From NCBI GenBank assembly GCA_030625085.1, contig DAOURK010000012.1, forward strand, positions 1-55,546: a stretch of 55,546 nt of DNA, written 5' to 3'. Both the position numbers and the translations under genes were made by a program. Positions within the stretch are counted from its first letter, which is position 1, and every line of letters begins with the position of its first letter. Shown here one piece after another: positions 1 to 55,546 of the stretch. A model generated the notes under the pieces. The model did no database searches, had not been told where the DNA came from, and was given only the letters and a program-made list of their open reading frames with translations. The stretch comes from Pseudomonadota bacterium. Lineage in GTDB: Bacteria > SZUA-182 > DTGQ01.

Positions 1-641
1 TTACGCTGACTTCGCCGATTCAACCACTTGTACATGATCTCACAGACCTGATGATAAAATTGCCTCAACATCTCGTAGTTACCGCACACACCATAGTAGT
101 TCCAGTGTCCTTGGAGTTTCTGCCTTAGCTTTGTGAAAAGAGCACTTGTTCCAAGTTTGCTGCATTCCGCCTTGATCCAGGTGAGGATTGCTGCTATAGC
201 CAAACGAAATTTCTTCTTCGATGTTCGCATCGTGACCAAAGGTTTACCGGTTCTGCCCCGGCCCCAGCGAAATTCAAACCCCAGAGAGGTAAAAGATTTA
301 TTGTTTTCAATCTCAAAACGCGTAAACTTGATGATTTGTGTCTTCTCCTTCGACAGTTCAAGTTTAAATTTCTCTAATCGTTTGCCTAGAACGTTGTAGA
401 ACCGTTGAGCTTCATGATGGTATTGAAAGCAGCAGATGAAACCATCAGCAAACCGCATCATCATCACATCACAACGACAATTTGCTTTGATCACTTGCTC
501 AAACCACTTATCAAGCACGAAGTGTAAGTAAATGTTTGCCAATACTGCCGAAACAATTCCGCCTTGAGGGGTTCCGGTGACAGGATAATCAACCCGCGCA
601 TCTTCCTCAAGGATTCCGGCTTTCAACCACTTGCGAACCAT
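1..641 (-). pseudogene. Group II intron reverse transcriptase/maturase, 3' part only
   Basis: Reading the minus strand from the ATG at 641 gives an uninterrupted frame that runs off the window edge at position 1. It holds the GTPQGGIVS-type motif, LANIYLH, the catalytic palm motif as FADGF, an EKT...F.R finger/thumb block and a C-terminal maturase-type block ending in KWLNRRSQR. These mark a group II intron-encoded protein. The first half of the enzyme (fingers and palm motifs before GTPQGG) is absent: upstream of about 640-660 the sequence belongs to a glycosyltransferase gene. The second aspartate of the usual YADD/FADD motif is a glycine, which should weaken or abolish polymerase activity. 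Most likely a non-functional remnant; the homology is secure, the inactivity inferred. Confidence 0.85.
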
Positions 642-844
642 ACACCCCAAATAGCACCTCTTCCGATAAAGAGACCGAGCGCATTAATAAAAAAAATGCA
701 TGGCGGCTTATGGTCCCATATGTCACGATAAGGGATATCACCTTTTAAAATTCTTTGACCAATGTATAAAAACGCTCCAGAATCTCTGTTTGGAATTTTG
801 ATACCATTTGGGAGTAATATCATTAAAATTAGTAAAGTAAACAT
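623..844 (-). pseudogene. Truncated membrane glycosyltransferase (GT39/ArnT-like), N-terminal part
   Basis: The 73-aa frame starts with a hydrophobic segment and carries the loop DSGAFLYIGQRILKGDIPYRD followed by WDHKPP and INALGL, typical of the first periplasmic loop of polyprenyl-phosphate-dependent membrane glycosyltransferases, which are usually 450-600 aa. The acidic DSG before the first long loop is the expected catalytic-region signature. The frame is open upstream of the ATG at 844 into the end of glf (basic residues RFAKKIDRGK), so the original start may lie a little upstream. Coding similarity stops near 660, where reverse-transcriptase sequence begins, so the rest of the gene is missing. 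It follows glf in the same direction and belongs to the same polysaccharide cluster. Confidence 0.7.
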
Positions 845-869
845 TATCAGAACCAGAACACTTTTCCCT

Positions 870-2003
870 CTATCTATTTTTTTTGCAAATCTTATCTTCG
901 TAGCATTTTAAAGCGGCTAAGATAGTTTTATCCATATCATAATAAGCATAATCTCCAAGACGACCGCCTATGATAACTTTGTTTTCTTTCTGCATAAGTT
1001 CTTTATATTGGTTGAAAAGTGTATGATTTCTCTCAGTGTTGATAGGATAATAAGGGTTGATTGGATCGTATTCGGATTTTTCATAAAAAATTACTGTTTT
1101 TTGTTTTGTATATCTTCTTTCTGGATGCAAATGTCTGGGTTCATGAATTCTAGTATATGGTACTTCAATATCACCATAATTCATCACAGATGTTCCCTGA
1201 TAATCTTCTATTTCAATAAGTTCCTTTTGGAATTTAACAGTTCTCCATTCCAAATTGCCGTATATGTAATCAAAATATTGATCTATAGGGCCTGTATAAA
1301 TTATTTTTTCTCTAACATTGAAATCGTTGCGGTATTTAAAGTAATCACAGTTTAACTCTACGTGAATATTAGGTGAGTTCAGCATCCTCTCAAATACTTT
1401 TGTATAGCCCTCTAATGGTATACCCTGCCATCTGGCATCCACAAAGTAATCTTCTCTGTAATTATACCTTAAGGGTAAACGGGTAATAATGCTCGGTGGT
1501 AATTCTTTGGGATCCTTTCCCCATTGTTTGAAGGTATAACTTTTTATCAAGGCTTCGTAAAGTGATCGTCCAATCAAAGAGATTGCTTTCTCTTCAAGGT
1601 TTTTGGGGTCTTTAATACCTTCTTTTTCAATTTCCTTTTTTAGGAATTCTTTAGCATCATAAGGGTTAAGATTAAGGTTATAAAATGAATTGATGGTCTC
1701 AAGGTTAATTGGCATTTGATAAACTTTGTTTTTATGAGTTGTCAAAACCTGGTGGTGATAACTGTTGAATTCAGTAAACCGTGTAATATAATCCCATACT
1801 TTTTTCGATGAAGTATGAAATATATGTGTACCATATCTATGAAACTCAATACCACTCTTTTCATCTAATTCAGAATAACAATTACCACCAATATGAGAAT
1901 TTTTGTCAATCACTAAGACTTTAGAGTTTAATTCATTAGCTATTCGCTCAGCTAATACACTTCCAAAAAATCCTGCGCCTACAATAAGATAATTGAATTT
2001 CAT
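870..2003 (-). CDS. glf: UDP-galactopyranose mutase
   Basis: A flavoenzyme that interconverts UDP-galactopyranose and UDP-galactofuranose, supplying Galf for surface polysaccharides. The 377-aa product has the N-terminal FAD-binding GxGxxG (residues 9-14, GAGFFG), the HIGGNCY block near residue 40, YGTHIFHT and the LPLRYNYREDYF region, and the C-terminal GGRLGDYAYYDMD block; length matches the family. It is cytosolic. It lies between a GT2 glycosyltransferase upstream and the truncated membrane glycosyltransferase downstream, all on the minus strand, consistent with a small glycan operon. Identification is firm. Confidence 0.95.
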   Translation of the reverse strand: MKFNYLIVGAGFFGSVLAERIANELNSKVLVIDKNSHIGGNCYSELDEKSGIEFHRYGTHIFHTSSKKVWDYITRFTEFNSYHHQVLTTHKNKVYQMPINLETINSFYNLNLNPYDAKEFLKKEIEKEGIKDPKNLEEKAISLIGRSLYEALIKSYTFKQWGKDPKELPPSIITRLPLRYNYREDYFVDARWQGIPLEGYTKVFERMLNSPNIHVELNCDYFKYRNDFNVREKIIYTGPIDQYFDYIYGNLEWRTVKFQKELIEIEDYQGTSVMNYGDIEVPYTRIHEPRHLHPERRYTKQKTVIFYEKSEYDPINPYYPINTERNHTLFNQYKELMQKENKVIIGGRLGDYAYYDMDKTILAALKCYEDKICKKNR

Positions 2004-2044
2004 TGTTTACCTTTCTAATTTATCTCTTTAAGCAGGTAATTTGA

Positions 2045-2761
2045 TCATTTATTTATAGAATTAATAACTGGGCGACAAAATAATGTTTGCCAAAACGATT
2101 TTACAACAAATCGCCAAAGTTTCAATTTAACAATGGATACCTCTCCAGTCTTACGCGTCACATGGGGAACAGGATGTTCATAAATACGTAATCGTGTCTT
2201 TGACAACACACCGGAAATTATGATATTAGGTGCAAAAGTATCATCTGGAATTTGGCCCACAATTTGTTTTAAAATATTTGTGCGAATCAGTCGGAAGGGA
2301 GTGTTCACGTCAGTAACGCCTTTGCCAAACAACATATTTATAGTAATGCGAGAGAAGGCACTGATAAACTTTCGGCTTATATTTTGATTTCGTCCTTTTC
2401 TTAACCCAAAAAGAGCATCGAATTTTGCTCTTTTTTCCCAAAGAATGGAAAAATAGTCAGCTTTCATCTCATTATCGCTGTCGCATTGAAAAACCCACTT
2501 CGAAAGTTGTATGGCCTTTCGATAACCCATTAGGATTGTCGGACCGTGACCACCATTTTTTTTATTGATAACTTCAATACATTTATTATTTTTAAAAACT
2601 GCCAATGCTTCAGATGTACTATCAGTTGATCCATCATTTAATATCATTATCAAAAAATTAATATTAAGATGAGACAATACAGAATACCAAGATTTGGCTA
2701 CAGGAACGATACATGCTTCTTCATTATAAACAGGCATTACTATTACTAAATCGAGTAACAT
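2045..2761 (-). CDS. Glycosyltransferase family 2 (polyprenyl-phosphate sugar synthase-like)
   Basis: A 238-aa GT-A fold glycosyltransferase. Visible motifs are MPVYNEE (residues 9-15), NDGSTDST (42-49), KNGGHGP and the DSD metal/nucleotide-binding motif at 94-96, followed by the FGLRKGR and DVNTPFRL blocks found in dolichol-phosphate-mannose-synthase-like enzymes. There is no obvious C-terminal membrane segment, so it would be a soluble or peripheral membrane enzyme. It sits 41 bp upstream of glf in the same direction. The donor and acceptor cannot be read from sequence; it may load a sugar onto undecaprenyl phosphate for the membrane glycosyltransferases nearby. Confidence 0.85.
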   Translation of the reverse strand: MLLDLVIVMPVYNEEACIVPVAKSWYSVLSHLNINFLIMILNDGSTDSTSEALAVFKNNKCIEVINKKNGGHGPTILMGYRKAIQLSKWVFQCDSDNEMKADYFSILWEKRAKFDALFGLRKGRNQNISRKFISAFSRITINMLFGKGVTDVNTPFRLIRTNILKQIVGQIPDDTFAPNIIISGVLSKTRLRIYEHPVPHVTRKTGEVSIVKLKLWRFVVKSFWQTLFCRPVINSINK

Positions 2762-3030
2762 AGGTATTTTTAATTCTAAATTATATTAAGTTTATATAAA
2801 AATTTATCAAATAATTATTTTATTTTAAATTATTAAGGTATCCGCTTTACCGCTGCACTACCGTAAGTTATCTAAAACGTATTGATTTTTATAAATTTAT
2901 TTACCATTTAATTGTATCTTTGTAAAATGCATTAATATTTAAATAATTAGAGGAAACTATTGGGAGTGATAGCCCAAATTAATTAATTTTTATCTATTTT
3001 TTCCGGCTAACTAAGGATAAATCTACCGCT

Positions 3031-3106
3031 TTAGGTACTTAGGTACTTAGGTACTTAGGTACTTAGGTACTTAGGTACTTAGGTACTTAGGTACTTAGGT
3101 ACTTAG
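3031..3106. repeat. 8-bp tandem repeat (TTAGGTAC), 9.5 copies
   Basis: Nine and a half perfect head-to-tail copies of TTAGGTAC, each containing the palindrome GTAC. It lies in the 396-bp non-coding gap between the GT2 gene and the 500-aa ORF at 3158-4660, just past the latter's stop codon. The rest of the gap is AT-rich and I see no gene in it. Unit length and perfect identity suggest slipped-strand expansion, hence likely copy-number variation between strains. Confidence 0.97.
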
Positions 3107-3157
3107 TTCTGATTTTCGTGTTTTTTATGATAGAAAATTCGTTTTGTAAAAGTTTTA

Positions 3158-4660
3158 CTATTTCGCTAATTCCGGGATGATAAAAAATTGGTTGAGTTTT
3201 AGTGCCATAGTTATTACCTGCATACCAAGCTTTGATATGTAATATTTGTAGGTACCAGCAATTTTTCTAATTAGGCCATGTATATGAAGTCTTTTTAATA
3301 GCCAAGAGATTTGAGAACTGGTTTTTCCTGAGAGCTTTTGCCGAAGGTGTTTATTTTGAAAACCACTGATATTGAATTCTCCACTTGCCATGGTCTCAAA
3401 CAGCATATGATCATCATTGATGAGGAAGTGAAAGCCTTTATAGGATCGATTATTTTCAACAATTGCCTTTGTGATTTTGTTCAGCTTGTTGACTCCACTG
3501 CTTACATCTTCAATAGCAGAGATAAACTGCAGGTATCGGCGATTAGCCGCAAAGAGGAGTTGTCGAAGGGCAGAGAGGCTATAAATACCCTTTTTTATAT
3601 GCGCAAGCTTTTTGGTATAGGTGCCATCCCGATGTTCTACCTTACTGTAGTGCTTAAAAAAGGAAACATCATTGACTGTAGTTTCTATTCGGAGGATTAA
3701 CCCAAATTTATCATACATTTTAATTGAAACCGGACCCATCCGGTGTTTAATCCTGGTTCCCATAATCCTTGTATTAAAATTGTTACCCATTTCATCCTGG
3801 TAGTTGCCATGAAGTTTTCTGCCCAGGAACGTGGCGATATTATCAGGTTTAACAGTATGAATGGCAGTACGTATCAGATTACTATAAATTGTTTGTAAAT
3901 CTTGTTGGCATTTGAAAATAATATCCGTTGCATATTCAACCTGCATTATGCTCCAGTGATAGCATAGTTCAAATTGTTCGATAATAGGGCAGTACAATTT
4001 AGCAAAATGGTCGAATTTTTTATGAAGAATATCAACACTCAAGCTATTAGCTACTGTTTGAGCTTTAATAAAATCATCAATGTGTATAAAGGCGTTATCC
4101 ATGGAGGTGAAATTGTTACCCTCACTTTTTAAAGACGAAGCCAGCCAGCTATGCCCGTTGAAATATATCTGGAGGCGGAATGGACACCATGTAGGGACAC
4201 GAACATAACACAGCCCTAACTGTTGATCGATGAAATAAAAATAGTAGTGCAAGCATTTACCTTGAGTAGGTTTGAGATAGGTTTTATGAGTTTTTTTGTC
4301 ATGCCATGGCTTATAGGATTGACAAGTTTCCATTGCTGAAAAAATGTGAACAAGTCCAGGATGTTCACCACGTTCATTCAAAACACTTCGAATCCGATCT
4401 TCTTTGCGAAGATTTTTTTTACGGATGAATTCTATTTCCAAATCGTTTTCCTTTGCAATTTGTTCAGCGTTTTTGCGAAGTGCATCGCGTAAAGGTTCAG
4501 CAAAGTGAGGATAATCGAAAATACGGATACCATTTATAGTCAAATAACTTGCCATTCCTTGCGCAAAACAAAATCCTGGAAGTGTTCCCTGGATGACAAT
4601 ACGATCATAGCAAGAAATTATCCCAGCTATGTTCTCAGAATGTTGATCTGTTAAAAGCAT
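3158..4660 (-). CDS. 500-aa conserved protein, possibly mobile-element encoded, C-terminal winged-helix-like
   Basis: A full-length 500-aa ORF without signal peptide or membrane segments. It has conspicuous conserved-looking blocks: YDRIVIQGTLPGFCFAQGM near the N-terminus, HPGLVHIFSAME, KCLHYYFYFID, VRVPTWCPFRLQIYFNGH around residues 160-180, FLGRKLHGNYQDE and a RIKHRMGPVSIKMYDKFG block around 310-330. The C-terminal ~70 residues (TSSQISWLLKRLHIHGLIRKI) look like a winged helix, and such proteins are sometimes labelled MarR-like. From memory this family often occurs in several copies per genome, which would suit a mobile element, but I cannot verify that here and no clear terminal inverted repeats were found. 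Function unknown. Confidence 0.6.
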   Translation of the reverse strand: MLLTDQHSENIAGIISCYDRIVIQGTLPGFCFAQGMASYLTINGIRIFDYPHFAEPLRDALRKNAEQIAKENDLEIEFIRKKNLRKEDRIRSVLNERGEHPGLVHIFSAMETCQSYKPWHDKKTHKTYLKPTQGKCLHYYFYFIDQQLGLCYVRVPTWCPFRLQIYFNGHSWLASSLKSEGNNFTSMDNAFIHIDDFIKAQTVANSLSVDILHKKFDHFAKLYCPIIEQFELCYHWSIMQVEYATDIIFKCQQDLQTIYSNLIRTAIHTVKPDNIATFLGRKLHGNYQDEMGNNFNTRIMGTRIKHRMGPVSIKMYDKFGLILRIETTVNDVSFFKHYSKVEHRDGTYTKKLAHIKKGIYSLSALRQLLFAANRRYLQFISAIEDVSSGVNKLNKITKAIVENNRSYKGFHFLINDDHMLFETMASGEFNISGFQNKHLRQKLSGKTSSQISWLLKRLHIHGLIRKIAGTYKYYISKLGMQVITMALKLNQFFIIPELAK

Positions 4661-5133
4661 AATTTTGACTCCACATTATTGTTAATTTGTGCTATGGAGA
4701 TTAATATTACACTTTTATGAAATTTTTATAAACCTTTTTGGTTCCGGCTTGTCCGGGTTAGGATCACTCATATTTTTTACTGTAGGCATCTTTTTTTTGA
4801 GTCATTTCTTTTGCCCAACTTTTATGGGCTGCCTTGATGGTTTTATCCCTTTCATAATAAAAATAATAAAGGTTATGTTCTAATGTGAATTAATAGTTCC
4901 TAAACTTTTATAATTTTTTTACTATTTTTTATGATAAATGTAAAGCAATATATTGTAACGTTCTCGAATGCATTTATTTGACTGACCCAAAACAAAACAA
5001 AACAATTATAAATTTCTTGAAAAACTTATCATATTCATATATAATTATATAAATATTGAACTTCTGATTGTGCTCTATACCATAGCCAACTATAGACAAG
5101 CACAGGCCTCAGTTTTAGTATGAATGAACAATA
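4661..5133. other. AT-rich non-coding gap
   Basis: A 473-bp AT-rich gap between divergently oriented genes. The only distinctive part is a G+C-richer island at about 4739-4766 (TTGGTTCCGGCTTGTCCGGG followed by TTAGGATC). A 64-aa hydrophobic frame crosses it but has no convincing ribosome-binding site and no recognisable domain, so I do not call a gene. Promoters for the flanking genes presumably lie here. Confidence 0.5.
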
Positions 5134-6828
5134 ATGAAAAAAAAAACTATTCCCAATAATAGCCGTCAAAAAATCTTTATTGATATTTTTATTATTTTCC
5201 TTTTCATTTTAGGCTCTTATTTTATTATATCTTCAAAATATAATTTCGTTAATGGTGATGAAGGCACTTATGCTTTTAAGACCAAAATTTTGTATGAAAA
5301 TCATGAACTTGATCTTAAAAACCAGGCAGCCTTATCTATTGGACAACTTGTTATAGGGTATGTATTTAGTACCATTTTTGGTTATAGTTTAAAAACACTT
5401 CACAGATCAGTATATTTCACTGTTTTTTTCTGTATCATCTCTTTTTATTTCCTTTTGCTACAAACCGGAATCGAGAGATATTTAGCACTCATCGGCTCCC
5501 TATCTCTGTTTATTAATCCATTAACACTCCGATTTATAGACTGGTATATAACAGAACCTTTCTTTTTATTATATATACTTATTGCCCTCAACCTTTATGT
5601 AGCCGCTTTAAAATCAAGCAAAGTCGGCTATCTTTATCTTGGCAGCGTATTTACAACGATTGCAATTTTTACAAGACAACATAGTATTTTCCTCCCTATT
5701 GCTTTAATAGCTTTCCTCATGATTAAAAGACAACAATTCAAGGATTATTTCTATCATTTTTTCTTATCATCTGTTATTCCGCTCATAGCAACAGCAACAT
5801 TTTATCTTCTGAGCACCACCCAAGGAGATTATGCAATCCGTCTTCAACATTTAAAGAGGTTGACCAACCCGCTTTATCTTTCCTTAACTTTACTGAAGGA
5901 CTTACTCTACAGCCTTCATTATTCAGTCCTGTATACCTTACCTTTGCTCATGATAATCTTGATAGGAGCCCTGATAAAAAAAGATTATTTGAAAGATTTA
6001 TTCCTAAAAAGACCTTTCTTACTTGCCATTTCAATCAGTTGCACTTCTTTAGGGACGATAATAGTCTTTTTTCAGTTTAAAAAATTGATGCCCTATTTAC
6101 CAAATATATTTTCCATAGGTAATATAACCTCACTATTTGGCATCAAAATTCTCAAAAATAAAACAGCTTCTGTTCTCCTCACTATTTTTACCGCCTTTGG
6201 TGCAGCGCTAATTTTATCAAGAATTTTTGAATATTTTCATTGGAAAAAACTAAAAAAATTTTTTACAGAAAAAAATCAAACCGAAGCTACAATATTAATT
6301 CGTCATTTTATGTATATCAGTGGAATTTTTTATTTTTTAACAAGTGTAATACTATTACTCTTATATGATAGATATATTTTCCCATTAGCTATCTTTGTAA
6401 TATTTTTTATTCTTATAAAATTTAGTTGGATTACAAATTTCAAAAAAACGGGGTTAATTATTTTCCTCATAATTTATAGCATCTTTATTGTAAAAATAAA
6501 AAATAGATGCCCAAGGGCTGAAAATTTATGGGATGCAGGAAATCTTTTAATCAGTAAGGGGATAAATCCAAAAGAAATAAATGGTGGTTCCGGTTTTGGT
6601 TTTTACCACAACTTTTACTCTGTGAGAAAAATTTATAAAAACGTCAAAATAAAAAGACCCATCAACTGGCACAAATTTCATCCTATGGCTAACTTCTTTT
6701 TATCTTCTAAATCTAAATTTAAAAAACACCCCGGCTTAGAAATCTTTGATACTGTAAAAAATGAAAAAAATACAATATATATTTACAAACGAAAACCTAA
6801 TTACCAAAAACCGATTTGGATACATTGA
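5134..6828 (+). CDS. Membrane glycosyltransferase, GT39/ArnT-like
   Basis: A 564-aa polytopic protein with roughly ten to twelve hydrophobic segments and a short C-terminal soluble tail. After the first membrane segment it carries FVNGDEGTYAFKTKILYENHE, in which the acidic pair before a large loop corresponds to the catalytic region of GT-C fold, polyprenyl-phosphate-sugar-dependent transferases such as ArnT. A WYITEPFFLLY block follows, as in that family. It would act at the periplasmic face of the inner membrane, adding a sugar to a glycan or lipid. It is separate from the minus-strand glf cluster and is followed by a hairpin terminator. Substrate unknown. Confidence 0.7.
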   Translation: MKKKTIPNNSRQKIFIDIFIIFLFILGSYFIISSKYNFVNGDEGTYAFKTKILYENHELDLKNQAALSIGQLVIGYVFSTIFGYSLKTLHRSVYFTVFFCIISFYFLLLQTGIERYLALIGSLSLFINPLTLRFIDWYITEPFFLLYILIALNLYVAALKSSKVGYLYLGSVFTTIAIFTRQHSIFLPIALIAFLMIKRQQFKDYFYHFFLSSVIPLIATATFYLLSTTQGDYAIRLQHLKRLTNPLYLSLTLLKDLLYSLHYSVLYTLPLLMIILIGALIKKDYLKDLFLKRPFLLAISISCTSLGTIIVFFQFKKLMPYLPNIFSIGNITSLFGIKILKNKTASVLLTIFTAFGAALILSRIFEYFHWKKLKKFFTEKNQTEATILIRHFMYISGIFYFLTSVILLLLYDRYIFPLAIFVIFFILIKFSWITNFKKTGLIIFLIIYSIFIVKIKNRCPRAENLWDAGNLLISKGINPKEINGGSGFGFYHNFYSVRKIYKNVKIKRPINWHKFHPMANFFLSSKSKFKKHPGLEIFDTVKNEKNTIYIYKRKPNYQKPIWIH

Positions 6829-6884
6829 AAAAATTTCTCCAGGAGTTTACACAAAACAGTAAATATGCTTAAAAAGACAAATAA

Positions 6885-6915
6885 ACTACCGCCCCGAGCT
6901 TGTCGGTGGTTTTTA
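6885..6915 (+). terminator. Probable rho-independent terminator
   Basis: Stem ACTACCG / CGGTGGT (one G-T wobble) with a 12-nt GC-rich loop, followed by TTTTTA. It lies 60-90 bp past the stop of the glycosyltransferase at 5134-6828 and in front of the convergent CPBP protease gene. Confidence 0.55.
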
Positions 6916-6939
6916 CTAAGAATAAACACTGATTTGAGC

Positions 6940-7644
6940 TTAAATTAATGATATTGACTCCAATATTGGAGTTACAGCAACAGGGACAAAATTGGTAAAA
7001 AAATGTAAGACAATAACTGTAGTCAGACTTTTTTGCCATAAAAAAAGCCGACAAAATACAAAGCCGATATAAGCTACAGTCACCATCCCGGCAGACCCCT
7101 CATACACATGCCCTAAAGAAAAAAGCAGAGTAGAGAGTAAAACTCCCATAGAAGTGCTTTCTGTTATTTCCTCAATTCGCACCAGTAAATATCCCCGAAA
7201 GATAATCTCTTCAGCAAAAGCTACCACCAATACCAACAAGCATCCCCAAAAAATTTGCCATGCTCCATGAGGCATGAGAGAAGTGGGGACCTCCTCCAGA
7301 TGACTTAAGCCAAGTTGAGTAAAACCTTTCAGCACAACCCCGACCGAAAAATAAAAAAGGGGGAAAAGGGCAATCCCCAATATAAAATACTTTTTCAGTT
7401 TATATCTTGTCCAGCCAATTTTAGAGAATGGTTCTCCCCTTACTTTAAGAAACCAAAAAACTAAAAATGATAATCCCAAATTTCGTAAAATGGTGATAAG
7501 CGCCAAAATAATAAAAGAAGAAGATTCCAGGCTATAAAAAAGCGCGGGAAAAACCAAAGAAATAAAGGTGATAACCAAAAAAAATATCACTTCTCGAAGC
7601 TTACTCTTTTTAGAACTTACACTATACTGTCGATAATTATCCAT
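6940..7644 (-). CDS. CPBP-family intramembrane glutamic endopeptidase (Abi/CAAX-like)
   Basis: A 234-aa protein with about seven membrane segments. The family's catalytic motifs are present: EEIIFR (E145, E146, R150), the FSLGH block (H179) and the HFFTNF block (H214, N218). These place it with Rce1-like intramembrane proteases, which cleave or process membrane and prenylated proteins and in some bacteria serve bacteriocin immunity. Start is ATG at 7644. It stands alone between the convergent glycosyltransferase and the divergent site-2 protease. Substrate cannot be predicted. Confidence 0.85.
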   Translation of the reverse strand: MDNYRQYSVSSKKSKLREVIFFLVITFISLVFPALFYSLESSSFIILALITILRNLGLSFLVFWFLKVRGEPFSKIGWTRYKLKKYFILGIALFPLFYFSVGVVLKGFTQLGLSHLEEVPTSLMPHGAWQIFWGCLLVLVVAFAEEIIFRGYLLVRIEEITESTSMGVLLSTLLFSLGHVYEGSAGMVTVAYIGFVFCRLFLWQKSLTTVIVLHFFTNFVPVAVTPILESISLI

Positions 7645-7696
7645 AAATCCCTATTGCCCCTGCCCCTTATCGTGATTACTATAAATTTTCAAACAG

Positions 7697-7783
7697 TAAA
7701 TTTCATATTGTCGCGCAGGGCTAAAGCCCTGCGCTACTTTTGTCTAAATATCGATTATAAAATTATTTTTCTAAAAATCTACA
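7697..7783 (+). repeat. Dispersed palindromic element, family A, copy 1
   Basis: Contains a perfect 22-bp palindrome at 7713-7734 (GCGCAGGGCT, AA, AGCCCTGCGC) followed by CTACTTTTGTCTAAATATCG and an AT-rich tail ending TTTCTAAAAATCTA. The same palindrome and tail recur near 35.7 kb and, inverted, near 52.1 kb; palindrome-only versions occur near 23.43 and 29.53 kb. It lies in the divergent gap between the CPBP and site-2 protease genes. It may fold as a hairpin in RNA. Confidence 0.85.
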
Positions 7784-7916
7784 GATTGCTTTCTCCAAAC
7801 GCATCACATTCTGAGTGTTCATTATCCTAATTTTATTCGGTAACATATTAAATCATATTCTACCGATTAAAAAAAATAGAAAATAAGGAAATAGAAAATC
7901 AAAGAGGAGAGCTATC

Positions 7917-8990
7917 ATGAAATGGTCCTTTCAAATAGGACAATTTTTCGGCATACCCTTAAAGATACACATCACCTTTTGGCTGCTCCTTTTATTCATA
8001 GGTCTAGTCACTGGGCAGCAAGGGGGGCTCCGGGGAGGAATACAAGGGATTCTATTAGTGATTCTCCTTTTTGGTTGCGTGGTATTACATGAACTTGGAC
8101 ACAGCTTAATGGCCCAACATTTTGGCATCGGGGTTCGAGATATTATTCTGCTTCCTATTGGCGGAGTTTCTCAGATGGAAAAAATTCCTGACGAGCCCCA
8201 AAAAGAACTCTTTATTTCCGCCATTGGACCCCTTATCAGTCTAAGCCTGGCCTTTTTCTTTTTTATTGTGGCTCGTATGTTTGAATTAAATTTTTCCCTT
8301 CAACAAGCATCCCTGCTAAGTGGAAATTTACTGATAAATCTTTTTTGGATCAATCTGATCTTGGGAATCTTTAATCTTTTGCCTGCTTTCCCCATGGATG
8401 GAGGAAGGGTTTTGCGAGCCCTTCTGGCTATGCGTATGGAATATCTTCAAGCCACCCATATAGCCGTTAGTATAGGACAAATTTTTGCTGTCTTTTTCGT
8501 TTTTTTCGGTATTTTTTACAATTTCTGGTTGGCCTTAATCGGCATCTTTATTTATATGGGGGCTGAAGCTGAGGAACATGAGACAATATTACGAAGATCT
8601 CTGAAAAAAATCCCGGTAAATCAGGCCATGATTACTAATTACGAAAAATTATCCCCTGAGGATCACTTGAGTCAGGCCATAAGTATTGCCTGTCACAGTC
8701 TACAGATGGATTTCCCGGTAATTCAAAACAGCAGCCTCATCGGCATTCTTTCACGAGACAAGCTCCTTTCTTCAATGCGAGATGATTCTCCTGAAACCCT
8801 CATCAAAGAAATTATGAGCACAGATTTTATCACCATCTCCGATACTGAACCCCTGGAAGAAGCTTATGCTATGATTAATGAGATCAAAGGCGGATTTATT
8901 CCGGTAATGCATGGAGAGACTTTTTTAGGATTTATCAATCTGGAGCAAATCGGCAAATATCATATGCTCTGCGGATTAGGGGAAAAATAG
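7917..8990 (+). CDS. Site-2 protease family (M50) with C-terminal CBS domains
   Basis: A 357-aa intramembrane zinc metalloprotease. HELGH at residues 58-62 supplies two zinc ligands and the catalytic glutamate; LPAFPMDGGR at 155-164 supplies the third zinc ligand (D161). Four to six membrane segments occupy residues 1-210 and a pair of CBS-like modules occupies about 235-355, the arrangement of the SpoIVFB/Rip3-type subgroup, in which CBS domains bind nucleotides and tune activity. The ATG is preceded by GAGGAGAG. Such proteases often cleave membrane anti-sigma factors; the anti-sigma factor in this window (46184-46897) has no membrane segment, so it is not an obvious substrate. Confidence 0.92.
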   Translation: MKWSFQIGQFFGIPLKIHITFWLLLLFIGLVTGQQGGLRGGIQGILLVILLFGCVVLHELGHSLMAQHFGIGVRDIILLPIGGVSQMEKIPDEPQKELFISAIGPLISLSLAFFFFIVARMFELNFSLQQASLLSGNLLINLFWINLILGIFNLLPAFPMDGGRVLRALLAMRMEYLQATHIAVSIGQIFAVFFVFFGIFYNFWLALIGIFIYMGAEAEEHETILRRSLKKIPVNQAMITNYEKLSPEDHLSQAISIACHSLQMDFPVIQNSSLIGILSRDKLLSSMRDDSPETLIKEIMSTDFITISDTEPLEEAYAMINEIKGGFIPVMHGETFLGFINLEQIGKYHMLCGLGEK

Positions 8991-9066
8991 TATTCTCTTG
9001 ATAATGTAATTGTAGAGAATTTCTCACTTTCGTTCGAAATAACACGTTAATGAAACTTTTTACGAC

Positions 9067-9654
9067 TTAATCAATCTTTATATAATGACGTATAGCATTA
9101 AACGTACTTGGACCAATGCCGCCCACTTTTTTGATGTCCTCAATCTTTTCAAACTTCCCCTGCTGCTCCCGGTATTCCAAAATTTTAACAGCTATGACCG
9201 GCCCGACATTGGGAAGTATAACCAATTGGCTCAGCATCGCTTTATTGATATTGAGAGATGATACAATTGGTTCTTTAAGCGTCTCCTTCAAAAATTTTTG
9301 ATAGTGGTCTTCAAGATGTTTTCTGGCTTCTTTTTTATTCTTCCTCTTATACCATGTTTCCAGTTCAAAAGTCCCTAAAACATAAATAAGCTGCTCTATA
9401 TCCAGCTTTCCGTTCACATCATGATGAGGACAGTGCTTTAGTTTTGCACCATCTTCTCCAATTTCAACCAAGGCAAAAGAAAAATCAGGCAGCTTCATAA
9501 TTTCAAATTCCGACCAGTTTTCGGAAAAAACAGGCGTAGAAAAAATAATAAGAGTAGAGAAGATAATAAAAACAGTTATCAAAATAAGTGGGCCTATAAA
9601 AAATTGATACCATCCTTGATTACCCATAACAATCCTTCCTTCAGGGATTCTCAT
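9067..9654 (-). CDS. ComEA-like helix-hairpin-helix protein
   Basis: A 195-aa protein with an N-terminal membrane anchor (about residues 17-40) and a C-terminal helix-hairpin-helix pair (about 130-193) containing NVGPVIAVKILEYREQQGKF and VGGIGPSTFNAI, typical of ComEA-type non-specific DNA binding. The middle region (60-125), with a CPHHDVNGKLD segment, is not recognised. The anchor plus helix-hairpin-helix layout suggests an envelope DNA-binding protein as in DNA uptake, but no other competence genes except the PilT-like ATPase at 34 kb are in the window. Confidence 0.75.
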   Translation of the reverse strand: MRIPEGRIVMGNQGWYQFFIGPLILITVFIIFSTLIIFSTPVFSENWSEFEIMKLPDFSFALVEIGEDGAKLKHCPHHDVNGKLDIEQLIYVLGTFELETWYKRKNKKEARKHLEDHYQKFLKETLKEPIVSSLNINKAMLSQLVILPNVGPVIAVKILEYREQQGKFEKIEDIKKVGGIGPSTFNAIRHYIKID

Positions 9655-9752
9655 TTAAAAAAATATCGGGTTTTTGCCAATCCGGGTCAAAATAAGAATT
9701 GCTATTCCCCCTTTTCTAACTTCAATAAAAAAGTCTACCTACTATAAAAAAA

Positions 9753-10799
9753 CTAATGCCTCGTCAATTCTAAGGGTTGGTCAATTTCAATAATATCAGG
9801 GTTTTTTTCTAGAACTGACAAAAAAGCTTCCACTACTTCAGGATCAAATTGTGTGCCGGAGCAGCGCTGAAGTTCAGATATTGCATAATCAACGGGCTGT
9901 GCATTTCGATAAGACCGGGTTGAAACCATAGCATCAAAAGAATCCGCCACTGCCAAAATTCGAGAAGCCCTGGGTATCTTATTTCCTTGTAATTTATTAG
10001 GATATCCATTTCCATCCCATCGCTCGTGATGATGTACCACTATACTCATCTCCGGTTGCAGCAGGCGCAGATGTTTGAGCACTTTGATTCCCATAATAGG
10101 GTGCTTCTTAATTTCTGCAAATTCCTCATCAGTAAGACGTCCGGGCTTATTGAGAATATCATCGCTTATTCCCACCTTCCCAATATCATGAATCAATCCC
10201 GATTGATGCACTTGTCCAATTTCCTCAAGAGAAAGCCTCATTTCTTTAGCAATTTCCACAGCATATTTCGTTACTTTTTGAGAATGCCTCCGGGTATAGG
10301 GATTTTTAAGTTCAATCAACTCGCACAGGGCTTGAATCATATTCAAGTATTCTTTTTTGAAAAACTCCTTTTCCGCTTTCTGCAAGCTATGCTCTTCAAT
10401 ATTCAATTTTTTCTGTTCGCTAAGGACAAGGACCTTTTCGATACGTTCGCGTATATTAGACACATCATATGGCTTAGCGATAAAATCACTTGCCCCGAGA
10501 CGATAGGTTTCTATATTCCTTTCATATGTGCCCACTCCGGTGATTATAATAACAGGTAATCTCTTATCCTTCTCTCGAATTCGACGAAGGGTTTCAATGC
10601 CGTCCATAGCCCCCGGCATGCTGATGTCCAACAATACCAGATGGGGTTGATATTTTCTAATGGCCTTTAAACATTCTTCTCCATTCCAAACCTGGTATAC
10701 ACAATATCTATCTGTTAAAATACCGATTAATATTTCCCGATCTTCCTCACGATCATCCACAATTAAAATCCGTGTATGTTCTCGATTATCTTGATCCAC
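9753..10799 (-). CDS. Response regulator with HD-GYP phosphodiesterase domain
   Basis: A 348-aa protein. Residues 10-130 are a receiver domain (DD at 15-16, phospho-acceptor D58, K109). Residues 150-335 are an HD-GYP domain with HDIGK (204-208), HPIMG, HHH (256-258) and DGNGYP (262-267), the signature of metal-dependent cyclic-di-GMP phosphodiesterases such as RpfG. A helical linker joins them. It lies downstream of the PilZ-containing histidine kinase on the same strand with a 103-bp gap, so the kinase may phosphorylate it. All catalytic residues are present. Confidence 0.93.
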   Translation of the reverse strand: MDQDNREHTRILIVDDREEDREILIGILTDRYCVYQVWNGEECLKAIRKYQPHLVLLDISMPGAMDGIETLRRIREKDKRLPVIIITGVGTYERNIETYRLGASDFIAKPYDVSNIRERIEKVLVLSEQKKLNIEEHSLQKAEKEFFKKEYLNMIQALCELIELKNPYTRRHSQKVTKYAVEIAKEMRLSLEEIGQVHQSGLIHDIGKVGISDDILNKPGRLTDEEFAEIKKHPIMGIKVLKHLRLLQPEMSIVVHHHERWDGNGYPNKLQGNKIPRASRILAVADSFDAMVSTRSYRNAQPVDYAISELQRCSGTQFDPEVVEAFLSVLEKNPDIIEIDQPLELTRH

Positions 10800-10902
10800 T
10801 ATTTCTCCTTTGTCCGAATATTTATATATTTTATTATTGGCTGCTATCTTATTATTATCTTATTGATTGTTATGGTCTTTCTCTATAAATATTTAATCTA
10901 TG

Positions 10903-12459
10903 TCATATTTTCATTGGATATGTTTTCTTCTTATTTTCAACAAATTGGGATTGATCACTTTCTTCTGTTGAATCAATCCATTTTGTAATTCGTTCCCGGT
11001 TCTCCCGGCTGATATCGACAAATTCTATACCAATATCATAGGGTAGCCCCCGGCGACCGAATATTTCTTTAATCCAAACAACCTTACCTAAGGCAAGAAT
11101 TGGCGACGAATTATTGGGGAAATTGATTAATAGCTTAAATAAGTAATCATAGGCAATATATTTTTGGGAGGAAACACGAAGTCCGGTCCCGCTGATATCC
11201 TGGGCCAACAGCAACTCTTTCTGAGGTATCCGATATACTTCCACAGAGGCCACTGATTTTCTGCGCCATATCCTCTTTTCCAAAGGCAAACTAACAATAA
11301 AGGATACCCCGCGATCTTGATTAATTTTTACTTGAATATCCCCGCCATGAAAAGTAATAAGACGTTCGACAATTGACAAACCTAAACCAATACCATTTTC
11401 CTTGCCATGGCTTGCAAAAGGTGTAAATAAATTTTCTTTGATTTCATCGGCAATTCCCTGGCCAGTATCAATAATGTGAATTTTCGCCCATTGTTTTTCC
11501 AATTCAGTCCGGATAATCAATTCTTTCTTTTTCGCCTTTTCCATTGCTTCTATGGCATTCTGAATCAAATTAACAAATACCCTGGTCAGTTGTTCATATT
11601 CGCCTGGAATAATTAACTCATCAGCAATATATTCTTGAATTATATGAATGGCCTTATTTTTGATTGTCTCTGCAAAAATCTCCGATACTATCTGATCCAG
11701 GAGTTGATTCACGTTAACCTGTTCAGTTTTTGATCTAAATGGTCGAGCATACATGAGCAGATTATTAATAATGGCTGTAGCCCTTTTAATTTCTTTTTGC
11801 GCAATAGGGAAAAATTTATCCGAGAGATCCGAACTAACTGCATCCTTCCACCCGGGACTTTGAGCTAAAAGCTGAAAAAAAACACTAATGTTATTAAGAG
11901 GGCTATTTAAATCGTGAGCAATTTGAATGGCTATTTTCCCTAAATTTGCATAAACACGTTCCCCAACCATCCGTGTATAGATGTTGATCTTATCGATAGT
12001 TAAGGCGACCTGATGAGCAATATGCTCTAAAGCATCCAACTCCTTATCAGAATAAGCCTGCTTGTTCTTTTTTGGGCCCACATTCAATAAACCGACTATT
12101 TCATTTTTATCAGATCTAAGGGCAAGGCAAACTTCAACATTAAGATTTTGTAATTCCTGCTGTAATTTTTTCTTCTGAAGACACCCCTCATTGAAAACCT
12201 TATCATGGACTAAAACTTTAGATCCATTAGCCGAAAGCCACTGAAAAATTTCACTTTCATGTTCGAAAATACAATTTTTCTGAAATTTCGTACCTCGCTG
12301 TGAATGAAGAAAAAAACCTTTCTTATTCTGATCCCACAATAATAATGATATGGGACTAGAAAAAAATTGATACATAACATCAGTAATATAGTCTGCTAAA
12401 TTTTCTAAATCTATGTATTGACCTATGCCCTCGATAATGTCTGCTAAAGTCATGCTCAA
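10903..12459 (-). CDS. Cytoplasmic histidine kinase: GAF, HisKA, HATPase and C-terminal PilZ
   Basis: A 518-aa protein without membrane segments. Residues 15-160 form a GAF-like sensor, 165-240 a HisKA dimerisation helix with H182 in AHDLNSP, and 290-395 a HATPase domain (NAIEAM N-box, DTGQGI, GIGLGLS). A PilZ module follows at about 395-495: basic RRK at 399-401 and DISGTG at 421-426, matching the RxxxR...(D/N)xSxxG cyclic-di-GMP-binding signature. GAF-kinase proteins are common; a PilZ module at the C-terminus of a kinase is unusual. It precedes the HD-GYP regulator in the same direction, linking phosphorelay and cyclic-di-GMP. Confidence 0.88.
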   Translation of the reverse strand: MSMTLADIIEGIGQYIDLENLADYITDVMYQFFSSPISLLLWDQNKKGFFLHSQRGTKFQKNCIFEHESEIFQWLSANGSKVLVHDKVFNEGCLQKKKLQQELQNLNVEVCLALRSDKNEIVGLLNVGPKKNKQAYSDKELDALEHIAHQVALTIDKINIYTRMVGERVYANLGKIAIQIAHDLNSPLNNISVFFQLLAQSPGWKDAVSSDLSDKFFPIAQKEIKRATAIINNLLMYARPFRSKTEQVNVNQLLDQIVSEIFAETIKNKAIHIIQEYIADELIIPGEYEQLTRVFVNLIQNAIEAMEKAKKKELIIRTELEKQWAKIHIIDTGQGIADEIKENLFTPFASHGKENGIGLGLSIVERLITFHGGDIQVKINQDRGVSFIVSLPLEKRIWRRKSVASVEVYRIPQKELLLAQDISGTGLRVSSQKYIAYDYLFKLLINFPNNSSPILALGKVVWIKEIFGRRGLPYDIGIEFVDISRENRERITKWIDSTEESDQSQFVENKKKTYPMKI

Positions 12460-12757
12460 CCCTTTTCAGCTTATACCAGTTAAAAATCTTTAAATTAGAT
12501 AACGATTATTTTCAAATAAAAATTTCTATACAAATAAATTATCGACCACTTTAGTAAAAAGCTTTTTATAAAAAACAAATAACCCGTCGAATATCTTTTT
12601 TAAAATATGAAAAAAAATTTTAGTAATCCTTACTCTAGATAACGTTTTGTAATTATGAATATATTAATAAAACAATGATACTCTTTATAATTTTTATCAA
12701 AAAATTTAAAATAATAAATTTTTTTAAACAAAGTGACAAACAAATGAGCCGAAAAGA

Positions 12758-12790
12758 TTGTTAGAATAGTAAACTCACTTTTTCTAACAA
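12758..12790 (+). promoter_or_regulatory. Inverted repeat in leader of the receiver-ATPase gene
   Basis: Perfect 9-bp arms TTGTTAGAA (12758-12766) and TTCTAACAA (12782-12790) separated by 15 nt, immediately before the AAAGGA ribosome-binding site of the gene starting at 12811. It could be an operator or a leader hairpin. The rest of the 351-bp divergent gap (12460-12810) is very AT-rich and presumably holds the two divergent promoters; I see no gene in it. Confidence 0.5.
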
Positions 12791-12810
12791 AAGAAAAGGA
12801 ACAATGAATT

Positions 12811-13974
12811 ATGAATAGTGAATTGGATTATCAAAAATACCCAATTTTATTGGTTGATGATGACATTGAGGTCCTCGAAACCTTCGGGGCCCTTTTGCAG
12901 GATACTTTTTCAGTTGACACTACTGACGATCCGGAAAAAGCCCTTACTATGATCCGGACGAAAAACTATGCAGTAATTCTTTCCGATCAAAGGATGCCTA
13001 AGATGGCGGGAACTACCCTTCTGAGTAAAACTCACCAATTATCTCCCGAAAGCATCCGGGTATTGATTACCGGTTATACTGATCTGGACGCGGCCATTGA
13101 GGCCATCAACAGCGGTGAAATATATCGCTATATTCCCAAACAGGTTTCCAGCACAGATAAAGAAATCCTTATTAGACAAGCTATTGAGCTTTATCACACC
13201 AGAGAAGAAAAAGACCGTTTGCAAAAAGAAAACCAACGAATACTTAAAAAACTTGCTGTTCAAAAAAAGCTTTCAGTCATCGGTTATTTTGGCCTCAGGC
13301 TTAATGAGTGGTTATCTTCAATTTTGGGAACATTAGAAAAACATCTGGGTAAAGACTATAATGATCAAAATTTTACGAAAGAAATCAATCGACTAAAATC
13401 CCTTATGCAAAGAATTGAACAAATATACCGGCAAACAGATTTTGATATCCCTGGCCTAAAGAATCAAATGGAATTAACTAATTTAAATGAAGTTATTACT
13501 CATTCGGTAAATTTTTCCAAAGCCTTTGAAAAAAGGGGAATCCGACAGGATTGGCACGGGATAAGGATCATTACAAAAATGGATAATACGATCCCGAATT
13601 TTCGCATGACCAAAGGATCTATACAGATTGCTATTGAAGAATTATTAGTCAATGCTAAACAAGCTATTGAAGAAAAGCGTCTCAATAATACCAATTATTC
13701 CGAGGAAGGGGTTATTGAGCTAAGCACCTGGCATAAAACATGTCAAGGGAAGAATCATATCTATTTACAAGTGACCGATAATGGTTGTGGGATAGATGCA
13801 AAAAATTTAGAGGATATTTTTAAACCCTTCACGAGTATGAGTAAATATCCTGTGGATCGGGCAGGGATTGGCCTTACTATTATAGAACAGGTGGTAACTT
13901 TTCACGATGGGCAAATCTCTGTTGTAAGTAATCCAAACCAGGGCTCAAAATTCATTCTCGAATTCCCCGGATGA
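12811..13974 (+). CDS. Receiver domain fused to a histidine-kinase-like ATPase lacking the phospho-His
   Basis: A 387-aa soluble protein. Residues 10-125 are a receiver (DDD at 16-18, D59, K110). A coiled-coil segment (130-155) leads to a degenerate HisKA region in which GYFGLRLNEWLSSIL (158-172) aligns with the usual GxxAHExNNPL box but has leucine where histidine is expected. Residues 260-385 are a HATPase domain with N-box EELLVNAKQA (N281), DNGCGID and GIGLTIIEQ. It may therefore be an ATP-binding regulator or phosphatase rather than a kinase. It is divergent from the PilZ-kinase and probably works with that system. An out-of-frame 4-codon ATG reading frame overlaps the start. Confidence 0.85.
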   Translation: MNSELDYQKYPILLVDDDIEVLETFGALLQDTFSVDTTDDPEKALTMIRTKNYAVILSDQRMPKMAGTTLLSKTHQLSPESIRVLITGYTDLDAAIEAINSGEIYRYIPKQVSSTDKEILIRQAIELYHTREEKDRLQKENQRILKKLAVQKKLSVIGYFGLRLNEWLSSILGTLEKHLGKDYNDQNFTKEINRLKSLMQRIEQIYRQTDFDIPGLKNQMELTNLNEVITHSVNFSKAFEKRGIRQDWHGIRIITKMDNTIPNFRMTKGSIQIAIEELLVNAKQAIEEKRLNNTNYSEEGVIELSTWHKTCQGKNHIYLQVTDNGCGIDAKNLEDIFKPFTSMSKYPVDRAGIGLTIIEQVVTFHDGQISVVSNPNQGSKFILEFPG

Positions 13975-14153
13975 TTTACCTTAATCTTCACTTTTAATAT
14001 CATAACTTGTGCTTAACTAATCTCATGTATAGATTCATCTCCTTTTGCGTAAAAATTTAGGTTTGAATTTAGGTAATATTTTTGATCTGAATGAAGGACT
14101 TAAAAAATAAAATACGGATGGTTTGAGGACAATTTTTAAGGACTTTCACCATA

Positions 14154-15320
14154 TTACAATTCAGTCCCTTCCATAATGATACCCATATATGATTCATAAA
14201 AATATACTCTATCTCTTCTCTTCCCACTAATCTCTGTTAATATTTTAAGTTCCTGTAAATTATTTATAGCCTTACGTGCTGCCGGCTGGCTAAGGCCAAG
14301 ATTGATGGCTACTTTTGGCACTTTAATAAGGGGTTTCTGATAAAGTAAATCGAGTAACCTTAAGGAATTTGCTGAAGTCCTGCCAAGCGAATTAATTTGT
14401 TTTCTATGCTCGATTTGCAAATTCATTATTGCTTTAGCTGCTTCTGTAGCTTGCTTGGATATCTCAAATATTCCACGCAAATAAAATTTAATCCAGCCTT
14501 CCCAATCCCCCTTTCGCCTAATAGCCATTAGACGCTCATAATATTCATCCCGGTGTTGTTTAAAATAAAGGCTTAAATAAAGCAAAGGCTTTTCAAGTAC
14601 AGCATCGTGACAAAGAATAAAGGTAATAAGTAATCTGCCAATACGTCCATTCCCATCAAGAAATGGATGGATCGTTTCGAATTGTGCGTGAGCTAAACCA
14701 GCTTTGATTAACGAAGGAATGGAATTTTTTGAGTTATGAAGGAATTTTTCTAAATTGCCCATGCATGACAAAACTTCATGTGGAGGTGGCGGCACAAAAT
14801 TTGCGTTTGAAGGCATTGTACCACCAATCCAATTTTGTGTTGTTCGAAATTCCCCTGGTGCTTTATGTCCACCCCTAATTCCTCTCATTAATTTTGCATG
14901 AATTTCTTTTATTAATTGAAGACTCAGCGGTAATTTTTTAAGTCGATCAAGGCCATAATTCATTGCTGCAACATAATTAGAGACTTCTTGAACATCATCA
15001 GGGGAGGATTTTTCTTTTATATCATTCTCGTATTCAAGCAAATCAGATAATGAAGCCTGAGTCCCTTCAATCTGTGAACTCAGAACAGCCTCTTTCCTGA
15101 CATACATATATAAAAACAAATCAGGATTTGGTAATATATACGTTGCGCCGTCCAATCTACCAAGGGCCCTGTTAGCTTTTTCTAATAAATCATTCATTTC
15201 ATAGTCAGATTCAAGAGGATGGTCAAACGGCAGGGGATGAGGGATGAAGGCCCTATACCCTTCAGGCCCTTTCTGTTGGACGATTAATTTTCCAGCTCTG
15301 GGTGATGCTTTAAGGAACAT
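14154..15320 (-). CDS. fic: Fic family AMP-transferase with C-terminal winged helix
   Basis: A 388-aa protein of the Fic_N-Fic-HTH type. HPFLDGNGRIGR at 218-229 is the complete catalytic motif of AMPylating Fic enzymes. SSQIEGT at 81-87 is the N-terminal inhibitory (S/T)xxxE(G/N) helix with E85, so it is a self-inhibited class II enzyme that needs no separate antitoxin. The C-terminal ~75 residues (PLIKVPKVAINLGLSQPAARK) form a winged helix likely to bind DNA. It is a single-gene unit. The upstream region carries strong inverted repeats, suggesting autoregulation. Target unknown. Confidence 0.93.
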   Translation of the reverse strand: MFLKASPRAGKLIVQQKGPEGYRAFIPHPLPFDHPLESDYEMNDLLEKANRALGRLDGATYILPNPDLFLYMYVRKEAVLSSQIEGTQASLSDLLEYENDIKEKSSPDDVQEVSNYVAAMNYGLDRLKKLPLSLQLIKEIHAKLMRGIRGGHKAPGEFRTTQNWIGGTMPSNANFVPPPPHEVLSCMGNLEKFLHNSKNSIPSLIKAGLAHAQFETIHPFLDGNGRIGRLLITFILCHDAVLEKPLLYLSLYFKQHRDEYYERLMAIRRKGDWEGWIKFYLRGIFEISKQATEAAKAIMNLQIEHRKQINSLGRTSANSLRLLDLLYQKPLIKVPKVAINLGLSQPAARKAINNLQELKILTEISGKRRDRVYFYESYMGIIMEGTEL

Positions 15321-15368
15321 TTTTTTAAAAGTATATACATTTTCAAGAATTAAAAAATTTACCTTACT

Positions 15369-15430
15369 AAGAAACTTTCGTTTCTTAAGACTTATTACTA
15401 AGAAACGATAACAGAGAATCGTTTCTTAGT
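15369..15430 (-). promoter_or_regulatory. Paired inverted repeats upstream of fic (probable operators)
   Basis: Two nested palindromes share the half-site AAGAAAC. Site 1 is AAGAAAC (15369-15375), 4 nt, GTTTCTT (15380-15386). Site 2 has perfect 13-bp arms ACTAAGAAACGAT (15397-15409) and ATCGTTTCTTAGT (15418-15430) with an 8-nt spacer. They lie 50-110 bp upstream of the fic start codon, in the expected promoter position, so binding by the Fic winged helix or another regulator is plausible. Binding itself is inferred. Confidence 0.7.
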
Positions 15431-15519
15431 CAAGACGACTAAAAAATCTTTGATCATTTATTTCTGCAAGTCTGATAAGAAGAATAATTGATAACTTATT
15501 GATTTAATATAAAAATAGA

Positions 15520-15888
15520 TGGTGGAGGCGGGGGGAATCGAACCCCCGTCCGAAAATATTCAGCGAAGAACATCTACATGTTTAGCCTATAATTTATATC
15601 TCGCGAATCCCCCACTCCTATAGGCGCGGATTAAAGAATTCGCCAGCTCAATAAGGTTTCATTATCCTTATCCTTGAGCAAAAAAAGGATAACTATCCTC
15701 TGTATATGACATCCGATCTTACCCCCACAGGAGAAAGGTAAGCGGACGTGGCCACACTAAGGGTTAGTTAGGCGGCCAGAGCCAATTCATTGTTGGCAGT
15801 TGTGTTTTCCCTATTGTTTAACGAGAAAATAGGAATCTCGACATGCAGTCCTTGCTTCAACTATCCCCGTCGAAACCAGATCGCCCCC
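15520..15888 (-). ncRNA. ssrA: tmRNA
   Basis: The 369-nt RNA begins GGGGGCGATCTGGTTTCGAC and ends with a T-arm GGGTTCGATTCCC and an encoded CCA; the ends pair as a 7-bp acceptor (one G-U). The internal reading frame ends ANNELALAA followed by a stop codon, a normal proteolysis tag. The resume codon could be the GCC of that peptide or the GAA four codons earlier (tag ENTTANNELALAA). It rescues stalled ribosomes together with SmpB, whose gene lies 125 bp upstream in the same direction. Ends were placed by acceptor-stem pairing. Confidence 0.97.
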
Positions 15889-16013
15889 TTTTTATAAAAT
15901 TTATCCAAAAAATAACCATATAACTCTATAAAAAATAACATTTTCATAATTCGTGGTGGCTCAAAGAGCCATGAATGTTTGATTATTACAATACCTGACT
16001 CTTTTTTCTTTTT

Positions 16014-16490
16014 TTATTGATTCTTGGCTTTTAAGGCTCGAGATATTTGTCGCTCTTCCTCTTTACGCTTCATAACTTCACGTTTATCATATAATTTTTT
16101 CCCTTGGGCTAAGGCGAGTTCAACTTTCACCAAATTTCGCCTTAAATATACTCGCAAGGGTACCAACGTCTGCCCTTTTTCTATAGCCTTACCAATGAGT
16201 TTTCGAATTTCCCGCTTTTTTAAAAGAAGTTTTCGTTTTCTCATCGGTTCATGATTATATAAAGCACTATGATTATAAGGACTGATATGACACTTGTTTA
16301 AAAAAACTTCACCCCCCTCCAGCTTAGCATAACACTCTTTTAAACTAATTCTGCCCTCACGAATAGATTTCACCTCTGTTCCCTGCAATACAATCCCTGC
16401 TTCCAAAGTTTCATGGATAAAATAATCGTGTCGTGCTTTTTTATTTACAGAAATAATTTTTTTATCACTCTTATCACTCATTTGTTTCAT
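16014..16490 (-). CDS. smpB: SsrA-binding protein SmpB
   Basis: A 158-aa protein of normal length with the family blocks KKARHDYFIHETLEAGIVLQ, GTEVKSIREGR, YNHSALYNHEPMRKRKLLL and the C-terminal KKLYDKREVMKRKEEERQ tail that enters the mRNA channel. It binds tmRNA and is needed for trans-translation. ssrA follows directly on the same strand, so partner RNA and protein are adjacent. An upstream in-frame start codon (MKQMSDKSDKK) is used; M4 is a possible alternative. Confidence 0.97.
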   Translation of the reverse strand: MKQMSDKSDKKIISVNKKARHDYFIHETLEAGIVLQGTEVKSIREGRISLKECYAKLEGGEVFLNKCHISPYNHSALYNHEPMRKRKLLLKKREIRKLIGKAIEKGQTLVPLRVYLRRNLVKVELALAQGKKLYDKREVMKRKEEERQISRALKAKNQ

Positions 16491-16587
16491 GTATTTATTC
16501 TATCACTTTGTTTTTAAAATGGCAATGGATAGGGGATAGAAATGCAGCCCCAAACAATTATCATTTTGACCTATAATTATATTAAAG

Positions 16588-16616
16588 TTGACAAAGTCTC
16601 CGCAAAAGAGATTATA
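16588..16616 (+). promoter_or_regulatory. Sigma-70-like promoter pointing away from smpB
   Basis: TTGACA at 16588-16593, a 17-nt spacer, then ATTATA at 16611-16616 on the plus strand. No plus-strand gene follows; transcription would run antisense into the end of the amidase gene. The region is AT-rich, so a chance match is possible. Confidence 0.3.
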
Positions 16617-16702
16617 TGAAGTTTTTTAACCTTTTTAAAGCTTCTGAGCGAAGATGAAGATTAAAAATTGCTGAATAGATCCTTTTGTGTTGTTTTTGAT
16701 AA

Positions 16703-17464
16703 TTATTCCCCACGAAAAAACACACGGCTTTCTAAAACCATATCCAGATCCAGTTCCGCGATTATCCCGCTCTCTCTTTCCCCTGCTTCAGCCAATGTTT
16801 CTCCCCAAGGCGAGATAATGCATGAATGCCCACAAAACAGATGCCGGCCATCACTACCAACACGGTTACAGCCGGCTACAAAAATATGATTTTCAATAGC
16901 CCGAGCCCGAAGCAATATCCTCCAGTGATCGAGCCGTGGATGCGGAAACTGGGCTGGAATAAAAACAATTTCTGCATCTTTTGAGACCAAATCAGCAAAT
17001 TGGGCCGGGAATCTAAGATCATAACAAATACAAATACCTATTCTCCCCAAAGAAGTCTCCATCACAGGGCAATCCTGGCCTGGGGTAAAAAAGGTATCCT
17101 CTCCCATAGGAGAAAATAAATGTATTTTTCGATATTTACCCAGCACAGTGCCCTGATCATTGAAAAAAAAGGAAGTATTATAAAACCTTCCCTCCTCTTT
17201 CTCCGGAATGCTTCCGGCAACCAGGTAAATTTTCAAAGAATGGGCCAAATGCCCAAGCCAACTGATATTTTCAGTAAAAATGCTTTCTGAGTAATAATTT
17301 TTGATCAATTCAAAATCATAGGCTGTAGTAAATAATTCAGGCAAACAAACTATCTGTGCCCCCTGATCTGCGGCTTCACTGATCATCCGCTTGGCAACAG
17401 CCCGGTTTTGATCGACCTTCCCCGGTAAGATGTCAAATTGGATAGTGGCCAGCTTAATCTTCAT
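16703..17464 (-). CDS. Carbon-nitrogen hydrolase (nitrilase superfamily, omega-amidase-like)
   Basis: A 253-aa soluble enzyme with the complete Glu-Lys-Cys triad of the nitrilase superfamily: E43 in CLPELF, K113 in YRKIHLF, and C147 in CICYDLRFP. The pattern YDLRFPAQF and length resemble omega-amidases (NIT2/YafV group), which hydrolyse alpha-keto-glutaramate or -succinamate, but related carbamoylputrescine- or formamide-type amidases cannot be excluded. It ends a minus-strand run downstream of truB, from which it is separated by 61 bp. Confidence 0.85.
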   Translation of the reverse strand: MKIKLATIQFDILPGKVDQNRAVAKRMISEAADQGAQIVCLPELFTTAYDFELIKNYYSESIFTENISWLGHLAHSLKIYLVAGSIPEKEEGRFYNTSFFFNDQGTVLGKYRKIHLFSPMGEDTFFTPGQDCPVMETSLGRIGICICYDLRFPAQFADLVSKDAEIVFIPAQFPHPRLDHWRILLRARAIENHIFVAGCNRVGSDGRHLFCGHSCIISPWGETLAEAGERESGIIAELDLDMVLESRVFFRGE

Positions 17465-17525
17465 GTAACAATATTCCTTTCAACGATCAGTATAAACTTT
17501 TCCCTTTACTCAAAAAAAGCACCTA

Positions 17526-18464
17526 TTACTTTGTTGCCAATAGTCTTTTGGATTTAAAGCAAAAACTTCCTCCATTTAAGGGACAAATCATTTCCGAATC
17601 AATTAAGGCTTCAAAAATACCCAGCAGATGATTCTGTAAATTATGCCCCCTAAACAAATCTCCTTTTCGAAAATCATCAGGATAGTGGACTGCTTCGTCT
17701 GCCAAAAGAGGCGCCCCATGATAAACTTTTTGCTCTGCTTCTGCTGTAACTTTAACTATTGGCAAGGCTTTCAACATTCTATCCATGGAATAGAGCTGGT
17801 GAGTTAATACCTTTGAGGCATTCTCTGAATTGACCGTATCATAAGGGATAGCTTCCTCTATAGTTAACTCTCCCACCCGCAGCCGCTGAAGAGAAGCCAT
17901 GTGCCCCCCGACCCCCAATTTCCGCCCAATATCGGCACATAAGGTCCGAATATAGGTTCCCCTGGAACAGGAAACATCAAAGCTTAGATAAGGATAAACA
18001 AATTTTTGGGATATCAGACGATAAATTTTCACCTTTCTTGGCTTTCGCTCTACTTCTACCCCTGCCCTGGCCAACTCATACAGCCGTTTCCCTTTATATC
18101 TGAGCGCCGAGAACATGGGTGGAATCTGTTCGATATCACCAACAAAAGCATCCAAGGCAGATGAAATTTGTTCCCGGGAAACAAAAACATTCTCTGTTTT
18201 TTGTAAAACTTTGCCGGTAGCGTCCTGAGTGTCGGTAGCAATCCCCAAATGTAAAGTAGCCCGATATTCTTTAATATTATCCATCAAAAAAGGAACTATC
18301 TTGGTAGCTTTACCCAGGCAGACAGGGAGTACGCCTATGGCTTGAGGGTCAAGGGTGCCGCCATGTCCGATTTTTTTTACTTTCAATATTTTTCGCAACC
18401 CGGCTACAACAGCAAATGAAGTCATCCCCTCAGGTTTATTAATATTCAATACTCCATCCGGCAT
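17526..18464 (-). CDS. truB: tRNA pseudouridine(55) synthase
   Basis: Makes pseudouridine 55 in the tRNA T-loop. The protein opens PDGVLNINKPEGMTSF and has GHGGTLDPQAIGVLP with the catalytic aspartate, then the YELARAGVEVERKPRKV and CSRGTYIRTLCADIG blocks, followed by a C-terminal PUA-like region. I prefer the ATG at 18464 to a TTG three codons earlier (18473) because AAGGAA lies at a suitable distance. It begins 14 bp after the end of nadX, indicating co-transcription. The usual rbfA/infB neighbours are absent. Confidence 0.95.
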   Translation of the reverse strand: MPDGVLNINKPEGMTSFAVVAGLRKILKVKKIGHGGTLDPQAIGVLPVCLGKATKIVPFLMDNIKEYRATLHLGIATDTQDATGKVLQKTENVFVSREQISSALDAFVGDIEQIPPMFSALRYKGKRLYELARAGVEVERKPRKVKIYRLISQKFVYPYLSFDVSCSRGTYIRTLCADIGRKLGVGGHMASLQRLRVGELTIEEAIPYDTVNSENASKVLTHQLYSMDRMLKALPIVKVTAEAEQKVYHGAPLLADEAVHYPDDFRKGDLFRGHNLQNHLLGIFEALIDSEMICPLNGGSFCFKSKRLLATK

Positions 18465-18478
18465 ATTTACCAAATTCC

Positions 18479-19282
18479 TTACGTTCCTACTTTTACAGGT
18501 TCCACAATTCCCTGAAGAGTGGCGATACCGGAGAGGGCAGCCAGATAACTGGTTTTAGGGTTAAAGGCAGAAGGGACATTCTCTGTTCGGGTAATAATTT
18601 TCCCCGACTCTCCTATTACTTCAATTTCGTGACTATTAGTGGTTGCCTGAGGATCGGCAATGATCCGTACCCGGGTTTTATCCGGTCCTATGCCTGCCAA
18701 ACTTAGAGCTGCGGCCACATTAATATTTTTTGGGAAAAATCTTGCTGCTTCCCGCGCGGACCCCTCAAAGACCACCATTTCCTGATCCAGAGCTTCAAGG
18801 TTAATGCCCTTATCCACACAATAGGAAGCTCCTTGAAGCCCCCTGGGAGGTTTCCGAGTGGTAAGCGTTACGCTTTGAATGCCCACTAAGCTGGCTGCTC
18901 TAACAGCATCAAGACCGGCAATTGCCCCGGAAGGAACATATAAACGGCTGCCGGCATCAAAAAACCGTTCCTTAAGTGACTGTATAGGCAATAATCCCCC
19001 TACACTCATAATCAGCATCTCTTTCTTTTGTTCCAATACCATCTCAATAAGCGAAGAAACAACCCCTTGGCCAGCCGCCTCCACCACAAAATCCGCCTGA
19101 AAAACCAAATCAGGCAAAGAAAGAATAGGGCAGGAATGATTAAACTGTTTTACTAACTCTCTGGCTTTAGATTCCTCCACATCAGCCACAGCTATCAATT
19201 CAGCCTTAATTTTCCCCTGGTCAATGGCTAAACAAATCTGTGTTCCTATAGTCCCACACCCAACCACTCCAATTTTTTTCAT
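18479..19282 (-). CDS. nadX: L-aspartate dehydrogenase
   Basis: A 267-aa NAD(P)-dependent enzyme that oxidises L-aspartate to iminoaspartate, an entry into NAD synthesis with quinolinate synthase. It shows the Rossmann motif GCGTIG (residues 9-14), ADVEESKA, the VEAAGQ block, SGAIAGLDA, TRKPP and the C-terminal ATTNSHEIEV block carrying the catalytic histidine. Length is typical. nadA and nadC are not in the window. It is followed at 14 bp by truB. The homologous family also includes proteins of unproven activity, so function is well supported but not certain. Confidence 0.9.
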   Translation of the reverse strand: MKKIGVVGCGTIGTQICLAIDQGKIKAELIAVADVEESKARELVKQFNHSCPILSLPDLVFQADFVVEAAGQGVVSSLIEMVLEQKKEMLIMSVGGLLPIQSLKERFFDAGSRLYVPSGAIAGLDAVRAASLVGIQSVTLTTRKPPRGLQGASYCVDKGINLEALDQEMVVFEGSAREAARFFPKNINVAAALSLAGIGPDKTRVRIIADPQATTNSHEIEVIGESGKIITRTENVPSAFNPKTSYLAALSGIATLQGIVEPVKVGT

Positions 19283-19300
19283 CTTTTTTAATCCCTTAAA

Positions 19301-19403
19301 TGATGCATTCGTAAAAAGTCGTTTTTAGAAAATTTGGGTTGCATAAATTCAAGAAGTTATGTTGTACATATATCCTTATTTTAGACTTTTTACGAGACCA
19401 TCA
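19301..19403. repeat. Dispersed element, family B: 20-bp imperfect inverted repeats
   Basis: Left end TGATGCATTCGTAAAAAGTC (19301-19320) and right end, read inverted, TGATGGTCTCGTAAAAAGTC (19384-19403), differing at three positions and enclosing 63 bp without a gene. A lone matching end occurs at 21862-21880. The layout resembles a miniature inverted-repeat element. It lies between nadX and recX. Confidence 0.75.
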
Positions 19404-19479
19404 AATTATATACAAAAAATTTCGTTGTACCCTTAAGCACAGAAGGTAAAAATCATATTTCGGTACTTTTCAAATATCC

Positions 19480-20064
19480 TCACCCCATGGGCTCCAGCGT
19501 CTGGAACAAAACATCCCAAATAATTGATCGTGAAAATCCATGCCGTAATAAAAGATTAGATAAGTTTTGACGTAATTTCTTTTTCTCTTTCATCCGAAAA
19601 CCTTCCTTACCTCCCCTTTGAGAGAAAAAATTTTCATCGTCCTTTCTGTCCGGTTTTACATAGGGGATTGTTCGGGATGAAAGCCTCTCCTGGTAACGAT
19701 GGATTCGTTTTTGTAAGAGCTGAAGAGCCAGTTCTTTTTCCCGATCTTCCGAAACATAAACATCCTGTATTACTTCTTCAATAATGCCCTCTAAAACCCC
19801 TTTCAAACGAAGCTCCCGGCGTAAAAATATCCGGCCTACTATTTTATGATTTATCAAAAAATCAGCCCAGTCACGAGCAAATTTGCGATCATCCAGATAA
19901 TGCCGCTCAGTTAAATATTCCACCACCTCCCGAACTATGCTCTCCGCATACCCTTTTCGACGAAGCCTATCATACACTTCTTTGCGGCTTCGAGGTCGGT
20001 AAGAAAGATAGTTCAGGGCAAAATTTTGAGCTGCCTGCCGCTCATCCTCTCCAGCCATAAGCAT
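19480..20064 (-). CDS. recX: Regulatory protein RecX
   Basis: A 194-aa RecA modulator. It starts with the AQNFALNYLSYRPRSRKEVYDRLRRKGYAE segment and contains YLTERHYLDDRKFARDWADF, both hallmark three-helix RecX repeats, and a final LLRHGFSRSIIWDVL repeat. It directly follows recA (11-bp gap), the usual arrangement in which RecX limits RecA filament growth. A low-complexity basic/glutamine insertion separates the second and third repeats, making it slightly longer than common RecX. Confidence 0.93.
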   Translation of the reverse strand: MLMAGEDERQAAQNFALNYLSYRPRSRKEVYDRLRRKGYAESIVREVVEYLTERHYLDDRKFARDWADFLINHKIVGRIFLRRELRLKGVLEGIIEEVIQDVYVSEDREKELALQLLQKRIHRYQERLSSRTIPYVKPDRKDDENFFSQRGGKEGFRMKEKKKLRQNLSNLLLRHGFSRSIIWDVLFQTLEPMG

Positions 20065-20075
20065 ACTCTGAAAGG

Positions 20076-21116
20076 TTAATCGGAGGTTTCACTTTTTGGC
20101 GTATCCTTGGATTGTCCTCCTGCCTGCGCTTTTACCCCTTTAATCTTATTTTCAATTTCCAAGCGAATATCCGGATTGTTTTTAAGAAAAAGTCGGACAT
20201 TCTCCCTTCCCTGCCCTAACCTTTCATCTCCATAACTAAACCAGGCCCCACTCTTTTGAACTAACTGTTTTTGCACAGCCACATCAAGCAAGGCCCCCTC
20301 TTTGGATATTCCTTCACTATAGAGAATGTCAAACTCGGCGCTTCGGAATGGAGGTGCAACCTTATTTTTTACTACCTTTACTATTACCTTGTTCCCGACC
20401 ACCTCTTCCCCGTTCTTGAGCAGGCCACTCCTTCTGACATCCATCCGGATTGAAGCGTAAAATTTTAAGGCTCGCCCACCAGTAGTAGTTTCCGGGTTGC
20501 CGAACACGATACCGATTTTCTGTCGCATTTGATTAATAAAAACCACGCTTGTTTTCGATTTGGAGATAGCGCCGGTCAACTTGCGTAAAGCCTGCGACAT
20601 TAAGCGAGCTTGAACACCCATGTGTGAATCCCCCATATCCCCTTCAAGCTCTGCTCGGGGAACCAAAGCTGCCACCGAATCGATTACAATAATATCTAAA
20701 GCGCCGCTGCGAACCAATGTCTCGGTAATCTCCAACGCCTGTTCCCCTGTGTCGGGTTGCGATACCAATAGATCATCAATATTAACCCCTAATTTTTTGG
20801 CGTAAATAGGGTCTAAAGCGTGTTCCGCATCAATGAAAGCGGCAATACCTCCCAGCTTCTGCGCCTCAGCCACAATATGCAAGGCCAGGGATGTTTTTCC
20901 TGAGGATTCTTGACCAAAAATTTCAGTGACCCGTCCTCTTGGTATTCCATTGACCCCCAAAGCAATATCCAAAGTCATTATCCCTGTGGGAATGGAGGGA
21001 ATATCTATGGCAAAATCCGATCCCAATTTCATAATCGAGCCCTTGCCGAAAGATCGCTCGATCTGATGCATAGCCAAATCAAGGGCCTTAATTTTTTCTT
21101 TTTTAATATCTTCCAT
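20076..21116 (-). CDS. recA: Recombinase RecA
   Basis: Strand-exchange ATPase and SOS co-protease. The Walker A is GQESSGKT, followed by the [32 protein letters not shown] and [21 protein letters not shown] blocks. The reading frame extends upstream to 21200, but I choose ATG at 21116 (protein starts [16 protein letters not shown]) because GGAG lies just upstream and the extra 28 residues have no RecA homology; this gives 346 aa, normal for the family. It is followed by recX. Confidence 0.98.
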
Positions 21117-21245
21117 GATTAAAGTCTCCTTGTGAAAATTGTAATAATGAGGTTTAAATAAAGCCGTCAAGCTCTTTCGTTCAACATCTGGAACCGACAA
21201 GTCGCATTAAAAAATTTCTATACTATACATTTGCCCTAAAAAAAA

Positions 21246-21839
21246 TCAACCCAGCGAAATCCGGCCTAACTCTGTATGAATAGCCCCGGAAGGGCGTAAT
21301 TCACTTTTCATCAGCCTGATATCTCGAACCTCTGATAAACCTGCCACCGGAGAAGGAACTGAAAGCAAAAAATCATGTAAGGCCCTTGCATCTTCCAGTG
21401 TGCGTATTCTTCCTAAAGTAAGATGGCCGCTAAATTTCTTTTTTTCTCTTGGAATACCCGTCTTGGCTAATTCCTGTTCCACCCTTAGATGTAATTTTTG
21501 AAGAGGGTCTATCCCCCCTGAAAGCCCAATCCAGATAACTCGGGGTTTTTGAAGATTTGGAAAAACCCCCAAACCTTCGAAATTCAAAGAAAATGCTTCA
21601 ACTCCATCTGCCGCCCTTTGCAGAGAGGTTATTATGGAATTAATCTGATTTACTGGTATATCTCCCAAAAATTTTAAAGTAAGATGAATGGTCTCCGGTT
21701 TAACCCAACTTACCCGATTAGCTGTTTTTGCAACCTTTTTCTTTAACTCTTCCTGAAAACCTCTGATTTTCTCTAAAACCTGGGGGTCAATAGCTATAGA
21801 AATAAAAGATCGAATAAAATCCCTTTTCATATTCCCCAT
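21246..21839 (-). CDS. thpR: RNA 2',3'-cyclic phosphodiesterase (2H family)
   Basis: A 197-aa 2H phosphoesterase. The two catalytic HxTx motifs are HLTLKFLG and HLTLGRIR, with the RSFISIAI start and GLGVFPNLQKPRVIWIGL in between, as in LigT/ThpR. It opens 2',3'-cyclic phosphate ends of RNA. The position between cinA and recA is common in many bacteria. M1 or M4 could be the start. Confidence 0.93.
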   Translation of the reverse strand: MGNMKRDFIRSFISIAIDPQVLEKIRGFQEELKKKVAKTANRVSWVKPETIHLTLKFLGDIPVNQINSIITSLQRAADGVEAFSLNFEGLGVFPNLQKPRVIWIGLSGGIDPLQKLHLRVEQELAKTGIPREKKKFSGHLTLGRIRTLEDARALHDFLLSVPSPVAGLSEVRDIRLMKSELRPSGAIHTELGRISLG

Positions 21840-21861
21840 GAAAAAATATCATCCCTTCTGA

Positions 21862-21880
21862 TGATGGCTTCGTAAAAAGT
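21862..21880 (+). repeat. Family B repeat end, solo copy
   Basis: TGATGGCTTCGTAAAAAGT matches the ends of the element at 19301-19403. It lies in the short gap between cinA and thpR. No partner end is seen nearby. Confidence 0.6.
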
Positions 21881-21884
21881 ATCA

Positions 21885-23156
21885 TCAAATATGATATCTG
21901 CGCACCAGATCAAGGGCCATTTGGGAAGACTGCAATTTTATCTGCCTGCGAGAGCCTCGGAACTGAAATTGAGACACTTGAAAATTCCTCCCATTATAAA
22001 GGCCAATATAAACCAACCCAACCGGTTTCTCAGCGCTTCCACCACCTGGTCCGGCGAGGCCACTGACTGCCAAAACAAGATCAGCCCGGCTCAACTGCTT
22101 CATACCGCTACACATTTCACACACTACCTGTTCGCTGACTGCTCCAAAAGCTTGTAAGGTTTCCTCCCTCACCCCCAAAAGCTCTTGTTTGGCCTGGTTG
22201 CTATATACCACCACCCCCCTAAGAAAATACTCGGAACTGCCGGGGACATCAGTAAGTCTATCGCTAATCAAACCTCCAGTGCAGGATTCTGCTGTAGCCA
22301 ACGTATGATGGTGTTGCTGCAACAGGCTGCCTACCACCTCTTCCATCCGCTGCATCCCCTCTGAATAAAGGTCTGCTGCCAATTGCCTTCGAACCTTTTC
22401 TCTCAGTGAAATAAAAAAATCCGACTCAGTCCGCTCCAGGCAATTTAACCTCACCTGCACATCTATCCCTTGAATATGATTTATAAGAGATAAAGATATT
22501 CTGTTGCTGTTACTTCTCTCTGTGAACAAATCACGTAATTTGGTATGAATTTGAGCTTCAGACAACCCACAAGTCCGAAAGGTAACTTCTTGAAGGGAAT
22601 CAGCCGATTGAACACGCTCTTTGATCCAGGCAAGTCCTTGTTCCAACTGAACAGGGAAAAGATGAGGGCAATCGTCCGGAAGACAAAGAAAAATCTTCTG
22701 CTTATATTCTACCAAAAAACCAGGTGTACCCCCCTCCTGATGCTCAAGTGCTATTGCATGTTGGGGTATCAGGGCAGATCCCACCAGATTTTCAGCGTTG
22801 TCGGCTGTCGAGCTGTTTAAGGAAATCTGGCCTCCCTTTTGTACCAATGTGCTTAAAACTAATTTTCGATCTGTGACTTTAGCCACCACCTTTTTAGCCA
22901 CATCCCCTACATTTCTTCCTAAACCTCCAATAATAATGGTAAAATTTTCATTTTCGAGGCTAAAACCTACTGCTTCTTCTAAAGACTCCCCATCCTTAAT
23001 CAGGTGAATGGCTGAAGTGCTGATCCCAAGGGACATCAGTTGGCGGGCAATCATTCTTTCGTCAAAAGTAAAATCACTCTCAATGAATCCGGCAGGATGA
23101 AAACGAATAATCTGGGCGGTTCTGGTTAATTTTTTTGGGGTGATTTGGTTTTTCAT
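21885..23156 (-). CDS. cinA: CinA-family protein with divergent N-terminal domain
   Basis: A 423-aa protein. The C-terminal ~160 residues are a standard CinA/PncC domain (TLATAESCTGGLISDRLTDVPG, GVVVYSNQAK, AVSGLAGPGGG and KPVGLVYIGL), which in PncC is a nicotinamide-nucleotide amidase. The N-terminal MoCF-like half is recognisable by position and by IIIGGLGRNVGDVAKK, but the usual GDELLxG and TGGLGPTxDD signatures are altered, so pyrophosphatase activity may be lost. It heads the cinA-thpR-recA-recX run. Name by overall architecture. Confidence 0.85.
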   Translation of the reverse strand: MKNQITPKKLTRTAQIIRFHPAGFIESDFTFDERMIARQLMSLGISTSAIHLIKDGESLEEAVGFSLENENFTIIIGGLGRNVGDVAKKVVAKVTDRKLVLSTLVQKGGQISLNSSTADNAENLVGSALIPQHAIALEHQEGGTPGFLVEYKQKIFLCLPDDCPHLFPVQLEQGLAWIKERVQSADSLQEVTFRTCGLSEAQIHTKLRDLFTERSNSNRISLSLINHIQGIDVQVRLNCLERTESDFFISLREKVRRQLAADLYSEGMQRMEEVVGSLLQQHHHTLATAESCTGGLISDRLTDVPGSSEYFLRGVVVYSNQAKQELLGVREETLQAFGAVSEQVVCEMCSGMKQLSRADLVLAVSGLAGPGGGSAEKPVGLVYIGLYNGRNFQVSQFQFRGSRRQIKLQSSQMALDLVRRYHI

Positions 23157-24699
<1,543 letters not shown>

Positions 24700-24775
24700 C
24701 CTTCCGGCATGGAGGAATCCATCATTCAAAACCAAAAAACCGACATGCCCGGGAAAGATGAAAAATGTTTAGGAT

Positions 24776-25615
24776 ATGGATTTAAATCTCAATAAACATC
24801 GTCCCCTTTCCCTCCTCATTTTTTTTCTTTCTGCATCCTCTTTTTTAATTATCTTTCAGGGGAGTAAGGGAAAGCGGTGTAATACTGTTATCGAATCCTC
24901 TATGACAATATTTTCTCCTCTCCAAAAATTAACCATAAATATCGCTCGAGGAACACGATATGTCTGGTCCGATTATATAGCTTTGGTAAATATCCGACAA
25001 GAAAATAGGGAACTTAAAAATAAAATTGAAATTTTAAAAAATATAAACAATCAATATATTGAGGCTGTTCAAGCCAATAAACGCCTACGAAAATTGTTGG
25101 CTTTTCAAAAAAAAATTAGCGAACTTACCATTTCCTCAGAAATCATTGGGAAAGATTCCACCAACTGGTGTCAAAATATCCTTTTGGATAAAGGCAGACA
25201 GGAAGGCATCTCAGTAAATATGCCGGTCGTCACTTATAATGGTGTGGTCGGTAAAATTCATGAAGTAACCAATCATACCGCCAAGGTCCTGTTAATCAAT
25301 GACATCAATAGCAGTGTAGCCGTTTTAATTCAAAGAAATCGAGCTGAAGGTATTTTGGTTGGGAAAGCCAAAAATTACTGTACTATCAAATACTTACGCA
25401 GAGATGTAGAGGTTAAAAAGGGAGACCGGGTCATTACTTCCGGTATGGGGGGTGTTTTCCCAAAGGGATTGATAGTGGGCACAGTCAGCAAAATTCATAA
25501 AAATAATTATGGCCTTTTTCAATACGCTGAGGTAATTCCGGAAGCAAACATTTCAAAACTTGAAGAAGTTTTTATTATCAAACGGACTCCCGCTTTCAGC
25601 CTTAACGAAAAGTGA
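24776..25615 (+). CDS. mreC: Cell shape-determining protein MreC
   Basis: A 279-aa bitopic protein: one membrane segment near the N-terminus (residues 12-30), a coiled coil (70-110, ENRELKNKIEILKNINNQY) and a periplasmic double beta-barrel (GKDSTNWCQNILLDKG, NMPVVTYNGVVGKI, GDRVITSGMGGVFPKGLIVG). It links MreB to the PBP2/RodA machinery. It follows mreB by 76 bp. Confidence 0.96.
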   Translation: MDLNLNKHRPLSLLIFFLSASSFLIIFQGSKGKRCNTVIESSMTIFSPLQKLTINIARGTRYVWSDYIALVNIRQENRELKNKIEILKNINNQYIEAVQANKRLRKLLAFQKKISELTISSEIIGKDSTNWCQNILLDKGRQEGISVNMPVVTYNGVVGKIHEVTNHTAKVLLINDINSSVAVLIQRNRAEGILVGKAKNYCTIKYLRRDVEVKKGDRVITSGMGGVFPKGLIVGTVSKIHKNNYGLFQYAEVIPEANISKLEEVFIIKRTPAFSLNEK

Positions 25616-25663
25616 ATACAAAAAAAATATTTATAATCTGACAATTGTTCTTTCTATAAGCAG

Positions 25664-26158
25664 ATGACCTTGAAAAATTTACTCTTTTTTGTTTCAGTCA
25701 TATTTTTTACTATATTTTTTCAAAGCTCCGCCCTCAATATTTTAGTTATTGCTCATATCAAACCAGACTTGGTGCTGATTGTGGCCTGTTATATTGGCTT
25801 ATATTGGGGCGAAAAAACCGGCACTTGCCTCGGTTTTTTGCTGGGCTTACTCCAGGATATTTTTTCAGGAGGGCTTCTTGGGCTTAATGCCTTAACCAAA
25901 ACGCTTTTTAGCTATCTATGCGGAAAAGCCGGCAAAAGGCTGAACATTAAAAATATGATTGTCCAAGTACTTTTGATCGCTTTTTCTTCCCTCCTTGAAG
26001 GTATACTATTTTTATTTGTTTTGCGGATTTTTCATTTACGTAAAGAGATTCATGAAACCTTTTTCCATTTAGTTCTCCCTCAAACCCTTTACACTATGAT
26101 TTTAACCCCAATAGTTTTTCGCATCATAAACTTCCTTCACCAAAAATGGGGCCTCTGA
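25664..26158 (+). CDS. mreD: Rod shape-determining protein MreD
   Basis: A 164-aa integral membrane protein of about five to six segments. The motif KPDLVLIVACYIGLYWGEKTG and GFLLGLLQDIFSGGLLGLNAL are typical of MreD. It lies in its normal position between mreC and the PBP2 gene and nearly touches the latter (1-bp gap). Confidence 0.93.
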   Translation: MTLKNLLFFVSVIFFTIFFQSSALNILVIAHIKPDLVLIVACYIGLYWGEKTGTCLGFLLGLLQDIFSGGLLGLNALTKTLFSYLCGKAGKRLNIKNMIVQVLLIAFSSLLEGILFLFVLRIFHLRKEIHETFFHLVLPQTLYTMILTPIVFRIINFLHQKWGL

Positions 26159-26159
26159 G

Positions 26160-27998
26160 ATGACTAAATTAACTCAGGATAAAAACAAATCACTTTATCG
26201 ACGAATCGCCTTGATAACGGGATTTGTACTCATAGCCTTCCCTATTCTTATCTTACGCATCTTTTTTTTACAAATTGTTCAGGGGGAAAAATACCAGACT
26301 CTTTCCCTGAATAATAGAATTCGGTTAGCCAGGGTTAAGCCCTCTCGCGGCATTATCTATGACCGAAATCGACGTGTTTTGACTACCACTCGACCTTCCT
26401 ATGTAGCCACTATTATTTTGGAAGATGCTGCAGACCTTGATACTGAATTGCGCTCTTTGAGCCAAATCCTGGAAACGCCTGTTGAGAATTTGTATGAAAA
26501 AATTAGCTCTTCCTCCCGAAAAAAACCATACCATCAAATTATCTTGAAAAAAGATTTAACCTTTGCCGAAGTTGCCGCACTGGAAGAATATAAACTAGAT
26601 TTACCAGGAGTAAATGTAGAAGTAGAGGCAGTCCGTAGCTATCCCGAAAATAAATTAGCTGCTCACTCACTTGGTTATATGGGAGAAATCACTGAAAAGC
26701 AACTGCAAGAGGGTAAATATGAAGGCGTCCGCGGGGGCGATCAAATCGGACAGTTTGGCCTGGAAAAAGTCTTCAATAGCTATTTAACAGGCCATGAGGG
26801 GGGGAAACAAATTGAAGTTGACGCCCAGGGTAGAGAAATACGCATCCTGGGATCCAAAGCCCCGGCCCCGGGGGATAATTTGATTTTAACTATCGACCTT
26901 CGATTGCAAAAATTTATTGAAGAATTGTTGGGTGATCAGGCAGGGGCCATTATTGTCATGAATCCTCAAAATGGTGATGTCTTGGCTATGGTGAGCCGGC
27001 CGGCCTTTAACCCTAATTCCTTTGCCTCAGTAATGAGCCGCAAAGAATGGTCTTCTCTTATTAAAAACCCATTACGACCCTTGCGTAATCGAACCATTCA
27101 TAGTCATTATCCACCCGGTTCAATCTTTAAACTTATTGTAGCCATTTCAGGCTTAGATATGGGAATACTTGATGAATCCACTGCCTTTCATTGTGGAGGG
27201 CAAGTTCAAATCGGACGATGGAATTTTCAATGCTGGAAAAAAGCAGGCCATGGTCAAATCTGCCTTCATGAGGCTATTGTTCATTCCTGCAATGTTTTTT
27301 TCTATTCGGCAGGAAATAAAATTGGAGCAGAAGCTATCGCCCACTATGCTCAACTTTTTGGCCTGGGACAACCAACGGGTATCTGTCTGAAAAATGAAGA
27401 ACCCGGGTTTATTCCCACGCCAACCTGGAAAGAAAGGGTGTTACGAACTAAATGGTATCCGGGTGATACTCTGTCCATGTCCATAGGGCAGGGATATATC
27501 TCGGTTACCCCTTTGCAGTTAGCCAATCTCATATCTTCTATAGCCAATGGAGGGACATTGTATCGTCCTAAATTGATTCGTTATATCCTAAACTCTCAAG
27601 CAGAAATAATCCACAGTTTTCCTTCTCAAATCATTCGCCAAATAAAAATTTCTCCATTGACCTTGCAAATCATACAAAGGGCCTTGCTGGGTGTTGTTAA
27701 TGATCACGGCACCGGCGCCCGAGCTATGATCCCAAACATTGAGGTAGCCGGTAAAACAGGTACCGCTCAAATCGTCAGTCTCAAAGATCAATCAGATGAT
27801 GATAAAGAATTGCCTGAGAGACTGAGAGATCATGCCTTGTTTTGCGGTTATGCACCTTTTGAAAACCCGGAAATTGCCCTGGCCATTTTAGTTGAACACG
27901 GGGGAAAAGGAGGCGCAACCTGTGCTCCTCTGGCTCGGGAAATCTTTCTCAAATATTTTCAACTAAAACAAGAACCAGAAGGGGAAGGGAGTGTTTGA
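26160..27998 (+). CDS. mrdA: Penicillin-binding protein 2, elongation transpeptidase
   Basis: A 612-aa class B PBP. N-terminal membrane anchor (14-40), a pedestal/dimerisation domain containing SRGIIYDRN, and a transpeptidase domain with the SxxK serine at S321 (PPGSIFK), the SxN motif at 376-378 (SCN) and KTG at 532-534. It cross-links lateral-wall peptidoglycan with RodA. Its stop overlaps the GTG start of rodA. All three catalytic motifs are intact. Confidence 0.97.
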   Translation: MTKLTQDKNKSLYRRIALITGFVLIAFPILILRIFFLQIVQGEKYQTLSLNNRIRLARVKPSRGIIYDRNRRVLTTTRPSYVATIILEDAADLDTELRSLSQILETPVENLYEKISSSSRKKPYHQIILKKDLTFAEVAALEEYKLDLPGVNVEVEAVRSYPENKLAAHSLGYMGEITEKQLQEGKYEGVRGGDQIGQFGLEKVFNSYLTGHEGGKQIEVDAQGREIRILGSKAPAPGDNLILTIDLRLQKFIEELLGDQAGAIIVMNPQNGDVLAMVSRPAFNPNSFASVMSRKEWSSLIKNPLRPLRNRTIHSHYPPGSIFKLIVAISGLDMGILDESTAFHCGGQVQIGRWNFQCWKKAGHGQICLHEAIVHSCNVFFYSAGNKIGAEAIAHYAQLFGLGQPTGICLKNEEPGFIPTPTWKERVLRTKWYPGDTLSMSIGQGYISVTPLQLANLISSIANGGTLYRPKLIRYILNSQAEIIHSFPSQIIRQIKISPLTLQIIQRALLGVVNDHGTGARAMIPNIEVAGKTGTAQIVSLKDQSDDDKELPERLRDHALFCGYAPFENPEIALAILVEHGGKGGATCAPLAREIFLKYFQLKQEPEGEGSV

Positions 27999-29085
27999 TC
28001 GCAGATTATTAATAAATTTCGACTGGTCTGTGTTAATTGCCGTGTTATGCCTCATTGCGTGCGGCATAGTCTTGATTTACAGTGCTACCTATAATGCAGT
28101 CAGCGCCTCAACAAAAACCCTTTATATCCGACAAATCTATTGGGCTTTGATTGCCTTGGTTGGATTTTTTCTCACTATCATTATCGACTATCACCGGATA
28201 GTACGTTATGGGGTAGCACTCTATATTTTAAACAATCTTCTGTTGCTGTATTTATTGATTTTAGGAAGTTCCCGAGCCGGTGTCAATCGATGGGTAAGCT
28301 TTATGGGTATCTCTTTTCAGCCTTCGGAATTTATGAAAATCATTTTGGTGCTTATATTGGCTGAATATTTATCTCGCAGATATAAAGAAGATATTAAAAC
28401 ACGAGAAATAGCAACTCTTCTCATGCTTGTAGGGCTCCCCTTTGTCCTTGTAATGAAACAGCCGGACCTCGGTTCAGCCATACTCCTTATCCCTATTTTT
28501 ATTGTGATTCTTTTAGTGGCTGAAGCACCCTTAATATGGTTGATTTCTCTAGCGGGAGCAACTTTCACAGCAGCGCCAATTATTTGGCGACGTCTGAAGC
28601 CGTATCAGATCAATCGGATCTTAAGTTTTATCAAGCCGCATCTAGACCCTTTAGGGATTGGTTATCAAGTTTTACAATCCAGGATTGCCGTGGGATCCGG
28701 AGGAATATTAGGGCAAGGATTTCTATCCGGGACTCAAAGCCAACTGAAATTTATTCCCCAACACCATACTGACTTTATCTTTTCCGTATTAGCCGAAGAA
28801 TGGGGATTTGTGGGCTGTATCATCATAATAGTGCTTTTTTTATTCATCATCTTAAAAGGGATAGACTTTGCCCTCCATGCCAAAGATCGACAAGGTACAT
28901 TGATAGCTATGGGGATTGTGAGTATATTCATCTTCAATGTAATCATAAATATCGGCATGGTCGTTGGTCTCATGCCGATTACCGGTATACCTCTCCCCTT
29001 TTTAAGCTATGGAGGGACCTCCCTGGTATCTAATATGGTAGCTATCGGGCTTATATTGAATATTCATATGCGTCGATTTAGCTGA
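27991..29085 (+). CDS. rodA: Peptidoglycan glycosyltransferase RodA (SEDS family)
   Basis: A 364-aa, ten-segment SEDS protein with the catalytic-loop sequence DFIFSVLAEEWGF, FQPSEFMKI and the C-terminal GLMPITGIPLPFLSYGGTSL. It polymerises glycan strands at the elongasome. Starts at GTG 27991 overlapping the end of mrdA by 8 nt, indicating translational coupling. The position makes it RodA rather than FtsW. Confidence 0.96.
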   Translation: MFDRRLLINFDWSVLIAVLCLIACGIVLIYSATYNAVSASTKTLYIRQIYWALIALVGFFLTIIIDYHRIVRYGVALYILNNLLLLYLLILGSSRAGVNRWVSFMGISFQPSEFMKIILVLILAEYLSRRYKEDIKTREIATLLMLVGLPFVLVMKQPDLGSAILLIPIFIVILLVAEAPLIWLISLAGATFTAAPIIWRRLKPYQINRILSFIKPHLDPLGIGYQVLQSRIAVGSGGILGQGFLSGTQSQLKFIPQHHTDFIFSVLAEEWGFVGCIIIIVLFLFIILKGIDFALHAKDRQGTLIAMGIVSIFIFNVIINIGMVVGLMPITGIPLPFLSYGGTSLVSNMVAIGLILNIHMRRFS

Positions 29086-29112
29086 CAGATATGCATCTTG
29101 GCCATAAATTCA

Positions 29113-29379
29113 TTAATGCTTTGTGCCTTCAATCTGCAACCCGCTCAGTCCTATATCCTTGATTACCCAATCTAAGTCCGATAAAAGGTGAAGAGTCATT
29201 TTTTCAACCAAGTTTACAGTTTCCTCGTCATGTACCTGGCCACTAATCCTTTGAAACTCTTCCTTGATGGTTCCAAGCTCATCCAAAAAACGCTTATTGT
29301 ATTGTACCTCAGCCCATATCCGACAGCCGTTGAGAAAAAGATCGAGAGCGCTGTACATTCTTTCATTTAAATTATTCAT
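29113..29379 (-). CDS. Small hypothetical protein, helical
   Basis: An 88-aa product from ATG 29379 (a GTG two codons earlier belongs to the AAGGTG ribosome-binding site). It is charged and predicted helical with no membrane segment or cysteine. It converges on rodA with 27 bp between stops. I do not recognise a family; a good ribosome-binding site and normal codon use support a real gene. Confidence 0.6.
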   Translation of the reverse strand: MNNLNERMYSALDLFLNGCRIWAEVQYNKRFLDELGTIKEEFQRISGQVHDEETVNLVEKMTLHLLSDLDWVIKDIGLSGLQIEGTKH

Positions 29380-29522
29380 AGTCACCTTTTTTAATAAAAA
29401 AATACTCCCGACAGTTTTTGAATGAAGGTTTAACTAATTCTTATTTTAGCGTTTCAGCCATATAAAGGTGTACTTTAATCCATGGCTTTCCCTGCTTTGT
29501 TCCTTATGAAAACGATTTTTTT

Positions 29523-29550
29523 TGCATGGCTAAAGCCCTGCACTACATAA
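29523..29550 (+). repeat. Family A palindrome, partial copy
   Basis: TGCATGGCTAAAGCCCTGCA with CTACATAAAAA following, matching the core of the family A elements but without the tail. It lies in the 350-bp divergent gap 29386-29735, which otherwise shows no gene. Confidence 0.6.
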
Positions 29551-29735
29551 AAATGGTTAAATGAGAATAACTGCCTTCTCCTCATTAAGGTATCGGTTGA
29601 AAGTGCCCCCCAAACCGGAAACAGCGCCTGGCATAAAAAAATGTTTGTCATTGAAGCTGTATTTTTAGTATGATAAGAAACAGAAAAATTTTTGTGGAAA
29701 AAATTTATCCTTATCCCGAAGAAAAATAAAAAATC

Positions 29736-30329
29736 ATGAAAAAAATTGCTAATTTTCTTTTTGAAACAGGAATGTTAAAAAAAACTCCGAGAACCGGGTA
29801 TCAATTCTTAGGGTCGGGAAAAGAATCTGTTGCTGAACATACCTTCAGGGTAGTATGTATTGGTTACACATTATCTAAGCTGGTCTCAGAAAAAATAAAT
29901 GAGGTGCGACTCTTAAAGATGTGTCTTTTTCATGACCTTCCTGAAGCCAGGACCGGAGACCATAATTATGTAAATAAAAAATATGTATCCATCGATGAAA
30001 AAAAAGCCATCCACGACCTTACCTCCCCGCTACCTTTTGGTAGTGAGATAGCCGAATTGATACAGGAATTCACTCTTCAAACAACTCTTGAATCCAGGTT
30101 GGCTAATGACGCAGACCAGTTAGATTTTTTGCTCCAACTCAAAGAATACGGCGACCTGGGAAATAAATACACCCATGACTGGAGCCAGGCTGTTATGAAA
30201 CGGCTGCAAACCAAGGTGGCCCAAAATTTAGCGAAAGAAATTTTAGAAACCGACTCGAGTGCATGGTGGTTTCATGATAAGACAGATCCCTGGTGGGTTA
30301 ATGGGAAAAAAGAAAAAAATAAAGGATAA
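29736..30329 (+). CDS. HD-domain 5'-nucleotidase (YfbR-like)
   Basis: A 197-aa HD-superfamily phosphohydrolase. SVAEHTFRVVCIGYTL supplies the first metal histidine, FHDLPEARTGD the HD pair and NDADQLDFLLQLKEYG the last aspartate; all resemble the YfbR/HDDC2 deoxyribonucleoside 5'-monophosphatase group. It lies 12 bp before the ubiD-like gene, so probably co-transcribed, although a role in quinone synthesis is not known. Confidence 0.85.
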   Translation: MKKIANFLFETGMLKKTPRTGYQFLGSGKESVAEHTFRVVCIGYTLSKLVSEKINEVRLLKMCLFHDLPEARTGDHNYVNKKYVSIDEKKAIHDLTSPLPFGSEIAELIQEFTLQTTLESRLANDADQLDFLLQLKEYGDLGNKYTHDWSQAVMKRLQTKVAQNLAKEILETDSSAWWFHDKTDPWWVNGKKEKNKG

Positions 30330-30341
30330 TCATATACCATT

Positions 30342-31790
30342 ATGATCATGAATGATTTAAAAAAATTCATTACTCTTTTAGAGAAACAAAATGAACTCAT
30401 CCGGATTACTGAAGAAGTAAGCCCACACTTAGAAATCACTGAAATTACTGACCGGGTGTCTAAACTGCATGGTAAGGCCTTATTATTTGAGCATGTTACG
30501 GGATACACAACGCCGGTACTCATGAACGCTTTTGGTTCTATGAAACGAGTAGCCTGGGCCTTAGGAGTTAATGAGGTTGAGGAAATCGGAAAATTATTTG
30601 AAGAACTTATGGAAAGCCGGGTACCTGTAGGATGGCTTGAGAGATTCAAACTTTTACCAAAACTAAAACGATTTCTCGCCATGTCCTCCAAAATAATAAA
30701 AAACCCTCCCTGCCAAAAAATAATCTATAAGGGAGAGGACATATCTTTATCTCAGCTCCCTGTCTTATTTTGCTGGCCAGGTGACGGCGGCCCTTTTATT
30801 ACCTTGCCCACAGTTTTTACCAAGCATCCGGTTACAGGAAAAAGAAATGTGGGCATGTACCGAATGCATGTTTATGATGACCGCACCACTGGAATGCATT
30901 GGCACACCCATAAAGATGGGGCTGAGCACTATCGTCAGGCTGAAAAACTCAACCAGCGGCTGGAGGTAGCCGTAGCTATCGGGCCGGACCCAATTGTTAC
31001 TTATGTAGCCACAGCTCCCCTTCCTCCGGATATAGATGAAATCCAATTTGCCGGCTTTATACAAAATGCACCTATTGAAATGGCCAAATGTTTGACTATT
31101 GATCAAGAAGTGCCGGCCAATGCCCAGTTTGTGCTTGAGGGATACGTAGAGCCCGGAGAGCGACATACTGAAGGCCCTTTTGGGGACCATACAGGCTACT
31201 ATTCACCAGCAGACTCCTATCCGGTTTTTCACCTGACATGCCTCACCCATCAGAAAGATCCTGTTTATCCAGCCACTATTGTCGGCAAACCGCCTATGGA
31301 AGATTGCTTTTTGGCCAAGGCAACCGAACGAATCTTTTTGCCTCTCATAAAAGCACAATTGCCTGAGATAGTAGATTTAAACCTTCCTATTGAGGGCGTA
31401 TTTCATAATCTGGCCTTGGTTTCTATAAAAAAGTCATACCCTGCTCAGGCACAGAAAGTAATGTCTTCCCTCTGGGGAATGGGGCAAATGATGTTTACCA
31501 AAATCATCATTGTTTTTGAAAGTGATGTTAATGTCCACAATCTTTCCGAGGTCCTCTGGAGATTAGGCAATGACATTGATCCAAAAAGAGACATAATTTT
31601 CTTCGAAGGTCCGGTAGATGCATTAGACCACGCAGCCTCCAACCCGCACCTTGGTTCCAAGATGGGTATTGACGCCACCAGAAAATGGCCGGAAGAGGGA
31701 TTTCCCCGCACCTGGCCGGATCTCATTCGCATGGACCCGGAGGTAATAAAAAAAATTGACCATTTATGGCCTAAACTCGGAATTGATTGA
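30342..31790 (+). CDS. UbiD-family prenylated-FMN decarboxylase (menaquinone pathway, MqnL-like)
   Basis: A 482-aa member of the UbiD family: GFIQNAPIEMAKCLTIDQEVPANAQFVLEG and GERHTEGPFGDHTGYY and the conserved PPMEDCFLAKATERIF block are diagnostic. It decarboxylates an aromatic ring using prenylated FMN made by UbiX, whose gene lies downstream. Together with UbiE-, UbiX- and UbiA-like genes, it forms the late part of menaquinone (futalosine-type) or a related quinone pathway. mqnA-E are not in the window, so the substrate is inferred. Starts at ATG 30342 or 30348. Confidence 0.93.
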   Translation: MIMNDLKKFITLLEKQNELIRITEEVSPHLEITEITDRVSKLHGKALLFEHVTGYTTPVLMNAFGSMKRVAWALGVNEVEEIGKLFEELMESRVPVGWLERFKLLPKLKRFLAMSSKIIKNPPCQKIIYKGEDISLSQLPVLFCWPGDGGPFITLPTVFTKHPVTGKRNVGMYRMHVYDDRTTGMHWHTHKDGAEHYRQAEKLNQRLEVAVAIGPDPIVTYVATAPLPPDIDEIQFAGFIQNAPIEMAKCLTIDQEVPANAQFVLEGYVEPGERHTEGPFGDHTGYYSPADSYPVFHLTCLTHQKDPVYPATIVGKPPMEDCFLAKATERIFLPLIKAQLPEIVDLNLPIEGVFHNLALVSIKKSYPAQAQKVMSSLWGMGQMMFTKIIIVFESDVNVHNLSEVLWRLGNDIDPKRDIIFFEGPVDALDHAASNPHLGSKMGIDATRKWPEEGFPRTWPDLIRMDPEVIKKIDHLWPKLGID

Positions 31791-31892
31791 ACATTACTGA
31801 CATTTTACCTCTGGAATTGCCTGCAACAATATAAATATATTTACTATTAACTTATAACTTATAACTTAACTCAAGGACAAAAAAATAATTGT

Positions 31893-32609
31893 ATGGCTGA
31901 TAAGTCTCAAATACAAAAAATGTTTCGGACCATCTCTCCCACTTACGATTTATTAAATTCACTTTTAAGCTTTCATATTGATAAGTGGTGGAGAAAAAAA
32001 ACTATCGCTCTTTTTCAGCCACAATGGCGGCAGCAAAACAAACAAATCATTCTCGATCTTTGCAGTGGAACCCTTGATTTATCACTTCAAATAGTAAAAA
32101 ATAGCAAACCACATATTAAAGTAGTGGCCTTAGATTTTTGCTATGAAATGCTGCAGGAGGGAAAAAAGAAGATACCTGCCGATTGGAAAAATCGCATTTT
32201 TCTGGTTTGTGCTGACATTGAACATTTACCTGTCCGAGACAATGTGGCGGGTGGTGCGGTTATGGGCTTTGGTTTGCGCAACCTGATTGACCGCCAAAAA
32301 GGCTTGGAACAAATTAAACGCACCTTAAAGCCTTTGGCTAAATTAGCTATCCTGGAATTTTCCCAACCTAACTCCCGTTTTTTTCAAGCCCTTTATTATC
32401 TTTATTTTTTGCATATTCTCCCCATGATCGGCGGATTGATTTCCGGTAATAGCTACGCGTATAAATACTTGCCAAATTCAGTGCTAAAATTTTATACCCC
32501 TAAACAACTACAAAAAATCTTGCAGCAGGTCGGGTTTGGAAAGGTCCGATTTTCCCTTTTAACCGGTGGTATTGCCACCCTGCATGTGGGGAAAAAATAT
32601 GTCACTTGA
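31893..32609 (+). CDS. menG: Demethylmenaquinone/ubiquinone methyltransferase
   Basis: A 238-aa SAM-dependent methyltransferase with YDLLNSLLSFHIDKWWRKKTI, the SAM motif LDLCSGTLDLSL, VVALDFCYEML and the family block MGFGLRNLIDRQKGLEQIKRTLKP. It methylates the quinone ring. Lies between the UbiD-like and UbiX-like genes. Whether to call it UbiE or MenG cannot be decided from sequence; the absence of ubiquinone-specific genes favours menaquinone. Confidence 0.93.
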   Translation: MADKSQIQKMFRTISPTYDLLNSLLSFHIDKWWRKKTIALFQPQWRQQNKQIILDLCSGTLDLSLQIVKNSKPHIKVVALDFCYEMLQEGKKKIPADWKNRIFLVCADIEHLPVRDNVAGGAVMGFGLRNLIDRQKGLEQIKRTLKPLAKLAILEFSQPNSRFFQALYYLYFLHILPMIGGLISGNSYAYKYLPNSVLKFYTPKQLQKILQQVGFGKVRFSLLTGGIATLHVGKKYVT

Positions 32610-33213
32610 TTTAAAAACTAACCTCAATAAACCCCGGCGTTATATTCTGGCTATTAGCGGAGCAAGCGGTATGGTCTATGCGCTCAAATTCCTCAATTAC
32701 CTTATAAAAGCAGAATTGGAAGTACATTTAGTAATTTCCCGGCAGGCAAAAATAATCTTACAAAAAGAGATGGGTCTGGAAAATGATTATTTTCAGCAAC
32801 TGCCGGTTATACACCATGATTGCCAAGACTTTTCCTCTCCCCTGGCCAGTGGGTCCTTTCACACCCAGGGCATGATCATCCTCCCCTGTTCTATGCATAC
32901 CCTAGGAGCTGTGGCTCAAGGACTTTGCTTTAATCTTATTCACCGGGCCGCTGCCGTTTGCTTAAAAGAGCAACGTAAATTAATTTTAGTGCCACGAGAA
33001 ACTCCCCTCAGCAGTATTCATCTAAAAAATATGCTGACCCTTTCTCAGACAGGGGCAGTAATCCTCCCAGCCATGCCTGCCTTCTACAATCGCCCAAAAA
33101 ACCTGGATGAGCTGGTAGAATTTTTTGTTCAAAGGGTCCTCAACCAGATTGGCTTGACCTCTCCTCGGCTTGAAATGTATGCTTGGGCCCAAAAAGACGA
33201 TGAGAGAAAATAA
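32599..33213 (+). CDS. ubiX: UbiX-family flavin prenyltransferase
   Basis: Makes prenylated FMN for the UbiD partner. RYILAISGASGMVYALKFLNYL carries the flavin-binding SGASG, with AAAVCLKEQRKLILVPRETPLSSIHLKNM as the family's signature. Start placed at ATG 32599 (GGGG upstream), overlapping the methyltransferase stop by 11 nt and giving 204 aa; the frame also extends to 32566. Its stop overlaps the start of the UbiA gene closely. Confidence 0.94.
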   Translation: MSLDLKTNLNKPRRYILAISGASGMVYALKFLNYLIKAELEVHLVISRQAKIILQKEMGLENDYFQQLPVIHHDCQDFSSPLASGSFHTQGMIILPCSMHTLGAVAQGLCFNLIHRAAAVCLKEQRKLILVPRETPLSSIHLKNMLTLSQTGAVILPAMPAFYNRPKNLDELVEFFVQRVLNQIGLTSPRLEMYAWAQKDDERK

Positions 33214-34074
33214 ATGATTGATCGGTTAAAAATTATTCTGGAGATGATTAAATTTGAGCATAGTATTTTTGCCATCCCCTTCGCCCTTCTGGCAGCTTTC
33301 TTGGCTGCCGAGGGAATACCCTCTCTATTTAAAATATTTTGGATACTGGTAGCCATGATAGGAGCTCGTAGTGCGGCTATGAGTTTCAATCGGCTGGTGG
33401 ATGCTCCCTTTGATGCCCAAAATCCACGCACCCAAAACCGAGCTCTCCCTGCTGGAAAAATCAAAAAAAAAGAGATAATTTTTTTTCTTTTGATTTCGTG
33501 CGGCCTTTTCTTTTATGCGGCCTATGCCTTAAATCTTTTATGTTTTTTTCTCTCGCCCTTTATATTATTTATTTTACTCGTTTACTCATATACGAAACGA
33601 TTTACCTCTTTCTCCCATCTGGTCTTGGGGCTTTGCCTAGGATTGGCTCCTGTTGGAGGGTGGATTGCTATTGCCGGCCGAATTGATTGGCTTCCCGTTG
33701 TGTTGGGTATTGGTGTTTTATTTTGGGTGGCCGGATTCGATATTATTTATGCCTGCTTGGATTATGAATTTGATCAAAGATCGAATCTTTACTCTATCCC
33801 TCAAAAAATCGGCCTCCAGGGAGCATTATGGATTTCGGTTTTATTGCATCTTGCGGCCGCCATCTGTTTTTTCCTTATTTGGCCAATGGCCAATTTAGGT
33901 GCAGGCTATGTTATTGCCTACCTCATAACCCTCTTTTTTCTTGTTTATCAGCATTGGATTGTCCGTCCCTCGGATTTATCTCGCGTTAACATCTCTTTTT
34001 TTATAGCTAACGGCCTCATTAGTATTGTCCTGTGCAGTGCTGCCATTATTGATATAATAATAATGGCAAGGTAA
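33214..34074 (+). CDS. ubiA: UbiA-family polyprenyltransferase (MqnP-like)
   Basis: A 286-aa, eight- to nine-segment membrane protein. Aspartate-rich motifs NRLVDAPFDAQNPRTQNRALP and DIIYACLDYEFDQR bind Mg2+ and the prenyl diphosphate. It attaches the isoprenoid tail to an aromatic acid, the step before decarboxylation and methylation by the neighbours. It begins immediately after ubiX. Substrate (4-hydroxybenzoate versus 1,4-dihydroxy-6-naphthoate) cannot be read from sequence. Confidence 0.93.
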   Translation: MIDRLKIILEMIKFEHSIFAIPFALLAAFLAAEGIPSLFKIFWILVAMIGARSAAMSFNRLVDAPFDAQNPRTQNRALPAGKIKKKEIIFFLLISCGLFFYAAYALNLLCFFLSPFILFILLVYSYTKRFTSFSHLVLGLCLGLAPVGGWIAIAGRIDWLPVVLGIGVLFWVAGFDIIYACLDYEFDQRSNLYSIPQKIGLQGALWISVLLHLAAAICFFLIWPMANLGAGYVIAYLITLFFLVYQHWIVRPSDLSRVNISFFIANGLISIVLCSAAIIDIIIMAR

Positions 34075-34171
34075 TTAATTCCGATCAACAGAGAATCTTC
34101 TTCCCGAATAATATAAAAATAAGACTTTTAAATTAAAATACAAACAAAGCTTTTATTAAAAAGGAGATACT

Positions 34172-35587
34172 ATGTTTAGTGAAAGGACAGAAAATAGAAA
34201 ATATAACCGGATTCGGTCTAAAATCTCCTTACGCTATCATCGAGTAATTAACAAGCGGGTGTTGTCGGATTTCCAAAAATCTTTCATAAAAAATATTAGC
34301 GCTTCAGGCCTTCTGTTTGAATCAAGGGAGATTATACCTCTGGGAACAAAAATAAAAATATTTTTTGTCCTCCCTGGTCAAAAAAAAGAAATTGCCGCCT
34401 TAGGAAAGGTAGTACGTATTGAAAGTTTAAAATTAACCACCAAATATAATATTGGTATAAGCTTTCAAGAATTGGAGGCAAAAGATCGGGAAGAGATTCG
34501 AAGACGAATCGAAATGATGGATCTTTTGCGATTGCTTCAATTAGCACATGAAAACAATGCCTCCGATCTGCACCTGACTTATGGCCAACCACCTATTTTA
34601 CGTATATCGGGGCATCTTCACCCTTTGGATATGGAAAAGCTGGATCAGGAAGATTTACGAACTTTGATTTACAGCATCTTGAGCGACGAACAAATTAGAC
34701 GTTTTGAAAAATGGAAAGAATTAGATTTAGCCTTTTCCCCAAACCCCAATATTCGCTTTCGGGTAAACATCCACCAGCAAAGAGGAAATGTAGAAGCTGT
34801 TTTCCGTACCATTATGCCAATTATCAGATCCATCCCTGATCTTGGATTGCCCAAGGTGGTGGCGGACCTGGCTTTAAAACAAAAAGGGATTGTTATTATT
34901 GCCGGACCGACCGGATCGGGGAAAACCACTACCCTCTCAGCCATGGTAGACCTGATCAACCGAAAAAGGGAAGCTGTAATCATTTGCCTGGAAGATCCTA
35001 TTGAATACATTCATAAAAACTTCAAGTCTATTGTCAAACAACGAGAAATCGGGACAGATACACTTTCCTTCTCACTGGCACTTCGCTGTGCTTTAAGGCA
35101 GGACCCTGATGTTATCTTAATTGGAGAATTGCAGGATGCAGAAACTGTTAGCGCGGCTATTACCGCCTCCGAGACCGGTCATCTGGTATTGACCTCCATG
35201 CATGCTCCTGATTGCGTTCAGGTAATGGATCGGTTGGTGGGAATGTTTCCCTCTCACCAACGCCAGCAAATATCTAAGCAATTAAGCAATTGCCTTCAGG
35301 GGATTATAGCTCAAGCCCTGTTGCCAAGGAAACAAGAAAAAAATCGGGTAGTGTCCACCGAAGCCCTCATTGTTACCGAAGCGGCAAGAAATATAATTCG
35401 GGAAAATAATACGGTTCAACTTCGTTCCATTATCGAAACAGGCGGTAAATACAAAATGCACACCATGCAAGAATCTGTCCGAAAACTTTACCTGCACGGT
35501 ATCATCTCTGAGGAGGTAGCTAAAGAATACTGCCGAGACCTCAATTTCGATTTTAGACCGGAATATGCAAATACCGGATCCAATTAA
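34172..35587 (+). CDS. PilT-like ATPase with N-terminal PilZ domain
   Basis: A 471-aa fusion. Residues 1-115 are PilZ, with RKYNR (9-13) and NISASG (41-46) matching RxxxR...(D/N)xSxxG. Residues 117-460 form a PilT/PilU-like secretion ATPase: Walker A AGPTGSGKTT (244-253), the Asp-box ICLEDPIEY (271-279), Walker B DPDVILIGELQD (311-322, usual GEMRD) and His-box TGHLVLTSMHAPD (335-347). It would retract type IV pili in a cyclic-di-GMP-dependent way. It has AAAAGGAG before its ATG and no pilin gene beside it. The fusion within one polypeptide is uncommon. Confidence 0.92.
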   Translation: MFSERTENRKYNRIRSKISLRYHRVINKRVLSDFQKSFIKNISASGLLFESREIIPLGTKIKIFFVLPGQKKEIAALGKVVRIESLKLTTKYNIGISFQELEAKDREEIRRRIEMMDLLRLLQLAHENNASDLHLTYGQPPILRISGHLHPLDMEKLDQEDLRTLIYSILSDEQIRRFEKWKELDLAFSPNPNIRFRVNIHQQRGNVEAVFRTIMPIIRSIPDLGLPKVVADLALKQKGIVIIAGPTGSGKTTTLSAMVDLINRKREAVIICLEDPIEYIHKNFKSIVKQREIGTDTLSFSLALRCALRQDPDVILIGELQDAETVSAAITASETGHLVLTSMHAPDCVQVMDRLVGMFPSHQRQQISKQLSNCLQGIIAQALLPRKQEKNRVVSTEALIVTEAARNIIRENNTVQLRSIIETGGKYKMHTMQESVRKLYLHGIISEEVAKEYCRDLNFDFRPEYANTGSN

Positions 35588-35640
35588 ATTATACCTAATT
35601 TCTTATCAGTCTCAATTTATAGCTATAGTGTTTCCGATAT

Positions 35641-35765
35641 TAAATTTCACAAACTATTTTTTTATAAAAGTAGCACAGAATTCTAACCTTGCCAAAATGC
35701 AGGGCTAAAGCTCTGCGCTACTTTTGACTGAATATCAATTATAATTATTTTTCTAAAAATCTATA
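35641..35765 (+). repeat. Dispersed palindromic element, family A, copy 2
   Basis: Core TGCAGGGCTAAAGCTCTGCG, then CTACTTTTGACTGAATATCA and the tail TTTCTAAAAATCTATA, closely matching copy 1 at 7697-7783; the upstream TAAATTTCA at 35641 also matches. The palindrome is imperfect here (one A-for-C change). It lies between the PilT-PilZ gene and the convergent radical SAM gene and could act as a terminator. Confidence 0.85.
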
Positions 35766-35771
35766 TTTTGT

Positions 35772-37397
35772 TCACCCATTGCTTAAAAATAAATCCCACG
35801 GGAGGAGCTCTGTTTCATCACGAGAACGTAAAGCATAAAACTCCGGATTAAGATTAATTGTCCGGAAGACGCTTTTCCAATTCCCACCGGCTTTATAAAC
35901 CTGGTGAAGGAGTTCTCCTACTTTTCGGTCCCCACGAGCCAATATCCCTTGAATAAAGGCCCACTTAGGTACATCATGAATAACCTGAACATTGGCAATA
36001 CTCTTTAGTCTTCGAATAAGAAATTTGAGTTTTGCCTGTAAAACCGACACCTGGTCCATAGGACAACGCTCAAACAAGCTTAAGGGTTTAGGCACGAAGC
36101 AATTGATGCTGACAGTAATTTTGCCCAAAAAAGCTTTCCTGCGAGCGGTTTGAAGCATAACATGTTTGATCCGCTTAACCAAAGATTCAATAGCCCCTAT
36201 ATCGGCATCTGTTTCCGATGGCAACCCAATCATAAAATAAAACTTCAGGTTATGTATTCCACCGGCAATAATCTGTTGAACTTTATCGAAGATTACCTCA
36301 TCAGTCATATTTTTACCCAGATATTTTCGTAACCGCTCACTGCCGGCCTCCGGAGCCAGGGTAATGGTTTTATGACCACTGACAGTTAAATAGCTCAAAA
36401 ATTCCTCAGTAATTGATTCCGCTCGCAATGAGCTGACCGAAATCTTTCCTCCTTCAGCTAAAATCGTCGAACAAATTTGAAGTATTTGAGGGTGATCTGT
36501 AGGCGAAGCGCTTATCAGCCCAATAGTATCTTTATACAAAAGTCCGCGGCGAATAGCCGGCAAAATGGCCTCTAAACTTCTTATCCGAAAGGGCTTATAT
36601 AGTTCGGTCATCAGACAAAACCGACACCTTCGAGGACACCCTCTACCGATTTCTATCAAAAACATATTCCCAAATTCAGTGTTTGATGTCACTACCCGGG
36701 TAGTTGTCTCATAAGCATTAAGATTAGAGACCCGTGCGCGTGAAATATGTGAAGAAACGTTTTTATCTGGTATAATCCGAGCCAGGGTGCCATTGGAATA
36801 ATATTCCATGTGATAAAATCGTGGAACATAGAAATGTGATCTTCCAGCCAGGTTCAAAAGCAACTCTTCCCGACTTCCCTTACCCTGCCAGGCCAAATAT
36901 TGATTTATAAACTCCGGGACCGTTACTTCTCCCTCGCCTACCAAAAAACAATCCGCAAAATGAGCCAAAGGTTCACAATTAAAGCTTGCACATACCCCGC
37001 CAATAATCACCAGGGGATCATTATCTGTTCGGTCTTCAGCCCTTAGAGAAATCCCAGCCAAATCCAAAATCTTTAAAATATTTAAGTAATCATTTTCATA
37101 GGAAACAGAAAAAGCCAGAATCTCAAATTCACAGATCGGCCTCTGCCGTTCCAAAGAGACCAATGTCTCCTGTGCAGATAGAGGAATATCAGGCAAAAAA
37201 ACCCGCTCGCAAAGCGTATCTTCCCGATCATTGAGAAGAGTGTAAATTGTCTGAAATCCTAAATTGGACATGCCTATATAGTAACGGTTTGGATAGGCCA
37301 AAGCCACAGACAGCCTGCCTCCAGGATCTTTAATCACATTATTTTGCTCCTCAGCGAGTACATTTTTGGCCCATTCTATTTGCCGCCGGGAAATCAT
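35772..37397 (-). CDS. B12-binding-type radical SAM protein (TIGR03960-like)
   Basis: A 541-aa protein. Residues 25-165 resemble a cobalamin-binding-like domain (VALAYPNRYYIGMSNLGFQ, IIGGVCASFNCEPLAHFADC, VGEGE). The radical SAM cluster motif is CPRRCRFC with C254, C258 and C261, followed by the SLRAESI and TLAPEAGSERLRKYLGKN blocks. It resembles the uncharacterised family often fused to a C-terminal SAM-linked domain, which is absent here. Reaction unknown; the neighbours give no clue. Confidence 0.88.
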   Translation of the reverse strand: MISRRQIEWAKNVLAEEQNNVIKDPGGRLSVALAYPNRYYIGMSNLGFQTIYTLLNDREDTLCERVFLPDIPLSAQETLVSLERQRPICEFEILAFSVSYENDYLNILKILDLAGISLRAEDRTDNDPLVIIGGVCASFNCEPLAHFADCFLVGEGEVTVPEFINQYLAWQGKGSREELLLNLAGRSHFYVPRFYHMEYYSNGTLARIIPDKNVSSHISRARVSNLNAYETTTRVVTSNTEFGNMFLIEIGRGCPRRCRFCLMTELYKPFRIRSLEAILPAIRRGLLYKDTIGLISASPTDHPQILQICSTILAEGGKISVSSLRAESITEEFLSYLTVSGHKTITLAPEAGSERLRKYLGKNMTDEVIFDKVQQIIAGGIHNLKFYFMIGLPSETDADIGAIESLVKRIKHVMLQTARRKAFLGKITVSINCFVPKPLSLFERCPMDQVSVLQAKLKFLIRRLKSIANVQVIHDVPKWAFIQGILARGDRKVGELLHQVYKAGGNWKSVFRTINLNPEFYALRSRDETELLPWDLFLSNG

Positions 37398-37528
37398 CTG
37401 CTACTACCCTCTTTATTTTTTATTGAAAATATCTTTTTATTATTGATAACAATATATTATGGATATTATGGCAGGCTTTGGTCGGGGAATCAAGAAGTAT
37501 AGGTAAAACATATTACAAAATGATAGGA

Positions 37529-40000
37529 CTAGCGAAGGCGGTAATAGGAAGGCAAAGAAAATGGAAGATGCAATTCTTTTTCATTCTTCATGTGTACAAA
37601 ATATCCCTCTCCCATCCTAATAGGAAAATCGATCCCCACAGGGCTATCTCCAATCCAATAAGCGCTTTCATCCTCCCCTGTTTTCCCATTGTAACGACAC
37701 ATACTTACCACACTCTCTTTGCCGAGTTCACGTAAAAAGTCATAGGCTGAATATTCCTCAGCTAATACTACGGGAATTCCTATCAGATTGGTACCCTTAA
37801 GCAAATCGTAATCGCAGGAGGTGAGATCGCCGCTCCGGATTTTTAAATTGACAACGACTGATTGCCTGGCATATACAAGATATCCTTCCAAAGGATTAAG
37901 GGAGAAATTATACCCTTCAATTATACCATTTTCGCCATAGTTTACCTTCTGATCAGGGTTATACCGAAGAATACTTTCTACCTCATCGGGGTCCCCCAGC
38001 TTCGGTAATAGATCATAAGCAAATTTATTTGAATCTTCAGGATAACAAATTCGATTAACACCCGGTTCTAATTGCAAGTCCATATGATAAACCACGGTTA
38101 CAGAAATATATCTGATAGTTGAATCTTCCGCATCGCTTACAGTAATCTTTATAATATGCTCACCCACATCAGCCAAGGTGGTTTCGTAAAAATAATTCGG
38201 GTTATTGCTGGTTGGCCAGGATCCGGCCCCTTCAATACTATAAGAAAGAAGGTCATTTGGGCCGTCGGGATCATCAGCTTCCACTAAAAAATCCACATTT
38301 TGGCCGACCTCAATTTCCATGTCCTCAGAAGGTGATTCTATAACAGGAGGTTCAGGATCTAATTCATCCATTTCAAAGGTATAATTAAGTCCTTGAAGTG
38401 GAATATTAAGATAATATATCGTCTTTTTTTTATATCCCTCTGCCGTGACTTCCACCTTATATGATCCCACCGGAAGAGGCGCTTCGAATTCCCCATCACT
38501 ATCAGTCATAATGTCGCCCACAGGAGATCCGGGGGTAATATCAATGGTTGCATCTTCTATACTTTCACCGTTTTCACCTTCAACTTCTCCCCTGAGCAAG
38601 GGCATAGGAAATGCAATATCTCGGATCGTATTTTGCGAAGAAAAAATTCCTATCGAATCTATGGTTAAAATTCCCCCACCACCTTCAGGGGGATAGGTAA
38701 CCGTCACTTTATAATCACCTTCCGGCAATTTAAGCAAGTACTTTCCTTGAGAGTCGGACACTATATTCACTGTCGGAAAATATGAACCATCAAGGGATTG
38801 TGCTGTAATAATAACTCCGACGAGGGGCTTGCCGGTAACTTCATGTTCGACAACTCCCTTAAGATTGCCTGATGTCAACTCAAGGTCTAAAAAATTACAC
38901 ACTATAGGCCCATTGACATAAATAATTTTCTCACCTAAAAGCTCGCCATTATACATTACTGTTACTGAATAAGTACCTCCCAAGAGAGGATAGGTTTCAT
39001 AAAATCCATTAGAATCAGTCCGATATGAGTCTACTATAAGATTTGATCTTACAGTGATGTCTGCATCATCTAATGGTCCATTATTTTTAGTTGTAACTGA
39101 GCCCATAATCCAGCCAGAAGTTATTGAATACGCAGAGGACGACCCATAAGGCTGATTACTAAAAAATCCATATGGGTATGTGCCGGCAGTTGAGGTACCC
39201 ATATACGAACCAGCAGAGCGATCATAGTAACTTCCACCATAAGGGGCGTTATAAGGAGTAGTATAAGGAGTAGTATAAGGAGTAGTATAAGGAGAGTAAT
39301 TTCCCCCCAAGTTAAAAGAAGGATATCCTCCATAAGAATTTCCGCCCCACTGTGACATTCCTCCCCCCATCCCGTAAGGAGACATTCCATAAGGAGTACT
39401 ATATGAGGTTCCACCCCCCTGTGACATTCCTCCCCCCATCCCAGACGGAAACATTCCATAGGGAGAACTATATGAGTAACCGCCGGACTGAAAAAAGGGA
39501 CGTTGCGATCCTCCAGGGAGATAAGTAGCCCTTGAGGTATTATAATTAGGGCTATAAAATCCAAACAATGAATTTATGGTTTGGGGGAAATTGAAAGAAG
39601 GTGAGAATTGAGACAACTCAATGGGAAGATTAATATTATTAAATCCCCCACCACCAAGATTTAGTGGGGTAATTCCCTGTCCTGTTAATCCTATAGGGCC
39701 TCCAAAATTCATAAAAGACCCACCCCCCATCAAAAGTTGGGTACCTGAAAGACCTGGTAAATAAAGCCCCCCTCCATCACCGCCTCCAAGAGAATACCCT
39801 GCAGAAGTATGGGGAAGACCGAGCATAGGATAAGGAATCAAGGAAGAAATAAGCATTTGGTTGCCGAGGGTTGCGGATGCGGCCCCGGGTTCTTTGAGAA
39901 TTTGTGCTTGCCCAACCCTTTGTATACTGGGCCCTATAGTCATAAAAACTATCAATAAGACAATAATATATATGTATCGTCCCTGAACTATTTCTTTCAT
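37529..40000 (-). CDS. Large secreted repeat-rich surface protein
   Basis: An 823-aa protein with an N-terminal signal segment (about 1-32). Residues 50-295 are low-complexity, rich in Gly, Tyr, Ser and Pro, with imperfect repeats such as PYGMGGGMSQ and TTPY. Then come three carboxypeptidase-regulatory-like beta modules (about 300-560), a cadherin/Ig-like module (about 560-650) and two copies of a C-terminal module sharing a GTNLIGIP-type start and GYFV end (about 650-820). No sorting motif seen. It ends the minus-strand series with the CHAT and sigma genes, downstream of a beta-barrel protein, so it is probably exported to the cell surface. Confidence 0.8.
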   Translation of the reverse strand: MKEIVQGRYIYIIVLLIVFMTIGPSIQRVGQAQILKEPGAASATLGNQMLISSLIPYPMLGLPHTSAGYSLGGGDGGGLYLPGLSGTQLLMGGGSFMNFGGPIGLTGQGITPLNLGGGGFNNINLPIELSQFSPSFNFPQTINSLFGFYSPNYNTSRATYLPGGSQRPFFQSGGYSYSSPYGMFPSGMGGGMSQGGGTSYSTPYGMSPYGMGGGMSQWGGNSYGGYPSFNLGGNYSPYTTPYTTPYTTPYNAPYGGSYYDRSAGSYMGTSTAGTYPYGFFSNQPYGSSSAYSITSGWIMGSVTTKNNGPLDDADITVRSNLIVDSYRTDSNGFYETYPLLGGTYSVTVMYNGELLGEKIIYVNGPIVCNFLDLELTSGNLKGVVEHEVTGKPLVGVIITAQSLDGSYFPTVNIVSDSQGKYLLKLPEGDYKVTVTYPPEGGGGILTIDSIGIFSSQNTIRDIAFPMPLLRGEVEGENGESIEDATIDITPGSPVGDIMTDSDGEFEAPLPVGSYKVEVTAEGYKKKTIYYLNIPLQGLNYTFEMDELDPEPPVIESPSEDMEIEVGQNVDFLVEADDPDGPNDLLSYSIEGAGSWPTSNNPNYFYETTLADVGEHIIKITVSDAEDSTIRYISVTVVYHMDLQLEPGVNRICYPEDSNKFAYDLLPKLGDPDEVESILRYNPDQKVNYGENGIIEGYNFSLNPLEGYLVYARQSVVVNLKIRSGDLTSCDYDLLKGTNLIGIPVVLAEEYSAYDFLRELGKESVVSMCRYNGKTGEDESAYWIGDSPVGIDFPIRMGEGYFVHMKNEKELHLPFSLPSYYRLR
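39251..39294 (-). repeat. 12-bp in-frame tandem repeat inside the surface gene
   Basis: Three perfect copies plus 8 bp of ATAAGGAGTAGT on the plus strand, encoding repeated TTPY on the minus strand. The period is a multiple of three, so copy changes keep the frame and would only change surface-protein length. Confidence 0.9.
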
Positions 40001-40372
40001 TATTGTCTTTCCTAACCGCTCTTTATTCTTTCTTTCTATCTCAAATCACGCTTGTTTAACTATAAAAAATCTTAGTCTATTTAGTCCTTTTAACTTCAGA
40101 CTAGATTACCTCATAAAAAAATTGTTGCAACATCAATGCCTGTTTTTACCTATATTGAAAAAAAAATTTGTTTATCAACCTACTGTGATTTAAAAGAATA
40201 GCCAATCAAACTATCTATTTTGATGTTGCCTGACACAATACAATCTGAAATAAAATGCATATATGCACTTTTTTTCTTATTAGATGAATTAATTAAAAAT
40301 ATCATCCTTTACCACTCTCAACCCTGATAATAACCTATTTATAAAGATATTCTCCTAATATCTTACTCAAAA
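40001..40372. other. AT-rich gap upstream of the surface-protein gene
   Basis: A 372-bp gap between the beta-barrel gene and the surface-protein gene. No ORF, repeat or RNA is seen. It may carry a separate promoter for the surface gene, since the other gaps in this series are 29-92 bp. Confidence 0.4.
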
Positions 40373-41755
40373 TTAGAAATAAAATATCAATGAAGACAAA
40401 AGGGAATGCTGCCGAATTTTCCCTTTTATTATTTTTAAACCAGTATTTACATCACCAGTCGGCACTTCACTGATAACATCACCGAATCGATATTGATATG
40501 AAAAATCTATAGCTAGTCGATTAGTGACAATTCCAAAACCAAAACTCACTCCATAAAAATCCTCTGGTGCACCTATAGATGGTTCGGGATCGTAAAATGC
40601 CCCACATCGCAAGGGGAGTATAATTTTATTCATTATCTTTGCATATTCCACTCCCAAGCGTATTGTATTCGTAGGGTCTTTATGAGGCACAAGCCCATCT
40701 GCCCCAACGAAAGGGCCTACTTCTTCCCCGTTTGCGTTGGTAATGATATAATCTTGCCATTCGGTTCGAGTTATATCTCCCGCTAGGGTCCAAGAATCCC
40801 CAATTCGAAAAGAAAAGCCCAGCCCATAGGCAGCAGGGAAATCAATTTGATAGCTTCCTTCGCCAATAGGGTCATATAGATTTCCATTTGGGTCTTGGTG
40901 TTGATTTGGTCTTCGTAAAATCGTATATTCACATTTTACTCTGGCTCTAAACGGTGTTTTATATACACAACCCAATTGAAACTGCGGAGTAATTTTCCAT
41001 AATAACCCCAAAGTCCAATTTTCCGCTCGAAAATCTTTGTAATGTAAATTGACTTCTTTTGTGCTCCAAATACTATTATCCGGCTGATTTGTCCATATCT
41101 CTTTTCGCTCGCATATCCATTGACTTTTCCCTGTAATATGATCAGACCAAATATTATAAGTACAACCAAAATATAAACCGGGCATAAATTCTACAGCCAT
41201 GGCTGGAGAAAATGTATATAGAGAACCTTCCTGATGAAGATATAATTTTTGAGTACGGTTTCTTTTTTCAATATGATTTACAGCTTCAAACTCAAAAAAG
41301 TAATCTTTCTCAAAATCGTACTCTCGACTAAAATCAAATAATTTTTGATAATTAAGCGAAAAAAATACATTTCTTCGCCATATATTTCTAGCATACGCAA
41401 TACTCAAATAATTGAGATCAAGAGAGGAAATGCTACAAGTTCCTGTATTGGTAATAAAATCATTACCACTTACTCTCTGAGAAAAATAACTCCCCACTAC
41501 AGACACTTCGGGTTTCTGCAATTGACCCAGCCCACCGGGGTTCCATGAAGCTGCTGTAGCATCGTCAGCAACGGCAATAAAAGTGCTCCCCATACCTTGT
41601 GCTCTGGCCCCTGACCCTACGGAAACTGGAGGAGAGGTAGACCAAAGATCCCCTTCAAAGGCAGCCGGCAAAGAATATACCTTACCCGGATATAAAAAAA
41701 TAATTCCCATGATTAAACAAATTATGAACCGGATAATTAATTTCTCCTGTTTCAT
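40373..41755 (-). CDS. PorV/FadL-like outer-membrane beta-barrel protein
   Basis: From ATG 41755 (AAGG 7 nt upstream) the product is 460 aa with a signal peptide (KLIIRFIICLIMGIIFLYPG...VYSLPA) and a PorV/UPF0164-type opening: GSGARAQGMGSTFIAVADDATAASWNPGGL. The rest alternates hydrophobic and polar residues as in a beta-barrel and ends in aromatic residues (SLIFYF), a typical outer-membrane insertion signal. The frame extends to 41923 but the added residues overlap the end of the upstream gene and precede the signal peptide. Such proteins often serve as export partners for surface proteins; the neighbour at 37529-40000 is a candidate client. Confidence 0.85.
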   Translation of the reverse strand: MKQEKLIIRFIICLIMGIIFLYPGKVYSLPAAFEGDLWSTSPPVSVGSGARAQGMGSTFIAVADDATAASWNPGGLGQLQKPEVSVVGSYFSQRVSGNDFITNTGTCSISSLDLNYLSIAYARNIWRRNVFFSLNYQKLFDFSREYDFEKDYFFEFEAVNHIEKRNRTQKLYLHQEGSLYTFSPAMAVEFMPGLYFGCTYNIWSDHITGKSQWICERKEIWTNQPDNSIWSTKEVNLHYKDFRAENWTLGLLWKITPQFQLGCVYKTPFRARVKCEYTILRRPNQHQDPNGNLYDPIGEGSYQIDFPAAYGLGFSFRIGDSWTLAGDITRTEWQDYIITNANGEEVGPFVGADGLVPHKDPTNTIRLGVEYAKIMNKIILPLRCGAFYDPEPSIGAPEDFYGVSFGFGIVTNRLAIDFSYQYRFGDVISEVPTGDVNTGLKIIKGKIRQHSLLSSLIFYF

Positions 41756-41846
41756 GAGCGCCTTCTCTTCCTCATTATTGTGTGTAACGAAAAAAGCGTT
41801 GAACCCGAATAAGATATGAACCTTGCTTTCTATCTTTCTGTATAGC

Positions 41847-43889
41847 TTACTTGGTAATAACATGATCTTTAATCCGAATGTCCTCTTTTGGCTGAAGCAA
41901 ATTTGCCTCGGAGATTTGCTCAAACACCTTCAAAATTTTTGCCTCCCCCAGAAGATGGGGCTTTTGTTCCAACACCTGGCGAGTTTCAGGGTCTTTGATG
42001 CTCTCTTTAGGCCTAAAAACAATATATTTGGTAAATTCTTTAATATTCTTTTCTTTTCCAAGATTGACCAAGATATTTTGGCCTTCCTTTTCAATAATCA
42101 TCCCTTCCAACAGAGGAAAACTATGTTTAAATTTTAATCCCAAGCCCTCCAGCAAAGATTTCACATTTGTCGGGTCTTCAAATCCATATACATCCTGCGT
42201 ATCTAAAATTACCGAGGTTTCCGTATCAATAAGCCGGGCTACTATCTCTATAAAACCTTTATTTTCATAAATACTCCCCGCCAAAATAGATTCTGCCGAA
42301 ACCAATTTTCCAATTTCCAAGGGAGAAAAATGGGGTTCATCAGGGTTTTCTCCTTCAAAACGTTGAACAATCCGATCAATTCGTTCACGATCCACCACGC
42401 GGAACCTTTTTTGCCCAACAAAGGCATGAATCAGGTGATCGGCAACAAATTGTTGATTATCAACGTCTTCCCCGCGATATTTGAAAGGAATGATAGCCAC
42501 ACTCATGCGGGAACCAATCCGATAAACCGGATTAATTGTTCGTTCTATCTCTAAGGTTTTTATCCTTTCATTCCCTGAAAGGTCTATGGCTTTGATGGTA
42601 ATGATGTTTTTCCCCGGTTGAAGCTTTAAGGTGTAATTAAAATAAATCTTTTTCCCCTCCTGAGAGAGAATGGACTCCTCATTCACTAAAAGATCCTGAA
42701 TCCCTTTAAGATCATGAACTTCACCGCTTATAAATAGGGTTTCCCAATCGACAACTAACTTATCAGTGTTCGGGGTGTCAAGGACAATAGTAGGAGGATG
42801 AGAGTCAGCATGAGAAAGTCCTGCTAAATTTAATGAGGCTACTCGAAGCTGCCGGTTTAAACCGGCTTTCTCCGGCAAATAATCGGGGATTCGAATTTGA
42901 CCTTTAACCCTATTACCCAACAGATCTTCAGCCACAAAAATAAGAGAGTTCGAATGTTTGGGCAATGCATATCGAAAGGAAAATTTACCTCTATTATCCA
43001 AAAGAGGGACTGTCTGTTTATCAATTTGGAAAATCTTAATACCGCATAAATCATCTACATGACCCTCAATCTGAATCTCTTCAAAGGCGGTTGGGCTATC
43101 AGCAACCCGAGTGGTGAAAAAATCGTCAATATAAAGTAAGGGGGCCTGTCGATCAGCAATCAATCGTATGCTCTCTTCTGTATCATGTCCAACTAAATCT
43201 TTGGCTACAATCCGAATTTCATTAAGCCCTTGATGTAGCGAAAGGATTGTTTTAAAAGCAATATCAGGTTGGGCAAGTTCGCAGGGATAAGGGAAATCAT
43301 TGATAGTGATCTTTTCTACGAACCAATCATCCTGTGCTTTTCCCTCTATAGTAGCCTCAAATCCACTGACGAATTGCTGATCATCATGAGAAGTTATCCA
43401 AATCTTGGGTGGAGTTGTATCTTGCCGGGTTTGACGAAGATTTGCTTCTCGAGCGCGATTTAGATAGTATTTTGCCTTAGCCGAAGGATAATAGGAAAGG
43501 GAAAAAGAAAGTTCTTGAATGGCTTTTTGTAAGTCTCCTGTTTCATAGTAAGCGATCCCTAGCTCTCGGTGAGGAAAATAATCATCTAAAATATGGAGAC
43601 CATAGGTACGCACTCGGCGCTGATCTTGATTTTTTAGCCGAATGGCTTGTTGAAAATCAGCTATGCCCAGAGACCAAAATTCTCCTCCGGAATAGGACGA
43701 CCCTCTTTGGTAAAAATCCCAAAAATTTCCGCCCCAAATACCTTCTGTTCGGCCATATTCACGGCCATCTTTGATTAAAATAGGACCGGATTTAACCGCA
43801 CACCCTACTGGAAGGCTAAACAAAATAAGGGCAATAACAGCCCTGAGTATTACATAGAAAGATGGCGTAAATCCTACGTGTCTATTCAT
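41847..43889 (-). CDS. Probable lipoprotein with TPR, Ig-like and CsgG/FlgT-like domains
   Basis: A 680-aa protein with an N-terminal hydrophobic segment ending LPVGC (C30), a slightly atypical lipobox. Domains: TPR-like helices (about 95-155), two to four Ig-like beta modules (about 165-465), a CsgG-like domain (about 470-580: SVAIIPFKY, RFRVVDRERIDRIVQR, SAESILAGSIYENKG) and a FlgT-C-like end (about 590-680). CsgG domains form secretion pores or bind the cell wall in other systems. The same CsgG-FlgT-C pair occurs in the CHAT gene upstream. It follows that gene by 30 bp. Confidence 0.8.
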   Translation of the reverse strand: MNRHVGFTPSFYVILRAVIALILFSLPVGCAVKSGPILIKDGREYGRTEGIWGGNFWDFYQRGSSYSGGEFWSLGIADFQQAIRLKNQDQRRVRTYGLHILDDYFPHRELGIAYYETGDLQKAIQELSFSLSYYPSAKAKYYLNRAREANLRQTRQDTTPPKIWITSHDDQQFVSGFEATIEGKAQDDWFVEKITINDFPYPCELAQPDIAFKTILSLHQGLNEIRIVAKDLVGHDTEESIRLIADRQAPLLYIDDFFTTRVADSPTAFEEIQIEGHVDDLCGIKIFQIDKQTVPLLDNRGKFSFRYALPKHSNSLIFVAEDLLGNRVKGQIRIPDYLPEKAGLNRQLRVASLNLAGLSHADSHPPTIVLDTPNTDKLVVDWETLFISGEVHDLKGIQDLLVNEESILSQEGKKIYFNYTLKLQPGKNIITIKAIDLSGNERIKTLEIERTINPVYRIGSRMSVAIIPFKYRGEDVDNQQFVADHLIHAFVGQKRFRVVDRERIDRIVQRFEGENPDEPHFSPLEIGKLVSAESILAGSIYENKGFIEIVARLIDTETSVILDTQDVYGFEDPTNVKSLLEGLGLKFKHSFPLLEGMIIEKEGQNILVNLGKEKNIKEFTKYIVFRPKESIKDPETRQVLEQKPHLLGEAKILKVFEQISEANLLQPKEDIRIKDHVITK

Positions 43890-43919
43890 ATTCGAATTCT
43901 CTTTTTGGAGGTTAAAGGT

Positions 43920-46154
43920 TCAATTACGTACTGGTGTCACTATAGGAGTCACTTTCATGCCTGCAACCAAATCTTCAGATCTACCCAGGACTTTCGAATA
44001 GCTATAACCTGACTTTATGTCATTAACCTCAATCTCCCCAACTTTGACATCTTCTTCACTAATAACTTCTCCATTTTGATATATTTTATTATTTTTAATA
44101 ACCTTGAATTTCATTCCTGATTTCAAGCCATGTCTGGCCCCAATATTCAAAATAACATTATCATAATCGACCACGGCTTTAATCTTACCCTGTAATGGAA
44201 AATACCGCTCAATGGCCTCTATGATTTTTTTACTGAGACGATCAGCCATAACGTCTGCTGTTATTGTGCTTCCCCACTCTTCACTAAAGGCAGCCTTCAC
44301 CACTGTAGTTTCATTCTCAATAATACGCATATTAACCTGCAGTGCGGAATCAACTCGGTAAAGGTTGCACGTGTTAAATAGGGTACTTGAAAGCAACTCT
44401 CCCAAACGTAAGGCAGAATCCGAATCAACCAGGTCAGTAGAAGCCAGAGCCAGTTCTTGTAAGACAATATCCAGTTGCTCTCTTTCCAGAACTGTAATTC
44501 GAGGATTATGTTGCAGGTTCTGTATAATTTTATGAATTAAGATGGCTGTATCAGCCTCTTCATTGCTCTTAGCTGTATTGAAAAAAATAGTCAAAGGACG
44601 AGAAGTCCATCTATCAGCAGTCTCCTTTTTCCCGGGCTGCAATTGATAGCTTTTGAGAAGCCCTAGAAAAAATCCACTTACAGAATTCTCATTTGCCCAA
44701 TCGACAGTTAATAATTTATCTGTAGCTTTAACAGCAACAAGATCATTTACGAATAAACCCGATCGAGATAATGACTTTTGGTACTTAGTACTCAAAAAGG
44801 AAAAAAGCACCCCGGCTATAGCGAGTATCCCTATGCTGACTGCTATATATCGGAACCGAAACCAGCACGATTTAGTTACGTCACGTGCCTCCGATTGACT
44901 ATTCCTCTGATATTGTTGTTCCGCCTCTCGACTTTTCCCCATCAATTCTGATGGAGAACGTGTTTTCCATAATACGCCGCTTTGACTCTTTTCTTGAATT
45001 AAGCAATCCGCTTCCGGATTCCATTGAGGATTTGTCGGCAAAGAATTTATGGTAACAGACTGGGGCTCGAACTGCCAATCCTGTTCTGCTACCTCTGCTG
45101 ATCGGGGCTCAAAATATTTGACTGTAGGGTCTCCATAAAGCAAATAGCTGGCCCAAAACACATTCTCTCTGCCATACTTTTCCTTAAGCGCCTGCCGAGC
45201 TGATCGCATGGCTTTGCCAATATTTTGGGAAGCAAAAAGCTGCCGATAAAATTCAACGGCAAAGCTTGTGCTTGGTTTATCCAGTACTTTCCAAAAAGTA
45301 CCTATATAATGCTGAACTCCGGCCAATAGAAAGGCATTGGCCAAACCATAAATTTTTTCTTCCTCTGATGTTTCAACCTGCCATTCTTCAGTAGTTCCAG
45401 ATTGACAAGCGTTGGAAAAAACAAGGGGAGGCAAGGGATTAACCCCGGAAAGTTTGCGGATATCCAAGGCCGTAAATTTTCCATCATCGAGGATCCACCC
45501 GCTGGACGAAGGATCTTTAAGATTATAATCAGCATGGCCGGCATAATGGATGAGATCAAATTGAAGAAGTTTTTTCTTCAGATAATCGATGCTCACTTCA
45601 GAGCTGACCACAGTAATGGACACGGTCTTTAGATTGAATCTCTCCCGAATCCGATTCCCTTCTTCATAGGCTGACTGCAAATCTCCCTTAGGATCGGCAA
45701 TAATTAACATCTTGAAAGGAGGATGGAGTTCTTTTCTGGCGATGCTGGAGATAATCTGTTGAGTCTTAACCATGCGGCCAATATTAAAACGCTCACAAAA
45801 GAATTCTCCTCCCATGTACATCAATTCCCATGGGATCTGAACCAATCGATTATCAATCCTCAGGATAAGGTCTTCAGCAGAAGTATCAGTCAATTCTTTT
45901 TTAATGCGGAGTGGAAAAATTTCGTTATATAAAACCTGCCCTATCTGCTGGAGTTCCTGAAAAATTATAGGAGGGATTTTCCCGTGGCGAGAAACAGAAT
46001 TCAGGAGGTGAAGAAGTTCACCGGATCTGTTTTGCAAGTCATTACTTGGAACCCGGCACTCTTCATAATGGACTACCGTTTGTTCTCCCTCGCTGAGGCT
46101 AATCTCCAGATTTTCAGCTTTTCGAGAAATTTCTAGATACAGCGCATCTTTCAT
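43920..46154 (-). CDS. Membrane-anchored CHAT protease with CsgG/FlgT-like periplasmic part
   Basis: A 744-aa protein. Residues 90-350 are a CHAT (caspase-like) cysteine protease: catalytic His in HYAGH (H207) and Cys in NACQS (C250), with the GTFWKV and ASYLLYGDPT blocks. A linker leads to one membrane segment (about 434-454). The remainder (about 480-744) is CsgG-like (ITVLEREQLDIVLQEL, LRLGELLSSTLF) followed by a FlgT-C-like end (ILNIGARHGLKSGMKFKV). The protease would be cytoplasmic and the CsgG part periplasmic. It lies 29 bp after the anti-sigma gene, so cleavage of a regulator is an attractive guess. Both catalytic residues are intact. Confidence 0.88.
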   Translation of the reverse strand: MKDALYLEISRKAENLEISLSEGEQTVVHYEECRVPSNDLQNRSGELLHLLNSVSRHGKIPPIIFQELQQIGQVLYNEIFPLRIKKELTDTSAEDLILRIDNRLVQIPWELMYMGGEFFCERFNIGRMVKTQQIISSIARKELHPPFKMLIIADPKGDLQSAYEEGNRIRERFNLKTVSITVVSSEVSIDYLKKKLLQFDLIHYAGHADYNLKDPSSSGWILDDGKFTALDIRKLSGVNPLPPLVFSNACQSGTTEEWQVETSEEEKIYGLANAFLLAGVQHYIGTFWKVLDKPSTSFAVEFYRQLFASQNIGKAMRSARQALKEKYGRENVFWASYLLYGDPTVKYFEPRSAEVAEQDWQFEPQSVTINSLPTNPQWNPEADCLIQEKSQSGVLWKTRSPSELMGKSREAEQQYQRNSQSEARDVTKSCWFRFRYIAVSIGILAIAGVLFSFLSTKYQKSLSRSGLFVNDLVAVKATDKLLTVDWANENSVSGFFLGLLKSYQLQPGKKETADRWTSRPLTIFFNTAKSNEEADTAILIHKIIQNLQHNPRITVLEREQLDIVLQELALASTDLVDSDSALRLGELLSSTLFNTCNLYRVDSALQVNMRIIENETTVVKAAFSEEWGSTITADVMADRLSKKIIEAIERYFPLQGKIKAVVDYDNVILNIGARHGLKSGMKFKVIKNNKIYQNGEVISEEDVKVGEIEVNDIKSGYSYSKVLGRSEDLVAGMKVTPIVTPVRN

Positions 46155-46183
46155 CAGTCTTCACCCATTTATCCAGGATTTAT

Positions 46184-46897
46184 TCAGGATGCTCTCCGCA
46201 GATCCAACCGAACTTCACCTAATTCTTTATCCTCAAACAAGACCTTAATGAGATATTCCCTGAGTTTCAAATAAAAGATAGCCTCGCTCTCCTCGACTGA
46301 AGAAAGTTCTTTACCCTCAGAATAAAGGGCCAGACGAGTGTCTGTTAAGGGCAGATGATTAACAGGGTCTGAAGTATTCAGGATGACTTTGTAAGCATCA
46401 TTAATACACTCGATATGAACATCCATCTTCAACCCCTCAAATTCTTTGGAAATACTAACAAAATCATATAATTGATCATGATTAGCCCAATTCTCTTGCC
46501 CCCGAGCAGGTTGCAAGGCTGGTGCCGGAGCCAATAAATCTCCAGTATTTTTAATGATCTTAATCGCTTTTTTGGTAGCGGTGAGGACAATTTCCAAAAC
46601 TCTGTGAGACCCTCCGAAAATCATTTGCTTAGTTTTATCTATAACTCGCTTTGGCACCTCAAAGGATTCAGTTACACTCAATCCATCAAGGATGAAAAGC
46701 CTATCACAACAAAACCGGCAACCCACAAGATGCTTATCAATTTCCGTTCTCTCTGTTTTAGACAAGGTCCCCCGATAATACTCTTCCAATCTTTCTTCCG
46801 CCACACAATCAGAAGCACGCTGAGGCAACTCACCCTTTTTCCGGGAAAGGCCGATTCTGCTCAGCATCCCGACCAATTTTTCAGTTTCTTTTTCCAT
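46184..46897 (-). CDS. Zinc-finger anti-sigma factor, soluble
   Basis: A 237-aa protein with an anti-sigma zinc-finger (ZAS) pattern: a leading cysteine in SDCVAEERLEEYYRGTLS and then HLVGCRFCCDRLF (Hx3Cx2C) at about residues 57-65. No membrane segment is visible, so it is cytosolic, unlike many anti-sigma factors. The C-terminal ~90 residues form a beta-rich region (VHIECINDAYKVILNTSD, EAIFYLKLREYLIKV) that I do not recognise and that could sense a signal or be cleaved. AAGGAG precedes the ATG. It follows the sigma gene by 91 bp and precedes the CHAT gene by 29 bp. Confidence 0.82.
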   Translation of the reverse strand: MEKETEKLVGMLSRIGLSRKKGELPQRASDCVAEERLEEYYRGTLSKTERTEIDKHLVGCRFCCDRLFILDGLSVTESFEVPKRVIDKTKQMIFGGSHRVLEIVLTATKKAIKIIKNTGDLLAPAPALQPARGQENWANHDQLYDFVSISKEFEGLKMDVHIECINDAYKVILNTSDPVNHLPLTDTRLALYSEGKELSSVEESEAIFYLKLREYLIKVLFEDKELGEVRLDLRRAS

Positions 46898-46988
46898 GAC
46901 TAACTCCTTACTATCAGGTGAAATATTTTAAACTCTTCAGATTTAATTTCCAAAATCAATGCCAATATCAGTTTAATAGACGCTTTCC

Positions 46989-47609
46989 TTAAAAATCCCT
47001 TATGAAGATTTCTAAGTCCTGGTACAAATTTTTTTTCTTCGCAATCTGAATAAGTTTATTAACCAATCGAAACTTCAATTGATGGATAGCATTAAGCTTC
47101 AACTTCATAATTCTGCTAATTTCCTCGGAACTTAATTCCTCTTCAAAAAGCAATTTAAAAAAAAGTTGATGCCTAGGGTTAAGTTCTTTTTTTAGTTTCT
47201 CAATAATACTCCGCAGTTGTTTTATCTCCAAATTATTAAATCCCGCATCGTAAGAAGAAGTTTCAGGGACATCTTCGATATTTATAAAAGGTTTCCTCTC
47301 TCGAAGAAAATCTACTGTATTGTGAAAACAAATTTCTCGTAAATAGGCAGTAAAAGATTTTTCATTTGTTCCCCGAAAATTTTGCAGCCGGCGACAATCA
47401 TTTTCCAACAAAGACGCAAAGATACGATTATAAACCTCCTCCCATTCATCTGAATGAAACTGGAAATTATATCTTTTCAAAGTCTTTATAATATAACTAT
47501 ATATAAGTTTACTATATTTGGCAACAAACTCATCCCAAGCCTGTTCATCTCTATCAATACAGGTCTGAAGAAATTTGCAAAAATTTTCTTCTTGAGGGTA
47601 ACTATTCAT
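46989..47609 (-). CDS. RNA polymerase sigma factor, ECF-like
   Basis: A 206-aa protein with a region 2 (DEQAWDEFVAKYSKLIYSYI, YLREICFHNTVDFLRERK) and a region 4 helix-turn-helix (LSSEEISRIMKLKLNAIHQLKFRLVNKLI), and no region 1.1 or 3. This is the minimal sigma-2/sigma-4 layout of ECF-type factors. It heads the minus-strand series with the anti-sigma, CHAT, lipoprotein, barrel and surface genes, and probably directs their expression. The target promoter motif cannot be deduced here. Confidence 0.88.
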   Translation of the reverse strand: MNSYPQEENFCKFLQTCIDRDEQAWDEFVAKYSKLIYSYIIKTLKRYNFQFHSDEWEEVYNRIFASLLENDCRRLQNFRGTNEKSFTAYLREICFHNTVDFLRERKPFINIEDVPETSSYDAGFNNLEIKQLRSIIEKLKKELNPRHQLFFKLLFEEELSSEEISRIMKLKLNAIHQLKFRLVNKLIQIAKKKNLYQDLEIFIRDF

Positions 47610-48013
47610 TTAGTGCATCCTATTGTTAGTTTTTATACTGATAAAAGACACCTCTTAATCATAAATTTTATACATGATACATGCTTAAATAATATTAATA
47701 ATTCACTGCTTATTCATCTACCCCATTACATTTCTCTAAACTTTATATTCTTTTTTGTACTCTTAATTATACCATTATATCGTAATAATAGTAAGGGAAA
47801 ATCAAAAGTGTAAATTTTTATCACAAACCCTGATTGACCCTACATCAAATCAGGATCACAATGTAATCTAAATATTACAATTCATTCGGATATAAATTAA
47901 AAACAAACACAGAATAAATGACAGGGAAAAATTTGATGAAATAAGAAAAAAAATAAAAATGAATACCAATAGGTTGCCAAAAGTCTTGATAGTGGTCAAA
48001 AAGGCAAATATAA

Positions 48014-48086
48014 TACGCCCGGAAGGATTTGAACCTTCGGCCTCAGCGTCCGGAGCGCTGCGCTCTATCCCCTGAGCTACGGGCGC
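48014..48086 (-). tRNA. tRNA-Arg (anticodon CCG)
   Basis: The 73-nt minus-strand RNA folds as a cloverleaf: acceptor GCGCCCG/CGGGCGT (one G-U), D-arm AGCTC...GAGC, anticodon stem CAGCG/CGCTG with loop CTCCGGA and anticodon CCG (codon CGG), T-arm with GGTTCAAATC. CCA is not encoded. The rest of the gap 47610-48341 is AT-rich with no gene seen. Alignment by hand; ends reliable to about 1 nt. Confidence 0.93.
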
Positions 48087-48341
48087 ATAACAAACTAATG
48101 ATAATAAAGCTACCCGAAAAAGTCAACCAGACGCTCCTTTATTCTCAGCTTACAGATTTAAAAAGCTCGCGGTAAGGGCTGTAGCAATTATGCATAAAAA
48201 AAATTTCTCCTTATATTTATTTGTAGTACCGATATAATATAAGATTTCTTCTTGCATTTTGAGCAATGGTATAATAAAATTTTAATTTTTTAGTAAGCTG
48301 AAACTTAATAGGAAATGAAATAGTGAGATAAAGAAAAATTT

Positions 48342-49100
48342 ATGAAAAAAGGTATTTATATACTCCCTAATTTATTTACATTAGGAAACATGCTTTGCGG
48401 ATTTTATTCAATTATATCAACCATTGAAGGCCGCTTTCACCATGCGGCTATAGCTATATTTATAGCAGCCCTGGCTGATGGACTGGATGGGAAAGTCGCC
48501 CGGCTTACCGGAACATGCAGCCGGTTTGGGGTAGAATTTGATTCCCTGGCTGATTTACTCTCTTTCGGCATAGCTCCAGCTCTTCTCATTTATATTTGGG
48601 CTCTTCGCCCATATCAAAGAATTGGCTGGCTAGCCGCCTTTTTATTCGTTATTTGTGGAGCTTTACGCCTGGCTCGATTTAATGTTCAAGTGTATACCTC
48701 TGAAAATAAATATTTTACCGGCCTACCCATCCCGGCAGCGGCGGCTACTATTGCTTCCTTTGTTTTGCTGCACCAATTTCTTTTTAAGGGAGAAGGCAAT
48801 AAGCCGGTTTTTATTGCCGCCCTGGCTTATGTTTTGGCCTTTTTGATGGTTAGTAATATTAAATACCGAAGTTTTAAACATTGGAAACTCCGAGAGCGAA
48901 AACCCTTTTATTTTTTGGTATTAATTGCTTTACTCCTTCTGGTTATTTTAGCCCAACCCCAAATCATGGTCTTTATTTTAATATGCGGTTATGTACTTTC
49001 CGGTATAGGAGAAAAACTATTTATACATAAGCCCAAACCCTTTACAGCCAAAAAAAATTACCGCCCCGGATTCCCCTTTCATAAAAGAAGAAAAGAATGA
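48342..49100 (+). CDS. pssA: CDP-diacylglycerol-serine O-phosphatidyltransferase
   Basis: A 252-aa integral membrane enzyme with the CDP-alcohol phosphotransferase motif [12 protein letters not shown]...[14 protein letters not shown], matching D(x2)DG(x2)AR(x8)G(x3)D(x3)D. It makes phosphatidylserine, the precursor of phosphatidylethanolamine. About six to eight hydrophobic segments and a basic C-terminal tail. It starts the leucine cluster; its stop overlaps the leuA ATG (ATGA). Confidence 0.95.
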
Positions 49101-50626
49101 GTCAGGTCATCATATTTGACACCACCTTACGGGATGGTGAACAGTCCCCCGGAGCCAGCCTGAACAAAGATGAAAAATTGATTATTGCGGAACAATTGGC
49201 CAGGCTCCAAGTCGATGTGATCGAAGCCGGATTCCCCATAGCTTCGGAAGGAGATTTTCAGGCAGTTAAGGAAATCGCTCAAAAAATATCCGGCCCTATT
49301 ATAGCCGGATTAGCACGAGCTACGACCAAAGATATTGACAGAGCGTGGGAAGCAGTTAAATATGCTCAAAAACCCCGCATCCATACTTTTATTGCCACTT
49401 CGGATATTCACCTAAAATATAAACTTAAAAAAAGCCGGGAGCAGGTCCTGCAACAGGCCGCAGAAGCAGTACAATACGCTAAAAAATATACCCCCGATGT
49501 GGAATTTTCTGCAGAGGACGCTTTTCGATCAGACCGTGATTATTTATGCCAAGTAGTTACCGAAGCCATTGAAAAAGGAGCAACAACCATTAATATTCCC
49601 GATACAGTAGGCTATGCCATCCCTTCAGAGGTGAGGGCATTAATTGATTACCTTTTTGATAAAGTTCCGAACATCACAGATGCCCGTATCAGTGTTCATT
49701 GCCACAACGATCTTGGATTAGCTGTAGCCAATTCTCTGGCTGCCATACAAAGCGGTGTAAGGCAAATTGAATGCACTATTAACGGCCTGGGTGAAAGGGC
49801 CGGCAATGCAGCCTTAGAAGAAGTTGTTATGTCTCTAATAACGAGAAAAGATTTGTTTAAAATCGACACTAAGATACAAACTCAAAAAATCATGAAAACC
49901 AGCCGTATGGTCAGTCACCTGACCGGTTTGGTTGTTCAACGCAACAAAGCCATAGTAGGAGAAAATGCCTTTGCCCATGAAGCAGGAATTCATCAGGATG
50001 GATTTTTAAAGGAAAAAACTACCTATGAGATAATGACCCCCGAAACCATCGGGCTCAAAGAAAGTAAGCTTGTTTTAGGCAAACATTCCGGCAGACATGC
50101 CTTCTCGGATAGACTCAAGGACATAGGGTATAGCCTCGATGCGGAAGAATTAGAGAAGGCTTTTACTAAATTCAAGGACTTGGCTGATAAGAAAAAAGAA
50201 ATATTCGATGAAGACCTTCAATTGATTATTGAAGAAGGTATACATCAAATTCCTGAAGAATATACACTGGATTACATTCAGATCAGCAGTGGAGATAAAA
50301 CAATCCCAACCTCAACAGTGGGACTTCGACGAGTTGACGGCCAAATGTTTTTGGATGCCTCATATGGAGATGGTCCTGTTGATGCCACGTATAAATGCAT
50401 TGATCAAATTACCGGCATTTCGGGAAAATTGCTCAGTTATTCGATTCAATCCGCTACCGGCGGTAAAGATGCCTTAGGGAGTGTTTACATCCAAGTTAAG
50501 TTTGATGGTCAAATTATTACCGGGCGAAGTTCTTCTCCGGATATTATGATTGCCAGCGCAAATGCTTACTTAAATGCTATTAATAAGGTAATTTATGTAA
50601 ATCAAAAAAAAAATAAAAAGGACTAA
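49097..50626 (+). CDS. leuA: 2-isopropylmalate synthase
   Basis: A 509-aa enzyme condensing acetyl-CoA and 2-oxoisovalerate, the first step of leucine synthesis. [19 protein letters not shown], the metal HCHNDLGLA and [14 protein letters not shown], and [11 protein letters not shown] are all present in the catalytic domain. The C-terminal ~120 residues form the LeuA dimer domain that mediates feedback inhibition by leucine. Starts within the end of pssA by ATGA overlap; leuC follows after 6 bp. Confidence 0.98.
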
Positions 50627-50632
50627 ATTATT

Positions 50633-51901
50633 ATGCCCATGACCATTACTGAAAAAATTTTAGCTGCTCATATTGAAAAAGATACAGTTTCTCCGGGTGA
50701 ATTTATTGAGGCTCGCGTTGATATAGCATTGGGGAATGATGTCACCGCGCCAATTGCTATTCGAGAATTTGAAACCTTTGGGGCCAAAAAGGTGTTTAAT
50801 CGAGATCGGCTGATTTTAGTGCCCGACCATTACGCTCCAAATAAAGACATTAAATCTGCCGAACAATGTAAAATTATGCGGGATTTTGCCCGCAAGCATA
50901 AAATTACCAATTACTTTGAAATCGGCTCTATGGGAGTGGAGCACGCTCTTTTACCTGAACAAGGATTAACTCTACCTGGCGATTTAATTATAGGAGCCGA
51001 TTCTCACACCTGTACCTATGGAGCCCTGGGAGCCTTTTCTACAGGCGTGGGCAGTACTGATTTAGCGGCAGTGATGATTACCGGTAAAATCTGGTTTCGG
51101 GTGCCTGAATCAATAAAGATTTGTTTTGAAGGCCCTTTAAATCGCTGGGTAAGCGGAAAGGACCTTATCCTTTATACTATCGGCCAAATCAAAGTAGATG
51201 GAGCGCGTTATATGGCTATGGAGTTTAGCGGCACTACCATTGATGCTCTGGATATAGACAGCCGATTCAGTATGTGTAATATGGCTATTGAGGCCGGGGC
51301 TAAAAATGGGATTATTGCTCCTGACGAAATCACGCTTCAGTATGTGAAACAAAGGGCCAGCCGTAACTACACCATTTATAAAAGCGACCCTAAGGCACAT
51401 TATCAGCAAATTCATCAATTCAAGACCAAAAATATTCAACCTCAAGTTGCACTGCCGCCTTTACCCGAAAACAGTAAACCAGTTGATGAAGTTGGGGATA
51501 TCCCCATTGATCAGGTAGTTATCGGCTCTTGCACTAATGGGAGAATATCGGACCTTCGTCAAGCTGCCGAGATTTTAAAAGGGAACAAGGCTCATAGTCA
51601 TATACGTTTGATCGTTATCCCTGCCACGCAAAGCATATATAAACAGGCCATGGAAGAAGGACTACTGAGCATTTTTCTGGAAGCCGGTGCAGCCATTAGC
51701 ACGCCCACTTGTGGCCCCTGCCTGGGAGGATATATGGGAGTTCTGGCCGCAGGAGAGAAGGCTTTAGCCACTACGAATCGTAATTTTATAGGCAGAATGG
51801 GGCATTTAGAAAGTGAGGTTTATCTTTCTAATCCTGCGGTGGCGGCGGCTTCAGCCATAACAGGTAAAATTAGCCACCCCAAGGAAATTATTTCAAATTA
51901 G
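50633..51901 (+). CDS. leuC: 3-isopropylmalate dehydratase large subunit
   Basis: A 422-aa aconitase-family subunit of the shorter archaeal/deltaproteobacterial type. Cysteines for the 4Fe-4S cluster occur in VIGSCTNGR and CGPCLGGYMG; GADSHTCTYGALGAFSTGVGSTDLAAVM is diagnostic. It isomerises isopropylmalate together with LeuD. Unusually for such operons it is separated from leuD by 355 bp. Start could be M1 or M3 (ATG 50633 or 50639). Confidence 0.96.
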   Translation: MPMTITEKILAAHIEKDTVSPGEFIEARVDIALGNDVTAPIAIREFETFGAKKVFNRDRLILVPDHYAPNKDIKSAEQCKIMRDFARKHKITNYFEIGSMGVEHALLPEQGLTLPGDLIIGADSHTCTYGALGAFSTGVGSTDLAAVMITGKIWFRVPESIKICFEGPLNRWVSGKDLILYTIGQIKVDGARYMAMEFSGTTIDALDIDSRFSMCNMAIEAGAKNGIIAPDEITLQYVKQRASRNYTIYKSDPKAHYQQIHQFKTKNIQPQVALPPLPENSKPVDEVGDIPIDQVVIGSCTNGRISDLRQAAEILKGNKAHSHIRLIVIPATQSIYKQAMEEGLLSIFLEAGAAISTPTCGPCLGGYMGVLAAGEKALATTNRNFIGRMGHLESEVYLSNPAVAAASAITGKISHPKEIISN

Positions 51902-52008
51902 GCAAGATTAACAGAATTTTCTTTTACACTCTCAAAAAAATGGCTATGAAGCTGCGAAGGCAAAATAATAATTCCTGGTCATCCTGGAAAAGCAATAAAT
52001 TAAAGAAG

Positions 52009-52119
52009 ATATATAGATTTTAAAAAAAATAATTTCATAACCGATATTCAGACAAAAGTGGCGGGGGGCTTTAGCCCTGCAAAAATGAAAAACCAAAATC
52101 CTGCGCGACCGCATGAAAT
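52009..52119 (-). repeat. Dispersed palindromic element, family A, copy 3 (inverted)
   Basis: Read on the minus strand it gives GCAGGGCTAAAGCCCCCCGC followed by CACTTTTGTCTGAATATCGG and an AT-rich tail, i.e. copy 1 in inverse orientation with a further stretch TAAATTTCATGCGG upstream. The element sits in the 355-bp leuC-leuD gap (51902-52256), which has no gene. Confidence 0.75.
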
Positions 52120-52179
52120 TTAATACCTAAAAATCTATAGTATATGGAAAATTGCTTTGTGAATGATTCCCCGGCAAAT

Positions 52180-52207
52180 ATCCCTTGCCCTGATCAGTGC
52201 AAGGGAT
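52180..52207 (+). promoter_or_regulatory. Perfect inverted repeat in the leuD leader
   Basis: Arms ATCCCTTGC (52180-52188) and GCAAGGGAT (52199-52207) with a 10-nt loop containing TGATCA, 50 bp before leuD. There is no T-run after it, so it is more like an operator or processing hairpin than a terminator. An AAGGAGG site follows at about 52218-52224. Confidence 0.5.
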
Positions 52208-52256
52208 GTAATATATAAAGGAGGTTAAAAAATATTTTTATGGGAAATAACAAATT

Positions 52257-52766
52257 ATGAAAAAAATAGTTGGTAAGGCTTGGAAATATAAAAATAATAT
52301 TAATACTGATGAGATTATTCCAGCCAAATATCTAAATACTTCCGATCCCAAAGAATTAGCCCAACATTGTATGGGGGGGGTAGATGAAACCTTTATTCAA
52401 AAAATCAGCCCCGGTGACATAATTATAGCCGGGCAAAATTTTGGCTGTGGGTCTTCCCGGGAACATGCACCCTGGGCGATTAAGGAAGCAGGGATATCCT
52501 GTGTTATAGCCAAAACCTTTGCTCGGATCTTTTTTAGAAATGCCATTAATATTGGCTTGCCAATCATAGAATCCCAAGAGGCATCCAAGGGAATCCAAGA
52601 AAAAGACGTTGTAGAAGTGGACCTGGATGCAGGCAAAATTGTAAATCATACACAAAAAAAAGAATATCGTATTATTGCTTATCCAAAATTCATGCAAACA
52701 TTAATCACTGCCGGTGGGCTACTGAATTATATCCACTCCAAAGGTGCAGAAAAAAATAAATGCTGA
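52257..52766 (+). CDS. leuD: 3-isopropylmalate dehydratase small subunit
   Basis: A 169-aa swivel subunit: INTDEIIPAKYL, the GQNFGCGSSREHAPWAIK block and IGLPI are diagnostic. It forms the dehydratase with LeuC. It is preceded by an unusually good AAGGAGG at 33-39 bp upstream plus a nearer weak site. The stop overlaps the beginning of the annotated leuB frame. Confidence 0.97.
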   Translation: MKKIVGKAWKYKNNINTDEIIPAKYLNTSDPKELAQHCMGGVDETFIQKISPGDIIIAGQNFGCGSSREHAPWAIKEAGISCVIAKTFARIFFRNAINIGLPIIESQEASKGIQEKDVVEVDLDAGKIVNHTQKKEYRIIAYPKFMQTLITAGGLLNYIHSKGAEKNKC

Positions 52767-52809
52767 AGAGGAAAAGGCAAAAATTGACAAAAGAAAGGTA
52801 GTAGAGAAT

Positions 52810-53886
52810 ATGGCTCGCAAAAAAATCGCTGTTATCCCGGGAGATGGAATAGGCCCGGAAATCATTCAAGAAGGATTAAAAGTTCTTGACGCAGTCAGCA
52901 AACTAACTGATTTTTCTTATGAAAAAATAGACTATGACTTCAGTGGAAATAGGTATTTACGTACCGGAGAACTTATCTCCGATTCAGCAATATCCGAATT
53001 GCGGCAGATGGATGCCATCTATCTGGGCGCTGTAGGACATCCGGAGGTTAAAACAGGTATTTTGGAAAAGGGCGTTTTGCTGCGTCTTCGCTTTGAATTA
53101 GATCAATATATAAATTTACGACCTATCAAATTATATCCTGGTGTTTGGACTCCCCTAAAGGATAAAGGCCCGGAACATATAGACTTTACAGTTATCCGGG
53201 AAAACACCGAAGGTTTGTATGTTGGAATCGGCGGGTTCTTCAAAAAAGGAACTCCCGATGAAGTAGCTACCCAGGAAATGATCAATACTCGAAAAGGGGT
53301 GGAACGTTGTATACGTTATGCTTTTGAATATACACAAAAAAGAAGTAGAGAGAACAAGTTGACTCTATGCGACAAATCGAATGTTCTTACTTATGCTCAC
53401 GATTTATGGCAGCGAGCGTTTCAGGAAGTGGGCACAGAGTATCCGGATATTAAAAAAGACCATGCTCATGTAGACGCTATGTGCATGTGGATGGTAAAAA
53501 ATCCTGAATGGTTTGATGTGGTTGTTGTTTGTAATATGTTCGGAGATATTATTACCGATCTGGGGGCTATGATTCAGGGAGGCATGGGAATAGCCGCTTC
53601 CGGAAATATTAATCCTAAAGGGGTGTCCATGTTTGAACCTATTCATGGATCAGCGCCCAAATATACCGGAAAAAATGTAATTAATCCCCTGGCCACCATT
53701 TCAGCCGCGCAGATGATGTTGGAATATCTGGAAGAAAAAAGAGCTTCAGAATTGGTGGAACAAGCCATTGTTGAAGTCCTTTCCAGCGGCAGGTTAAAGG
53801 ATTTATCAGCTCATAGCGGAGTTAGCACTTCTGAGGCAGGAGATATGATTGTGGACTCCATCAACCAAGCCGCCTCAAAATCTTAA
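52810..53886 (+). CDS. leuB: 3-isopropylmalate dehydrogenase
   Basis: A 358-aa NAD-dependent beta-hydroxyacid decarboxylating dehydrogenase. [16 protein letters not shown], the [16 protein letters not shown] and [12 protein letters not shown] blocks and the metal-site [17 protein letters not shown] mark it. The reading frame extends upstream to 52744 but [11 protein letters not shown] at 52810 is the natural start, with AAAGG upstream. The related isocitrate and tartrate dehydrogenases are alternatives, but context makes LeuB very likely. Confidence 0.93.
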
Positions 53887-53897
53887 AAGGATAAACC

Positions 53898-54953
53898 ATG
53901 AAAAAAAAGGGGAAATATATAGTAGCTGTAGTCGGGGCTACTGGGGCCGTGGGCAAAGAGATGATCTCTGTTTTAGAAGAGCGGTGCTTTCCAGTCAAGC
54001 AACTGATCCCCCTGGCTTCCTCTCGTACCGCCGGAAATACCATCACTTTCAATGATAAAAGTATTGTGGTCAAGGAACTTAAGGATGACTCTTTTGAGGG
54101 AGTTGATCTGGCCCTCTTTTCCGCTGGTGGGTCAATTAGTCTTGAATACGCACCAAAGGCCGTTAAAGCAGGAACGGTGGTCATCGACAACAGCAGTGCT
54201 TTTCGTATGGATGACGAGGTCCCTCTGGTAGTTCCGGAAGTAAACCCTGAGGCTATTTTCACGCATAAAGGAATCATCGCCAATCCTAATTGTTCCACCA
54301 TTCAAATGGTGGTAGTCTTAAAACCAATTCATGATCAAGCTAAAATCAAACGCGTTGTGGTAAGTACTTATCAAGCTGTTTCAGGAACAGGAAAAGAAGC
54401 TATGGAAGAATTATTTCAACAGACGCAAATGATCCTAAATTTTCAAAAAGACGAGATTAAACCGAAGGTATATCCCCATGTTATTGCTTTTAATTGTTTA
54501 CCTCATATAGATGTTTTTTTGGAAAATGATTACACCAAAGAAGAAATGAAAATGGTTAAGGAAACAAAAAAAATTATGGACGACCCTTCGATCAGGCTAA
54601 CGGCTACAACAGTGAGGGTACCCGTCTTTATAGGCCATTCAGAGGCTGTGAATGTTGAGACTGAAACAAAACTTACTGCTGATAAATGCCGCCAACTGCT
54701 GAAAAAAGCTCCTGGAGTGGTAGTGATAGATGATCCGGCTAACAATAAATACCCCTTAGCCACTGAAATTGTCGGCAAAGACCCAACCTTCGTTGGTCGT
54801 ATCCGAGAAGATGAATCAATTGATTGTGGACTGAATCTATGGATAGTTGCCGACAATCTTCGCAAAGGTGCGGCCCTTAATGCAGTTCAGATTGCCGAAA
54901 TCTTGGTTGGACATAAAGTGATGAAAGCTGTCATAGATGTTGAATATAAGTAA
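53898..54953 (+). CDS. asd: Aspartate-semialdehyde dehydrogenase
   Basis: A 351-aa enzyme for the second step of the aspartate pathway. YIVAVVGATGAVGKEMI binds NADP; the catalytic cysteine is in ANPNCSTIQMV, and SGTGKEAMEEL and GHSEAVNVETE follow as in the family. Slightly longer than the usual 330-340 aa. Starts 12 bp after leuB, suggesting a single operon. It converges on a partial ORF. Confidence 0.97.
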   Translation: MKKKGKYIVAVVGATGAVGKEMISVLEERCFPVKQLIPLASSRTAGNTITFNDKSIVVKELKDDSFEGVDLALFSAGGSISLEYAPKAVKAGTVVIDNSSAFRMDDEVPLVVPEVNPEAIFTHKGIIANPNCSTIQMVVVLKPIHDQAKIKRVVVSTYQAVSGTGKEAMEELFQQTQMILNFQKDEIKPKVYPHVIAFNCLPHIDVFLENDYTKEEMKMVKETKKIMDDPSIRLTATTVRVPVFIGHSEAVNVETETKLTADKCRQLLKKAPGVVVIDDPANNKYPLATEIVGKDPTFVGRIREDESIDCGLNLWIVADNLRKGAALNAVQIAEILVGHKVMKAVIDVEYK

Positions 54954-54959
54954 GCAGGA

Positions 54960-55546
54960 TTAAGCAGTTTTCAACTCATCTCTCAAAAATAAGTAGTGCT
55001 CTCTGCCCAGAGTAGTATAATATTCATCCATGACTCGATGGCTTATTCTGTCTATATTAATAGTATCCCTCTGAAAATAATCGTTTTGAATAGACAAAAA
55101 ATCTACTAATTTTTTTAAGTCTCTTTGTAATTCTTTGCTGTTACTATATCCTAATTTATTTCCCTTCGGAAATAAGGGAGCATTTCTTGCCAGATTATAT
55201 CCATTATCATATAGATAGCCTAAATGTTTTCTCATGAGGTTTTTGGCTTTCTCGAATAAAGGGGCTCTACCCTTACCCAGTATTACCCCACTAACAATTT
55301 CTCCATTCGGATTTTTCACATCCCTTATTTGTAATCTGATAAGGTCTTTCTCGTCCACACCAGGGCATAAAAATACAAAACGTAATGCATTAGCCAATAC
55401 ATTACCATCAGAAATTCCCGATACAATGTACTTTAAAAGGATAAATTTTTTATCAACGTAATTATCAGCAACGTAATATACAATTCCAGTCAAAAAAACA
55501 TAAATGAGAGATAAATTCAGCATCGAAACCCATTTTTCATCAAAGA
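54960..55546 (-). CDS. Partial ORF, tyrosine-recombinase-like fold, N-terminus beyond window
   Basis: The minus-strand frame remains open to the window edge (residues FDEKWVS precede the first Met at 55523), so it continues beyond. The part NALRFVFLCPGVDEKDLIRLQIRDV followed by VILGKGRAPLFEKAKN resembles the core of site-specific tyrosine recombinases (GLRxxELlxLrxxDv...GKgrkxR), but the first catalytic arginine is replaced and no catalytic Tyr is seen at the end. Could be a degenerate integrase or an unrelated protein. It converges on asd with 6 bp between stops. Confidence 0.35.
   Translation of the reverse strand, partial: FDEKWVSMLNLSLIYVFLTGIVYYVADNYVDKKFILLKYIVSGISDGNVLANALRFVFLCPGVDEKDLIRLQIRDVKNPNGEIVSGVILGKGRAPLFEKAKNLMRKHLGYLYDNGYNLARNAPLFPKGNKLGYSNSKELQRDLKKLVDFLSIQNDYFQRDTINIDRISHRVMDEYYTTLGREHYLFLRDELKTA

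Follow-up and report, generated by a model that had tools for sequence, protein, structure and literature searches.

The PilZ-PilT gene and its neighbourhood

The window, that is, the whole 55,546-nucleotide stretch of DNA analysed here, contains on its forward strand a complete open reading frame with an ATG start, whose product joins a PilZ domain to a PilT-type ATPase (Table 1). Both domains scored above their curated cut-offs: PilZ (PF07238) reached 45.7 bits (Pfam cut-off 22.5), T2SSE 143.5 bits (Pfam cut-off 24.9) and TIGR01420 415.9 bits (NCBIfam cut-off 319.1), the last of which places the protein in the PilT/PilU family. The N-terminal half passes the PilZ gathering cut-off and also has the PilZ fold, and an MshEN domain was not found among the Pfam matches listed (best 25 of 31).

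Table 1 Positions of the fusion gene, its domains and motifs, and the adjoining upstream genes in the window
Feature	Position	Strand	Basis or remark
PilZ-PilT fusion gene	34172..35587	+	471 aa; ORF, Pfam and NCBIfam matches
AGGAG, ribosome-binding-site-like	34162..34166	+	5 bases 5' of the fusion ATG; read by eye
PilZ domain, residues 8-113	34193..34510	+	Pfam PF07238, 45.7 bits; model matches MotI/DgrA and Alg44 PilZ structures
RxxxR motif, RKYNR, residues 9-13 (R9, R13)	34196..34210	+	kept in 12/12 fusions showing the stretch
NxSxxG motif, NISASG, residues 41-46 (N41, G46)	34292..34309	+	(D/N)xSxxG in 6/13 fusions
Junction, residues 103-127: PilZ C-terminal helix 103-115, then first PilT helix 118-127	34478..34552	+	predicted model
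PilT/PilU-family ATPase, residues 118-456	34523..35539	+	TIGR01420, 415.9 bits; Foldseek, VIA-align to PilT4 structures
Walker A, GPTGSGKT, residues 245-252	34904..34927	+	sequence
ASP box, EDPIE, residues 274-278	34991..35005	+	D275 replaced by N in 3/5 of the window's order
Walker B DPDVILIGE with catalytic Glu319 and unusual GELQD, residues 313-322	35108..35137	+	Q321 versus R in 85/85 unfused relatives
HIS box, TGHLVLTSMHAPD, residues 335-347	35174..35212	+	H337 and H344 both kept; HT replaced by HA
Upstream codirectional genes: HD domain, UbiD, UbiE, UbiX-type flavoprotein, UbiA	29736..34074	+	context only

The two marks of a c-di-GMP-binding PilZ domain, RxxxR and (D/N)xSxxG, were both present in the window's protein, together with the set expected of the PilT/PilU family (Walker A, ASP-box Glu, catalytic Glu, HIS-box histidines and arginine fingers). 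The first-pass annotation, which had placed a PilZ module and a PilT ATPase on one polypeptide with intact RxxxR, NxSxxG, Walker A, Walker B and His-box motifs, was thus borne out: the frame is complete, each motif was located, both domains pass their cut-offs and the combination is conserved across genomes. It had missed two departures, GELQD in place of GE-x-RD and SMHAPD in place of (T)LHT-x-x; the Arg of the GE-x-RD loop and the HT of the HIS box, which are conserved traits although the formal family definition does not include them, are absent from the window's protein.

The fusion gene starts 97 bases after the end of the UbiA-type gene, and the order HD-UbiD-UbiE-UbiX-UbiA followed by the fusion is kept within the window's family. 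A functional link to these menaquinone-type genes was considered and rejected. Since the fusion lies elsewhere in a genome of the same order but another family (G004, neighbours named by eye), the upstream genes appear to be an old neighbourhood without a pilus part. No pilus genes were found beside the fusion in the window, in G004 (by eye) or in two genomes of other phyla (G479 and G383), and the gene is an orphan in the four settings examined.

The window holds a second PilZ fusion, a histidine kinase (10903-12459, reverse strand) of the order GAF - HisKA - HATPase - PilZ, whose C-terminal PilZ domain scored 30.1 bits and carries a DISGTG motif. Also recorded were a tmRNA gene (15520-15888, reverse strand), a tRNA gene (48014-48086, reverse strand) and an 823-residue protein (37529-40000, reverse strand) whose N-terminal region is rich in Gly, Tyr and Ser and which contains three carboxypeptidase-regulatory-like stretches. 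Only the C-terminal part of the latter aligned (37%) in L009 (MAG bacterium HOT.CON.50) and L010 (MAG 'Pseudomonadota bacterium' CSMAG_2299), both genomes belonging to the order's set.

Distribution, origin and predicted structure

The fusion was found at full length in all five genomes examined from the window's order, with 64–74% identity (72–74% in G001, G002 and G003, of the window's family, and 64% in G004). Because full-length orthologs occur in four other genomes, a join produced by assembly or annotation was ruled out, and a chance join was rejected on the same ground together with the separate Pfam match of each domain. Within the order, identity to the window's protein was 42–52% in the PilZ half and 71–82% in the PilT half. 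The fusion was absent from the four genomes examined from the rest of the class, and was present in five of the nine examined from the phylum.

Beyond the order, 386 genomes sampled across the domain were searched with a profile of the first 235 residues. When only matches that run in frame through both halves were counted, at least eight carried the fusion: the five of the order plus G383, G479 and G605. An eight-row profile used on the phyla of these last three genomes identified it in 4/5 genomes of the phylum of G479 (G479, G605, G617 and G618) and in 4/68 of the phylum of G383 (G383, G665, G666 and G676); the fusions of G666 and G676 are cut by contig ends, one at the N end and one at the C end. 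These additional sequences were taken in full from the DNA. A scan of contig records gave just two loci, both in genomes that the genome searches had also found. With a narrower model (A2), no fusion was seen among the matches listed for three other phyla (195, 40 and 3 genomes). The total is at least 13 fusions in three phyla, eight of them in two phyla other than the window's; this census covers N-terminal PilZ fusions, excludes rows that enter the PilZ part only via stop codons (e.g. in G362 and G041), and could let a very divergent PilZ half escape among the matches listed. Pfam recognised PilZ in 13/13 fusions and T2SSE in 12/13, the exception (L132) being a fragment that lacks most of the ATPase. 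In a plasmid search, the six matches listed were all to the PilT half, with one record counted at 80% coverage or more. The search for other PilZ-PilT fusions that had been proposed at the outset therefore yielded further cases in the window's order and in two other phyla, and the idea that the fusion is unique to the window's lineage was discarded. The combination is inherited and rare. Two other unusual frames were noted: a 741-residue one with two tandem PilT-family ATPases, as if fused (L022:1459-3681, reverse strand), and a 760-residue one with two PilZ matches side by side (G007:C138:9002-9664).

A maximum-likelihood tree of the ATPase half was built from 97 rows (12 fused and 85 unfused, with the L132 fragment excluded), and the 12 fusions formed one clade (support 86/86; 86% of 200 bootstrap trees). 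A single origin is favoured, with moderate clade support, rather than proven, because three fused rows, all of one phylum (L087, L111 and L113), sit on long branches. In the alignment the junction position was identical and the spacing nearly so across fusions, as a single joining event would predict. Closest to them in the tree stood unfused PilTs of other phyla with normal motifs, so the scattered distribution must come either from repeated loss across lineages or from movement between phyla.

An AlphaFold2 model built from 79 rows (mean pLDDT 92.6, pTM 0.86) predicted a PilZ barrel whose C-terminal helix adjoins the first helix of PilT, with no long linker. The modelled PilT half superposed on PilT4 of G. 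metallireducens (Z 43.3, rmsd 1.7 Å, 352 aligned), and the modelled PilZ half on MotI/DgrA (Z 16.1, rmsd 1.8 Å, 105 aligned) and on the Alg44 PilZ domain with c-di-GMP (Z 13.7, rmsd 2.6, 105 aligned). These last two are the closest solved folds to the PilZ half, at only 17–19% identity; MotI/DgrA acts on the flagellar motor and Alg44 on alginate synthesis. Compared by sequence with solved structures, the PilZ half gave no PilZ match, and only three chance-level rows. The best 50 Foldseek matches were all ATPases, and none of them was described as joining both halves in one solved structure. Geobacter PilT4 (PDB 6ojx/6okv) matches the whole ATPase half at 44–45% identity, with all the classic motifs present, but as a PilT it lacks a PilZ domain, and it differs from the fusion where the latter shows GELQD (for GE-x-RD) and HA (for HT).

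Sensor and motor residues across the fusions

In the PilZ half, RxxxR was kept in every fusion in which the stretch is present (12/12). Only five columns (E7, R9, R13, I42 and P68) were invariant over 12 rows; the chance that two given columns of 113 both fall among these five is 0.0016, a value that serves as a guide only, the columns being non-independent and the rows related. Although identity of the PilZ halves to that of the window's protein is only 23–52%, R9 and R13 do not vary, which suggests selection on the sensor. The second motif was less constant: (D/N)xSxxG was found in the window's protein, L010, L011, L014, L087 and L130, hence in four of the five members of the window's order (L009 has NINAFG), and elsewhere it was replaced by EISSEN or EISADN (four of the G479 group), TVSYSG (L131) or SISAAG (L132). 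Binding of c-di-GMP is likely for the window's protein, because both motifs are intact and R9/R13 are invariant, and appears doubtful for the fusions of the G479 group. Uniform binding is not to be expected, given the NINAFG of L009 and the missing full second motif in 7/13 fusions.

The motor half was examined by comparing the 12 fused rows with the 85 unfused PilT-family rows. Several positions that are invariant in all 85 unfused rows varied in the fused ones: position 321 (R when unfused) was Q in five, R in six and L in one; H344 was H in six, P in five and S in one; H337 was kept in 9/12, E319 in 11/12 (K in L087), D275 in 9/12 (N in three of the window's order) and R354 in 8/12. Within the window's order, Q321 was fixed (5/5) and so was A345 (5/5), where 78/85 unfused rows have T. 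Consistently with the motif survey above, K251, T252, E278, E319, R197, R212, H337 and H344 were kept in the window's protein and its four orthologs.

Roles were assigned to these residues by matching motifs and spacing to the Geobacter PilB description (PMC5424180). By this correspondence, R197 and R212 would be arginine fingers, E278 the Mg-binding Glu of the ASP box, T335 the residue held between two histidines, and D322 and E324 residues of pore loop 1 (PMC5424180); Q321 would thus come after the catalytic Glu and before the loop presumed to contact PilC. We infer that the ATPase changes alter function. In another phylum, L087 (5810-7201) has Lys for Glu at the catalytic site and has lost both HIS-box histidines, and L130 (5594-6991) has a Walker A ending in GKA and likewise lacks both histidines; from their sequences the two are candidate pseudo-ATPases.

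A proposed accessory retraction ATPase with a built-in sensor

The window's own genome (G000) gave 13 T2SSE-type matches and six T2SSF proteins, from which several T2SSE/T2SSF machines can be deduced. One contig of this genome carries PilB, PilT, PilC, PilS and PilR in that order, so that the proposed check for other pilus genes had a positive outcome; the canonical PilT, which has no PilZ domain, adjoins PilB and PilC. Besides the fusion, three PilT-like proteins were present among the T2SSE-type matches (47%, 42% and 35% identity). The organism's PilB (L135:7457-9241, contig C40) has an MshEN domain (79.0 bits) and, close to the N end, two stretches of RLG type (the first recognised by eye, the second through a pattern search), and the two pilus motors of the organism may accordingly be equipped with different kinds of c-di-GMP sensor. 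The same genome has 15 GGDEF matches and 7 PilZ matches. Apart from the main pil operon, two adjacent PilT-like genes (L136:7634-10133, contig C17), 42% and 35% identical to the fusion, were recorded, the second of which has APKVILVGE instead of DPD.

The fusion is probably not the main retraction motor, because its gene is an orphan, a separate canonical PilT exists and its ATPase departs from the unfused set at positions invariant in 85/85. The first-pass claim that the sensor is built into the motor therefore holds in that PilZ and PilT form one chain, but probably not in its wider sense, the motor beside PilB and PilC being a canonical PilT. The explanation to which we give about an even chance makes the fusion an accessory PilT paralog, which would detect c-di-GMP in cis and adjust retraction jointly with the canonical PilT. 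Like PilT and PilU, it would in such a scheme form a hexamer, or enter one, and dock with it on PilC, the platform protein; c-di-GMP binding would rearrange the N-terminal RxxxR segment of PilZ, the rearrangement would pass through the junction helix to the N-terminal domain of PilT, and a shift of this domain would alter docking, the rate of ATP use or the exchange of subunits. On balance, retraction would most likely be slowed or stopped at high c-di-GMP (the sessile state), although the sign is a guess, and the same signal would act on extension via the MshEN domain of the organism's PilB.

An independent motor is conceivable because the residues described as catalytic are kept in the window's clade. 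A self-sufficient retraction motor, in which a normal PilT hexamer is switched by PilZ via c-di-GMP, would agree with the TIGR01420 score, well above the cut-off, and with the retention of Walker A, E319, E278, R197, R212, H337 and H344 in the order's five genomes; we consider it unlikely, given the change of R to Q at 321 beside pore loop 1 and of HT to HA, both in 5/5, the canonical PilT already in the pil operon, and the loss in fusions of other phyla of the catalytic Glu (L087), HIS-box His or the Walker A Ser/Thr (L130). The alteration or absence of the second binding motif in 7/13 fusions, one of them in the window's order, would also be compatible with a PilZ half that has become blind to c-di-GMP and acts by docking, so that the ATPase is brought to a partner; in Xanthomonas a PilZ protein bridges FimX and PilB. 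Both motifs are, however, intact in the window's protein, and the RxxxR arginines, which plain docking would not need, are among the only five invariant columns over 12 rows, so that this reading is distinctly unlikely. Service to another machine of the superfamily (type II secretion or a pseudopilus) instead of the PilB-PilT-PilC pilus is very improbable: several such machines, with their 13 T2SSE-type matches and six T2SSF proteins, are indeed available and the fusion gene is near none of them, but the protein is a member of the PilT/PilU family, known from type IV pilus retraction, and is neither a GspE nor a PilB.

The accessory paralog that we prefer has partial counterparts. PilU and PilT2 are likewise additional PilT-family paralogs beside a canonical PilT, a likeness that need not mean kinship; the gene for PilU often accompanies pilT, and its product lacks a sensor domain. 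In V. cholerae and P. aeruginosa, PilU can serve as a retraction ATPase only alongside PilT (PMC6762196). MshE binds c-di-GMP through its own N-terminal domain, and the paper that describes this judges PilT and PilU unlikely to be direct c-di-GMP targets (PMC4624772). MshE-type ATPases (MshEN being T2SSE_N) thereby share with the fusion the logic of an in-cis sensor on a pilus ATPase (PMC4624772), but they are extension or secretion ATPases with another sensor domain, whereas the fusion places PilZ on PilT. The earlier statement that c-di-GMP acts on pilus motors mostly through separate proteins must be tempered in this light, an in-cis sensor being known from MshE and an MshEN domain being present on the organism's own PilB; what stands is that such a sensor is unusual on PilT. 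The Xanthomonas campestris PilZ-domain protein XC_2249 is mentioned together with PilT and PilU in the same paper (PMC4624772). In the XC_2249 and PilZ-FimX-PilB arrangements a PilZ protein acts on PilT/PilU or PilB as a separate polypeptide, and the fusion would unite an arrangement of the XC_2249 type in one chain.

We found no report of a PilZ-PilT fusion in the open-access literature, which was the scope of the search, with subscription papers and domain-architecture databases lying outside it; the available text of PMC10333796 and PMC8316039 describes none. PilZ, PilT and c-di-GMP-gated pilus ATPases are already known, and the unusual part is the built-in sensor on PilT. More tentatively, and with less confidence than we give to an accessory paralog as such, the fusions may constitute a class of their own among pilus ATPase subunits, acting as a brake or clutch worked by c-di-GMP, which would insert into the PilT hexamer or contend for PilC. 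One signal would then reach both motors of a pilus in cis, through MshEN on PilB and PilZ on the PilT paralog, and the ATPase of the fusions would be drifting from an enzyme altered but complete in the window's order to a pseudo-ATPase in another phylum, while RxxxR is kept.

To our knowledge, c-di-GMP control of pilus retraction, unlike that of extension, is poorly explained. Elsewhere, a connection of PilZ proteins with PilT has been proposed for separate polypeptides; their fusion here supports it, and the retention of the sensor arginines alongside drifting ATPase motifs suggests a motor fold in regulatory use. With a retraction-type ATPase and its sensor in one chain, c-di-GMP control of retraction becomes directly testable.

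Follow-up and report, generated by a model that had tools for sequence, protein, structure and literature searches.

A conserved operon links a sigma factor and a putative anti-sigma factor to a membrane-spanning CHAT protein and a lipoprotein with a shared FlgT-like tail

The window analysed here, a 55,546-nucleotide stretch from a Pseudomonadota bacterium (contig DAOURK010000012.1), carries on its reverse strand genes predicted to encode an ECF-type sigma factor, a soluble zinc-finger protein (ZAS), a CHAT protease, an outer-membrane lipoprotein, a FadL/PorV-like barrel and a secreted protein (Table 1). In relatives, the operon consistently opens with a homologue of the sigma factor gene; no conserved block suggestive of a shared promoter was seen upstream of it among five close relatives. 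The lipoprotein Cys30 is retained in at least 90% of relatives, and an in-frame TGA separates the lipoprotein and CHAT genes. The listed TTG start of P0005 overlaps the previous gene, and a start near 41755 is likelier; a barrel of this type recurs inside or adjoining the operon in relatives. P0006, found only in the loci of near relatives, is an accessory, clade-specific gene.

Table 1. Genes and features of the operon, with window coordinates
Feature	Coordinates	Strand	Basis or remarks
P0004, ECF-type sigma-70 family factor, 206 aa	46989..47609	-	NCBIfam TIGR02937 55.8 bits, cut-off 42.9
P0003, putative soluble zinc-finger anti-sigma factor (ZAS), 237 aa	46184..46897	-	Pfam zf-HC2 22.9 bits, cut-off 22.2
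ZAS Arg132 codon (LQPAR-GQ), proposed cleavage point	46502..46504	-	invariant among soluble two-domain ZAS
P0002, putative CHAT receptor-protease, 744 aa	43920..46154	-	Pfam CHAT E 2e-38; Peptidase_C50 (separase) E 9.6e-7
CHAT protease domain, residues 70-342	45129..45947	-	Pfam CHAT; His207, Cys250, putative S1 Glu110, Asp292
Arg399 codon (KTR-SPSEL), CHAT-membrane linker, proposed self-cleavage point	44958..44960	-	motif conservation/enrichment
Single transmembrane segment, residues about 437-455	44790..44846	-	hydropathy; positive-inside rule
CHAT periplasmic tail, TolB-N/CsgG/LpoB-like + FlgT_C-like	43923..44591	-	Pfam, hhalign, AlphaFold2
P0001, outer-membrane lipoprotein, 680 aa	41847..43889	-	lipobox LPVGC, Cys30; TPR, Ig-like (Glucodextran_B), tail
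Lipoprotein tail, CHAT-tail homologue	41850..42500	-	profile and structure matches
P0005, FadL/PorV-like outer-membrane barrel	40373..41923	-	Pfam Toluene_X E 5.9e-13
P0006, secreted, carboxypeptidase-regulatory-like domains	37529..40000	-	Pfam CarboxypepD_reg E 2.5e-29

The preliminary description had proposed that the CHAT protein and the neighbouring lipoprotein share a CsgG-like plus FlgT-C-like tail behind differing fronts, and both parts of this proposal are borne out: the fronts are a CHAT protease versus TPR and Ig-like domains, and the common tail was recovered by hhalign of tail alignments, by Pfam and by AlphaFold2. Within the genome, the CHAT protein tail retrieves the lipoprotein tail (tblastn, E 1.4e-4). 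As the two window proteins by themselves exhibit only weak Pfam matches to the tail families, relatives were needed to support the shared tail. Two alignments, built independently from 26 CHAT tails and 28 lipoprotein tails, matched each other as profiles over 194 columns (hhalign 99.9%, E 2e-31), and single members of the two sets matched Pfam CsgG (19/26 and 23/28, respectively), LpoB (13/26 and 17/28) and FlgT_C (9/26 and 1/28). Structure predictions of the tails as single chains (pLDDT 83 for CHAT and 90 for the lipoprotein) exhibit a nearly identical order of elements rather than unrelated folds. When compared with the CsgG, FlgT and TolB-N folds, as had been suggested, either tail found its best solved structure in FlgT (E about 2e-11 each), followed for both by TolB, the PelC dodecamer, CsgG and LpoB. 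Judged from these profile matches and models, the shared tail appears best described as the middle and C-terminal domain pair of FlgT, that is, a TolB-N/CsgG/LpoB fold followed by FlgT_C. The FlgT N-terminal domain is absent, as the tails are preceded by the membrane span and CHAT domain or by Ig-like domains, and no flagellar genes were found in the operon. Matches of the window proteins to the CsgG channel fall below the cut-off and cover about 60 residues only.

The CHAT domain matches its family profile (PF12770) with 132.9 bits against a cut-off of 24, and the catalytic residues H207 and C250 are each conserved 43/43, as is the putative S1 residue E110; the second putative S1 acid, D292, is kept in 42/43. 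The Peptidase_C50 match spans residues 89-208 only, so that E110 lies inside it and D292 is placed by order only. In separase, the P1 residue is arginine (PMC4357240) and cleavage occurs at (D/E)xxR, with Glu917 and Asp1082 of the Caenorhabditis elegans enzyme binding the P1-Arg in a homology model, on which the S1 assignment rests (PMC4626109). From the catalytic and S1 residues we infer that the CHAT protein is a separase-like, Arg-specific cysteine protease. The positive-inside rule across 31 relatives supports an N-inside topology (p 0.001); the membrane span therefore places the protease in the cytoplasm and leaves only the tail in the periplasm.

ZAS comprises a zf-HC2 domain, a variable linker and a C-terminal beta domain, and no membrane span was found in it. 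The zinc motif H-x3-C-x2-C and an upstream cysteine are present (C31, H56, C60 and C63, kept in 94-97%), zf-HC2 is matched by 25/29 family members, and the family profile matches the structures of RsiW, DdvA and ChrR. Adjacency and the zf-HC2 match suggest that ZAS is the anti-sigma factor of the adjoining sigma gene, with inhibition putative. In the linker, an arginine is found in all 32 sequences of the first family alignment and in all further soluble two-domain ZAS recovered from distant phyla, usually followed by Gly or Ser.

The same short motif, written as [VATLI]R[GS], is enriched 3.65-fold in the linkers between cyclase and CHAT domains and 3.0-fold in those between CHAT domain and membrane (0/1000 shuffles each), where the shuffles ignore kinship of sequences, and the linkers were inspected before the motif was fixed, although its letters were drawn from ZAS. 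No enrichment was found in the periplasmic linker, tail, CHAT, cyclase, sigma, lipoprotein or barrel sequences. TRS or TRP at Arg399 is kept in close relatives of the CHAT protein. A narrower motif for the CHAT-membrane linkers, TR[GSA], was rejected: it holds in cyclase-free members only, while cyclase-bearing members have LR[GS] or VR[GS] instead, and the broader ZAS-derived motif was therefore used. The invariant ZAS linker arginine and the enrichment of its motif in protease linkers are the new observations here.

An operon of sigma factor, ZAS and CHAT-span-tail protein accompanied by a tail lipoprotein is found again in Nitrospirota, Desulfobacterota, Omnitrophota and Schekmanbacteria, often with an N-terminal class III cyclase fused to CHAT in these relatives outside the window. 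Querying genome contigs with P0002 by itself gave no match, and an alignment search succeeded; phylum-wide searches yielded few genomes, such host phyla being small in the collection. In the literature, searches that paired CHAT with adenylate cyclase, ECF sigma or CsgG returned only Craspase papers or none, and the operon is widespread and apparently undescribed. A tail lipoprotein lies downstream of 25/32 CHAT genes with a tail and 0/8 without one (Fisher p 8e-5), and co-variation between the tails exceeds that in the rest of the two proteins (partial r 0.45, 0/999 permutations). Linkage and co-variation thus lend indirect support to a partnership of the two tails, whose likely purpose is given by the upstream sigma and anti-sigma genes, the membrane span and the conserved arginine sites.

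Taking tail homology, operon conservation, catalytic residues, topology, the invariant arginine and motif enrichment together, we favour, with moderate confidence, a transmembrane receptor-protease relay that carries envelope state to transcription through sigma release. The lipoprotein, probably with the barrel, would sense conditions at the outer membrane or in the periplasm, its FlgT-like tail meeting the matching CHAT tail as their common fold, linkage and co-variation suggest. This contact would activate the cytoplasmic protease, which would cut ZAS after the invariant linker arginine (R132 here), loosening its hold on the sigma factor and releasing it. Further cuts by CHAT would fall in the linker that ties it to the membrane (R399 here) and, where relatives carry a cyclase, in the linker joining that domain, thereby freeing both CHAT and the cyclase. 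Against the relay stand some 15 CHAT genes, mainly cyclase fusions, that have no adjoining ZAS although their upstream sequence is long enough to show one.

FlgT, PelC, CsgG and TsaP, the nearest folds, form rings or oligomers, and TsaP of the pilus machine has its C-terminal part in common with the tails. With a FadL/PorV-like barrel nearby, the tails might instead span the periplasm as a hetero-oligomeric ring or bridge reminiscent of the FlgT H-ring, mainly structural or secretory and with the protease as an accessory. We consider this unlikely, since the operon is headed by sigma and anti-sigma genes with an intact protease or cyclase, and since sigma-ZAS-CHAT units without tails exist (L050, L063, L065, L067, L077), making the regulatory core independent of the tails. 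It is rather improbable that ZAS is inactivated uncut, by CHAT binding or a cyclase product. The invariant arginine could serve sigma binding, dimerisation or folding, which counts against the relay: an interface residue would look the same, and an invariant tyrosine (Y215) also occurs in the ZAS beta domain. However, the arginine lies between the two domains, in the stretch that varies most and also differs in length, its motif recurs in unrelated protease linkers, and transmembrane-type zinc-finger anti-sigma factors without such a linker (L145-L147) do not retain the motif. That CHAT is a defence or cell-death effector, with the sigma factor controlling only its expression, is likewise improbable: CHAT proteases are common in defence and PADLOC gave one weak match (BovA, E 4e-5), but it matched no other operon gene, the surroundings are housekeeping (48342-50626 read as pssA and leuA-like genes) and the arginine motif points to ZAS as substrate.

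To our knowledge, few CHAT protease substrates are known outside CRISPR. Here ZAS offers a candidate substrate in which one cut site is predicted, and the relay is therefore testable by a two-protein assay. If true, the relay would carry the signal straight across the inner membrane, with a single protein sensing in the periplasm and cutting in the cytoplasm, and would set the Craspase sigma circuit within a wider family of CHAT-controlled sigma factors.

The relay resembles type III-E Craspase (Cas7-11, Csx29, Csx30 and CASP-sigma), in which Csx30, an anti-sigma factor, is the substrate of the TPR-CHAT protease Csx29 (PMC10028731). In both loci a CHAT gene stands together with genes for an ECF-like sigma factor and a soluble anti-sigma factor, and anti-sigma cleavage, which frees transcription in Craspase, would do likewise here. 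Instead of the Craspase TPRs, which read an RNA-guided complex, the CHAT protein of this operon has a membrane span and a FlgT-like periplasmic tail, and its anti-sigma partner is a zf-HC2 protein with a proposed invariant arginine site. Csx29, so far the only CHAT protease whose anti-sigma substrate is known, is not described in the excerpts consulted as requiring Arg at P1, which counts against an Arg-cut relay. P0001-P0006 gave no match to Cas7-11 or Csx30 (NCBIfam, PADLOC), and no CRISPR genes are among them; the sigma factor reaches 31.8 bits against NF041236 (cut-off 100) and is not a member. More tentatively, perhaps with somewhat less than an even chance, the operon represents a family of caspase-like transmembrane receptors, each made in one piece, that is spread over several phyla and independent of CRISPR. 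Its members would turn an envelope signal into sigma release through an Arg-specific cut in the soluble anti-sigma factor and would detach themselves from the membrane and from a fused cyclase, with Craspase an offshoot of an older CHAT/anti-sigma/sigma theme. If so, one protease would have two outputs.

The CHAT domain shares with separase (C50) and Arg-specific clan CD proteases the His/Cys pair, the PWE motif and a putatively equivalent second acidic residue, as well as a predicted P1 Arg and self-cleavage beside the protease domain; unlike separase, it is bacterial and membrane anchored, with a predicted specificity. RseA (DegS/RseP) and RsiW are anti-sigma factors that span the membrane and are cut by periplasmic and intramembrane proteases, whereas the putative anti-sigma factor of this operon is soluble and it is the protease that crosses the membrane. 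The zinc-finger anti-sigma domain of DdvS/DdvA from Myxococcus xanthus and the zinc finger of a solved CHAT protein (PDB 8rot/8rw5) resemble ZAS over short zinc-finger matches only; the existence of the latter, a CHAT protein that may overlap with the present system, is a point against the relay. Finally, FlgT, the TolB N-domain, LpoB, CsgG, PelC and TsaP resemble the tails in fold and envelope location, and none of them is fused via a membrane span to a cytoplasmic protease.

The preliminary description gave a CsgG-like and FlgT-C-like tail to two adjacent minus-strand proteins, the CHAT protein and the next lipoprotein; both genes lie where it put them, and alignment, Pfam, profile and model evidence bear out the shared tail. 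Separate alignments of 26 CHAT tails and 28 lipoprotein tails matched each other with 99.9% probability (E 2e-31, 194 columns, 21% identity). Single members of these sets matched Pfam CsgG, LpoB and FlgT_C, and the tail profiles matched chains of CsgG, LpoB, TsaP and FlgT. The two window tails, modelled with AlphaFold2 (pLDDT 83.1 and 89.9, pTM 0.72 and 0.81), had FlgT as their best structural match (3w1e, 2.1e-11; 8z5n, 1.7e-11), followed by TolB and, lower down, LpoB, GNA1162, PelC and CsgG. Whole-length TM-scores were low because the two subdomains differ in placement, and the match is thus one of a domain pair, not a rigid copy.

The CHAT protein has a single membrane span (residues about 437-455) and, by reading of its sequence, no signal peptide, while its relatives follow the positive-inside rule in an N-inside orientation (K+R 3.4 versus 2.2, p 0.001). 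This places the protease in the cytoplasm and the tail in the periplasm. Its partner is a lipoprotein (LPVGC lipobox, conserved Cys30) with TPR and Ig-like domains ahead of the CHAT-type tail. Among CHAT genes with enough downstream sequence, a tail lipoprotein in the same orientation was found no more than 6 kb away for 25 of 32 with a tail and 0 of 8 without (p 8e-5). Across 20 loci, the distance matrices of the two tails remain correlated once the CHAT domain and the lipoprotein N-terminus are accounted for (partial r 0.45, 0/999 permutations), which is consistent with contact between the tails. Several operons carry a third gene with this tail, in some cases with an Ig-like domain, and so three tails may assemble.

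Features of the operon and of related loci (L-handles; L023 is in the window's own genome)
Feature	Locus	Position
ECF-type sigma factor	window	upstream of CHAT gene
Soluble zinc-finger anti-sigma factor (ZAS)	window	46184-46897 (-), upstream of CHAT gene
CHAT protein	window	43920-46154 (-)
Tail lipoprotein	window	41847-43889 (-)
FadL/PorV-like barrel	window	downstream of tail gene pair
P0006, secreted, carboxypeptidase-regulatory-like domains	window	37529-40000 (-), downstream
CHAT with N-terminal class III adenylate/guanylate cyclase-like domain	L021, L026, L033, L044-L046, L048, L049, L053-L055, L057, L058, L060, L061, L064, L068, L069, L073, L075, L139	
Third gene with CHAT-type tail	L021, L026, L033, L046, L060	L021:2677-3978, L026:11971-13650, L033:12992-14614, L046:14054-15166, L060:10931-11755
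Sigma, anti-sigma with second zinc finger, long C-terminal-CHAT protein (distant phyla)	L142, L144	L142:5014-9611, L144:363-4588
CHAT domain of the same subfamily without span or tail	L023	L023:705-3026

Such loci, up to several per genome, occur in the window genome and five relatives, and a genome-contig scan gave 43, labelled Nitrospirae, Thermodesulfobacteriota/Deltaproteobacteria, Omnitrophota, Schekmanbacteria and a few others. In relatives the order runs from sigma through ZAS, CHAT (which may or may not carry the cyclase), span, tail and barrel to the tail lipoprotein; tail-free sigma-ZAS-CHAT units also occur. In the small phylum of genome G281 (L131-L138), each of 8/8 genomes has one ZAS, and all seven with a visible CHAT, here a shorter protein, have the order CHAT-sigma-ZAS; conservation by vertical descent points tentatively to a core role. 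In about half of the cyclase-CHAT loci no sigma/ZAS genes were seen alongside, and the cyclase may therefore be the output. Of the two distant-phylum loci in the table, L142 has a ZAS that retains VRG and L144 one that seems to be of a membrane-spanning type. The C-terminal half of the L023 protein looks like an AAA-type ATPase, and the N-terminal half of P0006 is long and Gly/Tyr/Pro/Ser-rich.

His207, Cys250 and Glu110 (PWE motif) of the CHAT protein are invariant in 43 sequences, and Asp292 is present in 42; the protein also matches Pfam Peptidase_C50, the separase family (E 9.6e-7). In a separase model, the P1 Arg is held by Asp1082 and by Glu917, the neighbour of Trp916, and separases cleave after (D/E)xxR, themselves included (PMC4626109); a second source gives Arg at P1 for separase, paracaspase and gingipain R alike (PMC4357240). 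An alignment of 32 ZAS sequences has two fully invariant columns: one is Tyr215, part of the C-terminal beta domain, and the other is Arg132, which sits in the variable linker and is followed by Gly or Ser in 24/32. Both the putative pocket residues and this invariant Arg fit a CHAT protease predicted to be Arg-specific. When eighteen more sequences, mostly from distant phyla, were added, every soluble two-domain ZAS among them retained the Arg. In the ZAS of L063 it lies one column off (VLR-T). Loci L144-L147 match by the zinc finger only and differ in architecture; L145 and L147 lack the Arg, and L144 and L146 have one in an unrelated context.

The motif [VATLI]R[GS] was written from ZAS and counted in other regions against 1000 shuffles. 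With the caveats that the sequences share kinship and the linkers had been viewed beforehand, it was enriched in cyclase-CHAT linkers (13/21, shuffled 3.5) and CHAT-membrane linkers (17/33, shuffled 5.4), with 0/1000 shuffles in each case. No excess was seen in periplasmic linkers (8/31, shuffled 9.8), tails, CHAT, cyclase, sigma, barrel or lipoprotein. Nearly all cyclase-bearing proteins have R-[GSA] in the cyclase-CHAT linker.

We propose that the lipoprotein, perhaps with the barrel, would sense an envelope change and signal to the CHAT protein by tail-tail contact; CHAT would then cleave ZAS at R132 as well as its own chain at R399, setting the sigma factor free and, in relatives, also freeing or switching the cyclase. 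Craspase, in which Csx29 cleaves Csx30, the inhibitor of CASP-sigma (PMC10028731), is a precedent for cleavage of an anti-sigma factor by CHAT; there too the cut falls in the inhibitor's C-terminal part. In the open-access literature searched, CHAT was linked to sigma only in the Craspase papers, and no work was found joining CHAT with CsgG or with cyclase and sigma. Related work may lie behind PDB 8rot/8rw5, a solved CHAT protein of 991 residues whose N-terminus (8rot_B) matches the zinc finger of the ZAS profile (E 0.037) and which is possibly a natural ZAS-CHAT fusion.
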